Of a DNA stretch of 64,000 nt, positions 1-64,000 are shown in pieces. Numbering within the stretch: the first letter of the stretch is position 1; every line of letters starts with the position of its first letter. The notes beneath the pieces are model-generated. The model ran no database searches, was not told where the DNA came from, and worked only from the letters and a program-made list of their open reading frames with translations. The position numbers and the translations under genes are program-made. Source of the stretch: Acidobacteriota bacterium (GTDB taxonomy: Bacteria > Acidobacteriota > Holophagae > Holophagales > Holophagaceae); NCBI GenBank assembly GCA_016192145.1, contig JACPUT010000002.1, forward strand, positions 1 through 64,000, in the 5' to 3' direction.

Positions 1-3
1 AAT

Positions 4-119
4 TCGTCGCGACTTTACCCCAAGGGTCACACCCGTTCCCATCCCGAACACGGCAGTTAAGACTTGGAGGGCCGATGATACTGCGTTTTTAAGCGTGGAA
101 AAGTAGGTCGTTGCGACGT
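4..119 (+). rRNA. rrf: 5S ribosomal RNA
   Basis: The conserved 5S core GGTCACACCCGTTCCCATCC is present, followed by the GAACACGGCAGTTAAG block and a closing GTAGGTCG segment. The 5' arm at 5-13 (cgtcgcgac) pairs with the 3' arm at 110-118 (gttgcgacg), forming helix I, so the molecule looks essentially complete at about 115 nt. It is probably the last gene of an rRNA operon whose 16S and 23S lie left of the window. A terminator follows directly. Confidence 0.95.
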
Positions 120-130
120 TAAAATCTGAA

Positions 131-161
131 AGGCCCCTGAGGAATACTCAGGGGCTTTTTT
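131..161 (+). terminator. Rho-independent terminator of the rRNA operon
   Basis: An 8-bp stem gcccctga/tcaggggc (133-140 with 148-155) and a 7-nt loop are followed by six T residues. It lies 12 nt after the 5S rRNA and would end the rrn transcript. Confidence 0.9.
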
Positions 162-230
162 GCGTCTGGAAATAGGTTGTTGGGATGAACAAACTCCGAA
201 AAGTCAAAGACGGGAAGGTGTTCAGCGACC

Positions 231-438
231 TACGGTCGCCGAACTACGACCCAGCCCGCCCCTTATGCTCAACCGTGTGGGGCCCCGATCCGCGGAGTCC
301 ACTGGACTCCGCGGAACGACCCACATCGGTTTCGCGGTCGCCGAACTACGACCCAGCCGGGCGCTTATGCTCAGCCGCGTGGGGGCCCGACGGTGGAAGT
401 CCACTGGACTTCCACCGTCGACCCACGCGGGCTTCGCC
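231..438. repeat. Two tandem ~102-bp structured repeats with variable hairpins
   Basis: Two copies begin with the same 23-base segment (ggtcgccgaactacgaccca and three further bases) at 234 and 336, a period of 102. Each copy ends in a perfect hairpin with the shared apex gtcc-act-ggac. Copy 1 has an 11-bp stem (290-300 with 304-314). Copy 2 has a 15-bp stem (388-402 with 406-420) of different sequence. Flanking outer arms also pair in each copy (tgtggg/cccaca versus cgtggg/cccacg). No protein of recognisable type is encoded. Function unknown. Confidence 0.8.
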
Positions 439-446
439 GCTACACT
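418..446 (+). promoter_or_regulatory. Possible thrS promoter overlapping the repeat
   Basis: TCGACC at 418-423 and TACACT at 441-446 are separated by 17 bp, a plausible but weak sigma-70 pair. The -35 would lie at the end of the second repeat hairpin. A short hairpin (gcccccg/cgggggc, 452-469) lies between it and the thrS start and could attenuate or simply lead the transcript. This is inference only. Confidence 0.3.
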
Positions 447-492
447 GTAATGCCCCCGAAGCCGGGGGCTTCCTGCATTTGTGGAGATCTTC

Positions 493-2406
493 ATGTCCAT
501 TGCCGTGCGCCTTCCCGACGATTCCCTCCGGCAGCTGCCCGAGGGGGCGACCGGGACTGACCTGGCCGCAGGCATCGGTCCCCGCCTTCTGGAGGCGGCG
601 CTGGCCATCAAGCAGGACGGGCAGTTGACCGATCTGAAGGCTCCCCTGCGGGATGGAGCGAAGATCGAGATCCTCACGGCCAAGAACGAGGACAGCCTTG
701 AGCTGATCCGGCACAGCACGGCGCACCTGCTGGCCCATGCGGTGAAGCGCCTCTATCCCAATGCGCGGGTGGGCATCGGCCCCACCATCGAAGACGGGTT
801 CTACTACGACTTCTGGGTGGAGAAGCCCTTCACACCCGAGGATTTGCCCGTCATTGAAGCGGAGATGAAGAAGATCGTCGCCGAAGGCATCGAAGTGGTG
901 CGCGAGGACTTGGATCGGGACGCCGCCATCGCGCGGTTCAACGAGATGGGCGAGCCCCTGAAGGTGGAAGTGGTCAGCGGCATCCCCCAGGGAGACCGCA
1001 TCAGCGGCTACCGCCAGGGAGATTTCTACGATCTCTGCCGCGGGCCCCACATCCCCAATACCAACAAGCTGAAGGCCTTCAAGCTCCTGAGCATCGCGGG
1101 CGCTTATTGGAAGGGCGACGAGAAGAATCAGATGCTCTCGCGCATCTACGGCACCGCTTTTCATTCGCAAAGGGATCTGGACGAGCACCTCCAGCGCCTG
1201 GAAGAAGCCAAGCAGCGCGATCACCGCAAGCTGGGCAAGGAGCTGGACCTGTTCTCCTTCCACCCCCAAGCGCCGGCCTCACCCTTCTTCCATCCCAAGG
1301 GCACGGTGGTCTACAACGCGCTCGTGGACTACATCCGCGAGCTGTACAACAAATACGACTACAAGGAAGTGATCACGCCGCAAATCCTCGACGTATCGCT
1401 GTGGAAGACCTCCGGCCACTACGACAACTACGCGGAGAACATGTACTTCACCACCGCCGAAGAGCGGGAGTACGCGGTGAAGCCCATGAACTGCCCAGGT
1501 CATTGCGTGCTCTTCGGCAGCACCAAGCACAGCTACCGGGATCTGCCCTTGCGCATCGCCGACTTCGGCCGTCTGCACCGCTACGAGCGGAGCGGTGTGA
1601 CCCACGGCCTCACGCGCGTCCGCACCTTCTGCCAGGACGATGCGCACCTCTTCTGCGCCCCCGATCAGATCAAGGCCGAGATGGCCTCCTTCCTGGACCT
1701 CCTGAAGGAGGTCTATGACACCTTCGCCTTCACGGAGATGCGCGTCGCCCTGAGCACCCGGCCCGAGAAGCGCTTGGGTTCCGATGAGATCTGGGACGCC
1801 GCCGAAGGCGCCCTGGCCGAAGCTCTCACCGAGGCGGGTGTCCCATTCAAGCTGAACCCGGGTGAAGGCGCCTTCTATGGCCCCAAGATCGAGTTCCAGG
1901 TGCTGGACGCCCTCAAGCGGCCCTGGCAGCTGGGCACCCTCCAGGTGGATTACATGCTCCCGGAGCGCTTCGACCTGAACTACACGAAGCCCGATGGCAC
2001 CGAAGGCCGCCCCGTGATGCTGCACCGGGCCATCCTCGGCAGCCTGGAGCGCTTCTTCGGAATCCTGGTGGAGCACTGTGCCGGAGCCTTCCCGGCCTGG
2101 CTGGCCCCCGTCCAGGTGGCGGTCCTCCCCATCACGGACCGGGTGGCCCCCTTTGCCGAGGAAGTGGGCGCCAAGCTCCGGGCCGCCGGCTTCCGGGTGG
2201 ACCTGGACCTCCGCAACGAGAAGGTGAACGCCAAGATCCGTGAGCATCAGCTTCGTAAAGTGCCGTATATGCTCGTTTTGGGTGATCGCGAGGCCGAAGC
2301 GGGCTCCGTGTCCGTCCGCCACCGCACCCAGGGCGACCTGGGGGTGCAGACCCTGGAGGCCTTCCTGGCCTCCTTCCAGGCCGAGGTGGCGGAACGCCGC
2401 CGCTGA
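493..2406 (+). CDS. thrS: Threonine--tRNA ligase
   Basis: Charges tRNA-Thr in the cytoplasm. The 637-aa product has the normal full layout: an N-terminal TGS domain (about 1-62), the editing domain with HSTAHLLAH as zinc/editing histidines, the class II catalytic core with MNCPGH and a RYERSGV motif 2, and a C-terminal anticodon-binding domain starting near VQVAVLPI. I chose ATG 493 over an in-frame GTG at 481 because a GGAG at 482-485 sits 7 nt upstream of the ATG. It is the first gene of a thrS-infC-rpmI-rplT-pheST run, the classical order in many bacteria. Confidence 0.96.
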   Translation: MSIAVRLPDDSLRQLPEGATGTDLAAGIGPRLLEAALAIKQDGQLTDLKAPLRDGAKIEILTAKNEDSLELIRHSTAHLLAHAVKRLYPNARVGIGPTIEDGFYYDFWVEKPFTPEDLPVIEAEMKKIVAEGIEVVREDLDRDAAIARFNEMGEPLKVEVVSGIPQGDRISGYRQGDFYDLCRGPHIPNTNKLKAFKLLSIAGAYWKGDEKNQMLSRIYGTAFHSQRDLDEHLQRLEEAKQRDHRKLGKELDLFSFHPQAPASPFFHPKGTVVYNALVDYIRELYNKYDYKEVITPQILDVSLWKTSGHYDNYAENMYFTTAEEREYAVKPMNCPGHCVLFGSTKHSYRDLPLRIADFGRLHRYERSGVTHGLTRVRTFCQDDAHLFCAPDQIKAEMASFLDLLKEVYDTFAFTEMRVALSTRPEKRLGSDEIWDAAEGALAEALTEAGVPFKLNPGEGAFYGPKIEFQVLDALKRPWQLGTLQVDYMLPERFDLNYTKPDGTEGRPVMLHRAILGSLERFFGILVEHCAGAFPAWLAPVQVAVLPITDRVAPFAEEVGAKLRAAGFRVDLDLRNEKVNAKIREHQLRKVPYMLVLGDREAEAGSVSVRHRTQGDLGVQTLEAFLASFQAEVAERRR

Positions 2407-2481
2407 GGTCAAAAATCGCCATGGTGCTTTGCGCCGTTGCTTGATAAACTCTACGTTCCTGTCTTTTGGAAGGGGTAAGCC

Positions 2482-3048
2482 ATTCGCCCAAACGAGACCC
2501 GCATCAACGACGGCATCCGCGCTGCCGAAGTCCGCGTCATTGACGAGGACGGTGCCCAGCTGGGAGTCATGCCCCCGCACACCGCAGTACGGATCGCCGA
2601 AGAAAAGGGCCTCGACTTGGTCGAGGTCGCTGGCAACGCAGCTCCGCCTGTCTGCCGCATCATGGACTACGGCAAGTACAAGTTCATGGAAGCCAAGCGC
2701 GAGCACGCCGCACGGGCCAAGCAGAAGAACATCGTGGTCAAGGAAGTCAAATTCCGCCCCAAGACCGATGACCACGACTTCGACTTCAAGGTCAAGCACA
2801 TCCAGCGATTCCTCGGCGAGGGCGACAAGGTCAAAGTGGTAGTGATGTTCCGCGGCCGCGAAGTAGTCCATCGCGACATCGGGTACAGGATCATCGAAGA
2901 GGTGATCCAGCGCGTGAGTGAGCAGGCCCTGGTGGAGAAACCCGCCGGAATCGACGGCCGAGACATGCACGCGATCCTCACGCCCAAGCCCGTCGAGAAG
3001 AAGAAGGAAGTCAAGAAACCCGGTTCTGAAACCCCTCAAGAAGCCTAG
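2482..3048 (+). CDS. infC: Translation initiation factor IF-3 (ATT start)
   Basis: IF-3 binds the 30S subunit, prevents premature 50S joining and discriminates start codons. The first in-frame ATG (2569) would remove about 29 conserved residues. Reading from ATT at 2482 gives [20 protein letters not shown], the conserved IF-3 amino terminus, and a 188-aa protein of usual size. A GGAAGGGG purine tract (2468-2475) is correctly spaced. Rare AUU/AUC starts in infC are known to allow IF-3 to repress its own translation, so the same autoregulation is likely here. The C-terminal domain ([20 protein letters not shown]) is intact, with a short lysine-rich tail. Confidence 0.93.
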
Positions 3049-3059
3049 AGGATCCTCCG

Positions 3060-3257
3060 ATGCCCAAGCTCAAGACCCACAAGGGCGCCCAAAAGCGCTT
3101 CAAGAAGACCGGCACCGGCAAGTTCAAGCGGGGCTGCTCCCACCAGCGACACATCCTCACCAGCAAGTCCCCCAAGCGCAAGCGTCAGCTTGATATGGGC
3201 GACATGGTGAGCAAGGCCGACTCCAAGTCCGTCGCTGAGATGCTGCCCTACGCCTGA
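3060..3257 (+). CDS. rpmI: 50S ribosomal protein L35
   Basis: The 65-aa, very basic protein begins [20 protein letters not shown], the L35 signature, with the typical internal [14 protein letters not shown] stretch. It is a small structural protein of the large subunit. It lies 11 nt after infC in the usual infC-rpmI-rplT order and is probably co-transcribed with infC. The preceding GAGGATCC supplies a Shine-Dalgarno-like site. Confidence 0.96.
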
Positions 3258-3371
3258 GCCTGCCCCAGCGGTAGACTTGTGATTGTTCAACCCGGCGACG
3301 CCCCCTAGGCGCCGCCCCCAAAGGGGCCGACAAACGCTCGCTTTCGAGCTGCCCCAAGGAAAGGAAACGCC
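3258..3371 (+). other. Structured rpmI-rplT spacer
   Basis: This 114-nt spacer has at least three potential hairpins: the ggcg/cgcc region near 3293-3313, gcccc/ggggc at 3314-3327, and gctcg-cttt-cgagc at 3336-3349. In other bacteria L20 represses its operon by binding leader RNA, so a regulatory role is possible. I could not match it to a known L20 leader. Confidence 0.35.
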
Positions 3372-3719
3372 ATGACTCGTGTAAAACGTGGTTTTAAGCG
3401 CGCCCAACGCCGCAAGCGGATGCTCAAGTTCGCCAAGGGCTTCTACGGCGCCAAGTCCCGCCTCTACCGCTCCGCCAAGGAAGCCGTGGAGAAGGCCCTG
3501 CTGTACAGCTACCGCGACCGTAAGGTGCGGAAGCGTGACTTCCGTAAGCTCTGGATCGTCCGCATCAGCGCCGCCTCCGTCCAGAACGGCCTGTCCTACA
3601 GCAAGTTCATGGGTGGTCTGAAGAAGGCCAACGTGAACCTGGACCGCAAGATCCTCGCTGATCTCGCCGTCCGCAATCCCGAGGCGTTTAGCAAGCTCGT
3701 GGCCGTGGCCAAGGGCTGA
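3372..3719 (+). CDS. rplT: 50S ribosomal protein L20
   Basis: L20 binds 23S rRNA early in 50S assembly and in several bacteria also represses its own operon. The 115-aa product begins [20 protein letters not shown] with the conserved [23 protein letters not shown] segment, and it is full length. AAGGAAAGGAAA just before the ATG provides a strong ribosome binding site. It follows rpmI after a structured spacer and is followed by a hairpin before pheS. Confidence 0.97.
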
Positions 3720-3743
3720 TTCGACCTCATCTCGAACGTGCTC

Positions 3744-3765
3744 GAAGGCCGCGCAAGCGGCCTTC
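3744..3765 (+). terminator. Hairpin between rplT and pheS
   Basis: A perfect 9-bp stem gaaggccgc/gcggccttc closed by a GCAA tetraloop is followed by GTGTGTTT rather than a clean T run. It may partly terminate or stabilise the infC-rpmI-rplT transcript while allowing readthrough into pheS. Confidence 0.6.
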
Positions 3766-3786
3766 GTGTGTTTCAGGGGAACCGTT

Positions 3787-4875
3787 ATGGAACCGCAGTT
3801 GGAGTTATTGCCACCTGAGATCCTGGAAGCGCAATCCGCGTTCGCGGAGCGCCTCTCCGCCTGTGCGGACCTGGATGCGCTTCTGCGCATGAAGGGCGCC
3901 TACGTGGGCCGCGAGGGCAGCCATGCCGCGCGGTTGATGGAGCTGCTGAAGACGGCGCCGAAGGAACAGAAGCGCGATCTGGGTGCCGCCATCAACGCGC
4001 TGAAGAATGCCTGGGAAGAGGCCCTCAAGACCCGCCAGGCCGAGTTGGAGGCGACGAAGAAGGCGATCCCCGCGGAGGATGCCACCCTGCCGCCGCCCCG
4101 TCCCCCAGAGGGCGCTCTCCATCCCCTCCAGCGCCTCATGGATCGCCTCGTGGAGGCCTTCCGGCCCCTGGGCTACCACGTGGAGGAGGGCCCCGAGGTC
4201 GAGACGGAGGAGCACAATTTCGACGGCCTCAACATTCCGGCGGATCACCCGGCCCGCGGCAGCTCCGATACCTTCTACTTCTCCGCCCGCCCGGACCTCC
4301 TCCTCCGCACCCACACCAGCCCCGTGCAGGTGCGCGTGCTGAAGCGCTACGGCACCAAGAACGCCGCTGGTGTGAGTCTGCTGGAGGAGAAGGGTGGCCT
4401 GCGCTTCCTCGCCCCCGGCCGCGTGTACCGCAAGGATGAGATCGATCCCACCCACAGCCCCATGTTCCACCAGGTGGAGGGCATGCTCGTGGCCAAGGGC
4501 ATCGGGATGCAGCACCTCAAGGGAACCCTCGCCTACGCCATGAAGGCCCTCTTCGGCCCCGGCGCCGACGTGCGCTTCCGCCCCTCCTACTTCCCCTTCG
4601 TGGAACCCGGCTGCGAGATGGACGTGCGCTGCCCCCTCTGCGGCGGCTCCGGCTGCCGCGTCTGCAAGGGCAGCGGCTGGGTGGAGATCCTGGGCGCCGG
4701 TCTCATCCATCCCAAGGTCCTTGAACACGCAGGCATCGATCCCACCGTGTGGAGCGGCTTCGCCTTCGGCATGGGCGTGGAGCGCACCGCCATGATGGTG
4801 AGCCAGTCGCCGGACCTGCGCCTCTTCTTCGAGAACGATCAACGCTTCCTGGCCCAGATGGGAGGGCTCGACTGA
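3787..4875 (+). CDS. pheS: Phenylalanine--tRNA ligase alpha subunit
   Basis: Catalytic subunit of the alpha2beta2 enzyme that charges tRNA-Phe. The 362-aa protein has an N-terminal coiled-coil arm (about 1-90) and a class II core with HNFDGLNIP, FHQVEGMLV (motif 2) and GMGVERTAMM (motif 3). A CPLCGGSGCRVCKGSGW segment near the C terminus resembles the cysteine-containing insert seen in other bacterial PheS. ATG 3787 is chosen because CAGGGGAAC sits just upstream. Its TGA overlaps the pheT ATG by one base (TGATG), implying translational coupling. Confidence 0.95.
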   Translation: MEPQLELLPPEILEAQSAFAERLSACADLDALLRMKGAYVGREGSHAARLMELLKTAPKEQKRDLGAAINALKNAWEEALKTRQAELEATKKAIPAEDATLPPPRPPEGALHPLQRLMDRLVEAFRPLGYHVEEGPEVETEEHNFDGLNIPADHPARGSSDTFYFSARPDLLLRTHTSPVQVRVLKRYGTKNAAGVSLLEEKGGLRFLAPGRVYRKDEIDPTHSPMFHQVEGMLVAKGIGMQHLKGTLAYAMKALFGPGADVRFRPSYFPFVEPGCEMDVRCPLCGGSGCRVCKGSGWVEILGAGLIHPKVLEHAGIDPTVWSGFAFGMGVERTAMMVSQSPDLRLFFENDQRFLAQMGGLD

Positions 4876-6785
4876 TGCAGATCATCCTGAGTCAGCTGCA
4901 GCGCGAACTGCCCACGGCGGGCCTCACCCAGGCCCAGGCCCTGGAGCGCCTGCCCATGTTGGGCTTCCCCATCGATGGCGTGGCCACGGTGGAAGGCGAG
5001 ACCGTCCTCGATGTGGACGTTACCGCCAACCGCCCCGACGTCATGAGCCACCGTGGCCTGGCGCGGGATCTCGCCGCCACCCTCGGCGCCGAACTCGCCG
5101 CCTTGCCGACCACCACCCTGGGAGGTGCCCCCCAGCGGGAGATCCGCCTGGAGACGCCCGCCTGCCCGACCTACAGCACGGCCGTACTCACCTTGGGCGC
5201 CACCCAGGCCACGCCCGCCGACGTGCAGACCTTCCTCCGGGCCCTGGGCATGACGCCCAAAGGGCTCGCGGCCGTGGATGCCTCCAACGAGCTGCTGCAT
5301 CGCTACGGCCATCCCACCCACGCCTTCGATGCGGACAAGCTGCAGGGGGCCATCCGCGTGCGCTTCGCCCAGGCGGGCGAAACGCTGGTGACCCTGGACG
5401 GCGTGGACCGCAAGCTCACGCCCGAGGACCTGATCATCGCCGATGACTCCGGCCCCATCGCCTTCGCCGGCGTCATGGGTGGCGAGTCCACGAAGGTCAC
5501 GGAAACCACGCGCACCGTGCTGCTGGAGAGCGCCTGGTTCGATCCTAAAGTGGTGCGGCCCATGGCCCGCCGCCACAACCTGCACACGGATGGCAGCCAC
5601 CGCTTCGGCCGGGGCGCGGACCCCGTCATGGCCGCGGTGGTTCGCGATCTCCTGGCCCAGCGCCTGATCGAATGGGCGGGGGCCACGGTGCTGTCGGCCT
5701 GGACAGTGGGGGCCGTGCCCGCCCGTGCGGCCGCCATCACCCTGCCCCTGACCCAGCTGAACCGCATTGCGGGGGAGACCGTGGACGCAGCGGAAGCGGA
5801 GACGCTGCTCGCCCGCCTCGGCTGCGAGGTCTCCCGCTCGGCCACCACCGTAACGGCCGTGCCGCCCACCTGGCGCCATGACCTGACCCTGCCCGAGGAT
5901 TTGGCCGAGGAAGTGCTCCGCCTCCGGGGCTATGACCGCATCGGCAGTTCCCTGCCCGCCGTGGACGCGGATCCGGAGCCCCTCAGCCCTTCCTACCGCA
6001 CGGCGGCGAGCCTCTCCCGACGCCTGGCCCACCTGGGTTTCTTCCAGACGGTGACCTACGGCTTCATCGGGCCCGATGAGGACGCCGCCTTCGCGGCCGC
6101 GGGGAACCCTGCCGAGGGCCGCGCCCTGGGCAACCCCCTGGGCCTGGAGTACTCCGTCATGCGGGCCTCCCTCCTGCCCAGCCTGAAGGCCACGGCGCTG
6201 CACAACCGCCGCCAGGGCCAGAAGGAAGTGCGCCTCTTCGAGATCGCCCCGGCCTACCCGGCGGGTCTGGAGGGCAAGCCCTCCGTGGCCCTCGTCTGGG
6301 GCGGCCTCCGGGGCGGCGAGGACCACCTCACGGCGTCCCGCGCCGTCCTGGCGGCGGACCTCCGGGGCGTGGCCCAGTCCCTGGGCTTCGGCTCAGCCCC
6401 CATCCAGGATCTCGGCGATGGGCTCCTGGGCGTGGAAGTGGCCTTGGACACCCTGGCGGCCCCGCCCGAGCGGATCATCCCCCGCTTCCAGGGATTCAGC
6501 CGCTTCCCCGCCGTGGAGCGGGACCTCTCCCTCGTGGTGGATCTGGGCAAGCCCTTCGGGGACCTGGCCGCTGCCATGGGCGGGGTGCTGCCCCAACCCG
6601 AACTCCAGCACCTGGGCGTCGTGGACGTCTACCGGGGCAAGGGCATGGCGCCGGGCAAGCAGGCCCTCCTCGTCCGTTTCCGTTTCCAGCACGCCAGCCG
6701 CACCCTCACCTCCGAGGAAGTGGAGGGTTGGGTCCAGTCGGCCCTGAAGGCTGCGGAGGGCGTGGGCGCGACCCTTCGGGCATAG
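4875..6785 (+). CDS. pheT: Phenylalanine--tRNA ligase beta subunit, short form lacking the OB-fold domain
   Basis: The 636-aa product is well below the usual ~790-800 aa. The amino terminus MQIILSQLQRELP goes through LGFPIDGVATVEG straight to TVLDVDVTANRPDVMSHRGLARD, so the EMAP-II-like OB-fold tRNA-binding domain that normally lies at about residues 40-150 is absent. B3/B4-like editing (HPTHAFDADKLQG), B5 and the catalytic-like domains follow. A C-terminal FDX-ACB domain is present (FPAVERDLSLVVD). There is no frameshift, so this looks like a genuine short form rather than a broken gene. The start overlaps the pheS stop. Confidence 0.93.
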   Translation: MQIILSQLQRELPTAGLTQAQALERLPMLGFPIDGVATVEGETVLDVDVTANRPDVMSHRGLARDLAATLGAELAALPTTTLGGAPQREIRLETPACPTYSTAVLTLGATQATPADVQTFLRALGMTPKGLAAVDASNELLHRYGHPTHAFDADKLQGAIRVRFAQAGETLVTLDGVDRKLTPEDLIIADDSGPIAFAGVMGGESTKVTETTRTVLLESAWFDPKVVRPMARRHNLHTDGSHRFGRGADPVMAAVVRDLLAQRLIEWAGATVLSAWTVGAVPARAAAITLPLTQLNRIAGETVDAAEAETLLARLGCEVSRSATTVTAVPPTWRHDLTLPEDLAEEVLRLRGYDRIGSSLPAVDADPEPLSPSYRTAASLSRRLAHLGFFQTVTYGFIGPDEDAAFAAAGNPAEGRALGNPLGLEYSVMRASLLPSLKATALHNRRQGQKEVRLFEIAPAYPAGLEGKPSVALVWGGLRGGEDHLTASRAVLAADLRGVAQSLGFGSAPIQDLGDGLLGVEVALDTLAAPPERIIPRFQGFSRFPAVERDLSLVVDLGKPFGDLAAAMGGVLPQPELQHLGVVDVYRGKGMAPGKQALLVRFRFQHASRTLTSEEVEGWVQSALKAAEGVGATLRA

Positions 6786-7057
6786 GGCCTGTACCGGAAT
6801 AATCCTTCCTTTTGTTGGCCCCTATTCGCGCCATCCAGCAAGGAGAGCCGCGCGGCGCGATGGGCGTCCATCGTGCAAGCGGCTCGACGCGGCTTGGGGC
6901 GCGAAGAGGGGCCAACCCTTCGGGCGAGGGGCGGCGGCTGTCGCATTCCTGCGTTGGCCTCCCTCCGTGTATTCCCGATACATCTCCGGTCGACCGCCTT
7001 GGCCTGCTCCGCCGACGCCCCTCGCAAAAGGAAGGATTGTCCCGCTACAGGCCCTAA
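6783..7057. repeat. ~275-bp element with 30-bp terminal inverted repeats
   Basis: The left end (6783-6812) and the reverse complement of the right end (7028-7057) match at 27 of 30 positions, both containing aatccttccttttg. Nested inside, gttggcccctattcgcgcc (6815-6833) matches the reverse complement of 6898-6916 at 18 of 19 positions. A further imperfect hairpin around gagccgc/gcggctc lies within that. Open frames through it look non-native. It begins at the pheT stop codon and ends just before the next gene. It could be a MITE, a REPIN-like element or a long structured RNA. Confidence 0.75.
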
Positions 7058-7066
7058 CATGGAGGC

Positions 7067-7336
7067 ATGAGCTCCCCCCTATTCGCCCAGGATGCCCCCG
7101 TCGATCTCCTCAAACAGCTGGAGCAGCGCCTCCAGTCCCTGGTGCAGCAGCGTACCCAGCTCAAGGAGGAACTGGACCAGCTGAAGCAGGATCGGGGCAG
7201 CCAGGGCGCCGCCCTCTCCGAGGTCAAGGCTCAGGTGGATGCCCTCACCCAGGAGCGGGATGGCCTCCTGAGGGAGCGGGACGAGGTTCGAAGCCAGGTG
7301 GAGGCCATCCTGGCCATGCTCGAGGCCCTGGGATGA
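7067..7336 (+). CDS. Coiled-coil protein, ZapB-like, coupled to zapA
   Basis: The 89-aa product is nearly all heptad-like coiled coil (LLKQLEQRLQSLVQQRTQL through LRERDEVRSQVEAILAMLE). It has no signal peptide or membrane segment. Its TGA (7334-7336) overlaps the zapA ATG (7333) as ATGA, so the two are probably translated together. ZapB, a short coiled-coil divisome protein that binds ZapA in gammaproteobacteria, is a functional analogue. Assignment rests on architecture and context, not on sequence identity. A GGAGG precedes the ATG. Confidence 0.75.
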   Translation: MSSPLFAQDAPVDLLKQLEQRLQSLVQQRTQLKEELDQLKQDRGSQGAALSEVKAQVDALTQERDGLLRERDEVRSQVEAILAMLEALG

Positions 7337-7677
7337 GCCTTCCGGGCAACCTGAAGCGCCTGGAGGTCCAGGTGCTCGATCAGACCCTCCAGGTGGCCAC
7401 GGCCGACCCGGAAGGCCTTGCCCGGTCCGTGGAATATCTGGAGCGGGCCTATCAAGACATCGCCGAGGCCGTCCGACTACACTATGGAAGCGCTCCAACG
7501 ACCGTGGACACCCGTTCCTGGCTGTTGATCGGCGCCCTGAACCTGGCGCACCGGTTGGTGCACCTTGAACAGGCAGCCTCCCAGCACACCCAAGACCTGG
7601 AACAGCGGCTTCAGCAGCTGCTCCACGATGTAGACGAACCGATCCTCCCTTCCGATTCCACGCTCTTCGAGGATTGA
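7333..7677 (+). CDS. zapA: Cell division protein ZapA
   Basis: The 114-aa protein fits the ZapA family. An N-terminal globular part (LKRLEVQVLDQTLQVATADPEG) is followed by EYLERAYQDIAEAV and a C-terminal helix with LIGALNLAHRLVHLEQ. ZapA bundles FtsZ filaments at midcell. It is preceded by an overlapping coiled-coil gene and followed by a candidate 6S RNA, matching the zapA-ssrS arrangement known from many bacteria. The ATG overlaps the previous stop, and the last residues are acidic and variable. Confidence 0.82.
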   Translation: MSLPGNLKRLEVQVLDQTLQVATADPEGLARSVEYLERAYQDIAEAVRLHYGSAPTTVDTRSWLLIGALNLAHRLVHLEQAASQHTQDLEQRLQQLLHDVDEPILPSDSTLFED

Positions 7678-7684
7678 ACCCACT

Positions 7685-7857
7685 CCCTGCGAGGCCCGTG
7701 ATTATGGCCAAGCTCTTGTTCCGTAAGTCCGAAAGGACGACCTGCTCCCGCCCTTGTGCGCGCCGCGTCGCGGATCGCCTGAAAGCGGGCTTTGGTTGCC
7801 CCCCTACACGCTAGGGAACTCGGCACGCCTCCACGACCAAGCGGGGACCTTTTTTCG
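7685..7857 (+). ncRNA. ssrS: Candidate 6S RNA
   Basis: This 180-nt non-coding spacer lies between zapA and rny, the usual home of 6S RNA. gaggcccgtg near 7693 can pair with cacgcctc near 7824 as a closing stem. Further pairing (gtccgaaaggac, gctttggttg with cgaccaagc) gives a long interrupted rod. The 3' part ctagggaactcggcacgcct resembles the CGGCA-containing end of 6S RNAs. A six-T run follows at about 7850. 6S RNA binds sigma-70 RNA polymerase in stationary phase. Ends are approximate and no covariance model could be run. Confidence 0.55.
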
Positions 7858-7915
7858 TCGTCAACCACATCGCCGTGCTGGGGGCTCCTGGACCTGAATC
7901 CATGGAGCGACCCCA

Positions 7916-9535
7916 ATGAACCTGATGAACGTGGTGCTTTCCATCGTCGCCGTGCTCGCGGTGGCCTTCGGCTTCTGGCAGGCCAAAAAGGCCGCCCAGG
8001 CTTCGGAGGACCGGAGCCTGGCCCGGGCCCACGCGGAAAAGGAACTCGCCGTGGCCAAGGAGCGCACGATGCGCGAGGCCGAAGCCGAGGCCAAGGCCTT
8101 CCGCGAGCGCGCCCAGCGGGAAGCCGAGGCCACCCGCAAGGAGGCCGAGCTCAAGGTGAAGGAGGAGGCCCTCAAGGCCCGCACTGAACTCGAGAAACAG
8201 TTGCAGGAACGCCAAGGCGCCTTGGAAAAGCAGGAACAGCGCATCCAGTCCAAGGAGGAATCCCTGGACAAGAAGAACCAGAGCATCGAAGCCAAGCAGA
8301 AGGATCTGGATGCCCTCAAGGAGAAGCGCCAGGCCGAGGTGGAACAGCTCCAGGCCAAGCAGGTCGAGGCAAAAGAGCTCATCGAGAAGCAGGTGCAGAA
8401 GCTGGAGGAGGTGGCCAACCTCACCCGCGAGGACGCCCGCAAGGAGCTCATCGAGGGGCTCGAGCACATGGCCAAGATGGATGCCGCCCGCACCGTGCGC
8501 CGCATCGAAGAGGAGGCCCAGGAAGAGGCCATGAAGAAGGCCCGCTGGACCATCGGCGCCGCCATCCAGCGCATCGCCTCGGATGTCGTCTGCGAGACGG
8601 CGGTCTCCTCCGTGCAGCTCCCCAGCGACGACCTCAAAGGCCGCATCATCGGCCGCGAGGGCCGCAACATCCGAGCCCTGGAGAAGGCCACGGGCTGCGA
8701 CCTCATCGTGGACGAGACCCCCGAGGCCATCGTCGTCTCCAGCTTCGATCCCATCCGCCGCGAGGTGGCCCGCCAGGCCATCCTGAAGCTCATCGCCGAC
8801 GGCCGCATCCACCCCGCCCGCATCGAGGAGGTGGTGGAGAAGGTGAAGGTCGATATGGACCAGCACCTCAAGGAGCTGGGTGAGGCCGCGGCCATCGAGC
8901 TGGGCTTCCCCGACGTGCACCCCAAGCTGCACAAGCTGATCGGCCGCCTCAACTACCGCACCAGCTACGGCCAGAACGTGCTGGAGCACACGAAGGAAGT
9001 GGCCCGGCTCGCGGAGTACATGGCCACGGAGATGGGCGCCGACGCCAAGCTGGCCCGCCGCGCCGGGCTCTTCCACGACATTGGCAAGGCCATCGACCGC
9101 GAGGTGGAGGGCACCCACATCGAGATCGGCATGGAGCTCATGAAGCGCTTCGGGGAGAAGGAGCCCGTGATCCACGCCATGAGCTGCCACCACGGCGACT
9201 TCGAGCCCCGGACCGTGGAGGCCATGCTCATCACGGCGGCCGACGCCCTTTCCGCGGCGCGCCCCGGCGCCCGCCGCGAGATGCTAGAGACCTACGTGCA
9301 GCGCCTCGCCAAGCTGGAGGACATCGCCAACAGCTACGAGGGCGTGCAGAAGAGCTTCGCCATGCAGGCCGGCCGCGAGATCCGCATCATGGTGGATGCG
9401 GGCGTCGTGAACGACGACAAGGCCTACTGGCTGGCCAAGGACGTCTCCCGGCGCATCGAGTCCGAGATGCAGTACCCCGGCCAGATCAAGGTGACCGTGA
9501 TGCGGGAGACCCGGGCGGTGGAGTTTGCCCGTTAG
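7916..9535 (+). CDS. rny: Ribonuclease Y
   Basis: Membrane-anchored endoribonuclease that initiates mRNA decay. The 539-aa protein has an N-terminal transmembrane helix ([16 protein letters not shown]) and a long charged coiled coil (about 25-215). A KH domain with [15 protein letters not shown] starts near residue 241. The HD phosphohydrolase domain has its HDIGKA motif at 387-392 and ends in [15 protein letters not shown]. This is the complete standard architecture. GGAG about 8 nt upstream supports the ATG. It follows the 6S RNA candidate and probably has its own transcript. Confidence 0.95.
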
Positions 9536-9592
9536 GGGCCGTTGCGGAAGCGATCCCGCCCGGATGACAGGTCTTCCGCTACGGCCCCTAAT
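9536..9592. repeat. Palindromic element after rny (REPIN-like)
   Basis: Starting at the rny stop codon, the arm ttaggggccgttgcggaag is inverted at the far end (cttccgctacggcccctaa), leaving about 20 nt between them. The arms resemble the outer arms of the element after pheT (TTAGGGcCtGTaGCGGgA). It may also serve as the rny transcript end. No T run follows. Confidence 0.6.
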
Positions 9593-9598
9593 GCCGAT

Positions 9599-9625
9599 AT
9601 TGCCCACAGCTTCTTCGTGGGCAAT
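9599..9625 (+). terminator. Hairpin downstream of rny
   Basis: A perfect 9-bp stem attgcccac/gtgggcaat has an agcttcttc loop. There is no T run, so it may be a weak terminator or an mRNA 3'-end stabiliser. Confidence 0.35.
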
Positions 9626-9631
9626 GACGGC

Positions 9632-9660
9632 TTAACTGAAGCACTCCCTCCTGATAGATT
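9632..9660 (+). promoter_or_regulatory. Possible promoter of the GAF/PAS kinase
   Basis: TTAACT (9632-9637) and TAGATT (9655-9660) are separated by 17 bp and end 24 nt before the kinase start codon. Each box matches the sigma-70 consensus at four of six positions. Confidence 0.4.
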
Positions 9661-9684
9661 GGCCTTTCCCTCAAGGTCAACGTG

Positions 9685-13731
<4,047 letters not shown>

Positions 13732-13760
13732 AGGGCGATTCGGGTAGGGTGGAGGCATCC

Positions 13761-14090
13761 ATGCGCACCATCCTCCTGCTCATCGCCTCCAACGTATTTA
13801 TGACCTTCGCGTGGTACCGCCACTTGAAGGCCGAGCACGCCGCCCCGCTTTGGATCGCCATCCTCGGGAGCTGGGGCATCGCCTTCTTCGAGTACTGCCT
13901 CGCCGTGCCCGCCAACCGGTGGGGCTACGGGCGCTTCACCCTGCCCCAGCTGAAGGTGATGCAGGAGGTGATCACCCTCCTCGTCTTCGGCGTCTTCGCC
14001 ACCGGGTACATGCGCGAGCGGCTGACCCTCAACCACCTGTGGGCGGCCTGCTGCCTGGTGGGCGCCATCTTCTTCACCTTCCGGAAATAG
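13761..14090 (+). CDS. DUF486 family small membrane protein
   Basis: The 109-aa protein has four predicted hydrophobic helices: ILLLIASNVFMTFAWY, LWIAILGSWGIAFFEYCLAV, VMQEVITLLVFGVFATGYM and LWAACCLVGAIFFTF. The conserved CLAVPANRWGY segment marks DUF486, which is related to the drug/metabolite transporter fold. The function is unknown. A GGTGGAGG sequence sits 6 nt before ATG 13761. The next gene starts 9 nt after its stop, so the two are probably co-transcribed, perhaps with readthrough from the kinase 30 nt upstream. Confidence 0.82.
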   Translation: MRTILLLIASNVFMTFAWYRHLKAEHAAPLWIAILGSWGIAFFEYCLAVPANRWGYGRFTLPQLKVMQEVITLLVFGVFATGYMRERLTLNHLWAACCLVGAIFFTFRK

Positions 14091-14098
14091 GAGCCGCC

Positions 14099-14395
14099 AT
14101 GCTCACCTACGAAGTGCGGGTGGAAGCTCCTCCCGGGATGGGAGAGGCCTTCGAAGCCTACATGCGGCGCAAACACATCCCCGAGATCTTCGCCACGGGC
14201 TGCTTCCTGGACATCACCTTCGAAACCGCCTCCACCACGCGATTCCGGACCCGCTATCGGGCCCGGCACCGGGAGGATCTCGACCGTTACCTGCTCGAGC
14301 ACGCGGCGGCCTTCCGCAAGGATTTCCTGGAGCACTTCCCGGAGGGGCTCAAGGTGCAGCGGGAGCTCTGGGAGGCTCTCCAGGAATTCACCTAA
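14099..14395 (+). CDS. DUF4286 family protein
   Basis: The 98-aa soluble protein begins MLTYEVRVEAPPGMGEAFEAYMRRKHIPEIFATGCF, a pattern typical of DUF4286. This family is ferredoxin-like and possibly dimeric, related in fold to small monooxygenases and EthD-like proteins. It ends LKVQRELWEALQEFT. No catalytic role is established. It follows the DUF486 gene closely and converges on the kinase gene encoded on the other strand, with only 7 nt between their stops. Confidence 0.75.
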   Translation: MLTYEVRVEAPPGMGEAFEAYMRRKHIPEIFATGCFLDITFETASTTRFRTRYRARHREDLDRYLLEHAAAFRKDFLEHFPEGLKVQRELWEALQEFT

Positions 14396-14402
14396 CCGCC
14401 GT

Positions 14403-16742
14403 CTAGGCGTTCGGCCGTCCCAGCCCGAACTCCTGGACCAGCTCCATGAGCCGGGCCACGGAGAAGGGTTTCGGCAGCAGGCGGGTGGCGGGGTCCCCTT
14501 CCAGCTCGGGGCGGAAGGGCTCCAGATCCTGGCCGCTGGCGAGGATGAAGGGGATGCCGGAACCGGTGCTCCTGACCCGCCGCAGCAGCTCCATGCCGGG
14601 GCAGTGGGGCATGCGTTGATCGCTCAGGATGAGGTCGTAGCTGGTGGCCTGGAACAGCTGCCAGGCCAGATCCCCATCCGGTGCCGTCTCGACTTGGGCC
14701 CGGGCGATGGTGAGGGCGTCGGCCAGGGTCTCCCGGAGATCCACCTCGTCTTCGGCCACGAGGATCCGCAGGCCAGCCAGGGGACCTCGCTCCATTCCGG
14801 TGGAGCCAAGGGGTTCATCGACCTCCGGGTGGGTGCCCCCCGCGGCGGGAAGGCGAAGGGTGAAGGTGGTGCCCTGGCCGGGACTGCTGTCCACATCCAG
14901 GTTCCCGCCGTGGGCGCGCAGGATGCCGAAGGCCATGGCGAGGCCGAGGCCCGTGCCCTTGCCCACGGGTTTGGTGGTGAAGAAGGGCTCGAAGATGTGG
15001 GGGAGGACGTCGGGGGGGATGCCCTTGCCCGTATCCGTGATCGAGAGGATGACGGGGCCACCCTCCGTGGGGCGGGTCCGGAAGGTGAGGAGTCCCCCCT
15101 CCGGCATGGCATCCCGGGCGTTCACGGCGATGTTCATGAGCACCTGCTCCAACTGGAGGGGTTCGCCGAGGATGTTGGGGAGGTCGGGATCCAGGTCCAG
15201 CTCCACCCGCACGAGCCCCCCGAGGATCCGATCCAGCAGGCCGGCGGTGCGTTGGATGAGGCGGTTGAAGTCCAGGGGCCGGAGGTCGGCCTGGGCATTG
15301 TGGCTGAAGGCCAACAGGGCCTTGGTGGTCTGGGCGCAGCGTTCCACGGCCTCCTCGGCGCGGATGAGGCGCTGGGCCCCGGGGCTCTGGGCGGGGAGCA
15401 CCTCGCGGGCCAGGAAGAGCTGGCCCATGATGGCGCCCAGCTGGTTGTTCACGTCGTGGGCGATGCCTCCGGCCAGGGTTCCGAGGGTTTCCAGCCGCTG
15501 GCTGTGCTGCAGCTGCTGCTGGAGGCGCGCCCGATCCTGCTGGGCCTCGCCCGCGTGATGCAGCGCTTCCCCCAGGGTGCGGATCTCGGAGATGGGGGTG
15601 TCGGGGATGGTGGGCACTTGCCCCTGTCCGAGGCGCTGCGCAGCCCGGGAGAGATCCCGCAGGGGATTGCCGAAGCGGCGGGCCAGCCGGTGGGAGTGCC
15701 AGACCACGAAGAGGAGGATCAGGACGCAGGCGCCGAGCGCCCACAGGAGACGGCGCTGCGCGCCCCCCAACAGCTCCTTTTCGGGGATGGTCAGGAGGAG
15801 CGTCCAGGCGGGTGCCGCAGCTTCCCTCAGCTGCCGACGGATCCCGAGGCGGCTGCCGGACCCGAAGTCCATCCACGGGGTGTCCTGGCCTTGGGCCAAG
15901 AGCTTGGCGAGGCTGGGATAGCGGGTTGCATCGAGGGGCTGGAGGAAGGACTGAGCCCTGCGCAGGGGATCCTGGAGGATCGGGGTCCGGGGAGGGAGGA
16001 TCACGCGCCCCCGCCCATCCACCAGGGCCATGAGGCTGCCCTGGGTGGGAAGGGCCTTCCAAAATCGCCCCGTCAGGTCCTCCAGCATCAGGTCCAGGCA
16101 GATGACGCCCTTGAAGATCCCCCCGGGGCCCCTCAGGGGAACCACGTAGGTGATCCCGGTGAGGCTGGTGCCGTAGAAGGGGTAGGGCTCCACCCACAGG
16201 GGCAGGGGGCTCTGCCGGGCGGCCGCGAACCAGGGTCGCGTGGTGGCGTCCAGATACTCCTCCCGAGGGGGTCGGTCCTGGGTCGGGAGGGGTCGTCCGA
16301 ACCTCCGCAGCGTCGTCATCCAGGAGGTGCCACCTTCCTGCCGCAGTTGGAAGCTGTTGAGGGGCCGCGCATCGAGGGCGGCCTCCAGGCTGGCCCGGGA
16401 GAGGAAGATGCCCTCGCCCCGCTCATCCACGAAGAACACGGCCGCGACCAGCGGGTGCTGCCGGACCAGGGCGTGGAGCTGGGGCTCCTCGGACTCCGTG
16501 ACGGGCAAGCTCAAGGTGCCTTCGGACCAGAGGGACTGGAGGGTGACCCCGAGGCCCTCGATCTGCGCCATGGAGGCGTTGAGGTCGGAGCGCAGGTGAT
16601 CCACGAGGAGGGAGGTCCGCGCTTCGGCCTGCTCCCGCAGGCTGGACCGCTGCCCCCACCAGAGGCTAAAGGTGATCAACGCGGCCGCTGCCCCCACGAG
16701 GACCAGCAGATCACGCAGGAGGAGGCGTCGGAGCGGAAGCAT
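14403..16742 (-). CDS. Membrane hybrid sensor histidine kinase with Cache-type sensor
   Basis: The 779-aa protein starts with a transmembrane helix (DLLVLVGAAAALITFSLWW). A periplasmic double-Cache-like region of about 290 residues follows, with PWFAAARQSPLPLWVEPYPF and GIFKGVICLDLMLEDL. A second helix (LLWALGACVLILLFVVWHS) leads to a HAMP-like linker, HisKA (GGIAHDVNNQLGAIMGQ, His429), HATPase (MNIAVNARDAMPEGG, GTGLGLAMAFGI) and a receiver with phospho-Asp708 (LILSDQRMPH). It probably senses a small extracellular ligand. It has no linked response regulator and faces away from alaS. Confidence 0.9.
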   Translation of the reverse strand: MLPLRRLLLRDLLVLVGAAAALITFSLWWGQRSSLREQAEARTSLLVDHLRSDLNASMAQIEGLGVTLQSLWSEGTLSLPVTESEEPQLHALVRQHPLVAAVFFVDERGEGIFLSRASLEAALDARPLNSFQLRQEGGTSWMTTLRRFGRPLPTQDRPPREEYLDATTRPWFAAARQSPLPLWVEPYPFYGTSLTGITYVVPLRGPGGIFKGVICLDLMLEDLTGRFWKALPTQGSLMALVDGRGRVILPPRTPILQDPLRRAQSFLQPLDATRYPSLAKLLAQGQDTPWMDFGSGSRLGIRRQLREAAAPAWTLLLTIPEKELLGGAQRRLLWALGACVLILLFVVWHSHRLARRFGNPLRDLSRAAQRLGQGQVPTIPDTPISEIRTLGEALHHAGEAQQDRARLQQQLQHSQRLETLGTLAGGIAHDVNNQLGAIMGQLFLAREVLPAQSPGAQRLIRAEEAVERCAQTTKALLAFSHNAQADLRPLDFNRLIQRTAGLLDRILGGLVRVELDLDPDLPNILGEPLQLEQVLMNIAVNARDAMPEGGLLTFRTRPTEGGPVILSITDTGKGIPPDVLPHIFEPFFTTKPVGKGTGLGLAMAFGILRAHGGNLDVDSSPGQGTTFTLRLPAAGGTHPEVDEPLGSTGMERGPLAGLRILVAEDEVDLRETLADALTIARAQVETAPDGDLAWQLFQATSYDLILSDQRMPHCPGMELLRRVRSTGSGIPFILASGQDLEPFRPELEGDPATRLLPKPFSVARLMELVQEFGLGRPNA

Positions 16743-16793
16743 GCCCCCACTGCTTCGGCAGGGGTCCCATCGGGGATGAAGTTGGGTGGAGTC

Positions 16794-17185
16794 CTAGGGC
16801 ATCTGGGAGGCGGCCAGGGCGAGGAGCCCGAGGTCCGCCAGGGTTGCCCGCCAATAGGCCTCTTCCAGGGGGACGTTCACGAGCACCACGTAGATCGCGT
16901 GGCCGCCGAGGCCGCCGGGCCATTGCTGGCGGATGCGCTCCAGGTGGGCAACGGGCAGGAGACCGAGCTTGGGGAGCCCCAGCAGGAGGAGGGCACCGAG
17001 GGCCAACGCAGCGCAGAGCGCCCCCACGCCGCGGGCACTCGCCCCCAGGCAAGGGTGGGCCGGTTCAGGAGTGTGCCCAGGAGGCAGAGCCCGTGATACC
17101 CCAGCAAAGCGGGCAGAACGGCGCCCGGCCGAAGGGCCAGGAGCCCGCCGACCCAGAGGGCCGGAGCCCACCAGGGCAGGGCCAT
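16794..17185 (-). pseudogene. Broken CPBP-family membrane protease
   Basis: An intact amino-terminal part (MALPWWAPALWVGGLLALRP to LLGTLLNRPTLAWG) and a carboxyl part (ALCAALALGALLLLGLPKLG to VNVPLEEAYWRATL) lie in different frames, out of register by one base. PLEEAYWR matches the first CPBP/Abi motif (EExxxR). The later histidine motifs are missing because a stop follows at 16794-16796. C5 runs at 17021-17025 and 17042-17046 (G5 on the coding strand) are likely slippage points. The ATG overlaps the alaS stop (TGATG), so it was once coupled to alaS. A sequencing error could explain the frameshift but not the missing C-terminal half. Confidence 0.65.
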
Positions 17186-19809
17186 CAGCTCAACGCGGCG
17201 CGCAGCGCTTGGAATGCCGCGGGCAGGCCCTCGGGCTTGGTGCCGCCGCCCTGGGCCAGGTCCTTCTTGCCACCGCCGCGGCCCTCCACGGGGCCCGCCA
17301 TGGCCTTGAGCAGCGCGCCGGCGTCGGCCTTGGCCATGAGATCCGGGGCCACGCTCACGAGGAGGGCCACCTTGCCCTCCACCGTGGAGGCGAGGGCGAT
17401 GACGGCGCTCGTGTGGCGGGTGCGCACCTGATCCATGAACTCGCGGAGGGCGTTGCCCTCCAGCCCTTCCACGGAGGCCGTGACGAGGGCGAGGCCGTTC
17501 ACCTGCTCCACCTGCTCGGCGCTGCCGCCGCCGGAGGCGGCCTTGAGCTTGGCCTCCTTCAGCTCGCGCTCCAGCTGGGCGATGCGGGCGTCCTTGGCGG
17601 GCACCAGCTCCATGAGTTTGTCGCGACCCGTGTTGGCCTGGCGGCTGAGCCCCGTGAGGAGGGCTTCACCCGCCTGGAAGTGCTCCAGGGCCGCCGCGCC
17701 GGCCACGGCCTCCAGGCGGCGTACGCCGCTGGCCACGGCGGTTTCCGAGGTCACCTTGATGAGGCCGATCTGGCCCGTGTTGGAGACGTGGGTCCCACCG
17801 CAGAGCTCGATGGAGAAGCCGGGCACGTCCAGCACGCGCACCTTCTCGCCGTACTTCTCGCCGAAGAGGGCCATGGCCCCCTTGGCCAGGGCCTCGTCGA
17901 TGGGCAGCTCCTCCGTGCAGGTGGCCTGGGCCTTGCGGACCTCGTCGTTCACGAGGCGCTCGATCTCCGCCAACTGCTCGGGCTCGATGGGGGCGAAGTG
18001 CGTGAAGTCGAAGCGCAGGCGCTCGGGATCCACCACGCTGCCCGCCTGCTTCACGTGGGTGCCCAGCACCTCGCGCAGGGCGGCGTGCAGCAGGTGGGTG
18101 CCCGTGTGGTGGGCCTGCGTGCGGGCGCGGCGCTCGGCGTCCACGGCGGCGTGGATGGCCATGCCCTCCTTCAGCGTGCCGGACACGACCACCTTGTGCA
18201 GGTGTCGCCTGGCGGCGGGGGCCGTCGTATCGAGCACTGTCGCGGCGCCGCCTTCGAAGGTCAGGGCGCCGGTGTCGCCCACCTGGCCACCGCCCATGGC
18301 GTAGAAGGGGGTGCGATCCAGCAGGACGGAGCCTTCGCCCGAGAGGCTGGTTACGCGCTTGTTGGCGGCGTCGAAGAGCGCCAGGACCTTGCCTTCGCCC
18401 GTGGTGGCCCGGTAGCCCAGGAACTCCGTGGCGGGCAGCTCGGCCAGCACGGCGAAGTCGCCCTGGAGGCGCTGGTCGTGGGCCTTCATGGAGGCGCGGC
18501 TCTGGGCCTTCTGCTGGGCCAGTTCCTTCTGGAAGCCCTCCAGGTCGCAGGGGATCCCCCGCTCCTTGGCCCAGTCCTCCACGAGGTCCACGGGAAAGCC
18601 GAAGGTGTCGTAGAGCTTGAAGATGTCGCTTCCCGTGACGCCCTGGGCCACGTCCAGGGACTCCAGCACCTTGAGGCCGGCGTTCAGCGTGACGCTGAAT
18701 TGGCCTTCTTCGCGGGCCAGCACCTTCTGGATGCGGGCCAGCTCGGGCTGCAGCTCGGGGTAGGCGTCACCCATGGCCTCGAAGACCGCAGGCACGAGGC
18801 CCGCGAAGAAGGGGCCCTCGATGCCCAGCTTCTTGCCGAAGCGCAGGGCCCGGCGCACGATCTTGCGCAGCACGTAACCGCGGCCCTCGTTGCTGGGCAC
18901 GACGCCGTCGAAGGTCATGAAGGTGGCGGCGCGGATGTGATCGGCGATGACCTGGGAGGCGGTGCGGTTGGTGTGCTCGGCGCGGTCCTCGGCCTTCACG
19001 CGGGCCACCTTCCAGATGCCCGCGAAGATGGGCTCGAAGAGGTCGATCTCGTAGTTGCTGTCCTTGCCCTGGAGGATGCTGGCGGTGCGTTCCAGGCCCA
19101 TGCCCGTGTCGATGCTGGGCTTGGGCAGGGGCGTGAGGGTGCCTTTGGCATCGCGCTCGTACTGCATGAAGACGAGGTTCCAGATCTCCATGACGCGGTC
19201 GCCCTCGCCGTTGGGGAAGTCGTCGCCGGCGTAGTGGGCGCCGCGGTCGTAGAAGATCTCGGAGCAGGGGCCGCAGGGGCCCGTGTCGCCCATCTGCCAG
19301 AAGTTGTCCTTCTTGTTGCCCCGCACGATGCGCTCGGCCGGCACGCCGGCGGCTCGCCACATGCCCTCCGCCTCCTCGTCGGCGGGCACGCCGTCGGCGC
19401 CCTCGAAGACGGTGACCCAGAGGCGGCTGGGATCGATGCCCAGCTTGCCCTCGGCGGCGGGGCCCGTGACGAGGTCCCAGGCGAAGCGGATGGCGTCGGC
19501 CTTGAAGTAGTCGCCGAAGCTGAAGTTGCCGAGCATCTCGAAGAAGGTGTGGTGCCGCGCCGTGAAGCCCACCTGATCCAGATCGTTGTGCTTGCCGCCG
19601 GCGCGCAGGCACTTCTGCGACGTGGTGGCCCGCGTGTAGTCGCGGTTCTCCTTGCCCAGGAAGACGTCCTTGAACTGGATCATCCCGGAGTTTGTCCACA
19701 TCACCGTGGGGTCGTCGGCGGGACCCACCACCGAACTGGAGACCACCTTGCGATGGCCCTGTTGCTCGAAGTAGTTCAGGAAGCGCTTGCGGAGCTCGGA
19801 GGTTTTCAT
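17185..19809 (-). CDS. alaS: Alanine--tRNA ligase
   Basis: Charges tRNA-Ala and clears mischarged Ser/Gly. The 874-aa protein is full length. It begins MKTSELRKRFLNYFEQQGH with SSSVVGPADDPTVMWTNSGM in the class II core. The editing domain has HTGTHLLHAAL and CGGTHVSNTGQIG (zinc ligands). A coiled coil leads to the C-Ala domain with GGGKKDLAQGGG. The start codon is only 6 nt from the inverted repeat bounding the GxxExxY cassette, and no clear Shine-Dalgarno remains. Its stop overlaps the start of the broken CPBP gene. Confidence 0.96.
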   Translation of the reverse strand: MKTSELRKRFLNYFEQQGHRKVVSSSVVGPADDPTVMWTNSGMIQFKDVFLGKENRDYTRATTSQKCLRAGGKHNDLDQVGFTARHHTFFEMLGNFSFGDYFKADAIRFAWDLVTGPAAEGKLGIDPSRLWVTVFEGADGVPADEEAEGMWRAAGVPAERIVRGNKKDNFWQMGDTGPCGPCSEIFYDRGAHYAGDDFPNGEGDRVMEIWNLVFMQYERDAKGTLTPLPKPSIDTGMGLERTASILQGKDSNYEIDLFEPIFAGIWKVARVKAEDRAEHTNRTASQVIADHIRAATFMTFDGVVPSNEGRGYVLRKIVRRALRFGKKLGIEGPFFAGLVPAVFEAMGDAYPELQPELARIQKVLAREEGQFSVTLNAGLKVLESLDVAQGVTGSDIFKLYDTFGFPVDLVEDWAKERGIPCDLEGFQKELAQQKAQSRASMKAHDQRLQGDFAVLAELPATEFLGYRATTGEGKVLALFDAANKRVTSLSGEGSVLLDRTPFYAMGGGQVGDTGALTFEGGAATVLDTTAPAARRHLHKVVVSGTLKEGMAIHAAVDAERRARTQAHHTGTHLLHAALREVLGTHVKQAGSVVDPERLRFDFTHFAPIEPEQLAEIERLVNDEVRKAQATCTEELPIDEALAKGAMALFGEKYGEKVRVLDVPGFSIELCGGTHVSNTGQIGLIKVTSETAVASGVRRLEAVAGAAALEHFQAGEALLTGLSRQANTGRDKLMELVPAKDARIAQLERELKEAKLKAASGGGSAEQVEQVNGLALVTASVEGLEGNALREFMDQVRTRHTSAVIALASTVEGKVALLVSVAPDLMAKADAGALLKAMAGPVEGRGGGKKDLAQGGGTKPEGLPAAFQALRAALS

Positions 19810-19815
19810 GGGGAT

Positions 19816-20252
19816 AACCGCGAATGACGCGAATGAACGCGAATGTTATTTGGTGAGGACGAGTCGCATCCAATCCAATTGAGCCGAACCGAAGTTCAAT
19901 AGCAAAGCAAGTTGGCGACTTGTGGCCTTGAGGTAATTGAGGGCCTGCGCTCGCTCGACATCTCCGAGGGACTTGATGGCTTTGACCTCGAGGATGATTT
20001 GGTCGAACGCGATGAAATCAGCTCGATACCGTTTGGGGAGAACCTGGTCCTTGTAGCTGATCGGGATATCCACTTCTCTTTGGAAGGGTATCCCCCGGGT
20101 TTGCAACTCGATTGCAAGGGCATCCCCATAGACGGCCTCAAGAAATCCACGGCCAAGCTGCGAATGGACCTCCATGGCGGCCCCGACGATGGCATACGCC
20201 TCGTCCTTGAGGATCACCTCTTCATTCGCGTCCATTCGCGTCATACGCGGTT
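19816..20252. mobile_element. Cassette bounded by 29-bp inverted repeats, carrying a GxxExxY gene
   Basis: The left repeat (19816-19844) and the reverse complement of the right repeat (20224-20252) match at 27 of 29 positions. Each contains two or more copies of the motif acgcgaat. Between them is a single GxxExxY gene, whose first codons lie inside the right repeat. The unit sits precisely between the co-directional purH and alaS genes. No transposase is present. Mobility is inferred from structure only. Confidence 0.6.
19846..20244 (-). CDS. GxxExxY family protein (nuclease-like fold)
   Basis: The 132-aa protein carries the family signature GFLEAVY (GxxExxY). Downstream, YRADFIAF and ILEVKAIKSL fit a PD-(D/E)xK-like core (D, E-V-K). 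It ends NYLKATSRQLALLLNFGSAQ, also typical. Members are scattered across bacteria, often beside short repeats. The biological role is not established. I chose ATG 20244; an upstream TTG (20256) and an ATG at 20235 are alternatives. It starts 12 nt after purH ends, on the same strand. Its codon use is less GC-rich than its neighbours, suggesting transfer. Confidence 0.8.
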   Translation of the reverse strand: MTRMDANEEVILKDEAYAIVGAAMEVHSQLGRGFLEAVYGDALAIELQTRGIPFQREVDIPISYKDQVLPKRYRADFIAFDQIILEVKAIKSLGDVERAQALNYLKATSRQLALLLNFGSAQLDWMRLVLTK

Positions 20253-20256
20253 CCAA

Positions 20257-21804
20257 TCAGTGCCGGAAGTGGCGCATGCCCGTGAAGAACATCCACACGC
20301 CGAGCTTCTGGGCGGCGGCGATGACTTCCTGATCGCGCAGGGAGCCGCCGGGCTGGACGAAGGCGGTGACGCCGGCCTTGGCGGCCAACTCGAGGCCATC
20401 GGCGAAGGGGAAGAAGGCGTCGCTGCCCAGCACGGCGCCCTTGGCGCGGTCGCCGGCCTTGCGGCAGGCGATGTCGACGCTGTCCACGCGGCTCATCTGA
20501 CCCGCGCCGATGCCCACGGTGGCGCCGTCCTTCACGATGACGATGCTGTTGGACTTCACGGCCTTGGCCACCTTTTGCGCGAGGATCAGATCCTCGGCCA
20601 GGGGTTTGGGGCCGCGGCCCGTGGCCTTGGCTTCCCACAGCTCGAAGGGTTTGAAGGCCTCATCCGGGGCCTGCACCAGGTAGCCGCCGCCAATGCTGCG
20701 GAGGTCCAGACCGCCCGCGGCCGTGGGCCAACCGCTGGGGGTCTCCAGGAGGCGCAGCTGCTTCTTGGCGGCGAAGACTTCCAGGGCTTCGCCGGTGAAG
20801 CCCGGGGCCAGCACCACTTCGAAGAAGCTCTGGGTCATGGCCCGGGCCACTTCCACGCCGATGGGGCGGTTGAAGGCCACGATGCCGCCGAAGCTGCTGA
20901 GGGGATCGCCGCTCTGGGCCCGGAGGAAGGCCTCCAGGGGGTGGGCGCCGTAGGCCACGCCGCAGGGGTTGTTGTGCTTCACCACGACGCAGGCCGGGGC
21001 CTGGAACTGCCAGACGAGGCGGGCGCAGGCGTCGCTGTCCAGCAGGTTGTTGAAGCTCAGTTCCTTGCCCTGGTGCTGCTTGCAGGCGGCCATGCCCTCG
21101 GGGGAACCGCCGGGGCGCACGTAGAAGCCCGCCGCCTGGTGGGGGTTCTCGCCGTAGCGGAGGCTCTGTTCCTGGGTCAGGAGGAGGCTCAGCCGGGTGG
21201 GCAGGCCCTCCTCGGCGTCTTCATGGGCGAACTGCTTCTCCAGCCAGGCGCTGATGGCGGCGTCGTAGGCGGCGGTGCGCTGGAAGGCGGCCAGGGCGCA
21301 GGCCCGGCGGTCCTCCAGGGTCCAGGCGCCCGCCTTGAGCTTCTGGATGAAGGGTTCGTACTGGCTGGGATTCGTGAGCACCGTCACCGAAGCGTGGTTC
21401 TTGGAGGCGCTGCGGATCATGGAGGGGCCGCCGATGTCGATCTGCTCGATGGCCTCCTCCTGGGTCACGCCCTCCTTGGCGATGGTGGCCTCGAAGGGGT
21501 AGAGGTTGATGACGACGAGGTCGATGGGATCGATGCCCTGGGCCTTGGCGTCCTTGACGTGGGCCGGCAGGTCCCGGCGGTAGAGGAGGCCCCCGTGGAT
21601 CTTGGGGTGGAGGGTCTTCACGCGGCCGTCGAAGCACTCGGGGGCCCCGGTGTAGGCGGCCACCTCCTGGACATCCAGGCCCGCCTCCTGGAGCACCCGG
21701 AGGGTGCCTCCCGTGGCGAGCAGACCCCAGCCCAGAGCCTTGAGCTCCTTGGCGAGATCCAACAGTCCGGACTTGTCGTGGACCGAAAGGAGGGCGTTCG
21801 GCAT
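20257..21804 (-). CDS. purH: Bifunctional AICAR transformylase / IMP cyclohydrolase
   Basis: Performs the last two steps of de novo purine synthesis: formyl transfer to AICAR, then ring closure to IMP. The 515-aa protein begins MPNALLSVHDKSGLLDLAKE. An MGS-like cyclohydrolase domain (ATGGTLRVLQEAGLDVQEV, DGRVKTLHPKIHGG) is followed by the transformylase domain with VVKHNNPCGVAYG and IGAGQMSRVDSV. An in-frame extension up to 22158 exists, but conservation starts at 21804. An 8-bp palindrome lies 28 nt upstream. Confidence 0.95.
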   Translation of the reverse strand: MPNALLSVHDKSGLLDLAKELKALGWGLLATGGTLRVLQEAGLDVQEVAAYTGAPECFDGRVKTLHPKIHGGLLYRRDLPAHVKDAKAQGIDPIDLVVINLYPFEATIAKEGVTQEEAIEQIDIGGPSMIRSASKNHASVTVLTNPSQYEPFIQKLKAGAWTLEDRRACALAAFQRTAAYDAAISAWLEKQFAHEDAEEGLPTRLSLLLTQEQSLRYGENPHQAAGFYVRPGGSPEGMAACKQHQGKELSFNNLLDSDACARLVWQFQAPACVVVKHNNPCGVAYGAHPLEAFLRAQSGDPLSSFGGIVAFNRPIGVEVARAMTQSFFEVVLAPGFTGEALEVFAAKKQLRLLETPSGWPTAAGGLDLRSIGGGYLVQAPDEAFKPFELWEAKATGRGPKPLAEDLILAQKVAKAVKSNSIVIVKDGATVGIGAGQMSRVDSVDIACRKAGDRAKGAVLGSDAFFPFADGLELAAKAGVTAFVQPGGSLRDQEVIAAAQKLGVWMFFTGMRHFRH

Positions 21805-22077
21805 GGGCGTCTCCCGAATCCTCCGCCGAACGCACTGTCCGCATGGACAGTGCTCCCGCTCGCCAAGGCTCGCAGAGGCAGAGTCCTCCATTGTCCCGTA
21901 TGGGTTTGCGGGTGGGAAGGGCAAATGGGGTTTCGGGCGTCGGGCTTCGGGCTTCAGGTTGAAACGGAGGCGGGGCGGAGCCCCGCACTGGAATATTTCA
22001 TTGCGGGCGCAAAGCGCCCGAAGCCCGGAATTGGGCTCCGACTCCCTGCGTCCGATACGGCCCCAAAGGGAGGCCCC
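21805..22077. other. Divergent purH / unknown-gene spacer with nested palindromes
   Basis: This 273-bp spacer holds a perfect cactgtcc-gcat-ggacagtg hairpin (21833-21852). It also holds a larger inverted pair, cgggcttcgggc at 21941-21952 and its exact complement at 22016-22027, enclosing a second hairpin (gcggggc-gga-gccccgc, 21970-21986). The first could be an operator or 5' UTR hairpin for purH. No riboswitch was recognised. Confidence 0.5.
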
Positions 22078-22419
22078 ATGGACGTCCAGGTCGAGGTGGA
22101 ATTCACCGTTCAGCACACCCTGGAGCAGCTTCGCGAGGCCTTCGTGAAGCGGGGCCACGTGCCGGAGTGGAAGGCCATCGAGGGGGTCGACTTCCGCCCG
22201 GGCCTCTACTTCGAGCGGCGGGTGATCGCCTTGGTCCTGAGCTCCGAGGAGGAGCGCCGGGCCTGGTTTGAGTTCAGCCTGGAGGCCACGGGGGAACTGC
22301 GGAAGCGCATCCGGATCCCCAACGTGATCCCAGCCGACGTGAGGCTGGATTACCCGGAATTGAAGGAGTTCCTCCAGTTCTGCAGGAACTGCCTGGTGGG
22401 CCCCGCAGGGCAGGCCTAG
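22078..22419 (+). CDS. Uncharacterised 113-aa protein
   Basis: I do not recognise this family. The protein begins MDVQVEVEFTVQHTLEQLRE and contains FYLERR-like GLYFERRVIALVLSSEEERR and FSLEATGELRKRIRIPN. It ends ELKEFLQFCRNCLVGPAGQA with a CxxC pair. It has no signal peptide or membrane helix. GGGAGG sits 5-6 nt before ATG 22078 and codon use matches neighbours, so it is probably a real gene. It is transcribed away from purH and is followed by a separate NuoG-like gene. Confidence 0.65.
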   Translation: MDVQVEVEFTVQHTLEQLREAFVKRGHVPEWKAIEGVDFRPGLYFERRVIALVLSSEEERRAWFEFSLEATGELRKRIRIPNVIPADVRLDYPELKEFLQFCRNCLVGPAGQA

Positions 22420-22537
22420 CCCTAGGAGCCTGTGATCCGTGTCGAAGCTCGGGTAGGGAAAGGCTCCCGGACAAAGGCCTTAGTTGATCCGACAGGCCCC
22501 CCTGCCGCATCCTGAAGGGTCTGAAATCGGGGATTCC

Positions 22538-23989
22538 ATGCCCAAGATCGCCATCAACGGAATCGAGCGCGAGGTGCCCGTGGGCACCTTGGTCCTGGAC
22601 GCCTGCCGGGATGCGGGGGTGGACATCCCCCACTACTGCTACCACCCGGCCCTGTCGCCCGTGGCCACCTGCCGCATGTGCCTCGTGGAGATCAAGGGCC
22701 AGCCCAAGCTCGCCACCAGCTGCACCACCACCGTGGGCCCCGCCCCCAAGGACAACCCCGAGGGGCTGGCCATGGAGATCTTCTCCAACACGCCCCAGGT
22801 GGCCGATGCCCGGGCCGGCGTGATGGAGTTCCTGCTCATCAACCACCCGCTCGACTGCCCCATCTGCGATCAGGCCGGCGAGTGCAAGCTGCAGGACTAC
22901 AGCTACAACTACGGCAGCGGCGACAGCCGCATGCACGAGACGAAGCGGCGCTACCGCTACGAGGATCTCGGCGGCAAGATCGTCATCGACAAGAACCGCT
23001 GCATCCACTGCACCCGCTGCGTGCGCTTCACCCAAGAGATCAGCGGCGGCGCGGAACTCACCGTGGCCCAGCGCGGCTCCAAGCTGGAGGTCACCACCTA
23101 CAGCGGCAAGAGCCTGGACCAGAATCCCTACGCGGGCAACGTGGTGGACCTCTGCCCCGTGGGCGCCCTCACGAGCCGCGACTTCCGCTTCAAGAAGCGC
23201 GTGTGGTACCTCAAGCACACCCCCTCCATCAGCCGGCACAGCGCCCTGGGCAGCCCCATCACCATCGATCACGAGGGCAACCAGCTCTTCCGCTTCCGGC
23301 CCCGCCCGCTCGAAGGCCGCAAGGACACCTTCTTCATCAGCGATGCCGAGCGTGCCGCCTACGAGCGCTACAACGCCGCGGATCGCGAGACCCATCCCCG
23401 CCTGAAGGCCGCCGCCACCTCCTTCGAGGCCGTGCGCGACGCCTTCCTGGCCGCCGGGGGCCCCGTGGCCGTCATCGGCCAGGGCACCTTCGGCTGCGAT
23501 GCCGCCCAGCGCCTGGGCGAGCTGGCCTCCGCCGAGGGCCTCCGCTACGGCAGCGGCGACAAGACCATTCCCGTGGTCCTCCCCAAACTGCAGACCAGCG
23601 CCGATGGCGTGCTCAACCGTCGCGGCTTCACGGAGCGGGGCTTCCGCTTCGCCCAGCTGGAGGAGCTGCTGGGGAAGGTGCGCGCGGGCGAGGTGAAGGC
23701 CGTCGTCGTCCTGCACGACGGCGAGTTCAGCAGCGCGAAGGAGGAGAACCTCCTGAACCAGATCCTGATGGCCGCGCCCTTCAGCCTGGCCTTTGAGATC
23801 TTCCAGAGCGACCTGGGCCGCAGCGCCACCGCCTGGCTGCCCCTCACCTCCTTCGTGGAGGAGAGCGACTTCATCGTGAACCACGATGGGGAGCTGCGCC
23901 GCTATCAGAAGGCCATTGAGCCCCCCAAGGGCACCCGCACCCTGCCCGCCTGGGTGAAGGCCCTGCAGGCCGTTCCCGTCCCGGCCTAG
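22538..23989 (+). CDS. Orphan NuoG-like iron-sulfur protein, short form
   Basis: The 483-aa protein matches the N-terminal half of complex I subunit NuoG. It has a 2Fe-2S ferredoxin domain with four Cys (HYCYHP, ATCRMC, ATSC) and a His-Cys3 motif HPLDCPICDQAGEC. A 4Fe-4S motif CIHCTRC pairs with the distal NVVDLCPVGAL. A reduced molybdopterin-oxidoreductase-like domain follows (FFISDAERAAYERYNAADRE to FQSDLGRSATAWLPLTSF). Full NuoG is about 690-900 aa. No other nuo, hydrogenase or formate dehydrogenase genes lie nearby. It could serve a complex I encoded elsewhere or another NAD-linked redox complex. GGGGATTCC precedes the ATG. Confidence 0.8.
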   Translation: MPKIAINGIEREVPVGTLVLDACRDAGVDIPHYCYHPALSPVATCRMCLVEIKGQPKLATSCTTTVGPAPKDNPEGLAMEIFSNTPQVADARAGVMEFLLINHPLDCPICDQAGECKLQDYSYNYGSGDSRMHETKRRYRYEDLGGKIVIDKNRCIHCTRCVRFTQEISGGAELTVAQRGSKLEVTTYSGKSLDQNPYAGNVVDLCPVGALTSRDFRFKKRVWYLKHTPSISRHSALGSPITIDHEGNQLFRFRPRPLEGRKDTFFISDAERAAYERYNAADRETHPRLKAAATSFEAVRDAFLAAGGPVAVIGQGTFGCDAAQRLGELASAEGLRYGSGDKTIPVVLPKLQTSADGVLNRRGFTERGFRFAQLEELLGKVRAGEVKAVVVLHDGEFSSAKEENLLNQILMAAPFSLAFEIFQSDLGRSATAWLPLTSFVEESDFIVNHDGELRRYQKAIEPPKGTRTLPAWVKALQAVPVPA

Positions 23990-23995
23990 GCCGTC

Positions 23996-24358
23996 ATGGC
24001 CCTTGGGCCCCTGGTCCTCGCTTACGACGCCGAGTGCAGCCTCTGCGTGAAGCGGGCGAAATCCCTTCAGGCCGCGGACAGCCGGGGCCTGCTGGTGCCC
24101 TTCCCCCTGCAGCATCCGGAGCTGGCCCGCATGGCTCCGGAGTTGGCGGGGCTGCGCCTCCATGGGGAGCTCCACGGTTTGGATCTGGCCACCCGGAAGG
24201 TCTTCAAAGGCCCGGCCCTCCTGCCGGAATTGGCGGCGAGGCTGCCGCGTTGGGCCTGGGCGGCGCCCCTGCTCCGCCTGCCCGGGGTGGCCAAGGCCGT
24301 GGCCTGGTTCACCCTGCGCCGGGATGAGGCGCGGTTTCGCCGGAGCGGGCGGATCTGA
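23996..24358 (+). CDS. DUF393 (DCC family) thiol-disulfide oxidoreductase-like protein
   Basis: The 120-aa protein starts MALGPLVLAYDAECSLCVKR, showing the family's D-x-x-C-x-x-C signature close to the amino terminus. The rest (GLDLATRKVFKGPALLPELA, then LRLPGVAKAVAWFTLRRDEA) follows the DUF393 pattern. A thioredoxin-like redox role is inferred for the family but substrates are unknown. The start lies 6 nt after the NuoG-like stop, so the two are probably co-transcribed, which would fit a redox accessory role. Confidence 0.82.
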   Translation: MALGPLVLAYDAECSLCVKRAKSLQAADSRGLLVPFPLQHPELARMAPELAGLRLHGELHGLDLATRKVFKGPALLPELAARLPRWAWAAPLLRLPGVAKAVAWFTLRRDEARFRRSGRI

Positions 24359-24572
24359 CGGGCCACTGCAGTCGACCGTTGGCCCAGGGATATGGGGCGA
24401 CCAGGGGAACTTCGGCCTGGGCGCGTGGTGGCGAGGGGTTCCCAAGGCATCCTGATCCCCGGCGTCCGCTTCGTCCCCCCCTGATTGGGCTGTGGTGGCT
24501 GGTGAGGGGGTGGGGCGGGCGCCCCCTTTGGGGGATCGGGGATATGCTGGCGGGAACCTCCCGGAGTTCCCC

Positions 24573-25616
24573 TTGTCGCGACGCGCCTGCCTTGGTTACG
24601 CCCTCACCCTGATGGGCTTGTTGGGATGCGGGAAGACGGCAGTTCCAGCCCCGGAATCCCCCCTGAGGGCCTATTTCCCCGCCGAACCCGGCGTGCGCAC
24701 CGGGGGGGTGCGGATGATCCCCATCACCACGCCCAAGGGCACCTTCAAGGTGTGGACGAAGCGCTTCGGTTCCAACCCGCGCATCAAGCTCCTGCTGCTC
24801 CACGGGGGGCCGGGCGCCACCCACGAATACTTCGAGGCCCTCGAAGGTTACCTGCCCGCCGAGGGGATCGAGTTCATCTACTACGATCAGCTGGGCTCCG
24901 CCTTCTCCGACCAGCCCAAGGACGACACGCTGTGGACCCCGGAGCGCTTCGTCGATGAGGTGGAGCAGGTGCGCGTCGCCCTGGGCCTGAACAAGGACAA
25001 CTTCTTCCTGCTGGGTCATTCCTGGGGCGGCATCCTGGCCATGGAGTACGCCCAGAAGCATCAGGGCAACCTCAAGGGGCTGATCATCTCGAACATGATG
25101 ATGAGCATCCCGGATTACAACCGCTATGCCTCCGAAGTCCTGGCGAAGGGCATGGATCCCGCGGTGGTGAAGGAGGTCAAGGCCCTCGAGGCCAAGGGGG
25201 CCTTCGAGAGCCCCCGCTACATGGAGCTGCTCGTTCCGCACTTCTACGCCAAGCACATCTGCCGCCTGCCGGAATGGCCCGACGCCGTGAACCGCGCCTT
25301 CGCGCGCATGAACAAGCAGATCTACGTGCTCATGCAGGGCCCCAGTGAATTCGGCGCCTCGGGCCGCCTGGAGAAGTGGGACCGGAAGGCGGATCTCGGC
25401 AAGATCACGGTGCCCACCCTCGCCATCGGCGGCGCCCACGACACCATGGATCCCGAGCACATGAGGTGGATCTCCACCCAGGTGAAGCAGGGCAGCTTCC
25501 TCCTCTGTCCCAAGGGCAGCCATATGGCCATGTGGGATGACCAGGATGCTTACGGCAAGGGCCTCGTGGCCTTCCTCAAGGGCATCGATGCGGGACAGGC
25601 GAGGGTGGCCTTCTGA
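24573..25616 (+). CDS. Proline iminopeptidase-family lipoprotein (alpha/beta hydrolase)
   Basis: The 347-aa product starts at TTG 24573, preceded by a GGAG. The amino terminus MSRRACLGYALTLMGLLGC is a lipoprotein signal peptide with lipobox LLGC, so the enzyme is probably anchored in an outer envelope membrane. The S33 peptidase features are clear: LLHGGPGATHEYF (oxyanion hole), GHSWGGILAMEYA (nucleophile Ser), an Asp in GGAHDTMDPEH and the final His in KGSHMAMW. Family members cleave N-terminal proline or hydrolyse related amides. Substrate not determined. Confidence 0.85.
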   Translation: MSRRACLGYALTLMGLLGCGKTAVPAPESPLRAYFPAEPGVRTGGVRMIPITTPKGTFKVWTKRFGSNPRIKLLLLHGGPGATHEYFEALEGYLPAEGIEFIYYDQLGSAFSDQPKDDTLWTPERFVDEVEQVRVALGLNKDNFFLLGHSWGGILAMEYAQKHQGNLKGLIISNMMMSIPDYNRYASEVLAKGMDPAVVKEVKALEAKGAFESPRYMELLVPHFYAKHICRLPEWPDAVNRAFARMNKQIYVLMQGPSEFGASGRLEKWDRKADLGKITVPTLAIGGAHDTMDPEHMRWISTQVKQGSFLLCPKGSHMAMWDDQDAYGKGLVAFLKGIDAGQARVAF

Positions 25617-25668
25617 ACCGGTCTCATGTGCCGTGTCGGGCGGCCGATGACTCGGATGGGAACGCGCC

Positions 25669-26466
25669 ATGTTGATCCACCAGGCCCTCAACGACTGGGT
25701 GATCCGCTACCTCACGGCGGAGTTGCCCGGCTACCAACGGCGGGTGCCCAACGACATGGACCTGCTCCACGCCAACGTCCATCCCGGAGACGTGGTGCTG
25801 GTGGAGGGGAAGAGCCGCATCAGCCAGGTGATCATGTACCTCACCCAGAGCAGTTGGAGCCACGCGGCCATGTACATCGGGGATGCCCTGCTCCGCTGGG
25901 GCGGGCCCCGGGCGGATGAGGCCCTGGAACGTTGGGGGCATGATGCGGCCCACCTCGTCATCGAAAGCGATATGAAGCAGGGCGTCATCGTGGTTCCGCT
26001 CTCCAAGTACGAGCACCACAACCTCCGCATCTGCCGGCCCCACGGCCTCGTGCCGGAGGATGTGGAGCGCGTGCTCACGGAGATGCTGCTGCACCTGGGC
26101 GTGCGCTACGACCGGCGCAACATCTTCGACCTCGCCCGCTACCTCACCCCCTTCCACCTCCTGCCGCGCAAGCTGCGCCGGCGCCCCCTCTATTTGGGCA
26201 GCTCCAGCAGCCGGGAGGTGATCTGCTCGGCCCTCATCGCCCGGGCCTTCTACAAGGTGGGCTACCCGGTCCAGCCGGTCCTGGGCACGGGCCGCACGGG
26301 TGGGCCCGCTGGCACTGGCGGCGTGCGGGGGGCCCGCCGAATGACGGTGCGGCACCCGAGCTACATCATGCCGAGGGACTTCGACCTCAGCGCCAACTTC
26401 GAGGTGCTGAAGGGCCACCTGCTGGGCGGGGTGCGCCTGGGTTACGCCCCGGATCCCTGGGCCTGA
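25669..26466 (+). CDS. YiiX-like permuted papain (NlpC/P60-type) hydrolase
   Basis: The 265-aa protein has GDVVLVEGKSRISQVIMYLTQ followed by SSWSHAAMYIGD, the early-His pattern of circularly permuted NlpC/P60 enzymes (YiiX/YebB-like, DUF830). The probable catalytic Cys is in SREVICSALIARAFYKVGYP. No signal peptide is seen. Members are thought to hydrolyse amide or thioester bonds in lipids or peptides. The C-terminal 25 bases overlap the convergent acyltransferase gene. It starts 52 nt after the hydrolase lipoprotein gene. Confidence 0.8.
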   Translation: MLIHQALNDWVIRYLTAELPGYQRRVPNDMDLLHANVHPGDVVLVEGKSRISQVIMYLTQSSWSHAAMYIGDALLRWGGPRADEALERWGHDAAHLVIESDMKQGVIVVPLSKYEHHNLRICRPHGLVPEDVERVLTEMLLHLGVRYDRRNIFDLARYLTPFHLLPRKLRRRPLYLGSSSSREVICSALIARAFYKVGYPVQPVLGTGRTGGPAGTGGVRGARRMTVRHPSYIMPRDFDLSANFEVLKGHLLGGVRLGYAPDPWA

Positions 26467-27410
26467 GAGGCCATGCGCGCCGGGTCATCCCAGAAGGGAT
26501 AGAAGCAGTACCACTGGCTGGGATCCTGCCGCACGAGGGATTCCAGATCGGCGGCGTAGGCGCGCATCCCGGCTTCGATGGCCTGCATCCGCTCCCCGCG
26601 CACCCCGGAGATGCGGATGGGCTCGCCGATGCGGGCGTGGAAACGATGGTCCGCATCCAGGTAGAAGAAGGTCGACAGGATGGGGGCCCCCGTCATGGCG
26701 GCCAGTTCCCAGGGCCCCCGGGGGAAGTAGGCTTCCCGGCCGCAGAAGGGGATGGGCAGGCCATTCAGGCTGAAATCGCGATCCCCCTGCATGCCCACGA
26801 GCTTGCCCTCCCGCAGCACCTTCACCAGGGGCAGGGTGGAGAAGCCGCCCTCGGAGACGGGGATGCCCATCACCCCGGAGGCCGCCCGCAGGCGGGTGCG
26901 GAGGTCCTCGACCGCCTCGAAGCGATCGGGCTTGTAGACGGCGTGGATGGAGCGACCCAGGGACCGCAGCAGCAGCCCGCCCAGTTCGTAGTTGCCGGCG
27001 TGGGCCGTGAGGAGGATGGCGCCCTTGCCCTCGGCCAGGGCCGATTCGAGGCGGTCCATCCCCTCCAGCGAAGCCACGTTGGCCATGGCGGCCTCGGGGG
27101 GGCGTTGGCCGAACCAGACGAAGTCCAGCCAGGCGTAGGTGTGCTGGCGCACCATCTGCCGGGCCAGGCGCTCCACCTCGGGGTGATCGAGGCGCAGGCC
27201 CGTCACCTGGGCCATGTTGCCCTTCACGGCCTCCAGGTACTTGGGGCGCAGGGCGACGAAAGCCTCCATCACCTGATCGCAGATCTCCAGGCCCCGCTCC
27301 CGGCGCGTGAAGCTGCGAGCGGCGAACTCGAAAAGGGGGAAGAGGGTGCCGAAGACCGCCTTGTAGATGAGGCCGAGGGCCTTGGAGTCCCCCTGCATGC
27401 GGTCCTGCAT
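26442..27410 (-). CDS. Lipid A biosynthesis / lysophospholipid acyltransferase (LpxL family)
   Basis: The 322-aa protein has TAHAGNYELGG, the HxxxxE acyltransferase motif, followed by MQGDRDFSLNGLPIPFCGREA and FPRGPWELA. This matches the LpxL/HtrB family, which adds secondary acyl chains to lipid A at the inner membrane. The amino terminus (LIYKAVFGTLFPLFEFAARS) is amphipathic or membrane-associating. AAAGGA 7 nt before ATG 27410 supports the start. That ATG overlaps the rsgA stop (TGATG), implying coupling. The 3' end overlaps the convergent YiiX-like gene. Confidence 0.88.
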   Translation of the reverse strand: MQDRMQGDSKALGLIYKAVFGTLFPLFEFAARSFTRRERGLEICDQVMEAFVALRPKYLEAVKGNMAQVTGLRLDHPEVERLARQMVRQHTYAWLDFVWFGQRPPEAAMANVASLEGMDRLESALAEGKGAILLTAHAGNYELGGLLLRSLGRSIHAVYKPDRFEAVEDLRTRLRAASGVMGIPVSEGGFSTLPLVKVLREGKLVGMQGDRDFSLNGLPIPFCGREAYFPRGPWELAAMTGAPILSTFFYLDADHRFHARIGEPIRISGVRGERMQAIEAGMRAYAADLESLVRQDPSQWYCFYPFWDDPARMASQAQGSGA

Positions 27411-28528
27411 CAGCCGTTCCTTTGATTCTGATTGGGATTGCGCTCGGCCATCTCCGACCACAGCCGCTGCAGGCTCTGCAGCCGTTCCGGGTATTCCAGC
27501 GCCAGGGCGTCGAGCACGTCCTCGTCGTTGGCGTCGAAGGCCTGGGGGTCTTCCAGGACCTCGTTGGAGAACTCGGGAAAGACCGGGGCCAGCAGCTCCC
27601 GGGGAAGGCCGCGGACGCTGAGGGTGCGGATGCCGGGGGTGTCGATGAGGGTGCCGCCGGCGGGGTGGGGGAGCCATCGGGCGGCCGTGGTGGTCTGCTT
27701 GCCCGTGCCGAACTTGGTCAGGTCGCCGATGCGCAGGGCCGCGTCGGGCAGGAGGGCGTTCACGAGGGTGCTCTTGCCCACGCCGCTGTGGCCGGCGAGG
27801 ACGACGACGCGATCCTGCAGGACGTCCAGCAGGGGCTCCAGTCCCTCGCCCTTCGTGGCGGAGGTCTCGTGGATGGGCAGGCCCAGCTCCCGGAAGGGAT
27901 CCAGCTCGGGGAGGGTGTCCTTTTTGGAGGCGCGGTCGCGCTTGGTGACGATGACGCGGAAGCCGATGCCCGCATCCAGGGCCAGGGCGTAGGCCCGTTC
28001 CAGCAGGCCGGGGCGCAGGGGGGGATCCACCACGGCGGCGCAGATCCAGAGCTCATCGGCATTGGCGGCGATGAGCTGCCAGGGCTCCCGATCATCGATG
28101 CCCCCCCGCTTGAGGAGGCTCTTGCGCGGCGTCACGGCGATGACCTGGGCCTGGGGCAGCTTCGTGTCGAAGACGTACTCGGGCGATTCCAGGGGCACGG
28201 GGCTGTAGCGCACGCGATCGCCGCAGACGAGCTTCACGCCCTTGAGCTTGCCGCTGAGGGTGGCCCGCAGCACGGTGCGGTCCGCCAATTCCAGATCCAC
28301 CCACTGGCTGTGGCGCTGGATGAGGATGGCTTCGGGCAGGTGCAGCCAGGGCGCGGCATCGGGCAGCTGGAGCATGCCCCCGGCGTCATGGGCCTCGATG
28401 CCCGTCTGCAGGCGCTCAGCGGATTGCTGGCGGCGCTTGCTATCCACCTTCCGCTCGCGGGAGTAATCGTCCCGCCCGGCCATGTCCTGGGCATCGCGGC
28501 TCTGGCCGAGGCGGTACTTGCGGCTCAT
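27410..28528 (-). CDS. rsgA: Ribosome biogenesis GTPase RsgA, without the zinc knuckle
   Basis: RsgA is a circularly permuted GTPase that checks late 30S maturation. The 372-aa protein has an N-terminal OB fold (about 70-135). G motifs appear in permuted order: TKRD (G4), SATKG (G5), GHSGVGKST (G1) and DTPGIR (G3). The C-terminal domain after FPEFSNEVLEDPQAFD has no cysteines or histidines where the family usually has a Cys-rich zinc site. The amino terminus carries a ~45-residue basic extension. The TGA overlaps the next gene's ATG. Confidence 0.92.
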   Translation of the reverse strand: MSRKYRLGQSRDAQDMAGRDDYSRERKVDSKRRQQSAERLQTGIEAHDAGGMLQLPDAAPWLHLPEAILIQRHSQWVDLELADRTVLRATLSGKLKGVKLVCGDRVRYSPVPLESPEYVFDTKLPQAQVIAVTPRKSLLKRGGIDDREPWQLIAANADELWICAAVVDPPLRPGLLERAYALALDAGIGFRVIVTKRDRASKKDTLPELDPFRELGLPIHETSATKGEGLEPLLDVLQDRVVVLAGHSGVGKSTLVNALLPDAALRIGDLTKFGTGKQTTTAARWLPHPAGGTLIDTPGIRTLSVRGLPRELLAPVFPEFSNEVLEDPQAFDANDEDVLDALALEYPERLQSLQRLWSEMAERNPNQNQRNG

Positions 28529-28565
28529 GAGCGAGCCATCCCCGGCCAGAATCCTGCGATCACCC

Positions 28566-29141
28566 TCACGCGCGGCCCGCGAATTCCCGGGTTTCCGTGG
28601 ACACCTTCACCCTTTCGCCCTCCTTGATGAAGAGGGGCACGCGGATCTCGATGCCCGTCTCCACGGTGGCCTTCTTTTGCACGCCGCCGGAGGCCGTGTC
28701 CCCGCGGTTGCCGGGCTCGGTGTAGGTGACGGTGAGTTCCACCTGGTTGGGGAGGGTGAGGCCGATGGGGTTGCCGTTGAACTTCTGGATCAGCACGATC
28801 AGCCCTTCGATGAGGAAATCCAGGGCGTCGCCCAGCATCTCACCGTTGAGGGTGTGGGTCTCGAAGGTCTCCTGATCCAGGAAGTGGGAACCCTCGTTAT
28901 CCGAGTACAGGTAGGAGGCGGGGCTCATGATGAGGTCCGGCTCCGCGAACTTGTCTCCGGCCTTGAAGGTCTTGTCGAACACGGCCCGGGTGAGCAGGTT
29001 CCGCATCTTGAGACGCACGAGGGTCTGGCCGCCCCGGGCGGTGGGGGTGCTGATCTCCACGTCCAGGCAATGGAAGGGCACGCCCTCCATCTCGAAGAAC
29101 ATCTTCCGTTTGATCTCGATTGCTTCAAGCAGCGCGGCCAT
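28566..29141 (-). CDS. Elongation factor P-like protein (YeiP/EfpL type)
   Basis: EF-P proteins bind stalled ribosomes at proline-rich stretches. The 191-aa product has the three-domain EF-P layout. The KOW-like domain tip reads STPTARGGQTLVRLKMRN, with Arg36 at the position normally modified. The TPTARG context resembles YeiP/EfpL more than classical EF-P (PGKGGAF). It ends ETGIEIRVPLFIKEGERVKVSTETREFAGRA. ATG 29141 matches the family start; upstream in-frame codons are not conserved. It could also be an Arg-type EF-P. It faces away from the Ser/Thr kinase gene, 80 bp apart. Confidence 0.85.
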   Translation of the reverse strand: MAALLEAIEIKRKMFFEMEGVPFHCLDVEISTPTARGGQTLVRLKMRNLLTRAVFDKTFKAGDKFAEPDLIMSPASYLYSDNEGSHFLDQETFETHTLNGEMLGDALDFLIEGLIVLIQKFNGNPIGLTLPNQVELTVTYTEPGNRGDTASGGVQKKATVETGIEIRVPLFIKEGERVKVSTETREFAGRA

Positions 29142-29221
29142 GAATGCTCCATTCGGACCGTCCATTCTACCGTCTGACCGCGAAACCACCGATGGATGGT
29201 TCAATAGGGACCATCCCGCCC

Positions 29222-30445
29222 ATGGCAGAACCAACCCTCCCTTCATCCATCGCGCGATACCAGGTGAAGCGCTGCCTGGGCGAGGGTGGCATGGGCATGG
29301 TCTTCCTGGCGGAGGATCCGATCCTGAAGCGCCGCCTGGCCATCAAGGTGGTCAAGGAAGTCGGTGAGGCCCGGAACCAGGGGTTCTTGAGGTTCCGGCG
29401 GGAGGCGGAGATCAGCGCCCAGCTGAACCACCCCAACGTGGTGCAGGTCTACGACGTGGGCATGGATCCCGAAGTGGGCCCCTTCCTGGCCATGGAGTAC
29501 GTGGAGGGGAAGAGCCTGGCCCAGCACCTCAAGGACAAGGACCTGGACCAGGAGACGATGGTGAAGGCCCTCATCCATGGGGCCCGGGCCCTCCGGGCGG
29601 CCCATCGCCAGGCCATCGTGCACCGGGATGTGAAGCCGGAGAACCTCCTCTGGGCCGAGATCGGCCGGGCCAAGCTCATGGATTTCGGCATCGCCCGCTC
29701 CTTCGGCCAGTTCGGCTACAGCGCCGAACCCCCCATGCAGGCCTCCATCGATCCCGATGAAGAGGAGGTGGTGCAGACCATCGCCCTGCGCCTCACCCGG
29801 GTGGGCGAGTTCATCGGCAGCCCGGCCTATGCCAGCCCCGAGCTGCTCCTGGGCCAGGAGGCCACCCCGGCCTCGGACCGCTACGCCTTCGCGGCCACGG
29901 CCTTCGAGCTGCTCACGGGCCAGCTGCCCCATCCGGGGCCCAGCGTCACCGCCATCATCCAGCACATCCTCAAACGCCCGCCCCACGTGCCCGCGGACAT
30001 GCCCCAGCAACTGGGCGTCGTCTTCAAACGGGCCATGGCCTTCGACCCCGATGATCGCCCCGCCACCCTCGTGGATTTCCTGGAGGAGCTCATCGACGCC
30101 ATGCCCCTGGCGGTGCACAGCAAGGCGAGGCTCTTCACGTTGCTGGGGCAGGACGAGGATGGCCAGACCGGCCCGGTGCGGCGCCTGGTGCAGGACGCCA
30201 TGCTCGCCCCGGAGCCGGCCCCGGTCCCCTCCGCGCCCAAGGGGGCCCGCAAGGCCGGGCCCATCGCCCTGGACGAGGATCCGGAGGAGGACCTTCGCTG
30301 GCGGACGGGCAAGATGTCCACGTTGAAGTTCCGAAAGGGGGAGGAGAACCCCAACCTCCGATTGCTCAAATGGCTGGCCTGGGGTCTCCTGCTGGGGGTG
30401 GTCTTCACCCAGCTCTTCTGGTGGACCTACAACCGGTTGAAATAG
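29222..30445 (+). CDS. Membrane-anchored Ser/Thr protein kinase (Hanks type)
   Basis: The 407-aa protein has a complete kinase domain: GEGGMGMVFLAED, AIKVVKE, HRDVKPENLLW, DFGIARSFG and the SPAYASPE segment. About 40 residues separate DFG from SPAYASPE, including an acidic stretch (SIDPDEEEVVQT), longer than usual. After a proline- and glycine-rich linker a single C-terminal transmembrane helix (WLAWGLLLGVVFTQLFWW) anchors it with a very short extracytoplasmic tail (NRLK), so it has no external sensor domain. Start codons at 29192 and 29222 are both possible. Confidence 0.88.
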   Translation: MAEPTLPSSIARYQVKRCLGEGGMGMVFLAEDPILKRRLAIKVVKEVGEARNQGFLRFRREAEISAQLNHPNVVQVYDVGMDPEVGPFLAMEYVEGKSLAQHLKDKDLDQETMVKALIHGARALRAAHRQAIVHRDVKPENLLWAEIGRAKLMDFGIARSFGQFGYSAEPPMQASIDPDEEEVVQTIALRLTRVGEFIGSPAYASPELLLGQEATPASDRYAFAATAFELLTGQLPHPGPSVTAIIQHILKRPPHVPADMPQQLGVVFKRAMAFDPDDRPATLVDFLEELIDAMPLAVHSKARLFTLLGQDEDGQTGPVRRLVQDAMLAPEPAPVPSAPKGARKAGPIALDEDPEEDLRWRTGKMSTLKFRKGEENPNLRLLKWLAWGLLLGVVFTQLFWWTYNRLK

Positions 30446-30449
30446 CCCA

Positions 30450-31745
30450 TCAGCCGAGGGCCCTCAGCAGCAGGAAGATGCTCCCGTTCCAGGCCCCGTG
30501 GAGCAGGACGCTGGCCCGAAGGTCCCCGGTGCGGAGCAGGAGCATGCCCAGCAACACGCCCAGGGTGCTCAGGGTGGGCAGGGCCAGGGGCTGGAGGTGG
30601 ATGAAGCCGAAGAGCAGGCTCGTGGCCGCCAGGGCGGGGAGCACCTTCCAGCGGGTCCGGAGGTGGCCCAGCAGGAAGCCGCGCATCATGAGTTCCTCGA
30701 AGCAGGGAGCCACCACCGCGACGGTGAGGAAGAGCCCCAGGGCCGCGGGGCCCTGCGCGCCGCGGAGGCCTTCCATCAACTCCTCCTGGGGGCTCGTCTT
30801 TCCCCGGAGGAGGGGGGAGATCAGGAGGCCGAGCAGGAAGATGCTCACGAGGGCGAGCCCCCAGCCGCCCAGGGCATGGGCCAGGCTGGGACCCCAGGTC
30901 CCGGGGAAGAGGTGGCTCCGCAGCTCCCGAAGGGTCATGCCCGTGGCCTGGAGGATGAGCCAGAGGCCCCAGGCGGCCTGACTGCCGTAAGCGAGGGGCA
31001 TGGCCCAGGGCCGGAGGAAGGGCAACCCACCCACCACCGTCGAGGTCAGCAGGCCCGTCACGAAGAAGCCCGCGAACCATCCCAGGAACACCAGGGCCAC
31101 GGCGCGGCCGGGCAGGGGGAAGCGTGGGCCCGCGGGAGCGGCCTTGGGCCAATTGACGGCGAGGATGATCCCGTAGGCCAGGCCTCCCAGGCCCAGCAGA
31201 CCGCCCACCGCGAGCAGGCCCAAGGCCAAGGCGATGCGCGGATGGTGGGCCTCGATGGCCGCCTTCCGCGCGGAGGCCCGGGTGCCCTCGGGGGCCAGGC
31301 GGGCCTCCAGGAGGCGGGCCCCCAATCCGGAACCCAGGCCCTCCCGGACGTCAGGAGGCAGTGGGCCGGCTGTTCCCTGCACGTAGGCGGCCTCGAAGGC
31401 GGCCTGGAAGGCGGGATCCTGGGGTTCCTCCCGGGCCAGCCGCTTCGCGGGCTCCAGGGCCTTGGCCTCGGCGGCCAGCACGGCCGTCAGGGCCCGATCC
31501 CAGGGGTTCGGGAGGTCCCGGGGCTCCGGCACATTGCTCGCGGCGATGCCCAGGGCGATCTGGGCGCCCATGGCCAGGTCCAGCATCCGGCCTTGGAGGC
31601 TCACGGCTCGGGGGGCGTGGGAGGCCGCGCGGTTCCGGCCCATCAGGGTGAGCGAGCTACCCAGGACGCAGAGCAGGGCCAGAAGTCCGATCAGGGGATC
31701 GGCCCAGGCCTTGTCGGGATTCCAGGGGCGGCGTTCGGAGGGCAT
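30450..31745 (-). CDS. CPBP family intramembrane metalloprotease
   Basis: The 431-aa protein has one N-terminal transmembrane helix, a ~130-residue extracytoplasmic alanine-rich region and about six further helices. The CPBP/Abi motifs are complete: FEELMMRGF, FGFIHLQP and LLHGAWNGS. Family members process prenylated or signalling proteins or work in bacteriocin immunity, and the substrate here is unknown. ATG 31745 lies right against the tandem repeat array, which must contain its promoter and ribosome site. TTG 31751 is an alternative start. Confidence 0.87.
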   Translation of the reverse strand: MPSERRPWNPDKAWADPLIGLLALLCVLGSSLTLMGRNRAASHAPRAVSLQGRMLDLAMGAQIALGIAASNVPEPRDLPNPWDRALTAVLAAEAKALEPAKRLAREEPQDPAFQAAFEAAYVQGTAGPLPPDVREGLGSGLGARLLEARLAPEGTRASARKAAIEAHHPRIALALGLLAVGGLLGLGGLAYGIILAVNWPKAAPAGPRFPLPGRAVALVFLGWFAGFFVTGLLTSTVVGGLPFLRPWAMPLAYGSQAAWGLWLILQATGMTLRELRSHLFPGTWGPSLAHALGGWGLALVSIFLLGLLISPLLRGKTSPQEELMEGLRGAQGPAALGLFLTVAVVAPCFEELMMRGFLLGHLRTRWKVLPALAATSLLFGFIHLQPLALPTLSTLGVLLGMLLLRTGDLRASVLLHGAWNGSIFLLLRALG

Positions 31746-31747
31746 CT

Positions 31748-31936
31748 CCAACTATCGCATCCTGCCCCGCAGGATGCTCCCCATCGCTGCGCTCCCGGAG
31801 TTGGAGCCTCCCAACTATCGCATCCTGCCCCGCAGGATGCTCCCCATCGCTGCGCTCCCGGAGTTGGAGCCTCCCAACTATCGCATTCTGCCCCGCAGGG
31901 TGCTCCCCCTCGCTGCGCTCCGGGAGTCGGAGCCTC
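31748..31936. repeat. Three tandem 63-bp repeats between divergent genes
   Basis: Copies start at 31748, 31811 and 31874 (ccaactatcgcatcctgccc). The first two are nearly identical, and the third has several substitutions. Each holds a gcatcctg-ccc-cgcaggatgc hairpin, and copy junctions form agttgg-agcct-cccaact. The 63-bp period is a multiple of three, so open frames cross the array in several directions. The array fills most of the 210-bp spacer between the CPBP and thioesterase genes and must overlap at least one of their promoters. Confidence 0.9.
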
Positions 31937-31961
31937 TAGGATGCTCGGATAGTCTTGGGGG

Positions 31962-32357
31962 ATGACGTTTTCCCACCCCCTTGAAGTCCAATTCCGGGAT
32001 CTGGACGCCCTTAACCACGTGAACAACGCCGTGATGGTGAGCTACCTCGAAGTGGCCCGCTGGCAGTGGTGGCGCGCCTACCTGGCGGGCCGCCCCTTCG
32101 AGGAGGAGGGCTTCCTCATCGCCCGGGTGGAGGTGGACTACCGCCAGCCCATCCTCATCACCGACGCGGTGCGCATCGAGGTGCGCTGCACCCGGGTGGG
32201 CACCACCAGCTTCGACCTGGGTTACCGGGTGCTTCGCGATTCCGACGGGACCCTGTTCGCCGAAGCCAAAACGGTGCAGGTGATGCTCGATTTCGCCACC
32301 CAGAAGCCCGCGCCCATCCGACCCGAAACCCGGGTCTGGATGGAGACGCAACGCTGA
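31962..32357 (+). CDS. Acyl-CoA thioesterase (4HBT hotdog fold)
   Basis: The 131-aa protein has RDLDALNHVNNAVMVSYLEVAR, matching the catalytic Asp and HVN motif of YbgC/FadM-like 4-hydroxybenzoyl-CoA thioesterases. VEVDYRQPILITDAVRIEV completes the hotdog core. It would hydrolyse acyl-CoA thioesters in the cytoplasm. Chain-length preference cannot be read. The TGA overlaps the next gene's ATG by one base, so the two are translationally coupled. Confidence 0.88.
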   Translation: MTFSHPLEVQFRDLDALNHVNNAVMVSYLEVARWQWWRAYLAGRPFEEEGFLIARVEVDYRQPILITDAVRIEVRCTRVGTTSFDLGYRVLRDSDGTLFAEAKTVQVMLDFATQKPAPIRPETRVWMETQR

Positions 32358-33088
32358 TGCGCCTCGCCGAAGCCCGGCGGCGGGATGGCCGCACCTTCCT
32401 CATCGCTCCCCTGCCTTCCGATCCCACGCGGATGGTGGACCTCTCGGCCCTGGAGGCCATCCGCCTGGCCAAGCTGGGCGAAGGCGATCCCGAGGCCTTG
32501 GCCCGGGCCCTCGTACCGCCTTCCCTCGATGCCCTGCTGGCCTCGGGCCCCCGGGGCCTCGCCCGGGCGCGGCAGGCCCTGGCCTATGCGGAGAAGTGGG
32601 AGCAGCGCGGCCTCCTCCCTGAAGAGTTGGCCTCGGCCCGCTGGACGGCCCGGCCCCCGACCCCCGCGGGCCTCCTGGCCTTGGATGGCCGCCGATTGGA
32701 CCCCGCCGCCCCGTTGAAGGAGGGCCAGGCCCTGCCGGGCACCCCCCAGGCGACCCTCTGCCTCGTGGGCCAGGCCGGGGGTCTGCCCGCGGGCCTGCGC
32801 ATGGCGCTCCTGGGCGAGGGGCGCGTCATCCTCTCCCCCTGGTTGGAGACCGAGGGGGTGGGGCCCCTCCAGCTCTCCGTGGGCGGCCATAGGCGCAAGG
32901 TGACCCTCGAGGGCTGGAACGGTCTGGACCTCCCCCTCCTCCGGCCCGGCGAGCACCTCCTGCTTCCAGCCCCGCGGCTGCGTCCCTGGCCCAGCCTCCC
33001 CAAGGGTGCCCCCATCGACCTCCGCTGGGGCGGGGATCATCTGCAGGCCCACCTGGCCCGGGCCTTGGAGCACCCCACGGTGCAGTAG
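32357..33088 (+). CDS. Uncharacterised 243-aa protein coupled to the thioesterase
   Basis: No confident family match. The N-terminal MRLAEARRRDGRTFLIAPLP and the LLALDGRRLDPAAPL stretch are loosely reminiscent of fumarylacetoacetase-type N-terminal domains, but catalytic metal ligands are not visible. The rest is leucine-, proline- and alanine-rich with no membrane helix or signal peptide. Start TGATG overlap with the thioesterase and neighbour-like codon use argue that it is real. A role near acyl-CoA metabolism is only suggested by context. Confidence 0.55.
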   Translation: MRLAEARRRDGRTFLIAPLPSDPTRMVDLSALEAIRLAKLGEGDPEALARALVPPSLDALLASGPRGLARARQALAYAEKWEQRGLLPEELASARWTARPPTPAGLLALDGRRLDPAAPLKEGQALPGTPQATLCLVGQAGGLPAGLRMALLGEGRVILSPWLETEGVGPLQLSVGGHRRKVTLEGWNGLDLPLLRPGEHLLLPAPRLRPWPSLPKGAPIDLRWGGDHLQAHLARALEHPTVQ

Positions 33089-33117
33089 CCGGTCCCCTCC
33101 CTGCTTCCGACCCTCGG

Positions 33118-34614
33118 TCACCGACCTGTTAGCGCCTGCCGGAGCCGCTTGGCGATCTCATTGCCGACGGCGATCTGGCTGCCCACGTTCCGGTACGGGG
33201 TCAGGGCCAGATCCAGGGCCGTGCGGCCCTGGCCATTCTTGAGGGCGGGATTGGCGTGGTGGGCCAGGAGCAACTCCACCGCCTGGAGGTTGTTCCACTG
33301 GACCGCCCAATGCAGGGAAGTGTTTCCGCGGGCCTCCTTGAGCGTGGTGGCGATGGGATCGTTGACACCCATGCCGTTCTCCGTGAGGAGTGCGATGGTC
33401 TCCGCGGAAACGCCGGTGCCCCTTTCGGTCAGCTGCTTCAGGGCCCAGGCGATCCCCGTCCAAGGCATGCCCTTCGGATCGGTGAAGGACAGAGGGGTGG
33501 CGTCGAACCGGGAAACCGCTCGGACGACCAGCCGGTTGTATTCGGCCCCTGAACCCAGCCCCCCCATGGAGCACAGTTCCCCCACCCGCCGGAGGGCCAC
33601 CTTGCGCGTGGCCTCGGATAGCTCGGGCTTGGCATTCTCCGGCCGCATGGCACGGACCTTCAACAGGGTCTGCCCCACATCCTCGGCCAGAGAACCCAGC
33701 GCCAGCGGAATGCCCCCGGAATCCTCCTGCCGGAGGATCACCCCCGTGCGGGCATCGAGATCTCCCATGGGGTCGGTTCGGGTGATCTGCTCCGCCCAGG
33801 CCAACCGGTAGTTCCGCTCCTGGCTGAGGTTGAACCGGACGAGCTCGGCCAGGTGGCTCCACTGCTCGTGCCGCGTGAAGCCCGTGATCGATCGCTCCCG
33901 CTCCTCCCCTGGAGAGACTCCTGCCGGCAGCTTGGCCAGCTCGGATTGCACCGTGGCGGCATCCCCCACCAGGGCGGCCGCATGGAGGTACCGCTCCTGG
34001 GGGCTGAGGTCGCTATGCCGATAGCTGTAACGCAGGCGGAGGTCCACGGCCTGGCCGTAGTTTTCGGGCCGGACGTTCAGGGCGGCCACCCGCCGCTGCG
34101 TCGCCTGGGCTTCCACGGGCATGCCCGCCTCCGCCTGGAGGACCGGCAGGAGCAGCAGGTTGTGGGTGGTCGTGTACTTGATGCCGTTGAGGGCCACCTT
34201 CTCCTTGATCTGCTTCTCCGCGATGTTCACGGCCTCCGTGAAGAGGCCGCCCATCTTGGATCGGACATCGACCTCCAGCAGTTCGAGCTGCACCCCCGCC
34301 GCTTCAGCTTTCTGAGGATCGACCCCAGGCGCGGCCCGGTAGGTCTGATACCACGCCATCGCGGCCAACGGACGGTTCGTGTTCTGGAGGCACATCGCGA
34401 TCTTGCGATAGCGCTCCGCGTGGGTTCGATCCTGCCCGTGGGCTTGAAGGAGGTACGAAAGGGCCTGGCCCCAGTCCGGTGGCCTCTGGCTCAAGGCGCG
34501 CGCGGCCTTCTGATCCTGGATGGATTCCCCCCCGGCCAAGTTCGCCAAGGGCATCACGCACATCGCGGTCAGGACGATCGACCTTGGTGCCGGAGGAAAA
34601 CCAGGAATGCTCAT
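33118..34614 (-). CDS. Secreted protein with TPR-like helices and C-terminal ankyrin repeats
   Basis: The 498-aa protein has a signal-peptide-like start (SIVLTAMCVMPLANLAGGES). Helical, TPR-like repeats span much of the body (ALSYLLQAHGQDRTHAERYR; AAMAWYQTYRAAPGVDPQKA). Near the C terminus two ankyrin-type motifs appear (GNTSLHWAVQWNNLQAVELL; GRTALDLALTPYRNVG). This suggests a periplasmic or exported interaction protein. It is the second gene of a coupled pair, with an ATGA overlap with the preceding gene. Confidence 0.75.
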   Translation of the reverse strand: MSIPGFPPAPRSIVLTAMCVMPLANLAGGESIQDQKAARALSQRPPDWGQALSYLLQAHGQDRTHAERYRKIAMCLQNTNRPLAAMAWYQTYRAAPGVDPQKAEAAGVQLELLEVDVRSKMGGLFTEAVNIAEKQIKEKVALNGIKYTTTHNLLLLPVLQAEAGMPVEAQATQRRVAALNVRPENYGQAVDLRLRYSYRHSDLSPQERYLHAAALVGDAATVQSELAKLPAGVSPGEERERSITGFTRHEQWSHLAELVRFNLSQERNYRLAWAEQITRTDPMGDLDARTGVILRQEDSGGIPLALGSLAEDVGQTLLKVRAMRPENAKPELSEATRKVALRRVGELCSMGGLGSGAEYNRLVVRAVSRFDATPLSFTDPKGMPWTGIAWALKQLTERGTGVSAETIALLTENGMGVNDPIATTLKEARGNTSLHWAVQWNNLQAVELLLAHHANPALKNGQGRTALDLALTPYRNVGSQIAVGNEIAKRLRQALTGR

Positions 34615-35903
34615 GGCTTGTCGTTCTCCTTCATGATCCGGGTGACCCGGAGGGCCAATTCGCGGTAAGCCCGATCCTCGGCTTCGTCCAGGTAGAGTTC
34701 CGCATACCAGCGCACCACGCGGGCCCGCTCGTCCAGGGTGGCTTTGAGGAGTGGATCGCTGGCGGTTTTCGCGACCAGGTCATCCCCGCGCTTGAACCAG
34801 CCCTCGTCTTCCATGCCCTGGAGCATCGATTTCATCTCCCGCAGGCTCGATTGGACAGCGGCGCCCAGCAGCGCCTTCCTCCGTTTGCGATACTCCTGGT
34901 AGGCCGTCTTGACCTTGGCTCGGCTGGCCTGGAATTCCTCGTCGCTGGCCGTCGTCACCACGTGGATGGACTGCGGCGGCAGCGCGTCGATCCTGCGCAG
35001 GAAGGCGGCGCGGGCGCGATGCGATTCCCCGGGTTGCCGGGCGGGCTCCATTCCCAGGCCTCCCAGCATCAGGGCTTCGAATTCCGGGGTCTCGAAGACG
35101 GCGACATAGGGTGAACCCGCGAACGCCACGGGAGATAGCGTCTTGCCGGGCTCGGGCGGTTCGATGAAACGCCGCGCCGACTTGCCGCCGGAGTTCCCCG
35201 CCGCCCCGGTGGACTTGAAAAACGCGGGATCCACCACGAGGAATTGAACGCCGCGCAGGTCGATGACCGAGGCATCGGACAAGGGCTCGGGGGCGACGCT
35301 GGCCAGGGCCACAGCCGGTGAAGGGGAGCGCAACTGCGCGGGCAGGCTTCGGGCGGCCTGATCGAGGACCCGGTGCAGCTCCACTCCCCGGCGCACATTC
35401 ACGGCCCGGACCTCATTGGCGAGCTTGGCGGAGCGGACGGCGTTGATCCGAGGGATCAGCGCGGCGGGGTCAGGGGATTGGGTCCGGGCCAGCTCGAGCA
35501 GCCGGACCGCCTCGTCATAGTCCCCCCGGGCCAAGGCGGCGTCCGCCTGCGCTTCGGGGTGTTGATCAGGCCCGGGAGAGGGGATCGCCGGCCCCGGGTG
35601 GTCGCTGGACGCGCGGTTCCGCCGGACCTCCTCCCAGGGGCCGAGGGAGTGGCGGTTGCCATTCGAATCGATGGCCTCCGCGCGCGGGGGCCGTTGGGGG
35701 ATGCGCCTTTGCCGGTCGGTCTGTTCCCGGAATTCCTGCAGGCTCTTGCGGAGCCGCCGACCCCACTCCTCGTTGGTCTCGGCCCGCACCGGCAGGGCGC
35801 CCAGGGCCACGAGCAGGAAGCTTGTCCGGAGCAGGGCTCTCGACGCGGTCCTCATCGGCAGGCCGGGCTTCAATCGAGCCGCGACGGAATGCATGGCTTT
35901 CAT
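34611..35903 (-). CDS. Uncharacterised secreted protein
   Basis: The 430-aa protein has an N-terminal signal peptide (LLRTSFLLVALGALPVRAET) after a basic region. A charged segment is followed by a TPR-like hairpin (ALARGDYDEAVRLLELARTQ) and VIDLRGVQFLVVDPAFF. A long C-terminal helical region follows with KTAYQEYRKRRKALL and the charged end REIMKEND-like VTRIMKENDKP. I do not recognise the family. GGGAGGG 6 nt before ATG 35903 supports the start. Its stop overlaps the ankyrin protein's ATG (ATGA), so the two probably act together. Confidence 0.7.
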   Translation of the reverse strand: MKAMHSVAARLKPGLPMRTASRALLRTSFLLVALGALPVRAETNEEWGRRLRKSLQEFREQTDRQRRIPQRPPRAEAIDSNGNRHSLGPWEEVRRNRASSDHPGPAIPSPGPDQHPEAQADAALARGDYDEAVRLLELARTQSPDPAALIPRINAVRSAKLANEVRAVNVRRGVELHRVLDQAARSLPAQLRSPSPAVALASVAPEPLSDASVIDLRGVQFLVVDPAFFKSTGAAGNSGGKSARRFIEPPEPGKTLSPVAFAGSPYVAVFETPEFEALMLGGLGMEPARQPGESHRARAAFLRRIDALPPQSIHVVTTASDEEFQASRAKVKTAYQEYRKRRKALLGAAVQSSLREMKSMLQGMEDEGWFKRGDDLVAKTASDPLLKATLDERARVVRWYAELYLDEAEDRAYRELALRVTRIMKENDKP

Positions 35904-36103
35904 CGGTGCCCTCCCATGGACCCTGCACCCGCACCTGCAGGATACGCTCGCCCCCTCATCGGCCAACAAGCCCAAAGGTCCAATTGCCGTCGATCCCTTC
36001 GAGCCCCCGGGGGGATTCCGAACCCTAGGAATGGCGGTAGTCACCCTCGCCCTCCCCACTTCCGCACCCCAGGCTGGCAGGTTCGGGCGGTCCTCCGGAC
36101 TCC

Positions 36104-37504
36104 CTACAGCATCCGCGCGATGAGGAAGGCCATCTCCAGGCTCTGCGCCCCGTTGAGGCGGGGGTCGCAACCCGTCTCGTAGGCTCGGGGCAGGTCGGCT
36201 TCCGTGAGGCCCTGGCTGCCGCCCACGCATTCGGTGACTTCCTCGCCGGTCATCTCGAAATGGACGCCGCCCAGGCGGGATCCGTTCGCGCGATGCAGCT
36301 CGAAGGCCTGGCTCAGCTCGCCGAGGATGGCGCCGAAGTCGCGGGTCTTCACCGTGCGCATCCTGCGTACCGCCCCCAGGGCCGCGCCAGAGGCGCGGTG
36401 GCCCTTCGCATCCTGGTCCGGGCTCAACCCGATCTCCACCGAGGTGGTGTTGCCGTGCATGGGGTCGCAGCTCCAGAGCACGGGGTGGCCCGTGGCCTGC
36501 ACGGCCCGGATGAGGGGGGGGAGGGCGGCGCGGATGGCATCTTCGCCAAAGCGCGTGATGAGGGTGATGCGACCGGGCTCCCGGGCGGGATCCAACAGCT
36601 CCAGGAGCTTCGGGAGATCTTCGGCCTTGGCGCTGGGTCCCAGCTTCACGCCCAGGGGATTGCGCAGTCCGCGGAGGTACTCGAGATGCGCGCCGCCCAG
36701 GGCGCGGGTGCGCTCGCCCACCCACACCATGCCGGCCGAGAGGTTGTACCAGGCCTGGGCTTCGGGGATCCAGCGGGTGAGGGCCGCCTCGAAGGGCAGC
36801 AGCAGGGCCTCGTGGGAGGTGAAGAGCTCGATGCGTTCCAAGGTGCCGGGGTGGGCGACGCCCAGGGCTTCCAGGAAGTCGAGGGTGGCGCGCACCTCCT
36901 TGATAACGTCCTGGTAGGCGGGCAGCTCGCCCGTGCGGCCCGGCAGGTCCCACCGCTCCGGGTGGTGGAGATCGGCGAAGCCGTCCTCGATGAGGGATCG
37001 CAGGTGGTTCAGGGTGGCCGCGGCATGGAAGTAGGCCTCCTGCATGCGCGCGGGGTTGGATGCGCGGCCTTCGGGCGTGGCTTCGAGTTCATTGATGAGG
37101 TCCCCGCGGTAGACCGGCAGCTCCCGGCCATCGACCCTTTCGGTGCCGGCGCTGCGGGGCTTGGCGTACTGCCCGGCCAGGCGCAGCACCCGAACCACGG
37201 GGCAGCGTCCCGCGTGGGTGAGCACCACGGACATGCGCAGGAGGATGCGCAGTTTGTCGGCGATGGCCTCGCCGTGGCAATCCCGGAACCGCTCGGCGCA
37301 ATCACCTCCCTGGAGGAGGAATCGCTTTCCCTGGGCGGCTTCGGAGAGCAGGGCCCGGAGGCGGTCCACCTCGCCGGGCCCCACGAGGGGGGGCAGGCTG
37401 CGGAGCCGCGCGAGCACCCCTTCCAAGGCCCCCTGATCGGGGTACTCGGGCTGCTGGAGGGCGGTGAGCCCCTGCCAGCTCTGGGGGCTCCAGGCGTTCG
37501 TCAT
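36104..37504 (-). CDS. Class II 3-deoxy-7-phosphoheptulonate (DAHP) synthase
   Basis: First step of the shikimate pathway: condenses phosphoenolpyruvate and erythrose-4-phosphate. The 466-aa protein matches plant/AroA-II-type enzymes. It begins NAWSPQSWQGLTALQQPEYP and has LLQGGDCAERF, GQYAKPRS, LVTRFG-like LITRFGEDAIRAALP, WSCDPMHGNT, FEMTGEEVTECVGG and TGCDPRLNG. These include the metal-binding Cys, His, Glu and Asp. Feedback control by aromatic amino acids is common in the family but cannot be seen here. It follows the response regulator by about 60 bp on the same strand. Confidence 0.95.
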   Translation of the reverse strand: MTNAWSPQSWQGLTALQQPEYPDQGALEGVLARLRSLPPLVGPGEVDRLRALLSEAAQGKRFLLQGGDCAERFRDCHGEAIADKLRILLRMSVVLTHAGRCPVVRVLRLAGQYAKPRSAGTERVDGRELPVYRGDLINELEATPEGRASNPARMQEAYFHAAATLNHLRSLIEDGFADLHHPERWDLPGRTGELPAYQDVIKEVRATLDFLEALGVAHPGTLERIELFTSHEALLLPFEAALTRWIPEAQAWYNLSAGMVWVGERTRALGGAHLEYLRGLRNPLGVKLGPSAKAEDLPKLLELLDPAREPGRITLITRFGEDAIRAALPPLIRAVQATGHPVLWSCDPMHGNTTSVEIGLSPDQDAKGHRASGAALGAVRRMRTVKTRDFGAILGELSQAFELHRANGSRLGGVHFEMTGEEVTECVGGSQGLTEADLPRAYETGCDPRLNGAQSLEMAFLIARML

Positions 37505-37563
37505 GCTTCATTGAAGCCCAGGTTCGGGGCTTCCCGTCACGAATGGGTGAAGAACGCCGGGAA

Positions 37564-38256
37564 TCAGCCCTCGGGTTCCACGTGGGTCGTCCAGCGGTAG
37601 CCCTCGCCCCCCACGGTGGCGATCCAGATGTGGTCGTCATCCTCGCCCAGCTTCTTGCGTAGCTTGGCCACGTGGACATCCACGGTGCGGGCGGTGGGGC
37701 GGGCATCGCTTTCCCAGGCCTGCAGCAGGAGCTCCTGGCGGCTGAGGGTGCGGCCGGGATGGTGGATGAGGATCTCCAGGATCCGGAACTCCCGGGGGGT
37801 GAGGTCGAGGGGCTTCTCTTCCTTCCAGGCCAGCAACTGGGGCAGATCGAAGCGGAAGGGGCCCGAGCGGAGCACGAGGGGCCGTTCCAGGGGGCGCGTG
37901 CGGCGGAGGATCGCCTTGATGCGGGCCACGAGCTCCAGGATGGAGAAGGGCTTCACGAGGTAGTCGTCGGCGCCCAGCGAGAGGCCCTGCACGCGATCCA
38001 GCTCGGCACCCCGGGCCGTGAGCATCAGCACGGGCACGGCATCCCGCCGCTCGCGCAAAAGCTTCAGGACCTGGAACCCATCCATGGTGGGCAGCATGAG
38101 ATCCAGCACGATCAGATCGCAGCGCTTGCCCTCGTGGGCGGCCAGCGCGGGTGAACCATCCGAGACGGCCTCCACCTGGTAGCCCTCGTACACCAGGTTC
38201 TCCACGAGAAGCTGGCGAAGGGTCGGCTCATCTTCGACCACGAGGATGCGGGTCAA
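37564..38256 (-). CDS. OmpR/PhoB-family response regulator
   Basis: The 230-aa protein has a receiver domain (VVEDEPTLRQLL, phospho-Asp52 in VLDLMLPTMDG, Lys in YLVKPF). The C-terminal winged-helix DNA-binding domain has LTPREFRILEILIHHPGRTL and TVDVHVAKLRKKLG. It lies 65 nt downstream of the sensor kinase gene on the same strand, forming a two-component pair. Target genes are unknown; the DAHP synthase lies directly downstream. Confidence 0.95.
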   Translation of the reverse strand: MTRILVVEDEPTLRQLLVENLVYEGYQVEAVSDGSPALAAHEGKRCDLIVLDLMLPTMDGFQVLKLLRERRDAVPVLMLTARGAELDRVQGLSLGADDYLVKPFSILELVARIKAILRRTRPLERPLVLRSGPFRFDLPQLLAWKEEKPLDLTPREFRILEILIHHPGRTLSRQELLLQAWESDARPTARTVDVHVAKLRKKLGEDDDHIWIATVGGEGYRWTTHVEPEG

Positions 38257-38321
38257 GGGATCGGTACTCCTGAAGGGATGTGGCCACCTAAGGTGAATGG
38301 TCTAGGTAAAAAACGCAAGTT

Positions 38322-39962
38322 TCATTTTGATTCCAAAGGAACGGGCATGGACCTGGAATCCAGGCGATCCATCAGGCTGCGGAACAGCCCCGCCCCACCA
38401 TGGAGGCGGATCCGAAGCTCCACGGAGAGCCCCTGGCCGCGGATCGATTCGAAGGAGAGACCCCATCCCTCCCGGTCGGCCATCTGGATCAACAGGCTCA
38501 GGCCCAGGCCCAGCCCCTCCCGATGGAAGCCCTCCGAAGTGGAGGTCCGGAAACGTTGGAAGGGCTTTCCCAGGGCTTCCAGTTCCTCTGCGCTGAGCCC
38601 CGCGCCATGGTCCCGGATGGTGATGGCCAGGGTGCTCCGAAAGCGACGGGTCTCCATGATCACCTTGCCGGCGCCATGGGAGAGGGCGTTTTCCAATACC
38701 GTGGACAGGGCGCTGCGCAGGGTGGAGAGCGAGGCCTCGCCGCTGGCGTCGCACAGGATCAGCTCCAGCTCCCGGCCCTCGGATTCGAAGGCGGGCTCGA
38801 TGTCGAGCGCGACATCCCGGAGGAAGGCCGGGGAGGCCTCCGAGGCGGGACCGGTTTCCTCATCTCCCTTGATGGCGCGCAGCCCGCTATCGATCACGAG
38901 GGTGAGGTGATCCACTTCCGCGCCCAGTTTCATCAGCTGCTCGTCCGTCTGGTCGGGGCTGAGCCGACCCAGGCGGAGGCTGTCGCAACGGAACTTGAGG
39001 ATGGCCAGCGGCGTCTTGAGGCTGTGGGTGAGGGAGGCGAGGCGATCCGCCTCCAGGGCCGCTCGCTGCCGGGCGCGAGCCCGCATCAGCGTGGCATAGG
39101 CCACGCCGAGCCCCAGGCAGATCGCCAGCCCGTACCCGATGCGTCGCTTCCGTTCCTGGTAGGCGTAGAAGTGGTTCTGCTCCGCGAGGGTGGGGTAAAC
39201 GCCGATCTGCCAGCCCTCGCCGAAGGCGTTGGTCTTGGCCTCCTGGGCCACCCAACCGGGGGAGGCGATGCGCTGGGGATCCAATTGGAGTCCCCCGCTG
39301 CCCCAGGGTTCCTTGCGCTTCCAATGGGCCATGGTCTCGGGCTTGAGGCCCACCCGGACCTTCGAATCCAGGGGGATGAGCTTGCGGAGGTGTCGCTCCA
39401 CGGCCGTGCTGCCCTGCTCCCAGCGCTTGAGCACCATCCATCGATCCGTGGTGAGGATCGTGACGGGGTGGATGGCAAAGTCGGGATTCAGCTCCTGGGG
39501 GGGGAACCACTGGAACGTGGGGGCCTGCTCGGCCATCTGGCACCAGCCCAGCACGCGCACGGCCATGGGGGTGTGGGGATCGGGGACCAGGTGATCTCCC
39601 TCCCGGATCCAGAAGCGGCCGGTGCTGCGTTCCCGGAGGGCGGCGACCAGGAGGTTCTGCTGGAGGTAGTCCTTCACCTCGGGTTCCGTCCCCACGGTGA
39701 AGGGGGGAGGAAGCACGAGGGTCTGCCAGTCGCGCTCGATGCGGTCCAGCAGGGGCCATTGCTTATCGAGCCAGGGCTGGGCGTAGGCGGCGGTCTGCTC
39801 GGAGGCCCAGGTGCCGGGGTAGTAGGCCAGGCCCGCGGCCAAGGCGAGGCCCACGATCCACAGCACGATGGTGCTGGAGGAGCTCAGGAAGCGGCCCAGG
39901 GGCCCCTGGCTCGAGCCCCACCGTGGATGGGGCCGGAATCGGGTGAAGGTGCGTCTGGCCAT
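38322..39962 (-). CDS. Membrane sensor histidine kinase
   Basis: The 546-aa protein has an N-terminal helix (IVLWIVGLALAAGLAYY) and a ~220-residue periplasmic region with no recognised domain (FTVGTEPEVKDYLQQNLL to GWQIGVYPTLAEQNHFYAYQ). A second helix (IGYGLAICLGLGVAYATLM) follows. The catalytic part has HSLKTPLAILKF (His313), VLENALSHGAG (N box) and GLGLGLSLLIQMADREG (G box). It pairs with the adjacent OmpR-type regulator. The KTPL rather than EL-R-TPL H-box resembles other membrane kinases such as PhoQ-like proteins. Confidence 0.9.
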   Translation of the reverse strand: MARRTFTRFRPHPRWGSSQGPLGRFLSSSSTIVLWIVGLALAAGLAYYPGTWASEQTAAYAQPWLDKQWPLLDRIERDWQTLVLPPPFTVGTEPEVKDYLQQNLLVAALRERSTGRFWIREGDHLVPDPHTPMAVRVLGWCQMAEQAPTFQWFPPQELNPDFAIHPVTILTTDRWMVLKRWEQGSTAVERHLRKLIPLDSKVRVGLKPETMAHWKRKEPWGSGGLQLDPQRIASPGWVAQEAKTNAFGEGWQIGVYPTLAEQNHFYAYQERKRRIGYGLAICLGLGVAYATLMRARARQRAALEADRLASLTHSLKTPLAILKFRCDSLRLGRLSPDQTDEQLMKLGAEVDHLTLVIDSGLRAIKGDEETGPASEASPAFLRDVALDIEPAFESEGRELELILCDASGEASLSTLRSALSTVLENALSHGAGKVIMETRRFRSTLAITIRDHGAGLSAEELEALGKPFQRFRTSTSEGFHREGLGLGLSLLIQMADREGWGLSFESIRGQGLSVELRIRLHGGAGLFRSLMDRLDSRSMPVPLESK

Positions 39963-40005
39963 GGGAACACCGTGTCGGGGGGTGCCCCAGTTTATCGGAA
40001 TGATC

Positions 40006-40974
40006 TCAGCCCAGGGCCAGCATACGCTCCAGGGGCTGCAGGGCCCGAGTCCGAAGGGTTTCGTCCAGCGTGATCTCCGGCTGCAGGTCCCGCAGGGCCA
40101 GGTAGAGCTTCTCGAGGTTGTTGAGCTTCATGTAGGGGCAGAGGGAGCAATTGCAGCCGCTGTCCGCCGGGGCGGGGATCAACTCGGCGTCGGGGCGCGC
40201 CTTGCGCATCTGGTGGAGGATGCCCGCCTCGGTGGCCACGATGAAGGCCTTCTCGGGGCGTTCCTTCACGAAGCGCAGGAGGGCGGCCGTGGAACCCACG
40301 AAATCCGCGAGGCTGGACACCTGCTCCACGCACTCGGGGTGGGCGATGACGAGGGCATCGGGCCGCTGCGCTTTGAGGGCCGCCACCCGGCGTTGGGTGA
40401 ACTGCTCATGCACGATGCAGAAGCCGGGGAAGAGCACCATGTCACGGCCGGTCTGCTTGGAGACCCACTTGCCCAGATGGCGATCCGGGGCGAAGACGAT
40501 GGGCTTCTCCTTCGGGATGCTCTCCACCACGCGCACCGCGTTGGAGCTCGTGCAGATGACCGTGGAGAGGGCCTTCACGCCGGCGGAGCAGTTGATGTAG
40601 CTGACCACCTCATGGCCCGGGTAGGCTTCCAGCCACTTGGCGAATTGGTCCGCGGGGCAGCGGTCCGCCAGGCTGCAGCCGGCGTCCATGTCGGGGATGA
40701 CAACCCTTTTCCCGGGGTTCAGGATCTTCGCCGTCTCCGCCATGAAGTGCACGCCGCAGAACGCGATCACCTCGGCGTCCGTCTTCGCGGCCTGCTGGCT
40801 CAATTGCAGACTGTCGCCCACGAAATCGGCCAGATCCTGGATCTCCGGTTCCTGGTAGTAGTGGGCGAGGAGCACGGCCTTGCGATCGCGCTTGAGGCGT
40901 TGGATCTCGGCCATGAGATCGAGGCCCGCGGGGATGCTGTCCAGATCAGGGATGTAGAGGGCTGAATCAACCAT
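40006..40974 (-). CDS. nadA: Quinolinate synthase A
   Basis: Makes quinolinate from iminoaspartate and dihydroxyacetone phosphate in de novo NAD synthesis, using a 4Fe-4S cluster. The 322-aa protein has LLAHYYQEPEIQDLADFVGDSL, cluster ligands in DAGCSLADRC, AHPECVEQVS and CNCSLCPYMKLN, and VICTSSNAVRVV and TEAGILHQM substrate segments. No nadB or nadC is adjacent. The gene stands between the sensor kinase and small hypothetical genes, all on the minus strand. Confidence 0.96.
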   Translation of the reverse strand: MVDSALYIPDLDSIPAGLDLMAEIQRLKRDRKAVLLAHYYQEPEIQDLADFVGDSLQLSQQAAKTDAEVIAFCGVHFMAETAKILNPGKRVVIPDMDAGCSLADRCPADQFAKWLEAYPGHEVVSYINCSAGVKALSTVICTSSNAVRVVESIPKEKPIVFAPDRHLGKWVSKQTGRDMVLFPGFCIVHEQFTQRRVAALKAQRPDALVIAHPECVEQVSSLADFVGSTAALLRFVKERPEKAFIVATEAGILHQMRKARPDAELIPAPADSGCNCSLCPYMKLNNLEKLYLALRDLQPEITLDETLRTRALQPLERMLALG

Positions 40975-41046
40975 GGGATCTCGTCTTGAGCAGGCGCCGC
41001 GGGGCGGGGAGCCCTCCAGTGTAGGGCTTGGGCCGGGAGTGGGGTG

Positions 41047-41259
41047 TCACCGGCTCCCATGAAGAAAGGCCCGGACCCTTCGGGCGGGCTCCGGATCCGC
41101 GAAGGCCGCTGCGAACGCCGCCCGTTCCCAAGCGAGGGCGGCTTCCCGGGGGAGGTCCTGCTGGACTTTCCGGGTCGTCCAGAGCAGGTCGAGGGCGCGG
41201 GAATCCCCCTCGGGCGAGTGGGGGTGGCTGCCCTGAAGGGCCTTGGTTGAGCTGCTCAT
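41047..41259 (-). CDS. Possible 70-aa protein
   Basis: The frame from ATG 41259 gives MSSSTKALQGSHPHSPEGDS through WERAAFAAAFADPEPARRVR and FLHGSR. The C-terminal half slightly resembles the end of enoyl-CoA hydratase-like proteins, but it is too short to call. A GGAG lies 10 nt upstream of the ATG. It may be a small real gene or a remnant. The remaining spacer to 41374 holds a cccttggg/cccaagg hairpin near 41305-41335. Confidence 0.3.
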   Translation of the reverse strand: MSSSTKALQGSHPHSPEGDSRALDLLWTTRKVQQDLPREAALAWERAAFAAAFADPEPARRVRAFLHGSR

Positions 41260-41374
41260 TGAACGGGATTCTCCAATTCCATGGATGAGTCGACCGGGGG
41301 CCTTTCCCCTTGGGGGGTGCCCAAGGGGGAGGCTGCCCATCGCCAGCGACCCGCCTTCAGTCGCTCGGAAGCCC

Positions 41375-41953
41375 CTATTTGAATCTGAACACGGCTGAGA
41401 CCTGAGCCCAGGTGGCCGTATCCAAGCCGAAGCCTTCGCCACCGTACTTATCCACCATGGCCTGATTCAAGTGGCCTTCCAGGGAAAAGCTGCGGTTGAA
41501 GGAATAACCCCCACCTCCTCGAAGGCCGAAGCGGCTGCTCTGGCTTGCGGAATAGGCAGGGTAGGGCGGCGTGTCGCGATCCGCGTCCACCTTGAAATTG
41601 TTCAGGTGGGCCCCGGCGAGAACGTACCAGCCGCGGCCCGGATTGTCGAAGGAGTAGACCCAGTCCGCTCCGACTTGCAAATCCTTGAAATCGTTCTTCC
41701 AACCGGTGCCCCAGCGGCTACCCGGGAAGGTCTGGTAGGTGATGTGGCCCCGGACTTGGTGGTGGGGGTTGATGTTGAAGTCCAGATGGCCCCCGAAGTG
41801 GGCTCCAAAGAACTGGTTGGTGCCGACGTCGGCCTTGTCGTTCAAATCCCCCACGGGGAGGGAGAGCCCCACGTGCACGCCTCCGTTGATGTCCTGGGCA
41901 CTCAACGTCGCGCTGAGGGCCAGAAACGCGAAGGGGGTGAATAACTTCCGCAT
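41375..41953 (-). CDS. Outer-membrane beta-barrel protein (paralogue 1)
   Basis: The 192-aa protein has a signal peptide (MRKLFTPFAFLALSATLSAQ). Alternating strands follow (GGVHVGLSLPVGDLND, FFGAHFGGHLDFNINPHHQV, FGLRGGGGYSFNRSFSLEGH), ending in a terminal aromatic strand QVSAVFRFK typical of beta-barrels. It is clearly related to the upstream gene at 42154-42768, sharing FGGHLDFN, NPH and the FNRxFSLEGH block. The role is unknown; it may be structural or a small porin. GGAGGT precedes the ATG. Confidence 0.85.
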   Translation of the reverse strand: MRKLFTPFAFLALSATLSAQDINGGVHVGLSLPVGDLNDKADVGTNQFFGAHFGGHLDFNINPHHQVRGHITYQTFPGSRWGTGWKNDFKDLQVGADWVYSFDNPGRGWYVLAGAHLNNFKVDADRDTPPYPAYSASQSSRFGLRGGGGYSFNRSFSLEGHLNQAMVDKYGGEGFGLDTATWAQVSAVFRFK

Positions 41954-42103
41954 ATGACCTCCGTGCAGGGCCGCGCGGCCCAAGGGCATCGTCGGCCTGG
42001 CCCATGACGGTCGTGTCATGGCGAGGTTCGGGGGAAGCTGAATCCGTCCCGGCCGTCACGAAGACCTGGGGAAAGGTCGTTTTTCCCGCCTGCTCCGGGC
42101 GGG

Positions 42104-42133
42104 CAAAAAATTCGCCGGGCCGAGCCCGGCGAA
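42104..42133 (-). terminator. Rho-independent terminator of the paralogue 2 gene
   Basis: On the minus strand the 10-bp stem ttcgccgggc-tcg-gcccggcgaa is followed by six T (the run of six A at 42105-42110 on the plus strand). It sits 20 nt after the stop of the 42154-42768 gene, so the two beta-barrel genes probably have separate transcripts. A second hairpin (42085-42103) follows. Confidence 0.85.
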
Positions 42134-42153
42134 TCGGTGGAGGCCTTGATTGT

Positions 42154-42768
42154 TTAGCGGCCGAATCGGAACACGGCGGAAACGGTGACCCAGGTGAGGG
42201 CGTCGAACCCGAAGCCGTCAGGACCGGACTTGTCGACGCCGACGTGGTCGATGTGGCCTTCCAGGCTGAAGCGCCGATTAAAGGTGTAGCCGCCTCCGAT
42301 GCGGATGCCCAGCTTGCCGGATTGGCTGGCGTCGGGATCCGGGTAGTTGGAGAACTTGTACGTGGCCTTCACTCCATTGAGGCTGGCGCCCGCGAGGAAG
42401 TAGCCGCCCAGGATCGGGCTGGTGAAATTGTGCACGTAGTCGCCGCCGATCTGGGTGACGGAGAAGCCGTTCTGACGGGTGCCGTCATAGATTCCGCCCG
42501 TATAGATATCCTGCTCCTTGCCCGCGAAACCATTGACGGTGAGGTGTAAGCGCAGCTGACTGTGGGGGTTGAAGTTGAAGTCGAGATGGCCGCCGAAGTG
42601 GACACCCAAACCATCGTGGACGCCCATGTAGTCGCCGTTTCCATCCCGCTTGTCGGCGAAGTCGCCCGTGGGGGCGTTCAAGCCGGCCTGAATCCCGCCA
42701 TTGATGCGGGTCTGGGCCGCCAGGCCCGTGGTGCTCAGGCAAAGGAGCACAAGAATCATTTTTTTCAT
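42154..42768 (-). CDS. Outer-membrane beta-barrel protein (paralogue 2)
   Basis: The 204-aa protein has a signal peptide (MKKMILVLLCLSTTGLAAQ). Barrel-like strands follow (GGIQAGLNAPTGDFADK, VHFGGHLDFNFNPHSQLRLH, IRIGGGYTFNRRFSLEGHID), ending with VTVSAVFRFGR, an aromatic C-terminal strand suited to BAM recognition. It is a tandem duplicate of the 41375-41953 gene with about equal length. AGGAG precedes the ATG. Function unknown. Confidence 0.86.
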   Translation of the reverse strand: MKKMILVLLCLSTTGLAAQTRINGGIQAGLNAPTGDFADKRDGNGDYMGVHDGLGVHFGGHLDFNFNPHSQLRLHLTVNGFAGKEQDIYTGGIYDGTRQNGFSVTQIGGDYVHNFTSPILGGYFLAGASLNGVKATYKFSNYPDPDASQSGKLGIRIGGGYTFNRRFSLEGHIDHVGVDKSGPDGFGFDALTWVTVSAVFRFGR

Positions 42769-42836
42769 GGAAACTCCTGGGTGGGCATGGGAAGCCCGGG
42801 GCACATCCTCAGGATAGGCAAAAACAGAGGGTGGGT

Positions 42837-43340
42837 TTAGTCCAGCGTCACACCTCGCCCCGTGAGGATGCGCTCCACGATGCGGCTGGTGCTGTGTCCG
42901 GGCAGGAAGGGGATGAGGGCCAACTTCCCGCCCCGCGCCTCCACGGCGTCTTTTCCGACCACGGTGTCGGGAGTGTAGTCCCCGCCCTTGGCGAGCAGGT
43001 CGGGTGCCAGTGCCTGGATCAGTTCCCGGGGAGTGTCCTCCTCGAAGCGGATCACGGCATCCACGGACCGGAGGCCGAGCAGCACGCGGGCCCGGGCCTC
43101 CTCATCCTGGAGGGGGCGGCTTTCGCCTTTGAGCCGGGCCACGGACGCGTCGCCATTTAGACCCACCACGAGGAGATCGCCCAGCTTCCGCACGTCCTCC
43201 AGGTAGGTGACATGGCCGGGGTGGAGGAGGTCGAAGCACCCGTTGGTGAAGCACAACCGACCCTTCCGGGCACCTTCACGCCACTCGGGGAAGGCGGCGA
43301 AAAAGGCCTCGGGAGATGGGAAGAAACGGCTGATCGGCAC
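42837..43340 (-). CDS. rfaE2: D-glycero-beta-D-manno-heptose 1-phosphate adenylyltransferase
   Basis: Forms ADP-heptose precursor for the lipopolysaccharide inner core. The 167-aa protein matches the C-terminal half of HldE. It has [16 protein letters not shown] (nucleotidyltransferase HxGH region), [26 protein letters not shown] and a final [14 protein letters not shown]. The kinase half is absent, so a separate RfaE1 is expected elsewhere. The start is a GTG (43338-43340) with a GAGGAAAA upstream. It faces away from the FmdB gene, 60 bp apart. Confidence 0.92.
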
Positions 43341-43400
43341 GGCGTTTTCCTCGGGCTACAATGGTTCCTTTGCGGCTGCGGCCGCCCGGGAGATCTTGAC

Positions 43401-43742
43401 ATGCCTCTCTACGAGTACCGCTGCTCCGTCTGCGGCGCGAAAGAAGAAAAGATCCAGTCCTTCTCGGCTCCCGCCGAGCACGACTGCGCCCAGTGCGGTC
43501 AGGCCGCGGGGATGACGCGACAGCTCTCCCGTACGGCCTTCACCCTGGCCGGAGGGGGCTGGTATGCCTCGGGCTATGGGGAGGGCAAGGGGGGCACCAC
43601 GGCCACCACCTCCCTTCCGGCTCCGGAGGCCTCCCGAGAGGCCGCCAAGGAAGCCACCCCCTCCTCGGGCGGCTGCGCGAGCGGGTGCGCCTGCCACAGC
43701 CCCTCGATTCAGGCCAAGGTGGACGCCCTGGACAAGGCCTGA
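43401..43742 (+). CDS. FmdB-family zinc ribbon protein
   Basis: The 113-aa protein has an N-terminal zinc ribbon (MPLYEYRCSVCGAKEE with a second pair DCAQCG) typical of the FmdB regulatory-protein family. A low-complexity stretch follows, then a second cluster of cysteines (GGCASGCACHS). The role is unknown; it may bind nucleic acid or protein. GGGAG 8 nt before ATG 43401 supports the start. A strong promoter for rpsL follows 28 nt after its stop. Confidence 0.85.
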   Translation: MPLYEYRCSVCGAKEEKIQSFSAPAEHDCAQCGQAAGMTRQLSRTAFTLAGGGWYASGYGEGKGGTTATTSLPAPEASREAAKEATPSSGGCASGCACHSPSIQAKVDALDKA

Positions 43743-43769
43743 AGCAGCCCTGAGCTTCGACGAAATCCT

Positions 43770-43797
43770 TTGACTTCCGGCCTTCCTGCGCTAGAGT
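43770..43797 (+). promoter_or_regulatory. Strong promoter for the str operon (rpsL)
   Basis: TTGACT (43770-43775) and TAGAGT (43792-43797) are separated by 16 bp, a good sigma-70-type match. It leaves a leader of about 120 nt before the rpsL GTG start, long enough for leader-based control, but I see no recognised motif in it. Confidence 0.7.
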
Positions 43798-43925
43798 CGA
43801 AGGTTCCGGCCCTTCCTGGGCCGAGGCTTCATTTCCATCCGACGTCGCCCGCGCCCCTTCCTGGGGATGACGTATCGACCTCTCGGATCCAGGCCCGAAC
43901 CACGGGCCTTCCCATGGAGGTTGGA

Positions 43926-44330
43926 GTGCCAACCATCAATCAGCTGATCCGCCACGGGCGGTCGAGTTACCAGAACAAGACGAAGAGCCCCGCGCTCGAC
44001 GCCTGCCCCCAGAAGCGTGGCGTGTGCACCCGCGTGTTCACCACGACCCCCAAGAAGCCGAACTCCGCGCTCCGCAAGGTCGCCCGCGTCCGACTCACCA
44101 ACGGGATCGAGTGCACCACCTACATCCCCGGCGTGGGCCACAACCTGCAGGAGCACAGCATCGTGCTCATCCGCGGCGGCCGCGTGAAGGATCTCCCGGG
44201 CGTGCGTTACCACGTCGTCCGCGGCACCCTCGACGCCACCGGCGTGAATGGTCGTAACCAGTCCCGTTCCAAGTACGGTGCGAAGCGGCCCAAGGCCGGC
44301 GCTGCCGCTGCTGGCGCGAAGAAGAAGTAA
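43926..44330 (+). CDS. rpsL: 30S ribosomal protein S12
   Basis: S12 sits at the decoding centre and affects accuracy and streptomycin sensitivity. The start is GTG 43926 with GGAGG 5 nt upstream, giving [20 protein letters not shown], the exact family start. The 134-aa protein has Lys43 in [12 protein letters not shown] and the [14 protein letters not shown] loop, so it looks streptomycin-sensitive. Lys/Ala-rich C-terminal tail is slightly extended. First gene of the ribosomal superoperon. Confidence 0.96.
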
Positions 44331-44344
44331 AGGAGAGGTGAAAC

Positions 44345-44815
44345 ATGGCCCGTCGTTCCACCCCCGCCAAGCGTGAGATCCTCCCGGATCCCATCTACAA
44401 TTCCCTCGTCGTCTCGAAGTTCGTGAACATCCTCATGGAGCGTGGCAAGAAGGCCACCGCCGAGCGGATCATCTACGGCGCCCTCGAGATCGTCGCCAAG
44501 AAGTCCGGCGAGGAGGCCCTCGAGGCCTTCATGAAGGCCCTGACCAACATCAAGCCCTCCGTCGAGGTGAAGAGCCGCCGCGTCGGCGGCGCCACCTACC
44601 AGGTGCCCGTGGAGGTTCCCCAGAACCGCCGCGTGTCCCTGGCCATGCGTTGGCTGAAGACCTACTCCGCCACCCGCGGCGAGCGCACCATGCGCGATAA
44701 GCTGGCCGGCGAGATCCTGGACGCCATGAACTTCCGTGGCGCCGCGATCAAGAAGAAGGACGACGTCCACAAGATGGCCGAGGCCAACAAGGCCTTCGCT
44801 CACTACCGCTGGTAG
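44345..44815 (+). CDS. rpsG: 30S ribosomal protein S7
   Basis: S7 organises the 3' domain of 16S rRNA. The 156-aa protein begins [20 protein letters not shown] with [19 protein letters not shown] and the [16 protein letters not shown] block, ending FAHYRW. It is full length. It follows rpsL by 14 nt with AGGAGAGG before the ATG and precedes fusA, the standard str-operon order. Confidence 0.97.
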
Positions 44816-44913
44816 TGCGGCCCTGATGTTCGGAGGGGGCCGCGCCGCGACCCCCTCCGATGCTTGTTTCCGATTCCCCGTTCCTTGACCTGATTCCTTT
44901 CCCGGAGGCCGAC

Positions 44914-47022
44914 GTGGCCCGCCATACTCCCCTCGAGCGCTATCGCAACATCGGCATCATGGCGCACATCGATGCCGGCAAGACGACCACGACGGAGCGC
45001 ATCCTCTACTACACCGGCAAGATCCACAAGATCGGCGAGGTGCATGAGGGCGCGGCGACCACCGACTGGATGGTGCAGGAGCAGGAGCGCGGCATCACCA
45101 TCACCTCCGCGGCCATCACCGCCTCGTGGACTCCCCAGACGGGCACCCACACCGGCGTTGAGCACCGGATCAACATCATCGACACCCCCGGCCACGTGGA
45201 CTTCACGGCCGAGGTGGAGCGCTCGCTGCGCGTGCTGGACGGGGCCGTGGCCGTGTTCTGCGCCGTGGGCGGCGTGCAGCCCCAGTCCGAGACCGTGTGG
45301 CGCCAGGCCGACAAGTACGGCGTGCCCCGCATGGCCTTCGTGAACAAGATGGACCGCACCGGCGCCAACTTTTTCCGCGTGGTCGAGATGATGCAGACGC
45401 GCCTGAAGGCCCGCCCCTGCCCCATCCAGATCCCCATCGGCGCCGAGGAGCACTTCAAGGGCGTGGTGGACCTCATCCTCATGAAGTCCCTGACCCACGA
45501 AGAGGGCGACAAGGGCTTCAACGTCATCTACGGCGAGATCCCGGCTGAGCTCGTGGACACCGCCAAGGAGTGGCGGGAGAAGATGATCGAGATGGTGGCC
45601 GAGACCGACGAGGCTCTCATGGAGAAGTACCTCGGCGGCGAGGACCTCACCGAGGCCGAGATCCGCGAGGGCATCCGCAAGGGTTGCGTTTCCTTGGCCT
45701 TCACTCCCATGACCTGCGGCTCCGCGTTCAAGAACAAGGGCGTGCAGCCCATGCTCGACGCCGTGGTCAGCTACATGCCCTCCCCGCTCGACATTCCCGC
45801 CATCAAGGGCGTGGATGCCGATGGCAACGAAGTCGAGCGCCGCGCCGATGACACCGAGCCCTTCAGCGCCCTGATCTTCAAGATCATGGCCGATCCCTTC
45901 GTGGGCTCCCTCTCCTTCATCCGCTGCTACAGCGGCGTGTTGGCCGCCGGTTCCGGCGTCTACAACGCCAATAAGGGCCGCAAGGAGCGCATCGGCCGCC
46001 TTCTCCAGATGCACGCCAACAAGCGTGAGGACATCGAGGAAGTGCGCACGGGCGACATCGGCGCCGCCGTGGGCCTCAAGGACGTCCTCACGGGCCAGAC
46101 CATCTGCGACGAGAACCACGTCGTGGTGCTCGAGTCCATGGACTTCCCCGATCCCGTGATCACCGTCGCCATCGAGCCCAAGACCAAGGCCGACCAGGAG
46201 AAGATGGGCATCGCGCTGGCCCGCCTCGCCCAGGAAGACCCCACCTTCAAGGTGAGCACCGACGCCGAGACCAACCAGACCATCATCGCCGGCATGGGTG
46301 AGCTCCACCTCGAGATCATCGTCGACCGCATGATGCGCGAGTTCAAGGTCGAGGCCAACGTGGGCAAGCCCCAGGTGGCCTACCGCGAGACCATCCGCAA
46401 GCGGGTGGAGGCTGAGGGCAAGTTCGTCCGCCAGTCCGGCGGCCGCGGCCAGTACGGCCACTGCCGCATCTACGTCGAGCCTAACGAGGCCGGCAAGGGC
46501 TACGAGTTCGTCAATGACATCAAGGGCGGCGTGATCCCCAAGGAATACATCAAGCCCATCGATCAGGGCATCCAGGAGGCCATGAACTCCGGCGTCCTCG
46601 CGGGCTTCCCCTGCGTCGACATCAAAATCACCCTGTACGATGGCAGCTACCACGACGTGGACTCCAACGAAATGGCGTTCAAGATCGCGGGTTCCATGGG
46701 CTTCAAGGCCGGCTGCGAGAAGGCCAACCCCGTGCTCCTCGAGCCCCTCATGTCCGTGGAAGTTGAGACTCCCGAGGACTACATGGGCGACGTCATCGGC
46801 AACCTGAACAGCCGCCGTGGCCGCATCGAGAACATGGAAGAGCGCGCCGGCTCCAAGGTGATCACCGCCAAGGTGCCCCTCGCCGAGATGTTCGCCTACT
46901 CCACGACCCTGCGTTCCATGACCCAGGGCCGGGCGACCTACTCCATGCAGTTCTCCCACTACGAGGAGGCCCCCCGCAACGTGGCTGAAGAAGTCATCGC
47001 CAAGGTCAAGGGCTCCAAGTAA
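44914..47022 (+). CDS. fusA: Elongation factor G
   Basis: GTPase that drives translocation. The start is GTG 44914 with GGAGG 5 nt upstream, giving [20 protein letters not shown]; upstream in-frame codons are not conserved. The 702-aa protein has [12 protein letters not shown] (P-loop), [24 protein letters not shown] and the domain [14 protein letters not shown] stretch. It is the usual length. In most bacteria tuf follows here, but the next gene is rpsJ, 268 nt away. Confidence 0.97.
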
Positions 47023-47170
47023 TTAAGTAGCAATACCTCTCCCGGGGCCCGGTTTCGGCCAGGCCCCGGATTCCACCGACGGCCCCTCTCCGGGGGTGAA
47101 GGCCCCCCGCCTTCCTCATACGTTCCACCCCTCGGCCTTCGGGCCGGGATGGAATCTCCGGAAAAGCCGC

Positions 47171-47198
47171 TTGTTTTTCAAGTGGCTTTTGCTATTCT
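47171..47198 (+). promoter_or_regulatory. Promoter for the S10 operon
   Basis: TTGTTT (47171-47176) and TATTCT (47193-47198) are separated by 16 bp. They lie in the 268-bp fusA-rpsJ spacer, leaving a leader of about 85 nt. The upstream part of the spacer has a ccggggcc/ggccccgg hairpin region near 47042-47069 that may end the str transcript. Confidence 0.6.
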
Positions 47199-47290
47199 GG
47201 ACGGCCTGCCTCTGTCAAGGAGGCGGATCAACCCAGGGCGGTCGTCAGCGCCCCACATCTATGGACGCACGGCGTCCCAATGGAGTGACA

Positions 47291-47617
47291 ATGAAGGACA
47301 ACATCCGCATTCGTTTGCGTGCCTTCGATCACCGTCTGCTCGATCAGAGCACCAAGGAGATCGTGGACACGGCCAAGCGCACCGGAGCGCAGGTCGCGGG
47401 ACCGATTCCCCTTCCCACGCGCATCAACAAGTTCACGGTGAACCGCAGTCCCCACGTGGACAAGAAGAGCCGTGACCAGTTCGAGGTCCGCACGCACAAG
47501 CGCCTCCTCGACATCCTCAACCCCACCCAGAACACGGTGGACACCCTGATGCGTCTCGACCTCCCCGCGGGCGTCGACGTCGAGATCAAGGTCTTCAGCC
47601 GTCAGGGCAACCGGTAA
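47291..47617 (+). CDS. rpsJ: 30S ribosomal protein S10
   Basis: S10 is a 30S protein that also joins NusB in antitermination. The 108-aa product begins [20 protein letters not shown] with [20 protein letters not shown] and ends [13 protein letters not shown] precedes the ATG. It opens the S10 operon, with its own promoter about 95 nt upstream. Confidence 0.97.
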
Positions 47618-47632
47618 GGGAGGGGAGAGACA

Positions 47633-48259
47633 ATGATCAAGGGAATCATCGGAAAGAAGCTGGGCATGACCCAGATCTTCAACGAGCAGGGCCAGGTCGT
47701 CCCCGTGACGGTCATCCAGGCCGGCCCGTGCGTCGTCGTGCAGCGCAAGACCACTGAGAAGGATGGCTATGACGCCATCCAGGTGGGCTTCGTCGATGCC
47801 AACGGCGGCAAGCGCGCCTCCAAGGCCGAAAAGGGCCATGCCGAGAAGAAGGGCGTCGCCCCCGTGCGCGTCCTCCGCGAGTTCAAGATCGAAGCCGCCG
47901 ACGCCGCGAAGCCCGGCGACAGCGTCCTCGTGAGCCAGTTCGAAGCCAAGGTCAAGGTCCACGTCAGTGGCACCTCGAAGGGCAAGGGTTTCGCCGGCGT
48001 CATGAAGCGCCACAACTTCAAGGGTGGCCGCGCTACGCACGGCTCCATGTTCCACCGCGCCCCCGGTTCCATCGGTGGCTCCAGCTATCCCAGCCGCGTG
48101 TTCCCCGGAATGCGCATGGGCGGTCAGATGGGCAATGTCCAGGTGACCGTTCGTAACCTGGAGATCGCCAAGGTGGATCTCGAGAACAACCTGCTGCTCA
48201 TCAAGGGTGCCGTCCCCGGCCCCAAGGGTGGGTACGTCGTCATCAAGCAGGAGGCCTAA
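47633..48259 (+). CDS. rplC: 50S ribosomal protein L3
   Basis: L3 is an early-assembly 50S protein near the peptidyl transferase centre. The 208-aa protein begins [20 protein letters not shown] with [20 protein letters not shown] and [17 protein letters not shown]. It is full length. AGGGGAGAG lies before the ATG. At the Gln-methylation site of E. coli L3 this protein has GGSS, as in many non-enteric bacteria. Confidence 0.97.
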
Positions 48260-48261
48260 AC

Positions 48262-48897
48262 ATGACCGCCTTCCAGCACCCCGTTCTGAACCTCGAGGGC
48301 AAGGCCGCCGGTAACGTCGACCTCCTTCCCGAGGTGTTCAAGCTCGAAGAGATCAACCACCACCTGATCTGGGAAGCCGTCAACGCCTTCCTCGCGGCCC
48401 GCCGTTCCGGCACCGCCAAGACCAAGGACAAGTGGGAAGTCTCCGGCGCCGGCAAGAAGCTCTGGAAGCAGAAGGGAACCGGCCGCGCCCGCATGGGCTC
48501 CATCCGCTCCCCGCTGTGGAAGGGTGGCGCCACCGTGCACGGTCCCCACCCCCGCTCCTACGAGACCGGCTTCTCCAAGCGCAACCGCCGCGTGGCGCTG
48601 CGTCATGCCCTCTCCGTGAAGCTGGCCAAGGGCCAGGTCCTCGTGGTCGAGAACTGGGAGCTCGCCTCCCACAAGACCAAGGGCCTCATGCAGACCATGG
48701 GCAAGCTTGGTGTGAATGGATCCGCCCTGCTCGTCGGCGTCGAGGGCAGCGACAAGCTGCAGCTCGCCGCGGGCAACAGCATCCGCTTCCAGACCATCGA
48801 GAGCCTCGGCGTGAATGTGTACGAGCTCCTCAAGTACGACCAGGTCGTGTTCTCCAAGGACGCCGTCCTGGCCCTCCAGGAGAAGGTGAAGCCGTGA
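48262..48897 (+). CDS. rplD: 50S ribosomal protein L4
   Basis: The 211-aa protein has the L4 extended loop KLWKQKGTGRARMGSIRSPLWKG reaching into the exit tunnel, plus HGPHPRSY and VVENWELAS. In E. coli L4 regulates the S10 operon. Only 2 nt separate it from rplC, and its TGA overlaps the rplW GTG, indicating tight coupling. Confidence 0.96.
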   Translation: MTAFQHPVLNLEGKAAGNVDLLPEVFKLEEINHHLIWEAVNAFLAARRSGTAKTKDKWEVSGAGKKLWKQKGTGRARMGSIRSPLWKGGATVHGPHPRSYETGFSKRNRRVALRHALSVKLAKGQVLVVENWELASHKTKGLMQTMGKLGVNGSALLVGVEGSDKLQLAAGNSIRFQTIESLGVNVYELLKYDQVVFSKDAVLALQEKVKP

Positions 48898-49166
48898 CCA
48901 AGATCTTCGAAGTGATCCGCAAGCCCCTCCTCACGGAGAAGGGCCAGATCCTGCGCGAGTCCAACGTGCAGGTGTTCGAGGTGGCCACCTGGGCCACCAA
49001 GCACCAGATCGAGGAGGCCGTCGAGGTCCTCCTCGGCGCGAAGGTGAAGAGCGTGCGCACCGTGCGCATCCCCTCCCGCACCAAGCGCCTCGGCCGTTTC
49101 GTCGGCACCTCCGGCCCTCGCAAGAAGGCCTACGTCGAGCTGCTCGAAACCCCTTCCGCCGAGTAA
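48894..49166 (+). CDS. rplW: 50S ribosomal protein L23
   Basis: L23 lies at the exit tunnel and binds trigger factor and SRP. The start is GTG 48894, overlapping the rplD stop as GTGA, giving a 90-aa protein. It begins MTKIFEVIRKPLLTEKGQIL with FEVATWATKHQIEEAVEVLL and KSVRTVRIPSRTKR. The length is normal for L23. A ~100-nt spacer with GAGGCAAGAGG follows before rplB. Confidence 0.94.
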   Translation: MTKIFEVIRKPLLTEKGQILRESNVQVFEVATWATKHQIEEAVEVLLGAKVKSVRTVRIPSRTKRLGRFVGTSGPRKKAYVELLETPSAE

Positions 49167-49266
49167 TCGGGCCGGAAGTCGCCGAGACATGAACCGGCGG
49201 GCGGACAAGCAGTCTTGCCCCCTATCGCCCGCCACCTTTTCAACCTGAGGCAAGAGGAAACCACCC

Positions 49267-50088
49267 ATGAGCATCAAGCTGCTCAAGCCCACGACCCCTG
49301 GTCAGCGTGGCATGTCCAAGCACGGGTTCGAGGAAATCACCACGGACGTTCCCGAACGTTCCCTGATTTCCAAGAAGACCCGGACCGGCGGCCGGTCCAA
49401 CACCGGCCGTATCACCACCCGCCACATCGGCGGTGGTCACAAGAAGAAGTTCCGCATCATCGACTTCAAGCGGAACAAGACCGGCATCCCCGCCAAGGTC
49501 GCCACCATCGAGTACGATCCCAACCGCACCGCCCGCATCGCCCTCTTGGTGTATGCCGATGGCGAGAAGCGCTACATCGTGGCCCCCGACGGCCTCGAAG
49601 TGGGTCGCACAGTGGTGTCCGGCAAGGATTCCGACATCCTGGTGGGCAACGCGCTGCCCCTGCGCAACATCCCCATCGGTACCGAAGTCCACAACATCGA
49701 GCTCAAGCCCGGTAAGGGTGGTCAGATCTGCCGCGCCGCCGGCGCCTTCGCCCAGCTCCTGGGCAAGGACGGCGACTACGCCCAGGTCCGCCTGATGAGC
49801 GGCGAAGTCCGCAAGATCCATCTGGAGTGCATGGCGACCATCGGCAAGGTGGGCAACCTGCAGAACGAGAACATCCAGTTGGGTAAGGCCGGTCGCAAGC
49901 GTTGGCTCGGCGTTCGTCCCACCGTCCGCGGTGTGGCCATGAACCCCGTCGACCATCCGCACGGTGGTGGTGAAGGCAAGACCTCCGGTGGCCGTCACCC
50001 TGTGACGCCTTGGGGTCAGCCGACCCGCGGGTACAAGACCCGCCACAACCGTCGCACCGCCAAGTTCATCATCAAGCGGATCAACTAG
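49267..50088 (+). CDS. rplB: 50S ribosomal protein L2
   Basis: L2 is required for subunit association and peptidyl transfer. The 273-aa protein has [19 protein letters not shown] and [17 protein letters not shown] with the conserved His, ending [11 protein letters not shown]. It is full length. AAGAGGAAACC precedes the ATG. It continues the standard S10-operon order rplW-rplB-rpsS. Confidence 0.97.
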
Positions 50089-50099
50089 GAGATTAGGCT

Positions 50100-50384
50100 A
50101 TGGCACGCTCTCTGAAGAAGGGTCCGTTCATCGATGGCCACCTCGAGAAGAAGGTGGAATCCGCCCAGGCGAGTGGCGACAAGCGGGTCATCAAGACCTG
50201 GTCGCGTCGCTCCACGGTGGTGCCCCAGATGATCGGTCTCACCCTCGCCGTGCATAACGGCAACAAGTTCATTCCCGTGTACGTCACGGAAAACATGGTC
50301 GGCCACAAGCTGGGAGAATTCTCCCTCACGCGTACCTTCAAGGGCCACGCGGGCAAGTCCGACTCCAAGGCGAAGGGGAAGTGA
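50100..50384 (+). CDS. rpsS: 30S ribosomal protein S19
   Basis: S19 is in the 30S head. The 94-aa protein begins [20 protein letters not shown] with [20 protein letters not shown] and [18 protein letters not shown]. It is full length. Its TGA overlaps the rplV ATG by one base (TGATG), so the pair is translationally coupled. Confidence 0.97.
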
Positions 50385-50734
50385 TGGCTGACTTCGTTTC
50401 CAGCGCCACCCTCAAGCACCTTCGCGGCTCCGCCCAGAAGGCCCGTCTGGTGATCGACACCATTCGCGGCAAGAAGGTCGTCGAGGCCCAGTGGGCCCTC
50501 GCGCAGTCCAAGAAGTACGCCTCCGAGCACATCCGCAAGCTCCTGGATTCCGCCGTGGCCAACGCCATCGACAAGGATCCCGCCGTCAACCCGGACGCGC
50601 TCATCGTCAAGACCGCCTTCGTGGACGAGGGCTTCCGCATGAAGCGCGTGCGCCCTGCCCCCATGGGCCGCGCCTACCGCGTGCAGAAGCGCACTTGCCA
50701 CATCACCATCCAGCTCGGCTCGGTGGAGGAGTAA
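50384..50734 (+). CDS. rplV: 50S ribosomal protein L22
   Basis: L22 lines the exit tunnel and its loop is a macrolide-resistance site. The 116-aa protein begins [20 protein letters not shown] with [20 protein letters not shown] and [20 protein letters not shown]. An in-frame GTG three bases earlier would add one residue, but ATG 50384 is preferred because it gives the coupled overlap. Confidence 0.96.
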
Positions 50735-50738
50735 GCAC

Positions 50739-51386
50739 ATGGGTCAGAAAGTACATCCCTACGGCTTCCGCCTGGTCCACGCCAAGAACTGGCACAGCAA
50801 GTGGTTCTCCAAGCGCGAGTACGCCAACCTCCTCCATGAGGATCTCAAGCTGCGTCGCGAGCTCAAGAATCAGCTGCACAGCCTGAACGCCATGGTGTCC
50901 AAGATCGATATCGAGCGCGCCGCCGACAAGGTGACCGTTCGCATCTTCACCGCTCGTCCCGGCATCGTCATCGGCCGCAAGGGCGCTGAGATCGATCTCC
51001 TCCGCGAATCCCTCCAGAAGCGCCTGAACCGTCCCGTCTCCGTGGACATCCAGGAGATCAAGAAGCCTGAGATCGATGCTCAGCTCGTGGCCGAGGGCGT
51101 CGCCCAGCAGCTCGAGCGCCGCATCGCCTTCCGCCGCGCCATGCGCAAGGCTGAAGAGGCTGCCATGCGCTTCGGCGCCAAGGGCTTCAAGATCAAGGTC
51201 TCCGGCCGCCTCAACGGCGCCGAAATCGCCCGGACCGAGGATTACCTCTCCGGCCAGATGCCCCTGCAGACCATTCGCGTCAACGTCGACTACGGCTTCG
51301 CTGAAGCTCACACCACCTACGGCATCATCGGGGTCAAGGTGTGGGTGAACATGGGCGACCAGCCTGCCGAAACCGTGAAGCGCTGA
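50739..51386 (+). CDS. rpsC: 30S ribosomal protein S3
   Basis: S3 is at the mRNA entry channel. The 215-aa protein begins [20 protein letters not shown]. It has a KH domain ([20 protein letters not shown]) and a C-terminal domain with [20 protein letters not shown]. It ends VKR without the longer tail seen in some species. GGAGGAG precedes the ATG. Confidence 0.97.
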
Positions 51387-51395
51387 GGTGACCCG

Positions 51396-51815
51396 ATGCT
51401 GAGTCCGAAGAAGGTCAAGAACCGCAAACTTCAGAAGGGTCGCACCCGCGGCGTCGCCACCCGTGGTACCGAGCTCGCCTTTGGCGATTACGGTATCAAG
51501 GCCATGGAGCACTGCTGGGTCACCAACCGCCAGATCGAGGCAGCTCGTATCGCCATGACGCGCCACATCAAGCGCGGCGGCAAGATCTGGATCCGTATTT
51601 TCCCCGACCGCCCCACCACGTCGAAGCCCGCCGAAACCCGCATGGGTAGCGGTAAAGGCGCTCCCGATGGCTGGGTGTGTGTGGTCCGCCCTGGCCGTGT
51701 GCTCTTCGAAATGGAAGGCGTCACGGAAGAGGTCGCTCGCGAGGCCCTGGCTCTCGCGCAGATGAAGCTCTCCGTCGCCTCCGAGTTCGTCAGCCGCACG
51801 CCGCCTGAGGAGTAA
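51396..51815 (+). CDS. rplP: 50S ribosomal protein L16
   Basis: L16 contacts A-site tRNA. The 139-aa protein begins [20 protein letters not shown] with [20 protein letters not shown] and [20 protein letters not shown]. It is full length. GAGGTGACC supplies the ribosome site. Confidence 0.97.
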
Positions 51816-51818
51816 GCC

Positions 51819-52019
51819 ATGTCCAAGAAGAATCCTTTCAGCGAAGTGGCCAACAAGGGCATCGAGGAACTGGCGCAGCAGGAGGCCGAATTGGCCGCCA
51901 AGCGCTTCACCCTCCGGTTCCAGCACGCCGTGGGCCAGGTGGAGAACACCGCCGAGATCCGCAAGACCCGCCGCGAACTCGCCCGTGTCAAGACCGCCCT
52001 GCGTCAGAAGCTGGGTTGA
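51819..52019 (+). CDS. rpmC: 50S ribosomal protein L29
   Basis: L29 sits near the exit tunnel. The 66-aa protein has [20 protein letters not shown] and ends [13 protein letters not shown], the L29 core. The amino terminus ([20 protein letters not shown]) is a little divergent. It starts 3 nt after rplP, with GAGGAG just upstream. Confidence 0.95.
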
Positions 52020-52028
52020 GGAGCGACC

Positions 52029-52286
52029 ATGTCCCTTGAAAACAAGATGATCCGCAACGGTGTCGTGGTCTCCAACAAGGCCGATAAGACCGTGGTGGTG
52101 GTGGTGGAGCGCAAGTTCCAGCACCCCCTCTACAACCGCACCGTCAAGAACTCCAAGAAGTACATGGCTCACGACGAGACCAACGCCTGCAACATCGGCG
52201 ACCAGGTCAAGATCGTCGAGTCGCGTCCTCTGTCCAAAAACAAGCGCTGGGTGGTCCTCGAGATCATCCAGAAGTCCGGCGAGTAG
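52029..52286 (+). CDS. rpsQ: 30S ribosomal protein S17
   Basis: The 85-aa protein begins [20 protein letters not shown] with [20 protein letters not shown] and [18 protein letters not shown], the S17 OB-fold signature. It is full length and in the standard position after rpmC. Confidence 0.96.
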
Positions 52287-52295
52287 GGAGCGACC

Positions 52296-52664
52296 ATGAT
52301 TCAGATGGGAAGCATGCTTACCGTCGCCGACAACTCGGGCGCCAAGAAGATCTGCTGCATCCTGCCCCTGGGCGGCGGTGTCGGCAAGACCGCCCAGCTC
52401 GGTGACGTCATCACCGCCTCCGTCAAGGAAGCGATCCCCGGTGGCACCGTTAAGAAGAAGGCCGTCGTGCAGGCGGTCATCGTCCGCCAGCGCAAGGCCT
52501 TCCGTCGCAAGGACGGTTCCTACATCCGCTTCGACGAAAACGCCGCCGTCATCATCAAGAAGGATGGCGAGCCTGTCGGTACCCGCGTCTTCGGTCCTGT
52601 CGCCCGCGAACTCCGCGAGCGCAAGTACATGAAGATCGTGTCCCTGGCCCCTGAGGTGATCTGA
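52296..52664 (+). CDS. rplN: 50S ribosomal protein L14
   Basis: The 122-aa protein begins [20 protein letters not shown] with [20 protein letters not shown] and [20 protein letters not shown], matching L14, which faces the subunit interface. The TGA overlaps the rplX ATG (TGATG). Confidence 0.97.
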
Positions 52665-52927
52665 TGATCAAGATGAAGTTCAAGAAGGGCGACCAGGTCG
52701 TTGTCATCACTGGCAAGGACAAGGGCAAGACCGGCGAGATCATGAAGACCAGCCCCACCACCAACAAGGTGACCGTGGCCGGTATCAACGTCGCTAAGAA
52801 GGCCAAGCGCGCGAATCCCCAGACCGGGGAAGAGGGCGGCTTTCAGGAGAAGGAGGCCCCCATTCACGCCTCCAACGTGGCCTTCGTCGATGCTGCTGGC
52901 AAGGCGAGCCGCAAGCGGCCTGCTTAA
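52664..52927 (+). CDS. rplX: 50S ribosomal protein L24
   Basis: The 87-aa protein has a KOW motif (KKGDQVVVITGKDKGKTGEI) and KRANPQTGEEGGFQEKEAPI. It is somewhat shorter than the usual ~100-105 aa, ending GKASRKRPA. A 286-bp spacer with a large palindrome follows before rplE, unusual for this operon. Confidence 0.95.
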   Translation: MIKMKFKKGDQVVVITGKDKGKTGEIMKTSPTTNKVTVAGINVAKKAKRANPQTGEEGGFQEKEAPIHASNVAFVDAAGKASRKRPA

Positions 52928-53213
52928 TTCAGGCTCTCGGCCCTAGGCTCTTGGCTCTAGCTGATCTCGACCCAAGCCATCAGAACGGATGGGTCGGAGC
53001 CAGCTAGAGCCCAAAGCCTAGAGTCCATAGCCAAAAGAAGTTCTTGAGCCACTGCCCCAACCATGGGACAGTTATTCTTTCCGGGTCCGCCTAGCTAGCG
53101 GGCCTCCTCTCAACCTCCCGGCGGGAAACGGCCCTTTTTGAAGGTGCCAAGCCCCATCGGTCTCCCGAACCCCTGGGAAACGCTTCACGTCCCTCGGAAA
53201 TGGAGGAAATACC
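52928..53213. other. rplX-rplE spacer with a large palindrome
   Basis: The 286-bp gap contains the arm ctaggctcttggctctagct (and one more g) at 52943-52963, matching the reverse complement of 53001-53021 at 19 of 21 positions. Between them gaccca/tgggtc can extend the hairpin. A second GC-rich region with CCCTTTTTG lies near 53124-53140. GGAGG before 53214 is the rplE ribosome site. No protein is evident. It may be an inserted element, a terminator or a processing site. Confidence 0.7.
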
Positions 53214-53777
53214 ATGACCGCTACTGCGGAACCGCGGGTCAAGACCCGTTATACCAAGGACGTTGCTCCCAAGCTCATGTCCGAGTTCGGCTACACCAGC
53301 GCGATGCAGGTGCCCAAGCTCGAGAAGATCGTGATCAACATGGGTGTGGGTGACGCGATCCAGAACATCAAGATCCTCGACGTCGCCGTTGAGGAGCTCT
53401 CCGCCATCGCCGGCCAGAAGGCGATCGTGCGTAAGGCCAAGAAGAGCGTCGCCACCTTCAAGCTGCGCGAGGGCATGCCCATCGCCTGCATGGTGACCCT
53501 GCGCGGCCCCCGCATGTGGGAGTTCTTTGACCGTCTCGTGTCCCTGAGCCTGCCCCGCGTGCGCGATTTCCGCGGCGTGCCCACCCGTTCCTTCGACGGT
53601 CGCGGCAACTACACGCTCGGCCTCAAGGATCAGCTGATCTTCCACGAAATCGACTTCTCCAAGGTGGACAAGCAGAAGGGTATGAACATCACCTTCGTGA
53701 CCTCCGCTCCCACCGATGCCGAGGCTCGGGCGCTGCTGGCGCACCTCGGGATGCCCTTCCGCAAGCCCCAGGCTTAA
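53214..53777 (+). CDS. rplE: 50S ribosomal protein L5
   Basis: L5 binds 5S rRNA. The 187-aa protein begins [20 protein letters not shown] with [36 protein letters not shown] and [20 protein letters not shown]. It is full length with a slightly long N-terminal end. TGGAGG precedes the ATG, suggesting it can be translated efficiently even if it begins a new transcript after the spacer. Confidence 0.97.
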
Positions 53778-53795
53778 GCAGAGTCAGGAGAATCC

Positions 53796-53981
53796 ATGGC
53801 TAGCACCGCTAAGATCTACAAAGACAGCATCAAGCCCAAGTTCAGCACCCAGCACCGCAATCGTTGCAAGTGCTGTGGTCGTCCCCGCGGCTTCATGCGC
53901 AAATTCCAACTCTGCCGTCTGTGCTTCCGCAAGTTCGCCCTCCAGGGCGAGCTGCCGGGCGTCCAGAAGTCCAGCTGGTAA
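53796..53981 (+). CDS. rpsN: 30S ribosomal protein S14, zinc-binding type
   Basis: The 61-aa short form carries two CxxC pairs ([10 protein letters not shown] and [10 protein letters not shown]), the zinc-binding S14 type, ending GVQKSSW. Many bacteria keep a zinc-free paralogue for zinc limitation; none is seen in this window. It lies between rplE and rpsH as usual. Confidence 0.96.
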
Positions 53982-53993
53982 GCAGGAGTCGAC

Positions 53994-54389
53994 ATGAACA
54001 CCGATCCCATTGCCGATTTCCTCACCCGCATCCGTAACGGCATCCAGGCCGGCCACGACGCCGTGGTGATCCCCGCCTCCAAGATCAAGGAGCGCATCGC
54101 GGGCATTCTGAAGCAGGAAGGTTACATCCACTCCTGCAAGCCCGTGAACCACGAAGGCCGCGACTACCTGATCATCAACCTCAAGTACGTCAAGGATAAG
54201 CAGAACGTGATCCACGGCCTGCGCCGCATTTCTAAGCCCGGCCTGCGTATCTACGCCGGCGTGTCCGAGATCCCCGAGATCAACGGCGGCCTGGGCATCA
54301 CCATCCTCTCCACCCCCCAGGGCATCCTGTCGGGCAAGGATGCGAAGAAGCAGAACGTCGGCGGCGAGATCCTCGCCTCCGTCTGGTAG
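53994..54389 (+). CDS. rpsH: 30S ribosomal protein S8
   Basis: S8 is a primary 16S binder and in E. coli represses the spc operon. The 131-aa protein begins MNTDPIADFLTRIRNGIQAG and ends with STPQGILSGKDAKKQNVGGE and ILASVW. It is full length. A 74-nt spacer with no clear hairpin follows before rplF. Confidence 0.97.
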   Translation: MNTDPIADFLTRIRNGIQAGHDAVVIPASKIKERIAGILKQEGYIHSCKPVNHEGRDYLIINLKYVKDKQNVIHGLRRISKPGLRIYAGVSEIPEINGGLGITILSTPQGILSGKDAKKQNVGGEILASVW

Positions 54390-54463
54390 GACGCTCGTAA
54401 TCCGTTTGGTAGTCCCTCCCCCTCCTGAAATGGGCGTATAGCCCTCATCTAAGGACGCAAACC

Positions 54464-55000
54464 ATGTCTCGAATCGGAAAAAAGCCCGTGACACTGCCCA
54501 AGGGCGTCAAAGTGTCCGTGAACGGGGCTGAGGCCGTCGTCGAGGGCGCCAAGGGCACGCTGCGTTGCCCCATCCCCGCGGGGATCTCGCTCGACATTCA
54601 GGCCGACTCCATCAATCTCCTCCGTGCTGACGAGCAGGCGCAGACCCGCGCCTTCCATGGCCTCACCCGCGCCCTCCTCCAGAACGCCGTCACCGGCGTC
54701 GTGGAAGGCTGGAAGAAGGAACTGGACATCGTCGGCGTCGGTTACAAGGCCGCCGTTGAAGGTGGGAAGCTCGTGCTGAGCCTCGGCTACAGCCACCCCA
54801 TCCACTACGAAGCCCCCGCCGGCATCAAGATCGAAACCACGACCCCGACCCACGTCGTCGTCACCGGTTTCGACCGCCAGCTGGTCGGCCAGGTGGCCGC
54901 CGACATCCGGAAGTTCCGTAAGCCTGAGCCGTATAAGGGCAAGGGCGTCATGTACACCGGCGAAGTCATTCGCCGTAAAGCCGGCAAGACCGGAAAGTAA
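54464..55000 (+). CDS. rplF: 50S ribosomal protein L6
   Basis: The 178-aa protein begins MSRIGKKPVTLPKGVKVSVN and has the second L6 domain ending DIRKFRKPEPYKGKGVMYTG and EVIRRKAGKTGK. It lies near the factor-binding site. It is full length, with AAGGACG upstream of the ATG. Confidence 0.97.
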   Translation: MSRIGKKPVTLPKGVKVSVNGAEAVVEGAKGTLRCPIPAGISLDIQADSINLLRADEQAQTRAFHGLTRALLQNAVTGVVEGWKKELDIVGVGYKAAVEGGKLVLSLGYSHPIHYEAPAGIKIETTTPTHVVVTGFDRQLVGQVAADIRKFRKPEPYKGKGVMYTGEVIRRKAGKTGK

Positions 55001-55009
55001 GGGACAACC

Positions 55010-55372
55010 ATGGCCAACGATCTCCAGATCCGTCGCCAGAAGACGAAGGCCCGCATCCGCGGCCGCGTCGCTGGTACTCCCGAACGCCCCCGGCTCACCA
55101 TTTTCAAGAGCCTCAAGCGCATCTACGTCCAAGCCATCGACGACACCAAGGGTGTCACCCTGGCCACCGCCTCCAGCCTGGAGAAGGACCTGCGCACGAC
55201 GCTCTCGAACGGGGCCAACATCGATGCCGCCAAGGCAGTTGGTGCCGCCGTCGCCGCCCGTCTCATCGAGAAGGGCATCAAGTCGGTGGTCTTCGACCGC
55301 AACGGCTACCTCTATCACGGCCGCGTGAAAGCGCTCGCCGATTCCGCCCGCGAAGCCGGGCTCCAGTTCTAA
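55010..55372 (+). CDS. rplR: 50S ribosomal protein L18
   Basis: L18 carries 5S rRNA into the 50S subunit. The 120-aa protein has [30 protein letters not shown] and a C-terminal [20 protein letters not shown]. It is full length and sits 9 nt after rplF. Confidence 0.97.
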
Positions 55373-55382
55373 GGGGCACGCC

Positions 55383-55919
55383 ATGGCGAACGACAACAAA
55401 GACCAGCGCGAAAAGCGCGATACGCAGGCGGCTCCTGAGGCCACCAGCGAGTTCAAGGACCAGGTCATCTACGTGGGCCGCGTCACCAAGGTGGTGAAGG
55501 GGGGCAAGAACTTCTCCTTCTCCGCGCTGGTGGTCGTGGGCGACGGCAATGGCCGCGCCGGCTTCGGCCTGGGCAAGGCCCTCGAAGTTCCTTCGGCCAT
55601 CAAGAAGGGCATCGAGGCTGCCAAGCGGAACATGGTGAAGATCCCCGTGACCGCCAACGCCAGCCTTCCCCACCCCGTGACCGGCCGTTTCGGTTCCGGT
55701 TCCGTGCTGATGAAGCCCGCCCCCCAGGGTACGGGTATCATCGCCGGCGCCGCGGTGCGCGCCGTCATGGAAGCCGTCGGCATCCAGAACGTGCTCACCA
55801 AGAGCCTCGGTTCCTCCAACCCCCACAACGTGGTTCGCGCCACGTTCGCCGGGCTGCAGGAGCTGATGGACCCCTACACGGTCATGACCAACCGTGGCAT
55901 CGATCAGGCGGAGGCATAA
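55383..55919 (+). CDS. rpsE: 30S ribosomal protein S5
   Basis: S5 affects accuracy and mRNA unwinding. The 178-aa protein has a charged N-terminal extension ([20 protein letters not shown]). The S5 domain follows ([58 protein letters not shown]). The rpmD ATG follows its TAA immediately with no gap. Confidence 0.97.
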
Positions 55920-56129
55920 ATGACCAAGGTCGTCTCTCCGCTGCTCGGCAAGCAGGTCATCGTGACCCTGAAGCGCTCCACCATCGCCACCACGCCCAAG
56001 CATCGCGCCTTCATGCAGACCATGGGTCTGAAGAAGGTCGGTGACTTCCGCGAGATGGTCTACACGGCCAACGTCCACGGGATGGTGAAGTTGATTCCCC
56101 ACCTCGTCGACGTCCAGGCCAAGGGTTAG
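55920..56129 (+). CDS. rpmD: 50S ribosomal protein L30
   Basis: The 69-aa protein has VIVTLKRSTIATTPKHRAFM and TMGLKKVGDFREMVYTANVH, the L30 core, in a standard place between rpsE and rplO. It is about ten residues longer than the usual ~60 aa at both ends. It starts directly after the rpsE stop codon, so it likely depends on reinitiating ribosomes. Confidence 0.94.
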   Translation: MTKVVSPLLGKQVIVTLKRSTIATTPKHRAFMQTMGLKKVGDFREMVYTANVHGMVKLIPHLVDVQAKG

Positions 56130-56137
56130 GTGATCCC

Positions 56138-56599
56138 ATGAAGCTCAACGAACTCAAGCCGGCCCCCGGCGCCACCCAGTCCCGCAAGCGCCTCGGCCGC
56201 GGCAAGGGCTCTGGCCTCGGCAAGACCTCCGGTCGTGGCGAGAAGGGTCAGAAGTCCCGCAGCGGCTACCGCTCCAAGCGCGGTTTCGAGGGTGGCCAGA
56301 TGCCCCTCGTGCGCCGTCTCCCCAAGCGCGGCTTCACGAACATCTTCGCCCCGATCACCAAGGAGATCTCCCTCTCCCTGATCAGCACCCACTTCCAGGA
56401 CGGCGACACCGTCTGCCTGGAAAGCCTGCAGGACAAGAAGCTCATCTCCGGCCGCATCGAGAAGATCGTCGTTCTCGCCTCCGGTGAGCTCACCTGCAAG
56501 GTGACCGTGGTCGCCGACCGCGTCACCAAGGGCGCCCGGGAAGCCATCGCCGCCAAGGGCGGCAAGGTCGAGGAGCCCTGCGCTCCCTCGGCCGAGTAA
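56138..56599 (+). CDS. rplO: 50S ribosomal protein L15
   Basis: The 153-aa protein begins MKLNELKPAPGATQSRKRLG with the glycine/arginine-rich GRGKGSGLGKTSGRGEKGQK. A C-terminal domain follows with VLASGELTCKVTVVADRVTK, ending in an acidic tail (VEEPCAPSAE). It is full length. secY follows after 16 nt. Confidence 0.97.
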   Translation: MKLNELKPAPGATQSRKRLGRGKGSGLGKTSGRGEKGQKSRSGYRSKRGFEGGQMPLVRRLPKRGFTNIFAPITKEISLSLISTHFQDGDTVCLESLQDKKLISGRIEKIVVLASGELTCKVTVVADRVTKGAREAIAAKGGKVEEPCAPSAE

Positions 56600-56615
56600 C
56601 TGAGGCCTCCCAGGG

Positions 56616-57965
56616 ATGAGCAAACTCTCCCAGCTGTGGAACAACCCGGAGCTGCGCAAGCGGCTCCTCTTCACCCTCGCCATGCTGGTGATCTACCGGT
56701 TGGGCGTGCACGTCTCCGTGCCCGGGGTGAATGCGCAGAATCTGGTCACCGCCCTGAAAGACGGCGGTGGCCAGTTCTTCGATGTGGTGGATCTCTTCTC
56801 CGGCGGCGCTTTCAAGAAGTTCAGCGTCTTCGCGCTTGGCATCACTCCGTACATCACGGCCAGCATCGTGCTGCAGCTGATGGGCGCGGTGGTCCCCCAG
56901 CTCGAGAACCTGCAGAAGAAGGAAGGCGAAGCTGGTCGCCAGAAGATCAACCAGTGGACCCGCTACCTGACCGTCGTCCTAGCCTTCGTCCAGGGCATGG
57001 GCATGGCGTCCCTGGCGCTGAGCATGAACCGGCCCGGTCTCGAGGTGGTCAGCCATCCCGAGAACTTCCGGCTCATGGCGGCCTTCACCCTCACCGTCGG
57101 CACCGTCTTCGTCATGTGGATCGGTGAGCAGATCACGGAACGCGGCTTCGGCAACGGAACCAGCCTTCTGATCTTCGCGGGCATCGTGGCCGGTCTTCCT
57201 TCGGCCGTGATGACCATGGGAACGATGTTCCTCAAGGCCCTCAAGTCCGATCCGACCGTGCCTCCCCCGGGCATCTTCATCCTCCTCATCGCGGCCATGA
57301 TCGCCGTGGTGCTCGTGGTGGTCCTCGTGGAGAACGCCTACCGGCGGATTCCCATCCACTACGCCCGCCGCGCCGACAGCGCCGGAATGAGCAGCCAGCG
57401 CAGTTCCTACCTTCCGCTCAAGCTGAACACCAGCGGCGTGATGCCGGTGATCTTCGCATCCAGCGTCATCTTCTTCCCAGCGACCATCGCCCAGTTCACC
57501 AAGTGGGAATGGCTCGGGAAGGCCGCCAGCTGGATCAACCCCCAGGCGCACTTCTGGGTCTACACGCCCGTCTTCGTGGGCGTGGTGATCTTCTTCGCGT
57601 TCTTCTACACCTCCATCGTGTTCAACCCCGATGAGACGGCGGAGAACATGAAGAAGTCCGGTGGTTACATCCCCGGCATCCGGCCCGGCAAGGAGACGTC
57701 CGTCTACATGGACGGCATCCTCTCCAAGCTGACCTTCGCCGGCGCCGTGTACCTCGCCGTCGTGAGCCTCGTGCCCCTCGTCATCCTGAACAACATCCAG
57801 GGCCTCAACTTCTACTTCGGCGGCACCAGCCTGCTGATCGTGGTGGGCGTGGCCATGGATACCGTGGCGCAGCTGGAGTCCTACCAGGTCATGCGCTCCT
57901 ATGACGGCTTCATGGAACGGGGCCGCGTTCGCGGTCGCTCCCGCCGTCCCGGGGTGCCTGCGTGA
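56616..57965 (+). CDS. secY: Protein translocase subunit SecY
   Basis: Core channel of the SecYEG translocon in the inner membrane. The 449-aa protein has ten hydrophobic segments. It begins SKLSQLWNNPELRKRLLFTL, with DLFSGGAFKKFSVFALGITP (plug region) and LNTSGVMPVIFASSVIFFP. It ends [17 protein letters not shown], a slightly basic tail. The TGA overlaps the adk GTG (GTGA). Confidence 0.97.
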   Translation: MSKLSQLWNNPELRKRLLFTLAMLVIYRLGVHVSVPGVNAQNLVTALKDGGGQFFDVVDLFSGGAFKKFSVFALGITPYITASIVLQLMGAVVPQLENLQKKEGEAGRQKINQWTRYLTVVLAFVQGMGMASLALSMNRPGLEVVSHPENFRLMAAFTLTVGTVFVMWIGEQITERGFGNGTSLLIFAGIVAGLPSAVMTMGTMFLKALKSDPTVPPPGIFILLIAAMIAVVLVVVLVENAYRRIPIHYARRADSAGMSSQRSSYLPLKLNTSGVMPVIFASSVIFFPATIAQFTKWEWLGKAASWINPQAHFWVYTPVFVGVVIFFAFFYTSIVFNPDETAENMKKSGGYIPGIRPGKETSVYMDGILSKLTFAGAVYLAVVSLVPLVILNNIQGLNFYFGGTSLLIVVGVAMDTVAQLESYQVMRSYDGFMERGRVRGRSRRPGVPA

Positions 57966-58621
57966 CGAACAAGGTCCACATCCTCCTCGGCGCCCCCGGC
58001 TCCGGCAAGGGGACCCAGGCCAAGCGCCTGGTGGAAACGTTTCGTTTGACTCACCTGTCCACAGGTGACATTCTGAGAGATGCCGTTTCGAAAGAGACGG
58101 AACTCGGCCTTAGGGTCAAAAACCTCATGGCCGAGGGTAAACTGGTGGACGACGACACCGTCAATGGCCTTGTCTTCGCGCGGCTGCAAGACGAGAACCA
58201 AGACGTGTTGTTCGACGGCTACCCCCGAACCCAAAACCAAGCTCAATCCTTGCAGGACTTCCTCTCCCAAAAGGGTATCGAGCTGGGCACGGTGGCAGAC
58301 GTTCACGTTCCCCAGGCTGTTCTGGAGGCCCGCGTGGTGGGCCGTCGCGTGTGTTCCAACAACACCTGCGGCGCCATCTATCACGTGGAAAACAAGCCTT
58401 CGAAGCAGCAGGGTGTGTGCGATTTGTGCGGCAGTCCGCTGAAGCACCGATCGGATGACACCTCCGAGGCCTTCCGAGCCCGGATGGGCGAGTTCAACTC
58501 GACCTTCCAGCCTCTTCTGGCCTTCTACAAGGACCGGCTCACCTTCCGGAGTGTCGATGGAAATCGCGCCCCAGATGAAGTGTTTGCCACCCTCGAGACC
58601 CACTTCAAGGAGAACGCTTGA
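57962..58621 (+). CDS. adk: Adenylate kinase, zinc-LID type
   Basis: Interconverts ATP + AMP and 2 ADP. The start is GTG 57962, overlapping secY. The 219-aa protein has [11 protein letters not shown] (P-loop) and [10 protein letters not shown]. The LID domain has four Cys ([20 protein letters not shown]), fitting a zinc-stabilised LID. map, often found next to adk, is absent. TTG start of infA overlaps its stop. Confidence 0.95.
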
Positions 58622-58836
58622 GTAAGGAAGAAGCCATTGAGCTCGAAGCCACAGTGGTGGAAGCCCTGCCGAACGCGGTCTTCAAAGTAGAACTCGAGAA
58701 CAAGCACCAGGTGTTGGCCCACATCAGCGGCAAGATGCGGAAGAACTTCATCCGCATCCTCCCCGGTGATCGGGTCCTCGTCGAGGTGACACCCTACGAT
58801 CTGTCCCGTGGACGCATCATTTACCGATTCAAGTAA
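58618..58836 (+). CDS. infA: Translation initiation factor IF-1
   Basis: The 72-aa OB-fold protein begins with TTG ([19 protein letters not shown]), followed by [20 protein letters not shown] and [22 protein letters not shown] overlaps the adk stop (TTGA), and AGGAG lies 6 nt upstream. IF-1 occupies the 30S A site during initiation. Confidence 0.95.
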
Positions 58837-58848
58837 CGAGAGGATCCC

Positions 58849-58965
58849 ATGAAGGTACGGCCTTCCATCAAGAAGCTGTGCGAGCACTGCAAGGTGGTCC
58901 GCCGTGAAGGCGTGATTCGGGTCATCTGCAAGAAGAACCCCAAGCACAAGCAGCGACAGGGCTAA
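58849..58965 (+). CDS. rpmJ: 50S ribosomal protein L36, zinc-binding type
   Basis: This 38-aa gene reads [20 protein letters not shown] through a final KHKQRQG. Cys11, Cys14, Cys27 and His33 form the zinc site of the C+ type. It lies 12 nt after infA with GAGAGGATCC as the ribosome site, and 11 nt before rpsM, the usual position at the end of the spc operon. Confidence 0.96.
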
Positions 58966-58976
58966 GGAGCACACGC

Positions 58977-59345
58977 ATGGCACGCATCGCTGGTATTGAT
59001 CTGCCCATCGGAAAGCGCGTCGAGATCGCGCTGACCTACATTTACGGTATCGGCCACCACAAGGCCCATACCATCCTCGACCGCGCCAAGGTGAGCTACG
59101 CCACCAAGGTCCGCGACCTCACCGAGGACGAAGTCAACCGCATCCGCCGCGTCATCACCGCCGAAGAGACCGTGGAGGGTGACCTCCGCCGCAACATCGG
59201 CCTCGACATCAAGCGGCTCATGGACATCGGCTGCTACCGTGGCCTGCGCCACCGCAAGGGTCTCCCCTGCCGCGGTCAGCGCACCCACACCAACGCCCGC
59301 ACCCGCAAGGGCAAGCGGAAGACCATCGCTGGCAAGAAGAAGTGA
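58977..59345 (+). CDS. rpsM: 30S ribosomal protein S13
   Basis: S13 contacts tRNAs and the B1 bridge. The 122-aa protein begins [20 protein letters not shown] with [14 protein letters not shown] and [20 protein letters not shown]. It ends [16 protein letters not shown] precedes the ATG. First gene of the alpha operon. Confidence 0.97.
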
Positions 59346-59360
59346 GGGCTGAGGTAGATC

Positions 59361-59768
59361 ATGGCTAAGACCCAGACCAAGACCACCGGCAAGAAGGTGG
59401 TCAAGAAGAAAGAAAAGAAGAGCATCCCGCACGGGGTGGCTCACGTTCAGGCTAGCTTCAACAACACGATCATTTCGATCAGCGACCCCATGGGGAACAT
59501 GATCTCCTGGGCTTCCAGTGGCAATCAGAACTTCCGCGGCACGCGCAAGGGCACGCCCTTCGCCGCCCAGGTCGCTGCTGGTGTGGCCGCTGAAGCCGCC
59601 AAGGAGCACGGCGTGCGTTCTGTCGACGTGCGCGTGAAGGGCCCCGGCGCTGGCCGCGAGAGCGCGATTCGCGCCCTCAACGCCGCCGGTATCACGGTGA
59701 CCAGCATCCGCGACGTCACCCCCATCCCCCATAACGGTTGCCGCCCTCCCAAGCGGCGCCGGGTCTAA
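59361..59768 (+). CDS. rpsK: 30S ribosomal protein S11
   Basis: The 135-aa protein has a lysine-rich N-terminal tail, [20 protein letters not shown] and [20 protein letters not shown], ending in [13 protein letters not shown], the S11 signature at the mRNA exit platform. Confidence 0.97.
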
Positions 59769-59786
59769 GGCAGGAGGACGACAAAT

Positions 59787-60422
59787 ATGGCACGTTACAC
59801 GGACGCCGTCTGCCGACTCTGCCGGCGCGAAGGCATGAAACTCTACCTCAAGGGCGAGCGCTGCTTCAAAGAGAAGTGCTCGTTCGAAACCCGCAAGGGC
59901 AAGATCCCTGGCCAGCATGGTTCTGGCAAGAAGATCAAGAAGCCCACGGGCTACTCCCTCCAGCTGCGTGAAAAGCAGAAGGTCAAGCGCATCTACGGCG
60001 TTCTCGAGAAGCAGTTCCGCCACTACTTCGAGAAGGCCGACCAGAAGAAGGGCGTCACCGGCCACAACCTGCTCGGCTTCCTCGAGCAGCGGTTGGACAA
60101 CGTCATCTACCGCCTGGGCTTCGCTTCCAGCCGCGCCGCCGCCCGTCAGATGGTCATGCATGGCCACATCCTGGTGAACGGCAAGCGGGTGGACATCCCC
60201 TCCTTCCAGGTGAAGCCTGGTCTCAGCGTCGAGCTGGGCCGGCGCGCCAAGGAGAACGACACGGTCAAGGCCGCCGTGGAGACCGCCGCGGGTCGCGGCA
60301 TCCCCCAGTGGCTCTCCCTCGATGCAGCCGCTTTCAAGGGCCAGGTCGTCTCCGTCCCCTCTCGCGAGGACGTGACCCTGGACATCAACGAGCAGCTGAT
60401 CGTCGAACTCTACAGCAAGTAA
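59787..60422 (+). CDS. rpsD: 30S ribosomal protein S4, cysteine-type
   Basis: S4 nucleates 30S assembly and in E. coli represses the alpha operon. The 211-aa protein begins MARYTDAVCRLCRREGMKLY. Four N-terminal cysteines (C9, C12, C26, C31) match the zinc-binding form. The S4 RNA-binding domain follows (LDNVIYRLGFASSRAAARQM; HGHILVNGKRVDIPSFQVKP). Confidence 0.97.
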   Translation: MARYTDAVCRLCRREGMKLYLKGERCFKEKCSFETRKGKIPGQHGSGKKIKKPTGYSLQLREKQKVKRIYGVLEKQFRHYFEKADQKKGVTGHNLLGFLEQRLDNVIYRLGFASSRAAARQMVMHGHILVNGKRVDIPSFQVKPGLSVELGRRAKENDTVKAAVETAAGRGIPQWLSLDAAAFKGQVVSVPSREDVTLDINEQLIVELYSK

Positions 60423-60431
60423 GGGGGACGG

Positions 60432-61400
60432 ATGCTGAACCTCAGCGATTTCCAGCGACCGCGCTTTGCCGAAGTGAACCCGTCGAACGCGACGGATTCC
60501 TACGCGGAGTTCGTCGCATATCCCTTCGAGCGTGGCTTCGCCACGACCGTGGGACACAGCCTGCGCCGGGTGCTGCTCAGCAGCATCCAGGGCGGTGCCG
60601 TGACGAACGTCCGCATCAAGGGCGTTCAGCACGAGTTCACCACCCTGCCCGGGGTCTGGGAGGACATCACCCACATCCTCCTGAACCTGAAGGAAATCCC
60701 CTTCAAGCTGCACTCCACTGAACCCCAGATCGTGACCCTTCACGCCAAGGGCGAGGGTGTGGTCACCAGCGCTGCCATCCGCACCAACCAGAACGTGGAA
60801 GTCGTGGACCCCAACGTCCACATCGCCACCCTGGGCGAGGAAGGCGAGCTGGAGATTGAGCTGGTCGTGCGCATGGGCCGCGGTTTCACCACCGCCGACC
60901 AGAACCACGACGAGACTCTGGGCCATGGGTACATTCCCATGGATTCCAACCACAGCCCCATCATTCGCGCCAACTACCTCGTCGAGCCCGCTCGCGTCGG
61001 TCAGAGCACGGATTATGAAAAGCTCACCCTGCAGGTTTGGACGAACGGGACCGTGAACCCGAAGGAGGCCGTTTCCGACGCCGCCCTTGTGCTTCGCGAT
61101 CACTTCCTCGTCTTCGCCCGCCAGGATGAGGACTACGTGGAGACGGAGATGTCCGCCGTCACCACCGCCGAGGGCGGAAACGCCTGGCTCGGCAAGTCCG
61201 TGGAGGAGCTCGAGCTCTCCGTCCGCGCCAACAACTGCCTGCGGAACGCCAACATCACGACTATCGGCGAGCTGGTGCAGCGCACCGAGGCTGAGCTGAT
61301 GAAGACCAAGAACTTCGGCAAGAAGTCCCTCCAGGAGATCAAGGACGAGCTCGCTCGCATCGGCCTCTCCCTGGGTATGCGGCTCGAGCAGGAAGTCTAG
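60432..61400 (+). CDS. rpoA: RNA polymerase alpha subunit
   Basis: The 322-aa protein has the N-terminal dimerisation domain ([20 protein letters not shown]) and an insert domain. The C-terminal alphaCTD ([40 protein letters not shown]) binds upstream DNA and activators. It starts 9 nt after rpsD, with GGGGGACGG upstream. It is in its standard place between rpsD and rplQ. Confidence 0.97.
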
Positions 61401-61408
61401 GAGCCACC

Positions 61409-61801
61409 ATGCGACACAACGTTGCCGGCAAGCGCCTGGGACGCAGCACCAACCAGCGCAAAGCCCTCATGAAGAACCTCGCGATCGCGCTCATCGAGCA
61501 CGAGCGCATCCAGACCACCCTGCCGAAGGCGAAGGAACTCCGCAAGTACGTGGAGCCCTTCATCACCCTCGCCAAGACCGACAATCTGGCGAACCGCCGT
61601 TTGGCCGTTTCCCGCCTCGGCAGCAAGACCGCCGCGGCGAAGCTGTTCAACGCCGACTTCCGGAAGCGTTTCGAAGGCCGCCCCGGCGGTTACACGCGCA
61701 TCCTGAAGATGGCCCACCGCCTCGGCGACGCGGCTGACGTCGCGCTCATCGAGTTCGTGGACTACACCCTGCCCGAGGCTTCCGCCGAGGCTGGGGAGTA
61801 G
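61409..61801 (+). CDS. rplQ: 50S ribosomal protein L17
   Basis: The 130-aa protein begins MRHNVAGKRLGRSTNQRKAL with ERIQTTLPKAKELRKYVEPF and GGYTRILKMAHRLGDAADVA. It is the last gene of the ribosomal superoperon and is followed by a strong terminator. Confidence 0.97.
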   Translation: MRHNVAGKRLGRSTNQRKALMKNLAIALIEHERIQTTLPKAKELRKYVEPFITLAKTDNLANRRLAVSRLGSKTAAAKLFNADFRKRFEGRPGGYTRILKMAHRLGDAADVALIEFVDYTLPEASAEAGE

Positions 61802-61831
61802 ATCGATCGCCGGGGCTTCCCGGCGTGGGAA

Positions 61832-61857
61832 AGGCGCTCCCTTGGGAGCGCCTTTTT
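61832..61857 (+). terminator. Terminator of the ribosomal superoperon
   Basis: The 9-bp GC-rich stem aggcgctcc/ggagcgcct has a CTTG loop and is followed by TTTTTG. It lies 30 nt after rplQ and should end the alpha-operon transcript. Confidence 0.92.
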
Positions 61858-61955
61858 GTAGGTGCCGAATCGTTCTATCCTGGAACCTGTCGGGGCGGTC
61901 GATCATCCTGAAAGCGGGGATGTGCCTTGAGTATGGAGTTGCTTTGTTCAATCAG

Positions 61956-63296
61956 ATGATCCTCAAACTCAATCCCCTGGCTGGGTTCGTCCGCGAAACC
62001 CGCAGGGCGGCGCTCGGTGCCGTGGTGCTCGGCTTGGCCTTCCTGGCCTGCGGAGGCGGTGGTTCCAGCGAATCGAACGAGGCTCCTTCCATCACCAGCC
62101 AACCCGTGGGCCTGAGCGTGCGGTCCACCCAGACGGCCACGTTCAGCGTCGGGGCCAAGGGGAAACCCGATCCCACCTTCCTGTGGCAGAAGGATGGAGT
62201 GGATATTCCCGGGGCCGTCGGCGCCACCTTGACCCTTTCCTCGACCAACCTCCTGGATGCCGGATCCTACCGGGTGGCCGTCAAAAACTCGCTGGGCACG
62301 GTGGTCAGTGATGCCGTGAACCTGGTCGTTCGCCCCACGCTGCTCTTCAACGCGCCCGCCGGGATGGCGGCCGGCATCGCCGGAACCACCTACCTTGCGA
62401 ACTCAGGGGACCACACGATCTGCACGATCCAGCCGAACGGGGTCGTCACCGTCCTCGCAGGCGCCTCGGGGGAACCCGGCCACCTGGATGCCACCGGGAC
62501 TAGCGCGCGCTTCAGGTGGCCGACGGGCCTGACCATCGACGGGGCCGGATCGCTCTATGTCGCCGATGGCAACAACACCATCCGGGTGGTCTCCCCCGCA
62601 GGTGTGGTGACGACCTTGGCGGGGAGCCCCGATCTGTCTGGATCGGCCGACGGCACGGGCAGTGCGGCCCGCTTCGGGAACCTGCTCCAGGGCTTGACCT
62701 GGGACGGCTCCGGCAATCTCCTCGTCGCGGACACCTACAACCACACCATCCGCAGGATCACACCCGCCGGGGTGGTGACGACGGTGGCCGGTCTCGCAGG
62801 GCAGCCCGGCGCCACGAACGGCGCCTTGGCGGCCGCGACCTTCAACAACCCCAGCGGGATCGCGGTGAACGCGGCGGGCACCATCTTCGTCGCGGATTAC
62901 GGCAACGATGCCATCCGCGCCATCACCTCGGGCGTGGTGTCCACCTTCGCGGGCATTGCGGGAACCACGGGCAGCGCCGATGGTTCCGCCACCGCCGCGA
63001 CCTTCAACCGACCCCACAGCATCGTGATCGACAGCCTCGGCCGCCTCTTCGTCTCGGATGCGCTGAACAACACCCTCCGCAAAGTGGAGACCAGCGGGAC
63101 CGTCACGACCTTCGCGGGAGTTGCTGGCAGTCTTGGCAATGTGGATGGAACCGCCACGGGCGCGAAGTTCAATCGCCCCACGAGCCTCCTCCTGCTGCCA
63201 GGTGACGGACTCCTCGTGTCGGACACGACGAACGGCCAAATCCGGCAAGTCACCTCGGCGGCCGTCGTGACCGCGCTCATCAAGACGGGGCCCTGA
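61956..63296 (+). CDS. NHL-repeat lipoprotein with an Ig-like domain
   Basis: The product from ATG 61956 is 446 aa. A lipoprotein signal (ALGAVVLGLAFLAC) is followed by a glycine-rich linker. An Ig-like domain comes next (APSITSQPVGLSVRSTQTAT; DAGSYRVAVKNSLGTVVSDA). About five NHL beta-propeller repeats with the core GVVTTLAG and YVADGNNTIRVV-like strands follow. It is probably exported and anchored, with a binding rather than enzymatic role. In-frame upstream ATGs at 61842 and 61920 exist, and no strong Shine-Dalgarno settles the start. The first overlaps the rplQ terminator. Confidence 0.85.
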   Translation: MILKLNPLAGFVRETRRAALGAVVLGLAFLACGGGGSSESNEAPSITSQPVGLSVRSTQTATFSVGAKGKPDPTFLWQKDGVDIPGAVGATLTLSSTNLLDAGSYRVAVKNSLGTVVSDAVNLVVRPTLLFNAPAGMAAGIAGTTYLANSGDHTICTIQPNGVVTVLAGASGEPGHLDATGTSARFRWPTGLTIDGAGSLYVADGNNTIRVVSPAGVVTTLAGSPDLSGSADGTGSAARFGNLLQGLTWDGSGNLLVADTYNHTIRRITPAGVVTTVAGLAGQPGATNGALAAATFNNPSGIAVNAAGTIFVADYGNDAIRAITSGVVSTFAGIAGTTGSADGSATAATFNRPHSIVIDSLGRLFVSDALNNTLRKVETSGTVTTFAGVAGSLGNVDGTATGAKFNRPTSLLLLPGDGLLVSDTTNGQIRQVTSAAVVTALIKTGP

Positions 63297-63323
63297 TCGG
63301 GTCCAAGCGGAATCCCGGATTGC

Positions 63324-63360
63324 ACGCAGGAGGCGCCCCCAGGGGCGCCTCCTGCGTTTC
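63324..63360 (+). terminator. Terminator after the NHL lipoprotein
   Basis: A near-perfect 16-bp stem (acgcaggaggcgcccc with its complement) with a two-base loop is followed by TTTC. It should end the lipoprotein transcript. The next 160 nt to 63519 hold a possible -10 (TATGCT at 63429) but no convincing -35. Confidence 0.8.
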
Positions 63361-63519
63361 AGCCGGCTGGTGGGGAATTCCCTGAGGTTGGATCTTGCCC
63401 AGGCTGGCGACCGACCCTCGGTGGAAGCTATGCTTTATCCCACTCGCCTCCTTTAAAAGCCAAGATCCACCGGAACTGGCGATTCGTCTCGAAGCCCTGT
63501 ACCCCCTGCGGAGTGGCCC

Positions 63520-64000
63520 ATGCCCCAAGATCTGTATCCCGTGAAGCCGCACATCGCGGAGCATGCCCACCTCAAGAGCATGGAGGAGTATCAGCGGCTC
63601 TACCGTCTCTCCCTCGACAATCCCGAGTGGTTCTGGGGAGAACAGGCCAAGAACCTCACCTGGTACCACCCCTGGAACCAGGTGTTCGACGCGGACTACC
63701 AGGAGGTGGACTTCGCCTGGTTTGGCGGGGGGCGCCTCAATGCCTGCTTCAATTGCGTGGACCGCCACCTGCCGGAGCGGGGCAACCAGACGGCCATCAT
63801 CTGGGCCCAGGATGAGCCCGGCGTCTACACCCACATCACCTACCGGGAACTGAAGCACCACGTCTGCCGCGTGGCGAACGTGCTGCTGGCCCACGGGGTG
63901 AAGAAGGGGGATCGGGTCTGCCTCTACCTCACGATGGTGCCGGACCTCGCCTACGCCATGCTGGCCTGCGCCCGCATCGGGGCCGTGCATTCCGTGGTCT
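63520..64000 (+). CDS. acs: Acetyl-coenzyme A synthetase, 5' part (cut by window edge)
   Basis: Activates acetate to acetyl-CoA through acetyl-AMP. The first 160 residues are in the window. They begin MPQDLYPVKPHIAEHAHLKS with YRLSLDNPEWFWGEQAKNLT, GGRLNACFNCVDRHLPERGN, AIIWAQDEPG and ITYRELKHHVCRVANVLLAH, then GDRVCLYLTMVPDLAYAMLA and CARIGAVHSVV, the standard Acs start. GGAG 7 nt before ATG 63520 supports the start. The adenylation motifs lie beyond the edge. Confidence 0.93.
   Translation, partial: MPQDLYPVKPHIAEHAHLKSMEEYQRLYRLSLDNPEWFWGEQAKNLTWYHPWNQVFDADYQEVDFAWFGGGRLNACFNCVDRHLPERGNQTAIIWAQDEPGVYTHITYRELKHHVCRVANVLLAHGVKKGDRVCLYLTMVPDLAYAMLACARIGAVHSVV

Follow-up and report, generated by a model that had tools for sequence, protein, structure and literature searches.

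The window, a stretch of 64 000 nucleotides from a Holophagaceae (Acidobacteriota) genome, carries two tandem repeat units between the 5S rRNA gene and thrS, downstream of the rRNA operon terminator-like hairpin (Table 1), as the preliminary description had placed them. The units are 102-bp direct repeats (233–334 and 335–436), 77% identical to each other, and in each of them a 23-bp segment common to both precedes an imperfect hairpin element (E) of ~75 nt. According to covariance model R1, the structured parts span ~261–335 and ~363–437, and the 23-bp segment upstream of them is a separate feature. The 22-mer GTCGCCGAACTACGACCCAGCC is found in the window only at 235–256 and 337–358, with 0 occurrences expected. 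Each E comprises an outer arm, a constant GTGGGGNCCC/GACCCAC block, an inner stem and the loop ACT, the latter within GTCC-ACT-GGAC apices located at 297–307 and 399–409. The outer arms changed together, being TGTGGG/CCCACA in copy 1 and CGTGGG/CCCACG in copy 2. The repeats, their common loop and the coupled outer arms had all been reported from the sequence and agree with our measurements; of the two reported inner stem lengths, 15 bp was correct for copy 2, whereas copy 1 measures 12 bp rather than 11 bp. Between the two units, the segment is identical at 25 out of 26 positions, the inner hairpin at 23 out of 36 and the right outer arm at 11 out of 15, and both versions pair. Between E2 and the thrS start, there is also a GC-rich hairpin, GCCCCCGAAGCCGGGGGC, at window positions 448–471, which lies outside E and could have an effect on thrS initiation.

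Table 1. Features of the 5S–thrS locus in the window
Feature	Position	Strand	Basis and details
5S rRNA gene (left neighbor)	5–119	+	Rfam RF00001, 87.2 bits
rRNA operon terminator-like hairpin with T-run	129–159	+	inverted repeat I4
Shared 23-bp segment, first copy	233–258	+	25/26 identical to 335–360; unique in window
Element copy 1 (E1)	261–335	+	model R1, 73.5 bits, E-value 4e-17; folded as single-stranded DNA, z = −5.9
E1 parts			outer arm AACCGTGTGGGG / CCCACATCGGTT; inner 12-bp stem TCCGCGGAGTCC / GGACTCCGCGGA; loop ACT
Shared 23-bp segment, second copy	335–360	+	begins at the right end of E1 (TTCGC)
Element copy 2 (E2)	363–437	+	model R1, 63.6 bits, E-value 3e-14; folded as single-stranded DNA, z = −7.2
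E2 parts			outer arm CCGCGTGGGG / CCCACGCGG; inner 15-bp stem CGACGGTGGAAGTCC / GGACTTCCACCGTCG; loop ACT
thrS, threonyl-tRNA synthetase (right neighbor), ATG at 493	493–2406	+	ORF; name from the preliminary description; many relatives have DNA homologues adjoining a 5S gene

In an Rfam scan of the locus, the 5S gene alone exceeded the gathering score; E had no match, and nothing relevant appeared at a relaxed threshold, the matches to microRNA precursors being artefacts of a plain hairpin. Since E belongs to no Rfam family at the gathering score, it is neither a T-box, consistent with the preliminary description, nor a known riboswitch. Its location in the thrS upstream region and the strong structure of the stretch 120–500 (folding energy z = −10 versus shuffles) would suit a cis-acting RNA leader regulating thrS, such as a tandem aptamer or attenuator, which was one of the options originally proposed. 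Many relatives likewise have thrS after the 5S gene, and the gap between the two genes can be read in 28 of them, whose stored DNA spans it. E is missing from all 28 gaps, which comprise only a short promoter region and a terminator-like hairpin, implying that E at thrS is specific to the lineage of the window, as far as sampled, and contradicting the leader as a conserved function. Moreover, copies of the same E adjoin numerous unrelated genes, in most cases on their downstream side. Together with the lack of an Rfam match, this makes a thrS leader highly improbable, and the hairpins would not be expected to have a conserved role in thrS control.

A BLAST search detected no further full copy in the host and returned matches to the hairpin in relatives; a simple pattern run over 77 genomes of the host's family matched in 36, the core being exactly 48 bp in most copies. 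Model R1, built from 73 copies, identifies E in 59 out of 77 genomes of this bacterial family, representing 7 out of 11 genera, with 1–24 copies above threshold per carrier genome, a lower bound, scoring having been limited to the top candidates of each genome. Across this dispersed family, E is ~70–75 bp long and consists of an outer arm, a constant GTGGGG-CCCC / GACCCAC block, a hypervariable inner stem and a 3-nt loop. The host itself has three copies, the third of which (L273, host contig C4:5205–5280) adjoins tRNA genes and has the shorter CGACCCAGCC upstream, as the window copies do, so that part of the 23-bp segment may belong to E. Further copies beyond the locus, which the preliminary description suggested seeking, thus exist. 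For the shared segment, a 16-mer search of a public genome collection gave 39 matches over unrelated phyla, which is chance level, and the 16-mer matches in viral contigs were likewise due to chance. Among a spread of 396 genomes of the phylum, 31 are carriers, all from the host's family, and no E was found in the sampled phylum genomes outside it; phage records, plasmid records and viral contigs yielded no copies either. An assembly artefact was rejected because single-contig genomes (G004, G043, G053) carry E together with duplications. In one genome (G038), a copy (L037) is located inside an rRNA operon between 16S and tRNA-Ala, with an identical match on a second contig. We found no report of such repeats in this bacterial group in the open literature, and this family of tiny protein-free elements has apparently not been described.

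Covariation among the aligned copies was scored on a named structure of 27 stem pairs, 21 of which have changes on both sides. Cells with both sides changed number 213, compared with 54.6 for shuffled data (0/500), and the signal is lost once the partner columns are slid. Of 653 inner-stem cells, 614 are Watson-Crick, 11 are G-U and 28 are mismatched. In 56 nearest-neighbor comparisons, which are not fully independent, the inner stem displays 51 double Watson-Crick changes, whereas single changes number 4 to G-U and 10 to a mismatch. Copies L141 and L177, which two genomes carry at one and the same tmRNA-type site, differ at four alignment positions that constitute two adjacent, fully compensated pairs. 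Furthermore, a genome from the host's genus (G001) has two 184-bp tandem units in which the flanks (26/28 and 79/83) and constant blocks (25/25) are nearly or fully identical, whereas the variable arms are identical at only 4/9, 18/29 and 4/10 positions, and all of them pair. The original claim was right in that the pairing behaves as one unit, whether selected or generated, and relatives do have further copies and strong covariation. However, the predominance of double Watson-Crick changes over changes to G-U (51 versus 4) argues for fold-back copying at the DNA level more than for classic RNA selection, and the near absence of G-U intermediates, which suggests joint change of both sides at the DNA level, means that covariation alone is no proof of RNA-level selection. 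Matched change with hardly any G-U is a prediction of template switching at a DNA hairpin, a process reported to make multibase compensatory changes in stems (PMC8794818). In most copies, the stem also retains a symmetric 3x3 mismatch, TYC/TYC (alignment A1, columns 31–33 / 59–61), which is absent from E1 and E2. Its persistence, which pure fold-back correction would erase, probably reflects some selection on shape.

Both this conserved mismatch and the constant block would be accounted for if E were a functional RNA 3′-end element, involved in processing, stability or termination, with RNA pairing under selection and the duplications described below being secondary. Copies are indeed found beside tRNA, tmRNA and SRP RNA genes, and where a left gene was called (56 copies), E is located just past its sense 3′ end in 44 cases, making an RNA 3′-end function possible. 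It is at odds, however, with the scarcity of G-U pairs in the inner stem, with some copies at gene starts (response regulator, L186) and with the patchy presence of E at orthologous sites. In addition, a T-run follows E in only 1 out of 75 copies, for which reason an intrinsic terminator was rejected. We consider an RNA 3′-end element unlikely.

The most informative feature of E, absent from the preliminary description, is the duplication of host gene ends. In 47 out of 75 copies, host DNA is directly duplicated from the right end of E, typically after GACCCACATGGTCGCGA, compared to 14 out of 1381 (1%) mismatched controls. The right end is thus fixed, whereas the length of the duplication (X) varies from 14 to >200 bp; the exact examples include lengths of 54–110 bp and extend to 214 bp. 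The cleanest duplications, of 54, 55, 108 and 110 bp, reach the left end of E. The other 28 copies have no duplication, perhaps due to decay. X usually covers a gene edge, including that of groL (recognized from sequence), the 3′ ends of sprT-like, asparaginase, glutaredoxin, queuosine-synthesis and FtsX-type permease genes, the start of a response regulator gene and the edges of tRNA, tmRNA and SRP RNA genes. The sites where X begins were also inspected by eye for a target motif; a T precedes X at about half of them, which is not convincing. The resulting arrangements are X-E-X or [X-E]n, the window being [X-E]2 between the 5S terminator and thrS. Here, the 23-bp segment may be either a host-derived duplication or the upstream part of a subtype-A unit. 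Its position, beginning at the TTCGC end of E1, fits X and makes it a candidate duplication; no third X follows E2, and X in the window is not part of a recognizable gene.

Intact, truncated or remnant, nested and empty alleles are all found at the sprT-like site among the 30 genomes compared. The right copy of X in G041 runs into downstream DNA resembling that of the empty genome G027. Recombinational loss between two X copies looks the same as never having gained E, so that gain and loss are not fully separable at such sites. Several copies at this site are remnants of E that break off at the apex or partway along an arm (L318, L323, L332 and L334), as expected for hairpin deletion, and in one genome (L330 in G055) a second, unrelated-looking palindrome is nested in E. 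The duplications might also be purely local, produced when an old immobile palindrome causes slippage, so that the host DNA in front of it is copied again. Many arrays have the form [X-E][X-E] or contain a truncated second E (L116, L118, L119, L188, L289, L300), and the window itself is such an [X-E][X-E] pair. However, in G041, G042 and G043 the right X of the sprT-like site leads into downstream sequence that appears native, and a second E is missing there; E is also found at many unrelated loci, and visual inspection of exact junctions revealed no microhomology. Local tandem duplication alone is thus an improbable explanation.

Overall, we favor, with a probability of roughly 0.6, the interpretation of E as a family-specific, non-autonomous and protein-free mobile palindrome that is inserted or amplified together with adjoining host DNA and whose arms are kept complementary by template switching. 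Of the options listed in the preliminary description, the 'DNA element' is the one that agrees with this interpretation. E is located at gene edges and is present at some orthologous sites and absent from others; we infer its mobility from this site polymorphism and from its dispersal. E would enter as folded DNA, with or before the copying of adjoining host DNA, and this copying would leave the gene edge intact beside E. Arrays would then grow and shrink through recombination between X copies. Replication stalled at the hairpin would copy one arm from the other, and since such template switching alters both sides of a pair at once, the arms would remain complementary. Against mobility, same-site copies shared by several species may be ancient and have been passed on vertically, their X copies being homogenized by gene conversion. 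Y1 transposase genes (PF01797) are found in 13 out of 77 genomes, do not track E and are absent from the host and most carriers; similarly, reverse transcriptase genes (PF00078) do not track E and are absent from the host and many carriers. This distribution does not fit either enzyme as the driver, and it speaks against E as a retroelement-derived insertion, although past activity is possible. More tentatively, E might represent an unrecognized class of mobile DNA, in which a folded hairpin inserts at gene edges with one fixed end, copies 14 to >200 bp of the target gene while leaving the gene intact, and has its arms rewritten pairwise by template switching. We know of no bacterial transposition mechanism that matches variable-length duplication with one fixed end, and this property may be due to an as yet unnamed enzyme. 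Furthermore, E provides a natural data set of near-identical DNA palindromes differing by fully compensated base-pair changes, in which it can be tested how frequently a single mutational step produces a compensatory change and whether covariation by itself proves a functional RNA.

Among known systems, REPs and REPINs, which typically exceed 100 copies per genome, resemble E in being short, dispersed, non-coding palindromes located mostly downstream of genes (44/56 for E). E is larger (~70–75 bp), low-copy even if the 1–24 copies per genome are a lower bound, and hypervariable in its stems. It also lacks the REP tag, GTAG being present near the hairpin base in 0/73 copies and CGTC in 1/73, and the RAYT transposase (PF01797) is missing from the host and most carriers. 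Location mostly just downstream of genes has been described for REPs (PMC3733652). E has long direct duplications of host DNA at its end, whereas larger target duplications are reportedly not a product of IS200/IS605-type transposition (PMC2817692). It is thus very unlikely that E is a GTAG/CGTC-class REP spread by RAYT, and the REP family suggested earlier does not apply in the strict sense. Like MITEs, E is small, repeated, non-autonomous and flanked by direct repeats. The target duplications of MITEs, however, are short and of fixed length, whereas those of E range from 14 to >200 bp with only the right end fixed, and no parent insertion sequence was found among the Y1 transposase and reverse transcriptase families searched. 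With integron attC sites, E shares a conserved fold with variable sequence, an imperfect palindrome with conserved unpaired internal positions, either strand of which folds, and arrays of units with hairpins ([X-E]n). These properties would be compatible with gene-edge cassettes moved by a tyrosine recombinase acting on a folded single-strand site. Yet the attC boxes, R″ (RYYYAAC) and R′ (GTTRRRY), never co-occur in E (0/73 on either strand), and the repeated units are duplicates of the resident gene edge, not different cassettes, so that an attC-like site also appears very unlikely. Finally, template-switch (quasipalindrome) hairpins resemble E in their perfect stems and in double compensatory changes arising in one replication event (PMC8794818), but there the hairpins belong to RNA genes, whereas here they constitute a dispersed element family.
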